This document shows, in pieces, positions 1-13,052 of a stretch of DNA of 13,052 nt. The notes below the pieces were generated by a model. The model saw only the letters and a list, made by a program, of their open reading frames with translations, did no database searches and had not been told where the DNA came from. Positions within the stretch are counted from its first letter, which is position 1, and each line of letters opens with the position of its first letter. The stretch comes from an uncultured Sutterella sp. Its GTDB lineage: Bacteria; Pseudomonadota; Gammaproteobacteria; Burkholderiales; Burkholderiaceae_F. The translations under genes were made by a program, and so were the position numbers. The stretch spans positions 1 through 13,052 of the forward strand of contig CAKQKT010000056.1 in NCBI GenBank assembly GCA_934249275.1. Reading direction: 5' to 3'.

Positions 1-492
1 GTCATGGGCTTCAAGACCGAGGACACGCTTCTCATGGTCTTCCTCGTCAACATCACGGCCGCCATCGGCGCCTTCGCCTTCGGCTATGTGCAGGACATGA
101 TCGGCCACAAGCTCGCGCTCGCCGCAACGCTCTGCGTCTGGATCGCCATGGTTGCCGTCGCCGCCTTTTCGAGCGAGCACTGGCATTTCTGGGTGGCCGC
201 CAACCTTGCCGGCCTTGCCATGGGGTCGTCCCAGTCCGCCGGCCGCGCCATGGTCGCCGTCTTCGCGCCTTCCTCGCGCCTGGCCGAGTTCTACAGCTTC
301 TGGAACATGGCGCTCTGGTTCGCCGCCATCGTGGGGCCGCTCTCCTACGGCGCCATCACCTGGATGACCGGCAACGACCATCGCACGGCCATTCTCTTCA
401 CGGGGCTCTTTTTCGTGCTCGCGCTCCTCGCGCTAGCCCCCGTCAGCATGAAGCGCGGCGCCGAAACGGCCGCCAGACTGTCGGCCAAGTAA
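1..492 (+). CDS. MFS transporter, UMF1-like (3' part)
   Basis: C-terminal 163 residues of a multi-pass inner-membrane carrier; the 5' end lies outside the window and the frame is open from base 1. Several hydrophobic helices are visible. The loop with a glycine-aspartate-glycine-like element (GYVQDMIGHK) is the cytoplasmic MFS loop motif. The stretch around GSSQSAGRAMVAVFAP followed by EFYSFWNM resembles the conserved segment of the UMF1/Atg22-like MFS family, where a Q/S-rich loop precedes an 'AEFFGFY'-type helix. Substrate is unknown; some relatives are annotated as amino-acid or peptide effluxers, but nothing here shows that. The gene ends just before a strong hairpin terminator at 498-534 and is convergent with bamD. 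Family call is fairly sure, function is not. Confidence 0.8.
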   Translation, partial: VMGFKTEDTLLMVFLVNITAAIGAFAFGYVQDMIGHKLALAATLCVWIAMVAVAAFSSEHWHFWVAANLAGLAMGSSQSAGRAMVAVFAPSSRLAEFYSFWNMALWFAAIVGPLSYGAITWMTGNDHRTAILFTGLFFVLALLALAPVSMKRGAETAARLSAK

Positions 493-661
493 AAAATAAG
501 CGGCGGATGCGCATTGCACGCATCCGCCGCTTTTCAGACCCCCAACAGCGCGGGCGGAGATGAACCCGCAAGACGGAAGGCGTTTGGCTCCTTCCTGCGC
601 CGCATCCCTCCGGACGACCCCCGAAGTCCTTGGATGGAGAGGTTTGGCGCTCGCTGTCGTT
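493..661 (-). ncRNA. Candidate Fur-controlled small RNA
   Basis: Predicted transcript of about 165-170 nt. It would start 6-8 nt after the CATAAT -10 box (complement of 668-673) and end in the T run after the 498-532 hairpin. Internal elements seen on the minus strand: a 6-bp GGAAGG/CCTTCC hairpin (around 571-591), a GCGGG/CCCGC hairpin (around 549-568), and a C/U-rich CCUCUCC segment near the 5' end (complement of 636-642) that could pair with Shine-Dalgarno sites but could also fold back on a downstream GGAGGG. A 23-codon frame (603-605 ATG to 534-536 TGA) has GGAGGG almost touching its ATG, too close for good initiation. No protein gene of family type is seen. The design resembles Fur-regulated sRNAs such as NrrF (about 150 nt) and RyhB. 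The function is inference; I do not recognise the sequence. Confidence 0.45.
498..534. terminator. Bidirectional rho-independent terminator
   Basis: Perfect 14-bp stem (arms 498-511 and 519-532) with a 7-nt loop. On the plus strand it is followed by four T (531-534) and sits 5 nt after the MFS stop codon. On the minus strand the stem is followed by a run of six T (complement of 491-496), which is the better T tract. It can therefore end the MFS transcript and also a leftward transcript coming from the Fur-type promoter near 661. Confidence 0.85.
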
Positions 662-672
662 GAACGTATTAT
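644..672 (+). promoter_or_regulatory. Rightward sigma70-like promoter sharing the -10
   Basis: TTGGCG (644-649, 4/6) and TATTAT (667-672, 5/6) are separated by 17 nt. The predicted start near 679 falls at the edge of the Fur-type box. The -10 element overlaps the -10 of the leftward promoter on the other strand, so the pair may act as one bidirectional promoter. Weaker than the leftward one because the -35 is poor. Confidence 0.35.
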
Positions 673-696
673 GCCTAAAATGAGAATGATTCTCAA
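668..696 (-). promoter_or_regulatory. Leftward sigma70-like promoter under Fur box
   Basis: On the minus strand TTGAGA (complement of 691-696; 5/6 to consensus) is followed by exactly 17 nt and then CATAAT (complement of 668-673; 5/6). The Fur-type palindrome at 681-695 covers the -35 box and part of the spacer, where repressor binding would block polymerase. The expected start point is near 661, leading into the candidate small RNA. Confidence 0.5.
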
Positions 697-753
697 TAGT
701 GTTTTGAAGTTTTCAGGCTTGAAAAGCCGTTCTCTTGATAATGGTCAAGTTTT
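679..753 (+). ncRNA. Possible short rightward transcript
   Basis: A start near 679 would give about 75 nt to a small hairpin (CTTGA 734-738 / TCAAG 745-749) followed by TTTT (750-753). A second 5-bp hairpin, GGCTT/AAGCC, lies near 717-729. The same stretch contains a 25-codon frame beginning ATG at 680 and ending TAA at 755-757, but without a ribosome binding site because its start lies at the predicted transcript end. Weak terminator and weak -35, so this is the less likely of the two divergent transcripts. Confidence 0.22.
681..695. promoter_or_regulatory. Fur-box-like operator
   Basis: TGAGAATGATTCTCA is a perfect 7-1-7 inverted repeat. It differs from the classical Fur 7-1-7 core (TGATAATNATTATCA) by one symmetrical change in each arm (T to G and A to C). 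It overlaps both the leftward -35 region and the predicted start of a rightward transcript. It lies between two converging protein genes, so it is not placed to control either of them directly. Confidence 0.6.
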
Positions 754-767
754 ATAAGTCCGAATAC

Positions 768-806
768 AAAAAAAGAGGAGGCTTTCTTGTGGAAAGTCTC
801 CTCTCT
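768..806 (-). terminator. Terminator of bamD
   Basis: A 13-bp stem (774-786 with 792-804, one mismatch at 781/797) with a 5-nt loop. On the minus strand it is followed by seven T (complement of 768-774). It begins about 26 nt after the bamD stop codon. On the plus strand the hairpin lacks a T tract, so it works mainly leftward. Confidence 0.85.
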
Positions 807-831
807 TCGATAGGGAATTCAATCGGGCCGC

Positions 832-1617
832 TTACTTGCGAACCTTGACGGTCTTGCCCTTGTTGAGCTCGAGCACTCGGCGCGTGTCTTCGGCGAGATC
901 GCGCATTTCAAGCTTGTCGTAGGAGTTCGCGATCATTTCGAGCGCGTCGTCGCGCATCGGCGTGTTCTGGAATTCGCTCACGACGCGCTGCGCATGCTGA
1001 ATGGCCGCGACATAAGCGTGTCGAACGTAGTAGTATTCTGCAACTCCAAGTTCATGCTTCGCCTGAGCCAGCACGAGCTGGTGCATGCGGCGGCGCGCCT
1101 CGGGCGCGTAGCGGCTGTCGGGGAAGCGGAGCGCAAGCTCCTTGAGAATGTCGAAGGCTTCCTGAGCGGCATTGGCGTCGCGTTCGGAAAGTTCCTGACC
1201 GGAAAGCTTCGCGAACCAGCCGTCATTTTCATTAAGCGTTGCAAGCGCCTTCAGATACATGACGTAGTCGCTGTTGGCGTGGTTCGGGTAGGCCTGCAGG
1301 AAGCGGTCGGCGCCCTGAACGGCCTGAGCCGCATCGCCGTCCTTCCAGTTCGCATAGATCAGTTCGATCTGCGCCTGCTGTGCATACGTTCCAAACGGGT
1401 AGCGAGCCTCGAGCTTGGTGTAATAGTTTTTTGCGTCGGTCCAGTTGCTCTCATCAAGAGCGGCTCGGGCCTCGGTATACAATTTGTCGGCCGACCAGTC
1501 TGCCGTCGGATCCCGGTCGAGGGATTCGAGCCAGGAGCAGGAGGCGGTCGCCAGCGTGATGGCCGTTACGGCCACCAGCCTCGCGGCGAAGCGCTTATTA
1601 GGAAACTTGAAATTCAT
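832..1617 (-). CDS. bamD: BamD, outer membrane assembly lipoprotein
   Basis: 261-residue essential subunit of the BAM complex that inserts beta-barrel proteins into the outer membrane; it acts on the periplasmic face and contacts BamA. The N terminus is a lipoprotein signal: basic residues, a hydrophobic stretch and a lipobox ending in Ala-Ser-Cys with Cys27; Ser at +2 fits outer-membrane sorting. The rest is helical and TPR-like, with typical BamD phrases such as RYPFGTYAQQAQ, FLQAYPNH and RFPDSRYAPEARRRM. Length is normal for the family (about 245-270). The ATG at 1617 is the only plausible start in front of the signal peptide. It shares two bases with the start codon of divergent rluD. In other proteobacteria bamD (comL/yfiO) is also divergent from rluD. 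Identification is secure. Confidence 0.95.
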   Translation of the reverse strand: MNFKFPNKRFAARLVAVTAITLATASCSWLESLDRDPTADWSADKLYTEARAALDESNWTDAKNYYTKLEARYPFGTYAQQAQIELIYANWKDGDAAQAVQGADRFLQAYPNHANSDYVMYLKALATLNENDGWFAKLSGQELSERDANAAQEAFDILKELALRFPDSRYAPEARRRMHQLVLAQAKHELGVAEYYYVRHAYVAAIQHAQRVVSEFQNTPMRDDALEMIANSYDKLEMRDLAEDTRRVLELNKGKTVKVRK

Positions 1618-2692
1618 GACAAGCAGTTGCGAAAATTCTGAACTTTCGGATTATAACGACCTCCCCGATGTTGGGAATGCGGCCGATGATGACACTTTAC
1701 CAAGTTTCACGGTTGAAGGTTTTTGGGGCGAGCGCCTTGACAAGGTTCTTGCCACTCTGATGCCGGACGTTTCCCGAGCTCGTTTGCAGAAGCTCATCGA
1801 GGAGGGAAGCGTCGAGGTGAACGGCGAGGTCGTCCAGAAGGTTCGCCAGAAGGTCACCGAGGGCGACGAGATCTCGCTGCTTGAGGAGCCGCATCTCGAC
1901 GAGGCGCTTGCCTTTACGCCCGAAGAGGACGTCGAGTTCGACGTGGTCTATGAGGACGATGCGATCATCGTCGTCAACAAGCCCGCGGGCCTCGTCGTTC
2001 ATCCGGGCGCCGGCAACCCCTGCGGCACGCTTTTGAACGGTCTGCTCTGGCGCTATCCCGAGCTTCGCGAAGTGCCGCGCGCCGGCATCGTCCATCGCCT
2101 TGACCGCGATACGACGGGCCTGATGGTCGTTGCACGCACGCTCTCGGCGCAGACCAATCTCGTGCGCCAGCTTCAGGAGCGCACCGTCAAGCGCGAGTAC
2201 TGGGCCTTCACGCTCGGCTCCGCCGCGCCCGACTTCGTTGTCGAGACGCCGATCGGCCGCGATCCGCGCAGCCGCATCCGCTTCAAGTGCTTCCCGGGCA
2301 GCACCGGCGTTCGCGCCAAGCCCGCGCGCACCCGCGCCCGCTGCGTGGGCTGGAGCTCGATCGAAGGCCTGCCCGTTTCCTGGGTTGCCTGCCGCCTCGA
2401 CACGGGCCGCACCCACCAGATTCGCGTTCACCTCACGAGCGAGGACCTGCCGCTCATCGGCGACCAGGTCTACCGCGGCCGCGCGCCCGGCCTTACGGTC
2501 AAGGTCGAAAACGAGCTCGACTTCCACCGTCAGGCGCTGCACGCCTCGAGGCTCGGCCTCGATCATCCGGTCACGGGCGAATACATGGAATGGTTCGTGC
2601 CGCCCGAGGACGACATGATCGACCTGATGGAGGATCTCGGCTTCGGTCCGTGGAACGTCCCCGTCAAGGTCTTCGAGAACGAACGACTCTAA
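1616..2692 (+). CDS. rluD: 23S rRNA pseudouridine synthase RluD
   Basis: 358-residue enzyme of the RluA/RluD family that converts uridines of helix 69 of 23S rRNA to pseudouridine (1911, 1915, 1917 in E. coli numbering), needed for normal ribosome assembly and function. An S4 RNA-binding domain is at about residues 37-86 (ERLDKVLA ... RARLQKLIEEGSVEVNG). The catalytic motif HRLDRDTTG is at 160-168, with Asp163 the expected nucleophile. The C-terminal GRTHQIRVH motif is also present. I chose the ATG at 1616: no ATG, GTG or TTG occurs in frame between it and the S4 domain, and upstream extension would run through the bamD start region. AGGA at 1600-1603 is a rather distant ribosome site (12 nt). 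The gene is followed 27 nt later by pgeF, the same order as in E. coli. Confidence 0.94.
   Translation: MTSSCENSELSDYNDLPDVGNAADDDTLPSFTVEGFWGERLDKVLATLMPDVSRARLQKLIEEGSVEVNGEVVQKVRQKVTEGDEISLLEEPHLDEALAFTPEEDVEFDVVYEDDAIIVVNKPAGLVVHPGAGNPCGTLLNGLLWRYPELREVPRAGIVHRLDRDTTGLMVVARTLSAQTNLVRQLQERTVKREYWAFTLGSAAPDFVVETPIGRDPRSRIRFKCFPGSTGVRAKPARTRARCVGWSSIEGLPVSWVACRLDTGRTHQIRVHLTSEDLPLIGDQVYRGRAPGLTVKVENELDFHRQALHASRLGLDHPVTGEYMEWFVPPEDDMIDLMEDLGFGPWNVPVKVFENERL
1650..1677 (-). promoter_or_regulatory. Candidate bamD promoter inside rluD
   Basis: On the minus strand TTCCCA (complement of 1672-1677, 4/6) and a perfect TATAAT (complement of 1650-1655) are separated by 16 nt. This would start transcription about 25 nt before the bamD ATG. 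The site lies within the first codons of rluD, a locally AT-richer stretch, as required by the absence of any intergenic space. Confidence 0.45.
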
Positions 2693-2719
2693 CAACATTT
2701 ATCTGGAAGAGAGAAGGTT

Positions 2720-3517
2720 ATGGAACTGACGAAACCCGGACTCGACATCCTGCAGCCCGCTTGGAAGGATCGCGCTCCCGCTTCGGTTGACGCGCTCTTC
2801 ACGTGCCGCGACGGCGGCGTCTCCAGCGGCGTTTACGGCAATGCCGAAGGCATCATGGGCCTCAACGTTGCGCCGCACACGGGCGACTTCGGCGCCTGCG
2901 TGCGCATGAACCGCTCCATCGTCGCCCAGCTCGTGCCGGCCGACCCCGTGTGGCTCAAGCAGGTGCACGGCACGGAAGTGATCGACGCTGACACGGCCGA
3001 AGGCGAGCCCGAGGCCGATGCCGCCGTCTCCACGAAGCCGGGCGTCGTCTGCACGGTCATGACGGCCGACTGTCTGCCGGTTCTTCTCACCAATAAGGAA
3101 GGCACAGTCGTCGCCGCCGTTCACGCCGGTTGGAAGAGCCTTGCCGCAGGCATCATCCAGAAGACGATCCGCGTCATGCGCGAACGCGCGCCGGAAAGCA
3201 CGGGCTTTGTCGCCTGGCTTGCGCCGCGCATCGGTCCGGAAGCCTTCGAGGTCGGTCCCGACGTGCGCGATGCGATGCTTGCTCATCTGCCCGAAGCCGG
3301 CCGTGCCTTTACGCAGGGCGAAGGCGATCGCCTGATGTGCGACCTTGCCGTGCTCGCGAAGATGGCGCTCGCTGGCGAAGGCGTCGCCGAAGAGGACGTC
3401 GTCGACTGCGGCCTCTCCACCTATTCGCATCCGCGCCGCTTCTACAGCTTCCGCCGCGACGGCGAGAAGTCCGGCCGCCACGCCGCGATGATCTGGATCA
3501 AGCCCGAAGAGGCCTGA
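2720..3517 (+). CDS. pgeF: PgeF/YfiH-type laccase-domain protein
   Basis: 265-residue member of the Cu-oxidase_4/YfiH family, cytoplasmic. Relatives have been described as peptidoglycan editing factor (removing L-Ser-containing muropeptide precursors in E. coli) and as purine nucleoside phosphorylase/adenosine deaminase enzymes; older annotations call them multicopper polyphenol oxidase. The conserved zinc-binding residues are visible: His83 in QVHG, Cys118 in TADCLP and His135 in VHAGWKSL. A C-terminal CTY-like segment is represented by GLSTYSHPRRFYSFRRDG. Length is normal. A purine-rich ribosome site (around 2707-2717) precedes the ATG. Likely co-transcribed with rluD, since the gap is 27 nt without a terminator. 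The family is certain; which activity dominates here is not. Confidence 0.92.
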   Translation: MELTKPGLDILQPAWKDRAPASVDALFTCRDGGVSSGVYGNAEGIMGLNVAPHTGDFGACVRMNRSIVAQLVPADPVWLKQVHGTEVIDADTAEGEPEADAAVSTKPGVVCTVMTADCLPVLLTNKEGTVVAAVHAGWKSLAAGIIQKTIRVMRERAPESTGFVAWLAPRIGPEAFEVGPDVRDAMLAHLPEAGRAFTQGEGDRLMCDLAVLAKMALAGEGVAEEDVVDCGLSTYSHPRRFYSFRRDGEKSGRHAAMIWIKPEEA

Positions 3518-3562
3518 TATCCTGGCCTCGTGACACAACTGCTTTTACAGGCTTAGACACTT

Positions 3563-4918
3563 ATGTCCCACAAGATTCCCGTCGTCGGTTTTGTTTCGCT
3601 CGGCTGTCCGAAGGCTCTCGTCGATACGGAGCGGATCGTTACCGAACTTCGCGCCCGCGGCTACCGCATCGGCACGAGCTATCACGATGCCGACATCGTG
3701 ATCGTCAACACCTGCGGCTTCGTCAACGAAGCTGTGAAGGAAAGCCTTGACGCCATCACCGAAGCGCTCGCCGAAAACGGCCGCGTGATCGTCTGCGGCT
3801 GTCTCGGCGGCCGCAAGGAGGCCGACGGCAGCAACTACGTGCTGAACCACTGTCCGAAGGTGCTCGGCGTCACCGGTCCGGATTCCGTCGACGACGTGAT
3901 CGCGATGGTCGAAACCCATCTTCCGCGTCCTCACGAGCCCTGGGGCGATCTGGTGCCCGCGTGCGGCGTGCGTCTCACGCCCAAGCACTACGCCTACCTC
4001 AAGATCAGCGAGGGCTGCAACCATCACTGCACGTTCTGCGTCATTCCGAACCTGCGCGGCGGCCTTTGCAGCCGTCCGGCGGGCGAAGTGCTGCGCGAGG
4101 CCGAAAACCTCGTCAGCGCCGGCGTCAAGGAGCTTCTCGTCATCAGCCAGGACACGGCCGCCTACGGCGTCGACCGCCGCTACGCGCTCGACCTTCGCGC
4201 CAATCCGCCGATCCGCACGCATCTCCTTGATCTTTGCCGAGGCCTTGGCGAGCTCGGCGTGTGGACGCGCCTGCACTACGTCTATCCGTATCCCTCCGTC
4301 GACGAGATCGTGCCGCTCATGGCCGAAGGCCTGATCCTGCCGTATCTGGACGTGCCGTTCCAGCATGCGCATCCGCGCGTGCTCAAGGCGATGAAGCGTC
4401 CGGCGAGCGCCGAGAAGAACCTCGAGCGCATTGCCGCCTGGCGCGCCGTCTGTCCGGACATTACGATTCGCTCGACCTTCATTGCGGGCTTCCCCGGCGA
4501 GACCGAGGAGGAATTCGAATACCTGCTCGACTTCCTGCGCGAGGCCAGGCTCGACCGCGTCGGCTGCTTTGCCTACTCGCCCGTCGAAGGCGCGCAGGCC
4601 AACCTGCTGCCGGGCGCTCTGCCCGACGAAGTCCGCGAGGAGCGCCGCAACCGCTTCATGGAGGTTCAGGCCGAGATTTCGGCTGAAAAGCTCCGTGCCA
4701 AGATCGGAACCGTCGAGGAGGTCATCATCGACGAATACGACGACGAGGCCGGCCTCGCCATCGGCCGCACGAAGGCCGATTCGCCCGACATCGACGGCAA
4801 GTGCTATGTCGAGACTCTCACGGCCTACAAGCCGGGCGACTTTGTGAAGGTCCGCATCACGGGCAGCGAAGAGTACGACCTCGTGGGCACGCCCGAGGAT
4901 GAGATTCAGGCGAAGTAA
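3563..4918 (+). CDS. rimO: RimO, ribosomal protein S12 methylthiotransferase
   Basis: 451-residue radical-SAM methylthiotransferase that adds a methylthio group to the beta carbon of a conserved Asp in ribosomal protein S12. Domains in order: an N-terminal UPF0004 domain with the auxiliary 4Fe-4S ligands Cys15 (SLGCPK), Cys51 (NTCGF) and Cys80 (CGCLGGR); a radical-SAM core with CxxxCxxC at Cys152, Cys156 and Cys159 (GCNHHCTFC); and a C-terminal TRAM domain from about residue 385. The [12 protein letters not shown] start and the IPNLRG phrase distinguish RimO from MiaB. The gene lies 45 nt after pgeF with no visible terminator and a weak ribosome site, so it may share the rluD-pgeF transcript. 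A strong terminator follows at 4940-4990. Confidence 0.95.
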
Positions 4919-4939
4919 TTCGCGGCGGTCTCATCTAGC

Positions 4940-4990
4940 AGAAAGCTCCTGAAGCCGGGAAACGGCCGCTTCGGGAGCTTTCTTCGTTTT
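4940..4990 (+). terminator. Rho-independent terminator after rimO
   Basis: A 16-bp stem (4940-4955 with 4968-4983) with one wobble position and a 12-nt GC-rich loop, followed by a T-rich stretch ending in TTTT (4987-4990). It lies about 21 nt after the rimO stop codon and separates the rluD-pgeF-rimO unit from the transporter gene. Confidence 0.85.
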
Positions 4991-5040
4991 GGCGCGGAGT
5001 TGCCAGAAAAAATCGGGAGAAATACTTCTTTAGTATGAAT

Positions 5041-5078
5041 TTGGCAGTAGTTCGTCAAATGAGTCTAAAAACTACAAT
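5041..5078 (+). promoter_or_regulatory. Candidate promoter of the FNT gene
   Basis: TTGGCA at 5041-5046 (5/6 to the -35 consensus) is followed by 17 nt and TCTAAA at 5064-5069 (4/6). A closer -10 match, TACAAT at 5073-5078, lies nearby but has only a poor -35 at the right distance. A short perfect inverted repeat ATACT-N5-AGTAT (5022-5036) sits just upstream and could be an operator. No FNR-type TTGAT-N4-ATCAA site was found. The exact start point is uncertain. Confidence 0.35.
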
Positions 5079-5116
5079 ACAATGGCCGTTTCTGCAATTG
5101 TGCCGCTTGTGGTCGG

Positions 5117-5196
5117 CGGCTCCTCGGAGCCGGAAGCTGCGGCCGGTTTGGAAAACGGAGCCTCCCGGAGGACGCTTTCCAAACGGGCCTCGCCCG
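5117..5196 (+). promoter_or_regulatory. Structured 5' leader of the FNT gene
   Basis: Four stem-loops lie close together between the candidate promoter and the start codon. CGGCTC/GAGCCG: 5117-5122 with 5127-5132. GTTTGGAAA/TTTCCAAAC: 5146-5154 with 5176-5184. Nested within the second, CCTC/GAGG: 5161-5164 with 5168-5171. CGGGC/GCCCG: 5184-5188 with 5192-5196. The ribosome site GGAG (5216-5219) stays outside the stems. No T tract follows, so this is not a terminator. It does not match a riboswitch class that I recognise. Confidence 0.4.
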
Positions 5197-5225
5197 AAAG
5201 TCATTCAAACATTCCGGAGCTTTCC

Positions 5226-6044
5226 ATGACCGACAACAACGCACTGCGTCCCGACGCACTCACACCGAAGGAAATCACTGAAAAGGTTCTCAATCTAGGC
5301 GTCACCAAAAGCAGCATGGACTGGCGCACCCAGCTGCCTCTCACCATGCTCGCCGGCTTCTACATCGGGCTCGGCGGTCTTTTCTGCACGCTCTTCATGA
5401 GCGACTCCGCGCTTCCGTTCGCCATCCAGAAATTCATGGGCGGCGCGGTCTTCTCGCTCGGCCTCTATCTGGTGCTTGTAGCCGGCGCCGAACTTTACAC
5501 CGGCAACACCATGCTGGCGGGCTCCGCTGCCGACGGACGCATCAGCTGGGGTGCGGCGGTCATGAACTGGGTCCGCGTCTGGCTCGGCAACTTCCTGGGC
5601 GCCCTGATCCTCGTGACGCTCGTTTACTTTGCGCATGTGGCCGACATGGGGTCTATGGCCAAGGGCATGATGAGCGTTGCCGTCGGCAAGCTTTCCGCCG
5701 ACTGGACGACGATCATGGTCAAGGGCATTCTCTGCAACCTGCTGGTCTGCCTCGGCGTCTGGGTGGGCTATGCCGGCCGCACGGTCGTCGACAAGGCCGT
5801 GGGCGTTGTGCTCCCCGTCTCCGCCTTCGTGGCGCTCGGCTTCGAGCACTGTGTCGCAAACATGTACTTCCTGCCGCTCGCCTACGTGCTGAAGCTCGGC
5901 GGCTACGCTCCCGCAGGCGTGCCCCTTGACGTGATCACGATCGAGAACATCGTCAAGAACCTTTCCGCCGCCACGGTCGGCAACACGATCGCCGGCGCGG
6001 CGCTCGTCTTCATGTACTGGTTCGCTTTCCGAAATCGGAAGTAA
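5226..6044 (+). CDS. Formate/nitrite transporter (FNT family) channel
   Basis: 272-residue FNT-family inner-membrane protein with six predicted helices, expected to form a pentamer passing small monovalent anions such as formate or nitrite. Family marks are a GAELYTGN segment near residues 87-94 (filter loop region), KGILCNLLVCLGVW at about 166-179 (FNT signature) and GFEHCVANMYFLP with His208, matching the central pore histidine of FocA. The start at 5226 is preferred because GGAG lies 6 nt upstream and the protein then has normal length. The longer in-frame start at 5082 adds 48 residues of low-complexity sequence read from the structured leader. It stands alone between terminators. FocA-like formate versus NirC-like nitrite specificity cannot be settled from the sequence, so no gene symbol is given. 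Confidence 0.9.
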   Translation: MTDNNALRPDALTPKEITEKVLNLGVTKSSMDWRTQLPLTMLAGFYIGLGGLFCTLFMSDSALPFAIQKFMGGAVFSLGLYLVLVAGAELYTGNTMLAGSAADGRISWGAAVMNWVRVWLGNFLGALILVTLVYFAHVADMGSMAKGMMSVAVGKLSADWTTIMVKGILCNLLVCLGVWVGYAGRTVVDKAVGVVLPVSAFVALGFEHCVANMYFLPLAYVLKLGGYAPAGVPLDVITIENIVKNLSAATVGNTIAGAALVFMYWFAFRNRK

Positions 6045-6069
6045 GGCGTCTTCACAAGCAAGACCGCAT

Positions 6070-6103
6070 GCGCCGCCGCAGCGTTTCGCCCGGAGGCGCT
6101 TTT
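6070..6103 (+). terminator. Probable terminator after the FNT gene
   Basis: Stem of 9 positions (6070-6078 with 6091-6099, one G/A mismatch) whose loop contains a further GCG-TTT-CGC mini-hairpin, followed by TTTT (6100-6103). It lies about 25 nt after the stop codon. Confidence 0.65.
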
Positions 6104-6114
6104 GTGCCTGCCGT

Positions 6115-6146
6115 CGGCATTTTCAAAATGCCTGAGGATAATGCCG
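6115..6146. repeat. Nested inverted repeats upstream of fimV
   Basis: GGCATTTTCAAAATGCC (6116-6132) is a perfect 8-1-8 palindrome. Its left arm, extended to CGGCATT (6115-6121), also matches a second AATGCCG at 6140-6146. The 1-nt centre makes it a poor RNA hairpin but a reasonable dimer-binding operator. It lies about 95-125 nt before the fimV ATG, upstream of a TATCAT (6173-6178) that could be a -10 but has no clear -35. The rest of the 6045-6241 gap shows nothing else. Confidence 0.4.
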
Positions 6147-6241
6147 ATTACCGTTCATGCAGGCCTATGCGGTATCATCAATAGGTTATTCACGGCTTCG
6201 CGCATCGATCATTCCGATGCCGCGGGCCTGTTCGGAATTCA

Positions 6242-8401
6242 ATGATGTTCGCAAAACGCATGCTGGCGGGCGCAACTGCGCTTGCAATTCTCGGCTTCGC
6301 CGCTTCGGCCCAGGCCGTCTCACTCGGTGACCTGACCGTTGAAAGCAAACCCGGTGAACCTCTCGAGGCTTTGCTGGAGATCAATGATCTCGACCTGACG
6401 ATTTCCCCGCTTCTTGTGCGCGTGGCGCCTCCCGCCACGTATCTGCGCGAAGGCGTGAACTGGCCCTCTCAGGTTCAGGACCTCAAGCTTGCGCGCGACG
6501 GCAAGAACGGCACCATCCGCCTGCGTCTCTACGGCGAGCAGGTTCTCAAGGCCGGAAGCTTCCCGCTTCTCATGGAAATGAACGCCGGCGGAACCGTTAC
6601 CGTCCGCGCCTATGAGGTGCAGTCGAAGGACGGCGTCTTCGTCGTCAAGCCGTCCGCCGAGCGCACGACCGTCAAGGGGGCGCCTCGCCGCGTTGCTCCC
6701 GAGCCTCTCGTTGTTCCCGAAGAGCCCAAGGCCGAATCCGCCAAGGCTGAACCCGTGAAGTCCGAACCCGCAAAGACCGAACCTGCCGTGAAGACGGCCA
6801 AGGCTGTTCCGGAAGCCGTCAAGGCTGTCGAAGCGCCGAAGCAGGAAGCGGTTCCGGCCGTCAAGCCGGCGCCTGAGGCGGCTCAGGCGCCTAAGGCCGC
6901 CGTCGCCCAAAAGCAGGAGGCGGTCAAGCCTGCGGTTGAGGCGCCCAAGGCGGCAGCCGAGCCCGTCAAGCAGGTCGTCAAGGCTGCCGAAAAGCCCGTG
7001 AAGGTTCGCCGCAAGGGACGCTATGCGCCGTCCGTCGTCAAGGAATACGTGGCTCTCAACGGCTTCGACGCTTCGCAGCCCTTCGAGGTGCAGCGGGACA
7101 TGACGCTCTGGTCCGTTGCATCTCTCTATTGGCCGAGCTATCGCGGCAGCACGCTTGAGCAGCTCGTCATTGCCTTCCGCAACCGCAATCCGTCCGCCTT
7201 CAAGGCCGGCAACCCCGGTGCGCTTGAAGCGGGGGCCGTCCTCAATCCGCCTTCCATCGAGGAAGTGCTTGCCATCGATCCCGTCGCCGCCTTCCATGAA
7301 GTGCACGGCGCGGATACGGCCATTCCCGGACCGACTCAGAATCTGATCGACGCCCAGCGTCTTTCCAATGAGGCCGCCGCCAAGGTGGCCGACGCGCAGG
7401 ACCGCGAGCGCACGGCGGGCAAGGCGCCTGAAGAGGTTGCCGAAGCCGGCCATCAGGCTCTCGAACAGGAAAAGGCCGAAGCCGTCGAGGCTGAAGCCGA
7501 GGCCGCTGCCGAAGCCAGAGCCGAAGCCAAGGCCGCGGAGGCCGCTCCGGCTGCGGAGGACAAGCCTGCCGCAGAGGAAAAGCCGGACGAAGCGCCGGCG
7601 GCTGCTCCTGAAGCTCCCAAGGCCGAGCCCGTCAAGGCTGAACCGGTCAAAACCGACGCCGAAGCAGGCGGTCTCATGGCCAACAAGGGCCTGTGGGGAA
7701 TCGGCGCGCTGATTCTGGCGCTTCTCGTCTTCCTTGGGCTGCGCTCCCGCAAGCGCGAGGAGGAGCCCGCAGAGGAGAGCAAGCCCGTCTCCGTCATGAT
7801 TCAGAAGGATGTGCCGCCTGCTTCCGAAGCTCAGCTCGCTGCCGTGAGCAAGACCGTTGACGAAGCCGTCAAGAACGGCACGACCGCCGGCGCCATGGGC
7901 GCGGGTGCGATGGCTTATGCCATGGCGCAGAAGGATGAGGAGGCCAAGGCCGACAAGTCTGAAAAGGCAGCCGGTCCTGTTGCCGACCAGCCCTGGCTCG
8001 ATCCGGATGACGACGAACTCCCGCCTCTCGACGAGGATGAGAAGGGGCCGGTTCGCGGTTCGCCGAAGCAGACGGCCGCGATTCTCGACGGCGTTTCGCT
8101 TGATCTTGATGATGCGGAGCCTGAAAAGGCGCCTGAAGAGGCCAAGCCTGCTGAAAAGCCCGTGCAGGAGGAAAAGCCTGCCGCTGCGCCGGAGGCTGCG
8201 GCTCCCGAATCCGACAAGGAGCGTGCGCTTGCCAAGGCGCTTGACTCAAAGCTCAAGCTCGCCACGAGTTTCGTGAGCCTGGGCGCCCTCAAGGAGGCGC
8301 TCGAACTACTGGAGGAAGTGAAGCGCCGCGGCAGCGACGAGCACCGCGCCCGCGCCGAAGCCCTCGAACAAAAAATCAAGTCCCTCTCGGATAAAAAGTG
8401 A
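6242..8401 (+). CDS. fimV: FimV-like polar hub / pilus assembly protein
   Basis: 719-residue inner-membrane protein with a large periplasmic part. In Pseudomonas and relatives FimV is a peptidoglycan-binding polar scaffold needed for type IV pilus function and chemoreceptor placement. Parts in order: signal peptide (1-25, ending AQA); FimV N-terminal domain (about 26-135, LGDLTVESKPGEPLEALLEI); a K/A/P/E-rich linker with tandem KAEP(V/A)-type repeats; a LysM-like segment (about 270-345, FEVQRDMTLWSVASLYWP); a second acidic/alanine-rich linker; one membrane helix (about 483-501); an acidic cytoplasmic region; and the conserved FimV C-terminal TPR-like motif (about 665-715, LKLATSFVSLGALKEALELLEEV). 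Start codons ATGATG are adjacent; no strong ribosome site is seen. Its stop overlaps the truA GTG. No pilus genes are in the window, so its exact role is inferred from family. Confidence 0.88.
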   Translation: MMFAKRMLAGATALAILGFAASAQAVSLGDLTVESKPGEPLEALLEINDLDLTISPLLVRVAPPATYLREGVNWPSQVQDLKLARDGKNGTIRLRLYGEQVLKAGSFPLLMEMNAGGTVTVRAYEVQSKDGVFVVKPSAERTTVKGAPRRVAPEPLVVPEEPKAESAKAEPVKSEPAKTEPAVKTAKAVPEAVKAVEAPKQEAVPAVKPAPEAAQAPKAAVAQKQEAVKPAVEAPKAAAEPVKQVVKAAEKPVKVRRKGRYAPSVVKEYVALNGFDASQPFEVQRDMTLWSVASLYWPSYRGSTLEQLVIAFRNRNPSAFKAGNPGALEAGAVLNPPSIEEVLAIDPVAAFHEVHGADTAIPGPTQNLIDAQRLSNEAAAKVADAQDRERTAGKAPEEVAEAGHQALEQEKAEAVEAEAEAAAEARAEAKAAEAAPAAEDKPAAEEKPDEAPAAAPEAPKAEPVKAEPVKTDAEAGGLMANKGLWGIGALILALLVFLGLRSRKREEEPAEESKPVSVMIQKDVPPASEAQLAAVSKTVDEAVKNGTTAGAMGAGAMAYAMAQKDEEAKADKSEKAAGPVADQPWLDPDDDELPPLDEDEKGPVRGSPKQTAAILDGVSLDLDDAEPEKAPEEAKPAEKPVQEEKPAAAPEAAAPESDKERALAKALDSKLKLATSFVSLGALKEALELLEEVKRRGSDEHRARAEALEQKIKSLSDKK
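6728..6787 (+). repeat. 15-bp tandem repeats in the fimV linker
   Basis: Four imperfect 15-bp units (starting at 6728, 6743, 6758 and 6773) encode K-A/S/T-E-P/S-A/V pentapeptides. Two further units of the same type occur at 7619-7648. They lie in the disordered linkers of FimV on either side of the LysM-like segment, and copy number probably changes between strains. Confidence 0.7.
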
Positions 8402-9204
8402 AGATTGCTTTAGGCATTGAATATCGTGGCACGGGCTTCAACGGCTGGCAGATCCAGCCCGACTGCCCGTCCGTGCAGCAGGCGCTCGAAGAAGCGCTGG
8501 AAACCTTTCTTCGCGTGAAGACGCCGACCATGTGTGCGGGCCGCACCGATACGGGCGTGCATGCCATGCAGCAGGTGGTGAGCATCGATACCGATGCGGA
8601 CCGCGCCGAGCGAAGCTGGGTGCGCGGCCTCAACACGTATCTGCCGCCCGGTGTTGCGGTGCGGTGGGCCCGCCGCGTCTCCGACGACTTCCATGCGCGC
8701 TTTTCCGCGCGCTCGCGCACCTACGAATACTGGATCTACAACGATCCGGTGCGCTCTCCCGTTCTTGACGACCTGACGGGCTGGGTCTTCCGGCCTCTTG
8801 ATGTTGAAAGGATTCGCGAGGGCGCCGCATGCCTCGTGGGCGAGCACGACTTCACGAGCTTCCGCGCCGCCGAATGCCAGGCTTCGGGACCCGTGCGCAC
8901 GATCCGCCGTCTCGAGATCGAACGCAAGGGACGCCTCGTGGGCGTGCGAATCGAGGCGAACGCCTTCCTGCAGCACATGGTGCGCAACATCGTGGGCACG
9001 CTCATCTACGTGGGCACCGGACGGGAGAAGCCCGAATGGGTTGAGGAGGTCCTCAAGGCGAAGAGCCGTGCGGTCGCCGCGCCGACCTTCAGTCCCAACG
9101 GCCTCTACCTCATGGGCGTGGGCTACGAGGATCCGTCGATCCCTGCCGCGGGACCCAGTCCCTTCGGCTGGGAGGATCCCGAACATCCTTCCGCTAATCC
9201 GTGA
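8398..9204 (+). CDS. truA: tRNA pseudouridine(38-40) synthase TruA
   Basis: 268-residue enzyme making pseudouridine at positions 38-40 in the anticodon arm of many tRNAs. The N terminus (KIALGIEYRGTGFNGWQ) and the catalytic motif AGRTDTGVHA, with the nucleophile Asp51, are clear. Later conserved segments are DDFHARFSARSRTYEY, HDFTSFRA and QHMVRNIVGTLI. The start is GTG at 8398, overlapping the fimV TGA in a GTGA arrangement, which points to translational coupling; the N terminus at this GTG aligns with the usual TruA start. The protein has a short proline-rich C-terminal tail after the family core. In most Burkholderiales truA is followed by trpF, trpB and trpA; here accD follows directly. 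Confidence 0.95.
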   Translation: MKIALGIEYRGTGFNGWQIQPDCPSVQQALEEALETFLRVKTPTMCAGRTDTGVHAMQQVVSIDTDADRAERSWVRGLNTYLPPGVAVRWARRVSDDFHARFSARSRTYEYWIYNDPVRSPVLDDLTGWVFRPLDVERIREGAACLVGEHDFTSFRAAECQASGPVRTIRRLEIERKGRLVGVRIEANAFLQHMVRNIVGTLIYVGTGREKPEWVEEVLKAKSRAVAAPTFSPNGLYLMGVGYEDPSIPAAGPSPFGWEDPEHPSANP

Positions 9205-9223
9205 AGCCGATCCCCGAGCTGCC

Positions 9224-9250
9224 TTGAGGCGGCCGCCCGGGCGATATAAT
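9224..9250 (+). promoter_or_regulatory. Candidate promoter for accD-folC
   Basis: A perfect TATAAT (9245-9250) stands out in a GC-rich intergenic region. TTGAGG (9224-9229, 4/6) precedes it at a short 15-nt spacing. Start would be near 9257, giving a leader of about 68 nt before accD. The good -10 supports a promoter in this 120-nt gap, while the -35 is weak. Confidence 0.45.
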
Positions 9251-9324
9251 TGGCGCAGTTTTGAAACCGTCCCTCCGGTTGATGCACGACAGGAAGCGGA
9301 CGAACCGGAAATGATTGAGAGCAT

Positions 9325-10203
9325 ATGAGCTGGATTACGCACATTCTCCCCAAGATCAAGCGCGAGGACGACAGCGAGCGCAAGAAGCCGAGCCCGATTC
9401 CCGAAGGCGTCTGGACCAAGTGTCCCGGCTGCGATCAGCCGCTGTACACGGAAGAGCTCCGCGCGAGCCTTCAGGTCTGCCCTAAGTGCGGCTTCCATCA
9501 CCGCATCGGCGCCCGTCAGCGCCTTCTCGCCTTCCTTGATCCCGAGAGCGCCGTTGAAATTGCTGCCAACGTTCGCAGCGTGGACCCGCTCGGCTTTGTT
9601 GACAGCAAGCCTTATCCGAAGCGCATCGCTCAGGCACAGGCCGCTTCCGGTGAAACCGATGCGCTCGTTGCGATGTCGGGAACGCTTCGCCGCCAGCCGA
9701 TCGTCGCAACGGCCTTCGAGTTCCGCTTCCAGGCCGGCTCCATGGGCAGCGTTGTGGGCGAACGATTCTCGCGCGCCGTTGACGAAGCGATCCGTCTCAA
9801 CGCCCCCTTCGTCTGCTTTGCCGCTTCGGGCGGCGCCCGCATGCAGGAGGGCCTGATCTCTCTTATGCAGATGGCCAAGACCACGGCCGCCATCACGCGC
9901 CTTCACAAGGCGGGCCTTCCCTTCATTTCGGTTCTCACCGATCCGACGATGGGTGGTGTTTCCGCTTCGTTCGCCTTCATGGGCGACGTTGTGATCGCCG
10001 AACCCAAGGCGCTTGTGGGCTTTGCCGGCCCGCGCGTCATCGAGCAGACCGTCCGCGAGAAGCTCCCCGAGGGCTTCCAGCGTTCCGAATTCCTTCTCGC
10101 CAAGGGCCAGATCGACATGATCGTCGACCGACGCGAGATGCGCTCGCGCATTTCCTGCCTCACGCAGCACCTGATGCGCAAGCCGCCGGTTGCGGGCGCC
10201 TGA
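9325..10203 (+). CDS. accD: Acetyl-CoA carboxylase, carboxyltransferase beta subunit
   Basis: 292-residue beta subunit which, with AccA, transfers the carboxyl group from biotin carrier protein to acetyl-CoA to form malonyl-CoA, the first committed step of fatty acid synthesis in the cytoplasm. The N-terminal zinc ribbon is complete: Cys33, Cys36, Cys52 and Cys55 (CPGC ... CPKC). The carboxyltransferase/crotonase core follows, with [25 protein letters not shown] and [21 protein letters not shown]. Length is typical. The ATG at 9325 gives the family N terminus MSWI; a GAGA stretch just upstream is a modest ribosome site. A five-codon frame (9311-9328) ends with its TGA inside the accD start codon region. 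Neighbour folC follows after 102 nt. Confidence 0.96.
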
Positions 10204-10231
10204 CGCCCGGCCCCGGAAAGCAAGCCATTTT

Positions 10232-10284
10232 GAGCCGCCCGAGACGAGCGCACGACGCATCGTACGGACGGCTCTTTGATTTTT
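10232..10284 (+). terminator. Hairpin between accD and folC (terminator or attenuator)
   Basis: A 10-position stem (10232-10241 with 10265-10274, one C/A mismatch) closes a 23-nt loop that can form a smaller ACGA/TCGT stem. It is followed by TTT (10275-10277) and, after GA, TTTTT (10280-10284). The large loop makes it less efficient than the other terminators here. It may reduce rather than stop read-through from accD into folC. Confidence 0.45.
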
Positions 10285-10305
10285 AGTTATCGGAGATTTT
10301 CCATC

Positions 10306-11634
10306 ATGTTTGATGCTCAAACGCTTGACGCGTGGCTCACGCACATTGAAGTGCTGCATTCGAAGCCCATTGATCTCGGTCTCGAGCGCATGAAGACCAT
10401 GGTTGACCGCATGGGGCTCGATTTTTCCTCGCAGACCGTGATCACGGTGGGCGGCACCAACGGCAAGGGCTCGACCTGCGCAATGCTCGAGAGCATCTAC
10501 CGCGCCGCCGGCTACACGACGGGCATGCACACGTCGCCCCATCTCATCCGCCTCAACGAACGCTGCGTCGTGAACGGACGCGAAGTGAGCGACGAGCGCC
10601 TCATCGACGCCTTCCGCGCCGTTGAGAAGGCTCGCGGCGACATGACGCTGTCCTACTTTGAGTACACGGCTCTTGCGATTCTGAAGATCTTCCGCGAGGA
10701 CAACCTCGACGTCGTGATTCTCGAAATCGGCCTGGGCGGCCGTCTCGATGCCATCAACACGATCGACAGCAATGCGGCCGTCATCTCGACGATCGGCATC
10801 GACCATGTCGCCTTCCTCGGTAACACGCGCGAGGCGATCGGTCTCGAGAAGGCTCACATCTATCGTCCGGGCTGCCCGGCGGTCTGTGCGGACGGCAATA
10901 TTCCGTCCACCGTTCGCGACTACGTCGCGAAGATCGGCGCCAAGCGCCTCTTCGCGGGCGAAGACTGGGCTGTGAAGGTGAAGGAGGACGGCACGTTCTC
11001 CTTTGCCGAGGGCGCCGTTATCTTTGAGGATCTTCCCGAACCCGCGCTTGCTGGCGTCAATCAGTACCGCAATGCGGGCGGCGTACTAGCCGTCGTCGCG
11101 GCTCTGATGGATCGCGTTCCGGTCACGCTTGACGACATCCGCACGGGCCTTCGAACCGTTCGCCTTACGGCACGCTTCGAGCTCATTACGAACAATCCGG
11201 TTCCGACGGTGATCGACGTCGGCCACAACCCTCAGGCTGCCGAAGTCCTTCTGACGAACGTCGTTCGCAGCCGCAAGCCCGGCGAACATACGATCGCCGT
11301 CTGCGGCATGCTTGCCGACAAGGACATGACGGGCGTCATGCACATCCTTGCCGACGCCTTCGACGAATGGCACATCGCCTCCCTTACGGGGCCGCGTGCG
11401 GCCAGTGCCGCACAGCTTTACGAGGCAATGCTTGCGGGCGGCGTGGAACCCTCCCGCATTTCCAAGCATGATGATGTGGCCGAAGCGCTTGCCGCAGCGC
11501 GCGAAAGCGCCGCAAAAATTGCGGGCGGGGCCGAATCGGGCGATAAGCAGCCTGTTAGAATCGTTATATTCGGATCCTTCGTTACCGTGACCGCCGCGCT
11601 CGACGTTTTTGCAAAGGAAGGCATCGTCCGCTGA
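10306..11634 (+). CDS. folC: Dihydrofolate synthase/folylpolyglutamate synthase FolC
   Basis: 442-residue cytoplasmic ATP-dependent ligase of the Mur ligase superfamily. It adds L-glutamate to dihydropteroate and then extends the polyglutamate tail of folates. The P-loop GGTNGKGS is at residues 49-56, followed by the MHTSPHL segment, EIGLGGRLDAIN, the ISTIGIDHVAFLG motif and, in the C-terminal glutamate-ligase domain, VIDVGHNPQAAEVL. The start at 10306 has GGAG (10292-10295) at 10 nt and gives the usual N terminus; an upstream in-frame ATG at 10276 lies inside the accD-folC hairpin tail and is unlikely. The accD-folC-SPOR-cvpA order is shared with many proteobacteria. Confidence 0.94.
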   Translation: MFDAQTLDAWLTHIEVLHSKPIDLGLERMKTMVDRMGLDFSSQTVITVGGTNGKGSTCAMLESIYRAAGYTTGMHTSPHLIRLNERCVVNGREVSDERLIDAFRAVEKARGDMTLSYFEYTALAILKIFREDNLDVVILEIGLGGRLDAINTIDSNAAVISTIGIDHVAFLGNTREAIGLEKAHIYRPGCPAVCADGNIPSTVRDYVAKIGAKRLFAGEDWAVKVKEDGTFSFAEGAVIFEDLPEPALAGVNQYRNAGGVLAVVAALMDRVPVTLDDIRTGLRTVRLTARFELITNNPVPTVIDVGHNPQAAEVLLTNVVRSRKPGEHTIAVCGMLADKDMTGVMHILADAFDEWHIASLTGPRAASAAQLYEAMLAGGVEPSRISKHDDVAEALAAARESAAKIAGGAESGDKQPVRIVIFGSFVTVTAALDVFAKEGIVR

Positions 11635-11685
11635 GGCAGCGAAGACAGGTCCGTGAGACCCAACACCAACTGAGGGGCACACGCC

Positions 11686-12837
11686 ATGCAGTTTTCGAAC
11701 CCGTTCAAAAAAGAGAAGCCGGCCGAACCGGCCCCCGAAGCGCCCCGCATTGAGCCGCAGCTTGCGGGTGCCGACGAGGCGCCCGCTTCCTGGGAGGTTC
11801 GCGAGGATCAGCCGGCCTTCACCGTCGTGGGCGAGGGCAAGCCTCTTGAGCCCGAAGCTGAGCCTCAAAGTGTGATGCCGGCTCCCGAGGCGGAGCCGCG
11901 CGAGCCTGTCTTCTTTGAACCGAAGACGCCGCAGGGTGTTGAGCGGGAGCCCGAAGAGGGTCGCGAGCCTGCGGCGCCGGAAACCCGCATTGTGCTTGGA
12001 GACAGCGGCAGCGCTCCGGCGCCCGAGGCGCCCCGCCGTCCGGAGCCCGAACCCGAAGCTGAGGCCAAGGCGGAGGAAAAGCCGGCGGAGGAAAAAAAGA
12101 GCGGTTTCCATCTCCCGTCGTTCGGTTTCATGAAGAAGAAGCCCGCGCCCGAGTATGAGGAGGAAATTCCCGACGAGGCGATCCTGCTTCAGCGCCAGCG
12201 CGCCCGCTACAAGCTGGTTGGCGCAGCTGCACTGATGCTCGCGGCCATCGTTGTCGCTCCCGTTATTCTCGACAAGGAGCAGGATTCCAAGCCTCCGGTT
12301 TCGACCGAAATTCCGGACGTGCCTGAAAAGGCAAGAACGACGCTCGAAGCCGTGCCCGGCACTTCCGGCGACGTCGACGTCACTGCGGTGAACGCCGTGA
12401 AGGATCAGTCGACCTCCAAGGCCAATCTGGCCAACGAAGCCCGCCAGCCCGTGAAGACCGAGCCTGCTTCCCAACCGAAGGCTGAGGCGAAGGCCGATGC
12501 AAAGGCAAACACAAAGGCAGACGCAAAGGCGCCGGCCGCCAAGCCCGAGCCCAAGAAGGCCGAAGCGAAGCCTGCCGCCAAGACGACGCTTGCGCCCGAT
12601 GCCAAGGGGTTCTACGTTCAGGTGCTCGCCACGAGCAGCGAACGCAATGCCGACAAGCTCGTCAAGGAGCTCGCCGCAAAGGGCTATGCTGCGTACAAGG
12701 CCCCGCTCAATCGCAAGGCGGGCACGCTCTGGCGCGTTCGCGTGGGCAACTTTGCAACCCGCGAAGAGGCCCGCGGCGTTCAGGGCATGCTTGTGCTCGA
12801 CGGCCAGACCGGCAAGCTCATCGTGGGCAATCAGTAA
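11686..12837 (+). CDS. DedD-like SPOR-domain protein
   Basis: 383-residue single-pass inner-membrane protein of the DedD type. A long N-terminal cytoplasmic region (1-170) is rich in Pro, Glu and Ala and probably disordered. One membrane helix is at about 175-195 (KLVGAAALMLAAIVVAPVIL), followed by the short conserved DxE...IP segment. Then comes a K/A-rich periplasmic linker with a 12-bp tandem repeat, and a C-terminal SPOR domain (about 305-383, FYVQVLATSSERNADKLV ... RVRVGNF). SPOR domains bind denuded septal peptidoglycan, so a cell-division role is expected. The N-terminal region is longer than in E. coli DedD. GAGGGG (11672-11677) is a good ribosome site 8 nt from the ATG, and it follows folC by 51 nt without a terminator. 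Confidence 0.88.
   Translation: MQFSNPFKKEKPAEPAPEAPRIEPQLAGADEAPASWEVREDQPAFTVVGEGKPLEPEAEPQSVMPAPEAEPREPVFFEPKTPQGVEREPEEGREPAAPETRIVLGDSGSAPAPEAPRRPEPEPEAEAKAEEKPAEEKKSGFHLPSFGFMKKKPAPEYEEEIPDEAILLQRQRARYKLVGAAALMLAAIVVAPVILDKEQDSKPPVSTEIPDVPEKARTTLEAVPGTSGDVDVTAVNAVKDQSTSKANLANEARQPVKTEPASQPKAEAKADAKANTKADAKAPAAKPEPKKAEAKPAAKTTLAPDAKGFYVQVLATSSERNADKLVKELAAKGYAAYKAPLNRKAGTLWRVRVGNFATREEARGVQGMLVLDGQTGKLIVGNQ
12487..12534 (+). repeat. 12-bp tandem repeat in the SPOR protein linker
   Basis: Four imperfect units (12487, 12499, 12511, 12523) encode AKAD, AKAN, TKAD and AKAP. The later units use GCA and ACA codons that are scarce in the surrounding gene, which suggests recent duplication of one unit by slippage. 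The reading frame is kept because the unit is a multiple of three. Confidence 0.65.
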
Positions 12838-12858
12838 TCATTTTTAGAAATGCAAGGC

Positions 12859-12885
12859 GGGCCTGTGTTCCTGAAACACCGGCCC
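12859..12885 (+). terminator. Hairpin between the SPOR gene and cvpA
   Basis: An 11-position stem (12859-12869 with 12875-12885, one mismatch) with a 5-nt loop. Only a poor T-rich tail follows (CTCATTCC), so termination would be partial at best. A TATAGT (12896-12901) downstream might be a -10 box for cvpA, but no -35 is convincing. Confidence 0.4.
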
Positions 12886-12934
12886 TCATTCCTGCTATAG
12901 TAACGGCTTCTTCAATTCTGCAGCCTTTTTCAAG

Positions 12935-13052
12935 ATGACTGAAATCGACTGGATCATTTGTGTCTTGCTCCTTCTCTCGACGGTGGTGGGCATCATGCGC
13001 GGCGTCATCCGCGAAGTGCTTTCGATCGTCGGATGGGTTGCAGGCTTCATGC
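12935..13052 (+). CDS. cvpA: CvpA family membrane protein (5' part)
   Basis: The first 39 residues of a CvpA-like inner-membrane protein are visible before the window ends. The start MTEIDWIICVLLLLSTVVG, then RGVIREVLSIVGWVAGF, match the first helix and the following conserved loop of the family. CvpA is needed for colicin V production in E. coli and is linked to envelope homeostasis; it commonly precedes purF, which I would expect just beyond the window. The ribosome site is weak. The frame is open to the last base. Confidence 0.88.
   Translation, partial: MTEIDWIICVLLLLSTVVGIMRGVIREVLSIVGWVAGFM

Follow-up and report, generated by a model that had tools for sequence, protein, structure and literature searches.

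The intergenic region beside bamD in the Sutterella window (the whole 13,052-nucleotide stretch analyzed) probably encodes, from 661 leftward to about 493, a structured, non-coding, trans-acting sRNA that would be controlled by Fur and would pair with mRNAs of iron proteins (rough probability 0.7, judged from sequence). That a real, conserved Fur-box sRNA gene is present at the locus is very likely in our estimate, and it is likely, from the sequence comparisons below, to be an iron-sparing regulator acting through GGGGUC. The most specific form of the proposal, an undescribed Sutterella sRNA family in which a Fur-box-to-terminator cassette is copied as one piece and twin exposed GGGGUC seeds shut down nitrate, DMSO-type, and hydrogenase metalloenzymes at low iron, is favored only slightly. 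The Fur-controlled sRNA proposed in an earlier note on this DNA is upheld as a trans-acting RNA because box, promoter, transcript, and terminator are conserved and duplicated together, paired positions change on both sides, no peptide is shared between the copies, and Rfam contains no match.

The unit lies between an MFS-like gene and bamD, which converge on the intergenic region so that no protein gene starts at either side, and reading leftward from bamD the order is the bamD stem, the Fur palindrome, the promoter, the folded body, and the terminator (Table 1). The palindrome TGAGAATGATTCTCA is the sole match at two or fewer mismatches across the 13 kb window, with 0.03 expected and 6 of 200 shuffled sequences containing one, and this rarity together with its conservation rules out a chance Fur box. 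The leftward promoter TTGAGA-N17-CATAAT (696 to 668) has 10 of 12 matches and is the better of two promoter-like sites between 300 and 900 (0.1 expected). Its -10 element is placed 8 nt past the 13-base Fur core, a spacing seen for a -10-like hexamer in the window and in six related units. The convergent genes, the perfect palindrome covering the -35 element, and the promoter are therefore as the earlier note described them, and the terminator it placed about 165-170 nt downstream is present with its T tail, the stem being slightly longer than the 14 bp given there. The terminator may also serve the MFS transcript from the opposite side. The second promoter-like site, TTGGCG-N17-TATTAT (644-672, + strand), is directed rightward, is weaker, and overlaps the leftward promoter. 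An 87-codon TTG frame (433-696, - strand) spans the sRNA and enters the MFS gene antisense, with no coding signs seen.

Table 1. Features of the window around the predicted sRNA, numbered from the first letter of the window
Feature	Positions	Strand	Basis or remark
MFS-like reading frame	ends 492; 5' part cut by window start	+	NCBIfam matches below cut-off
bamD	832-1617	-	TIGR03302 above cut-off
Further genes past bamD: rluD-like, pgeF, rimO, focA-like, fimV-like, truA, accD, folC			focA-like and fimV-like below cut-off
bamD terminator-like stem	~774-804; T tract 768-773		read by eye
Predicted Fur box, perfect 7-1-7 palindrome TGAGAATGATTCTCA	681-695		sequence; kept in relatives
-35 hexamer TTGAGA	691-696	-	overlapped by Fur box
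-10 hexamer CATAAT	668-673	-	promoter scan
Predicted sRNA transcript, ~165-169 nt	493-661	-	start placed from -10, end from terminator
P1 closing helix, 5' strand CGACAGCG	652-659	-	predicted fold, covariation
CCUCUCC	636-642	-	base-paired in P2, unconserved
P2 upper hairpin, GGAC-loop-GUCC	612-629	-	GAGC/GCUC in canine homologue, a two-sided change
Proposed seed 1, GGGGGUC in P2 hairpin loop	616-622	-	GGGGGGC in S. wadsworthensis copy 2
P1 closing helix, 3' strand CGCUGUUG	543-550	-	predicted fold, covariation
Proposed seed 2, unpaired GGGGUCUGA between P1 and terminator	534-542	-	predicted fold, alignment
Predicted intrinsic terminator, GC-rich stem then T tract	498-532	-	15-16 pairs, tail ATTTTTTA

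The closest relative compared, Sutterella wadsworthensis 2_1_59BFAA (G001; BamD 95% identical to that of the window), has bamD and the convergent MFS gene flanking the unit as in the window. Identity inside the unit is 83.8% for box and promoter, 76.3% for the transcript, and 80.5% for the terminator; outside it the values are 46.4% from the bamD terminator to the box, 38.7% at the MFS end, and 52.1% at the bamD end. Box, promoter, and hairpins are thus conserved jointly (76-84% identity) in a related genome that keeps the flanking genes, as the reading in the earlier note implied. A blastn search of the unit against 29 genomes returns two full-length matches at 80% identity in S. wadsworthensis (C1 and C5), together with a match of 47 bases at the promoter end in a canine Sutterella MAG (G003), which proves to be the start of a complete unit. 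At E <=1 matches occur in 25 of the 29 genomes, nearly all of them short stretches and many corresponding to the Fur box. The two S. wadsworthensis copies align with each other at 75% from the Fur box to the T tract, and the likeness is confined to that stretch. The unit is dispersed, with copies between bamD and the MFS gene, between a sensor kinase and a convergent aminotransferase gene (the second S. wadsworthensis copy), and between adk and a FAD-linked oxidase gene (the canine copy; names in the latter two contexts by eye).

A covariance model of the transcript that leaves out promoter and terminator recovers only the two S. wadsworthensis copies and the canine copy from 67 family genomes, for each of which the best candidates of a first look, up to 50, were scored. 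A search for the twin-seed pattern finds the same three loci only, with its backward control matching twice. Behind bamD the box is absent from 28 of 29 relatives scanned, the single positive being S. wadsworthensis (29 of 80 loci fetched, L004 yielding 185 of 700 bases and L025 447 of 700), and a near-similarity search of plasmids shows nothing similar to 300-1700. Clear members of the design are present in 3 of 12 genus genomes, or 4 of 12 counting the L139 unit described below.

The exact Fur core GAGAATNATTCTC is present in 9 of the 12 genus genomes, at 16 sites in all; the backward control gives none. Two neighboring exact-core sites in MAG E21 bin84 (G007) head tandem units, each composed of a Fur box, a -10 element, a hairpin with GGGGUC in its loop, and GGGUCUC before a terminator. 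The pair (L129 1315-1785, G007:C2) is located between uvrA-like and galE-like genes (by eye), and its units are 84% alike. The covariance model R1 scores the pair at 8.0 bits with E 0.38, and it is therefore termed the same design, homology being unproven. Eighteen Fur-box sites, comprising the 16 exact-core sites plus L081 and L139, both added as already recognized, were read in 34 orientations. In six of these a -10 element at +8 is joined by GGGTC farther downstream and by a terminator with an energy below -20 kcal/mol (two each in S. wadsworthensis and E21 bin84, one in the canine genome, and L139 in G002), and the other 28 lack the combination. The L139 unit (1300-1525, - strand) has the Fur box, -10 element, and terminator, is without the loop motif, and lies upstream of an ABC transporter permease gene. 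In the canine genome a one-mismatch box lies 104 nt before an apparently similar permease gene, too close for the RNA. Other exact Sutterella Fur boxes (L122, L125, L127, L128, L130, and L131) stand shortly before reading frames, read by eye as peroxiredoxin-like, as a membrane protein and possible metal transporter, and as a protein beginning MSE...HPLA in three genomes.

The position of the L139 unit before the permease gene, and a same-strand frame that begins 47 nt past the end of the canine unit (L082 1731), would suit an untranslated leader or attenuator of a neighboring gene rather than a free sRNA. We regard this as very improbable, since the next long gene is convergent in the window, at L081, at the second S. 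wadsworthensis copy, and beyond the E21 bin84 pair, and the element common to both S. wadsworthensis copies stops at the T tract.

The predicted fold of 492-661 on the - strand has an energy of -83 kcal/mol (z -3.67), equaled by 1 of 200 shuffled sequences, and the canine RNA folds with z -6.09. Helices P1 and P2 and the terminator are kept in all four aligned sequences, and a further small hairpin is absent from the canine copy. Paired positions are compatible with pairing in 96.3% of cells across the four sequences, compared with at most 47.3% when the structure is slid along the alignment. Two-sided changes occur at 11 pairs against 3.3 in shuffles, none of 500 shuffles reaching 11, in a test on four sequences from which the structure itself was derived. 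The segment GGGGUCUG, which follows P1 within seed 2, is identical in all four. According to this model the conserved exposed elements are two G-runs (GGGGUC) rather than CCUCUCC, which had been put forward in the earlier note as an anti-Shine-Dalgarno seed and is rejected because it is base-paired (P2) in the predicted fold and is not conserved, being lost from the canine homologue. The window does contain an ATG frame of 23 codons, immediately preceded by GGAGGG, that could be taken to encode a small iron-regulated protein. This explanation is scarcely credible and was discarded, as S. wadsworthensis copy 1 has no frame of at least 12 codons, copy 2 and the canine copy have different frames, none is common to the homologues, and the pairs covary.

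In the mechanism that we infer, iron-loaded Fur would sit on the palindrome over the -35 element and block transcription; when iron is short Fur would leave and the RNA would be made, ending at the intrinsic terminator. The RNA is predicted to form a branched body closed by P1 that presents GGGGUC twice, in the loop of a hairpin and as an unpaired stretch ahead of the terminator. These runs, probably with Hfq, would base-pair with GACCCC sites located in the 5' UTR or first codons of transcripts that encode NapA, DMSO-reductase-type molybdoenzymes, multihaem cytochromes, and FeFe-hydrogenase, components of iron-rich anaerobic respiration, and the pairing would lower their translation as an iron-sparing response.

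The putative targets were sought in the canine genome (2.695 Mb; 2,224 genes called by a simple script acting as a rough gene finder), with 40 iron genes selected by regex as multihaem, 4Fe-4S, or molybdenum-iron-sulfur proteins. GACCCC is found at -70 to +20, limits set after the hits had been seen, in 46 genes of which 7 are iron genes (0.8 expected, p 1.1e-5), placing it first of 4,023 hexamers. Between -70 and -6 it marks 31 genes, 5 of them iron genes (p 1.8e-4), and ranks third of 3,969 behind two Shine-Dalgarno words. A 6-base scan along the sRNA has both GGGGTC windows on top, and in 2,000 label permutations no sRNA hexamer reaches that value; with 7 bases a Shine-Dalgarno word and AGAGCAG come out ahead, and the seeds take third and fourth place (p 0.019 and 0.029). 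Hexamers with these six letters in other orders mark 881 genes, 22 of them iron genes. Near starts overall, AGACCC and CAGACCC are not enriched (38 against 49.9 expected and 7 against 9.7 expected). The GACCCC matches lie mostly upstream of the Shine-Dalgarno sequence.

Pfam annotation of the GACCCC hits at -70 to -10 describes 8 of 30 gene models (7 distinct genes, the DmsA gene in two pieces being counted once) as iron-related, the corresponding figure among 30 controls being 2 or 3 (Fisher p 0.04 to 0.09); a frame of low complexity located at a stretch border was left out from the 31 hits, as was one of the 31 controls. Of the iron-related models five are molybdopterin oxidoreductases, two of which belong to a single split gene, and the others are an iron-only hydrogenase, a cytochrome c3, and a NapC/NirT cytochrome. 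Two FAD_binding_2 proteins and one C4-dicarboxylate transporter are also among the hits, and the controls include one FAD_binding_2 protein and one C4-dicarboxylate carrier. The names NapA, DmsA, and FrdC were assigned by eye.

Comparison of orthologues gives a mixed picture. Upstream of napA, GACCCC is found at -31 in the canine genome and -33 in S. wadsworthensis, and is absent within -130 to +70 in G005 and G030; the G005 napA piece has one at -216, inside the preceding gene region. For dmsA it is at -23 in the canine genome and -64 in S. wadsworthensis, but it also precedes (at -21) a G030 relative of 53% identity. NapC carries it at -56 (canine), -82 (E21 bin84), and -75 (G005) and lacks it in S. 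wadsworthensis and G030. The FeFe-hydrogenase gene has it at -51 (canine) and -95 (E21 bin84), with none in S. wadsworthensis, G005, or G030, and FrdC has it at +5 in the canine genome and G005, with none in S. wadsworthensis, E21 bin84, or G030. Among 10 PF00384 matches in S. wadsworthensis, some of them pieces and some with unclear starts, GACCCC shortly precedes the start of napA and dmsA only. Counting orthologues with GACCCC at -70 to +20 gives 2 of 5 in S. wadsworthensis and 0 of 3 in E21 bin84 versus 1 of 4 in G005 and 1 of 5 in G030; the latter two are genomes in which no sRNA was detected and which may carry a diverged one. A RyhB-like function gains support from the enrichment of GACCCC at iron-protein starts in one relative, and the orthologues remain mixed.

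Two further explanations bear on these data. GACCCC might be recognized as DNA by a regulator of anaerobic respiration, its link to the sRNA being coincidental, and 4 of the 7 iron hits do fall within about 25 kb around nap, while species without a detected sRNA have GACCCC near some of the same genes. Against this the enrichment is limited to the sense strand, the reverse complement giving 1 iron gene of 13 (a number with little power), and to -70 to +20, neighboring position ranges giving 0 or 1 iron gene each; on balance we consider a DNA site improbable. Alternatively, the Fur-controlled sRNA may have other targets or may not act via GGGGUC, using protein binding or other segments instead. 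Conservation of GACCCC is clear for napA only, is shifted in dmsA, and fails in S. wadsworthensis for NapC, FeFe-hydrogenase, and FrdC; a protein could be what the conserved G-runs serve; and words of the canine RNA complementary to the Shine-Dalgarno sequence (TTCTCC and TCTCCT) score for iron genes too. The TCTCCT segment is, however, absent from the aligned position in the window, and its hits may merely mirror strong Shine-Dalgarno sites, whereas GACCCC is the top hexamer, specific for strand and position, and the exposed G-runs are the conserved part of the RNA. Action through other targets or segments is accordingly held to be a minor possibility, and pairing of GGGGUC with iron-protein mRNAs the preferred reading.

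The canine genome encodes a Fur-like protein with HHDH and CxxC motifs. It contains 26 Fur-core-like sites. The single exact GAGAATNATTCTC is that of the sRNA promoter; the remaining 25 deviate by one mismatch, several of them being intragenic, and they include boxes ahead of frames that by eye look like feoA, sodB, and a peroxiredoxin. An Hfq-like frame is split into two pieces 88% and 94% identical to an Hfq sequence used for comparison, and the split (G003:C1 432805-433015) is possibly an assembly error. Motif scans for Hfq, ProQ, and CsrA gave no match, and ProQ was not found in the search that recovered the broken Hfq.

Among known systems, the unit most likely represents a new sRNA family within the class of Fur-repressed iron-sparing sRNAs, as judged by a perfect box over the RNA's own promoter that is kept in the homologues and by a predicted independent, non-coding transcript with an intrinsic terminator. 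RyhB, PrrF, and NrrF are Rfam families. No Rfam family is matched at the gathering score, in agreement with the earlier note, which did not recognize a known family; at E <=10 the region 470-760 gives nine matches, all far below the gathering score (best E 0.11), with RyhB, PrrF, and NrrF absent, and assignment to a known Rfam family was rejected on these grounds. PrrF1 and PrrF2 of Pseudomonas aeruginosa have their own Fur-controlled promoters and occur in more than one copy per genome, in tandem. The Sutterella units resemble them in having predicted Fur promoters of their own and multiple copies, and the tandem pair of E21 bin84 is reminiscent of PrrF1/PrrF2; they differ in the lack of an Rfam match and in the dispersed copies of S. 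wadsworthensis.

A literature search covering few subscription journals found no report of an iron-responsive sRNA in Sutterella. BrrF (ncS63) of Burkholderia cenocepacia, in the same order Burkholderiales, is an iron-starvation sRNA that lowers iron enzymes and acts on TCA-cycle and oxidative-stress genes, and for most of the targets tested its effect was weakened or lost when consecutive G residues close to its 5' end were mutated (PMC7377471). A review names it as the characterized iron sRNA of the Burkholderia cepacia complex (PMC10987360). The job at iron starvation would be similar. However, BrrF is a 126-nt RNA cut from the 3' end of hemP mRNA, has no Fur box of its own, and terminates in a run of U with no stem loop (PMC7377471), whereas the Sutterella unit has its own Fur-box promoter and a strong terminator, has bamD and an MFS-like gene as neighbors rather than hemP, and points to anaerobic respiration. 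RusT of Caulobacter is iron-responsive, but its authors found no Fur site (PMC11005374). RyhB of enterobacteria and NrrF of Neisseria are Fur-controlled, iron-starvation-induced sRNAs, with iron sparing by RyhB (in part after PMC11005374 and PMC11257911). The Sutterella RNA is set apart from both by the absence of Rfam similarity and by a G-rich double seed in a larger branched body. The closest functional parallel is IsrR, whose host Staphylococcus aureus belongs to a phylum unrelated to Sutterella. IsrR is Fur-controlled, inhibits Fe-S enzymes of anaerobic nitrate respiration, and uses repeated motifs of a single type, features that the Sutterella RNA would share, but its motifs are C-rich and pair with ribosome binding sites (PMC11257911), whereas those of the Sutterella RNA are G-rich. 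If the proposal is correct, it ties iron limitation, in a concrete and testable manner, to anaerobic respiration in a gut bacterium, with iron supply directly coupled to the choice of anaerobic electron acceptor, and adds another sequence solution to iron sparing, one built on G-rich rather than C-rich or anti-Shine-Dalgarno seeds.
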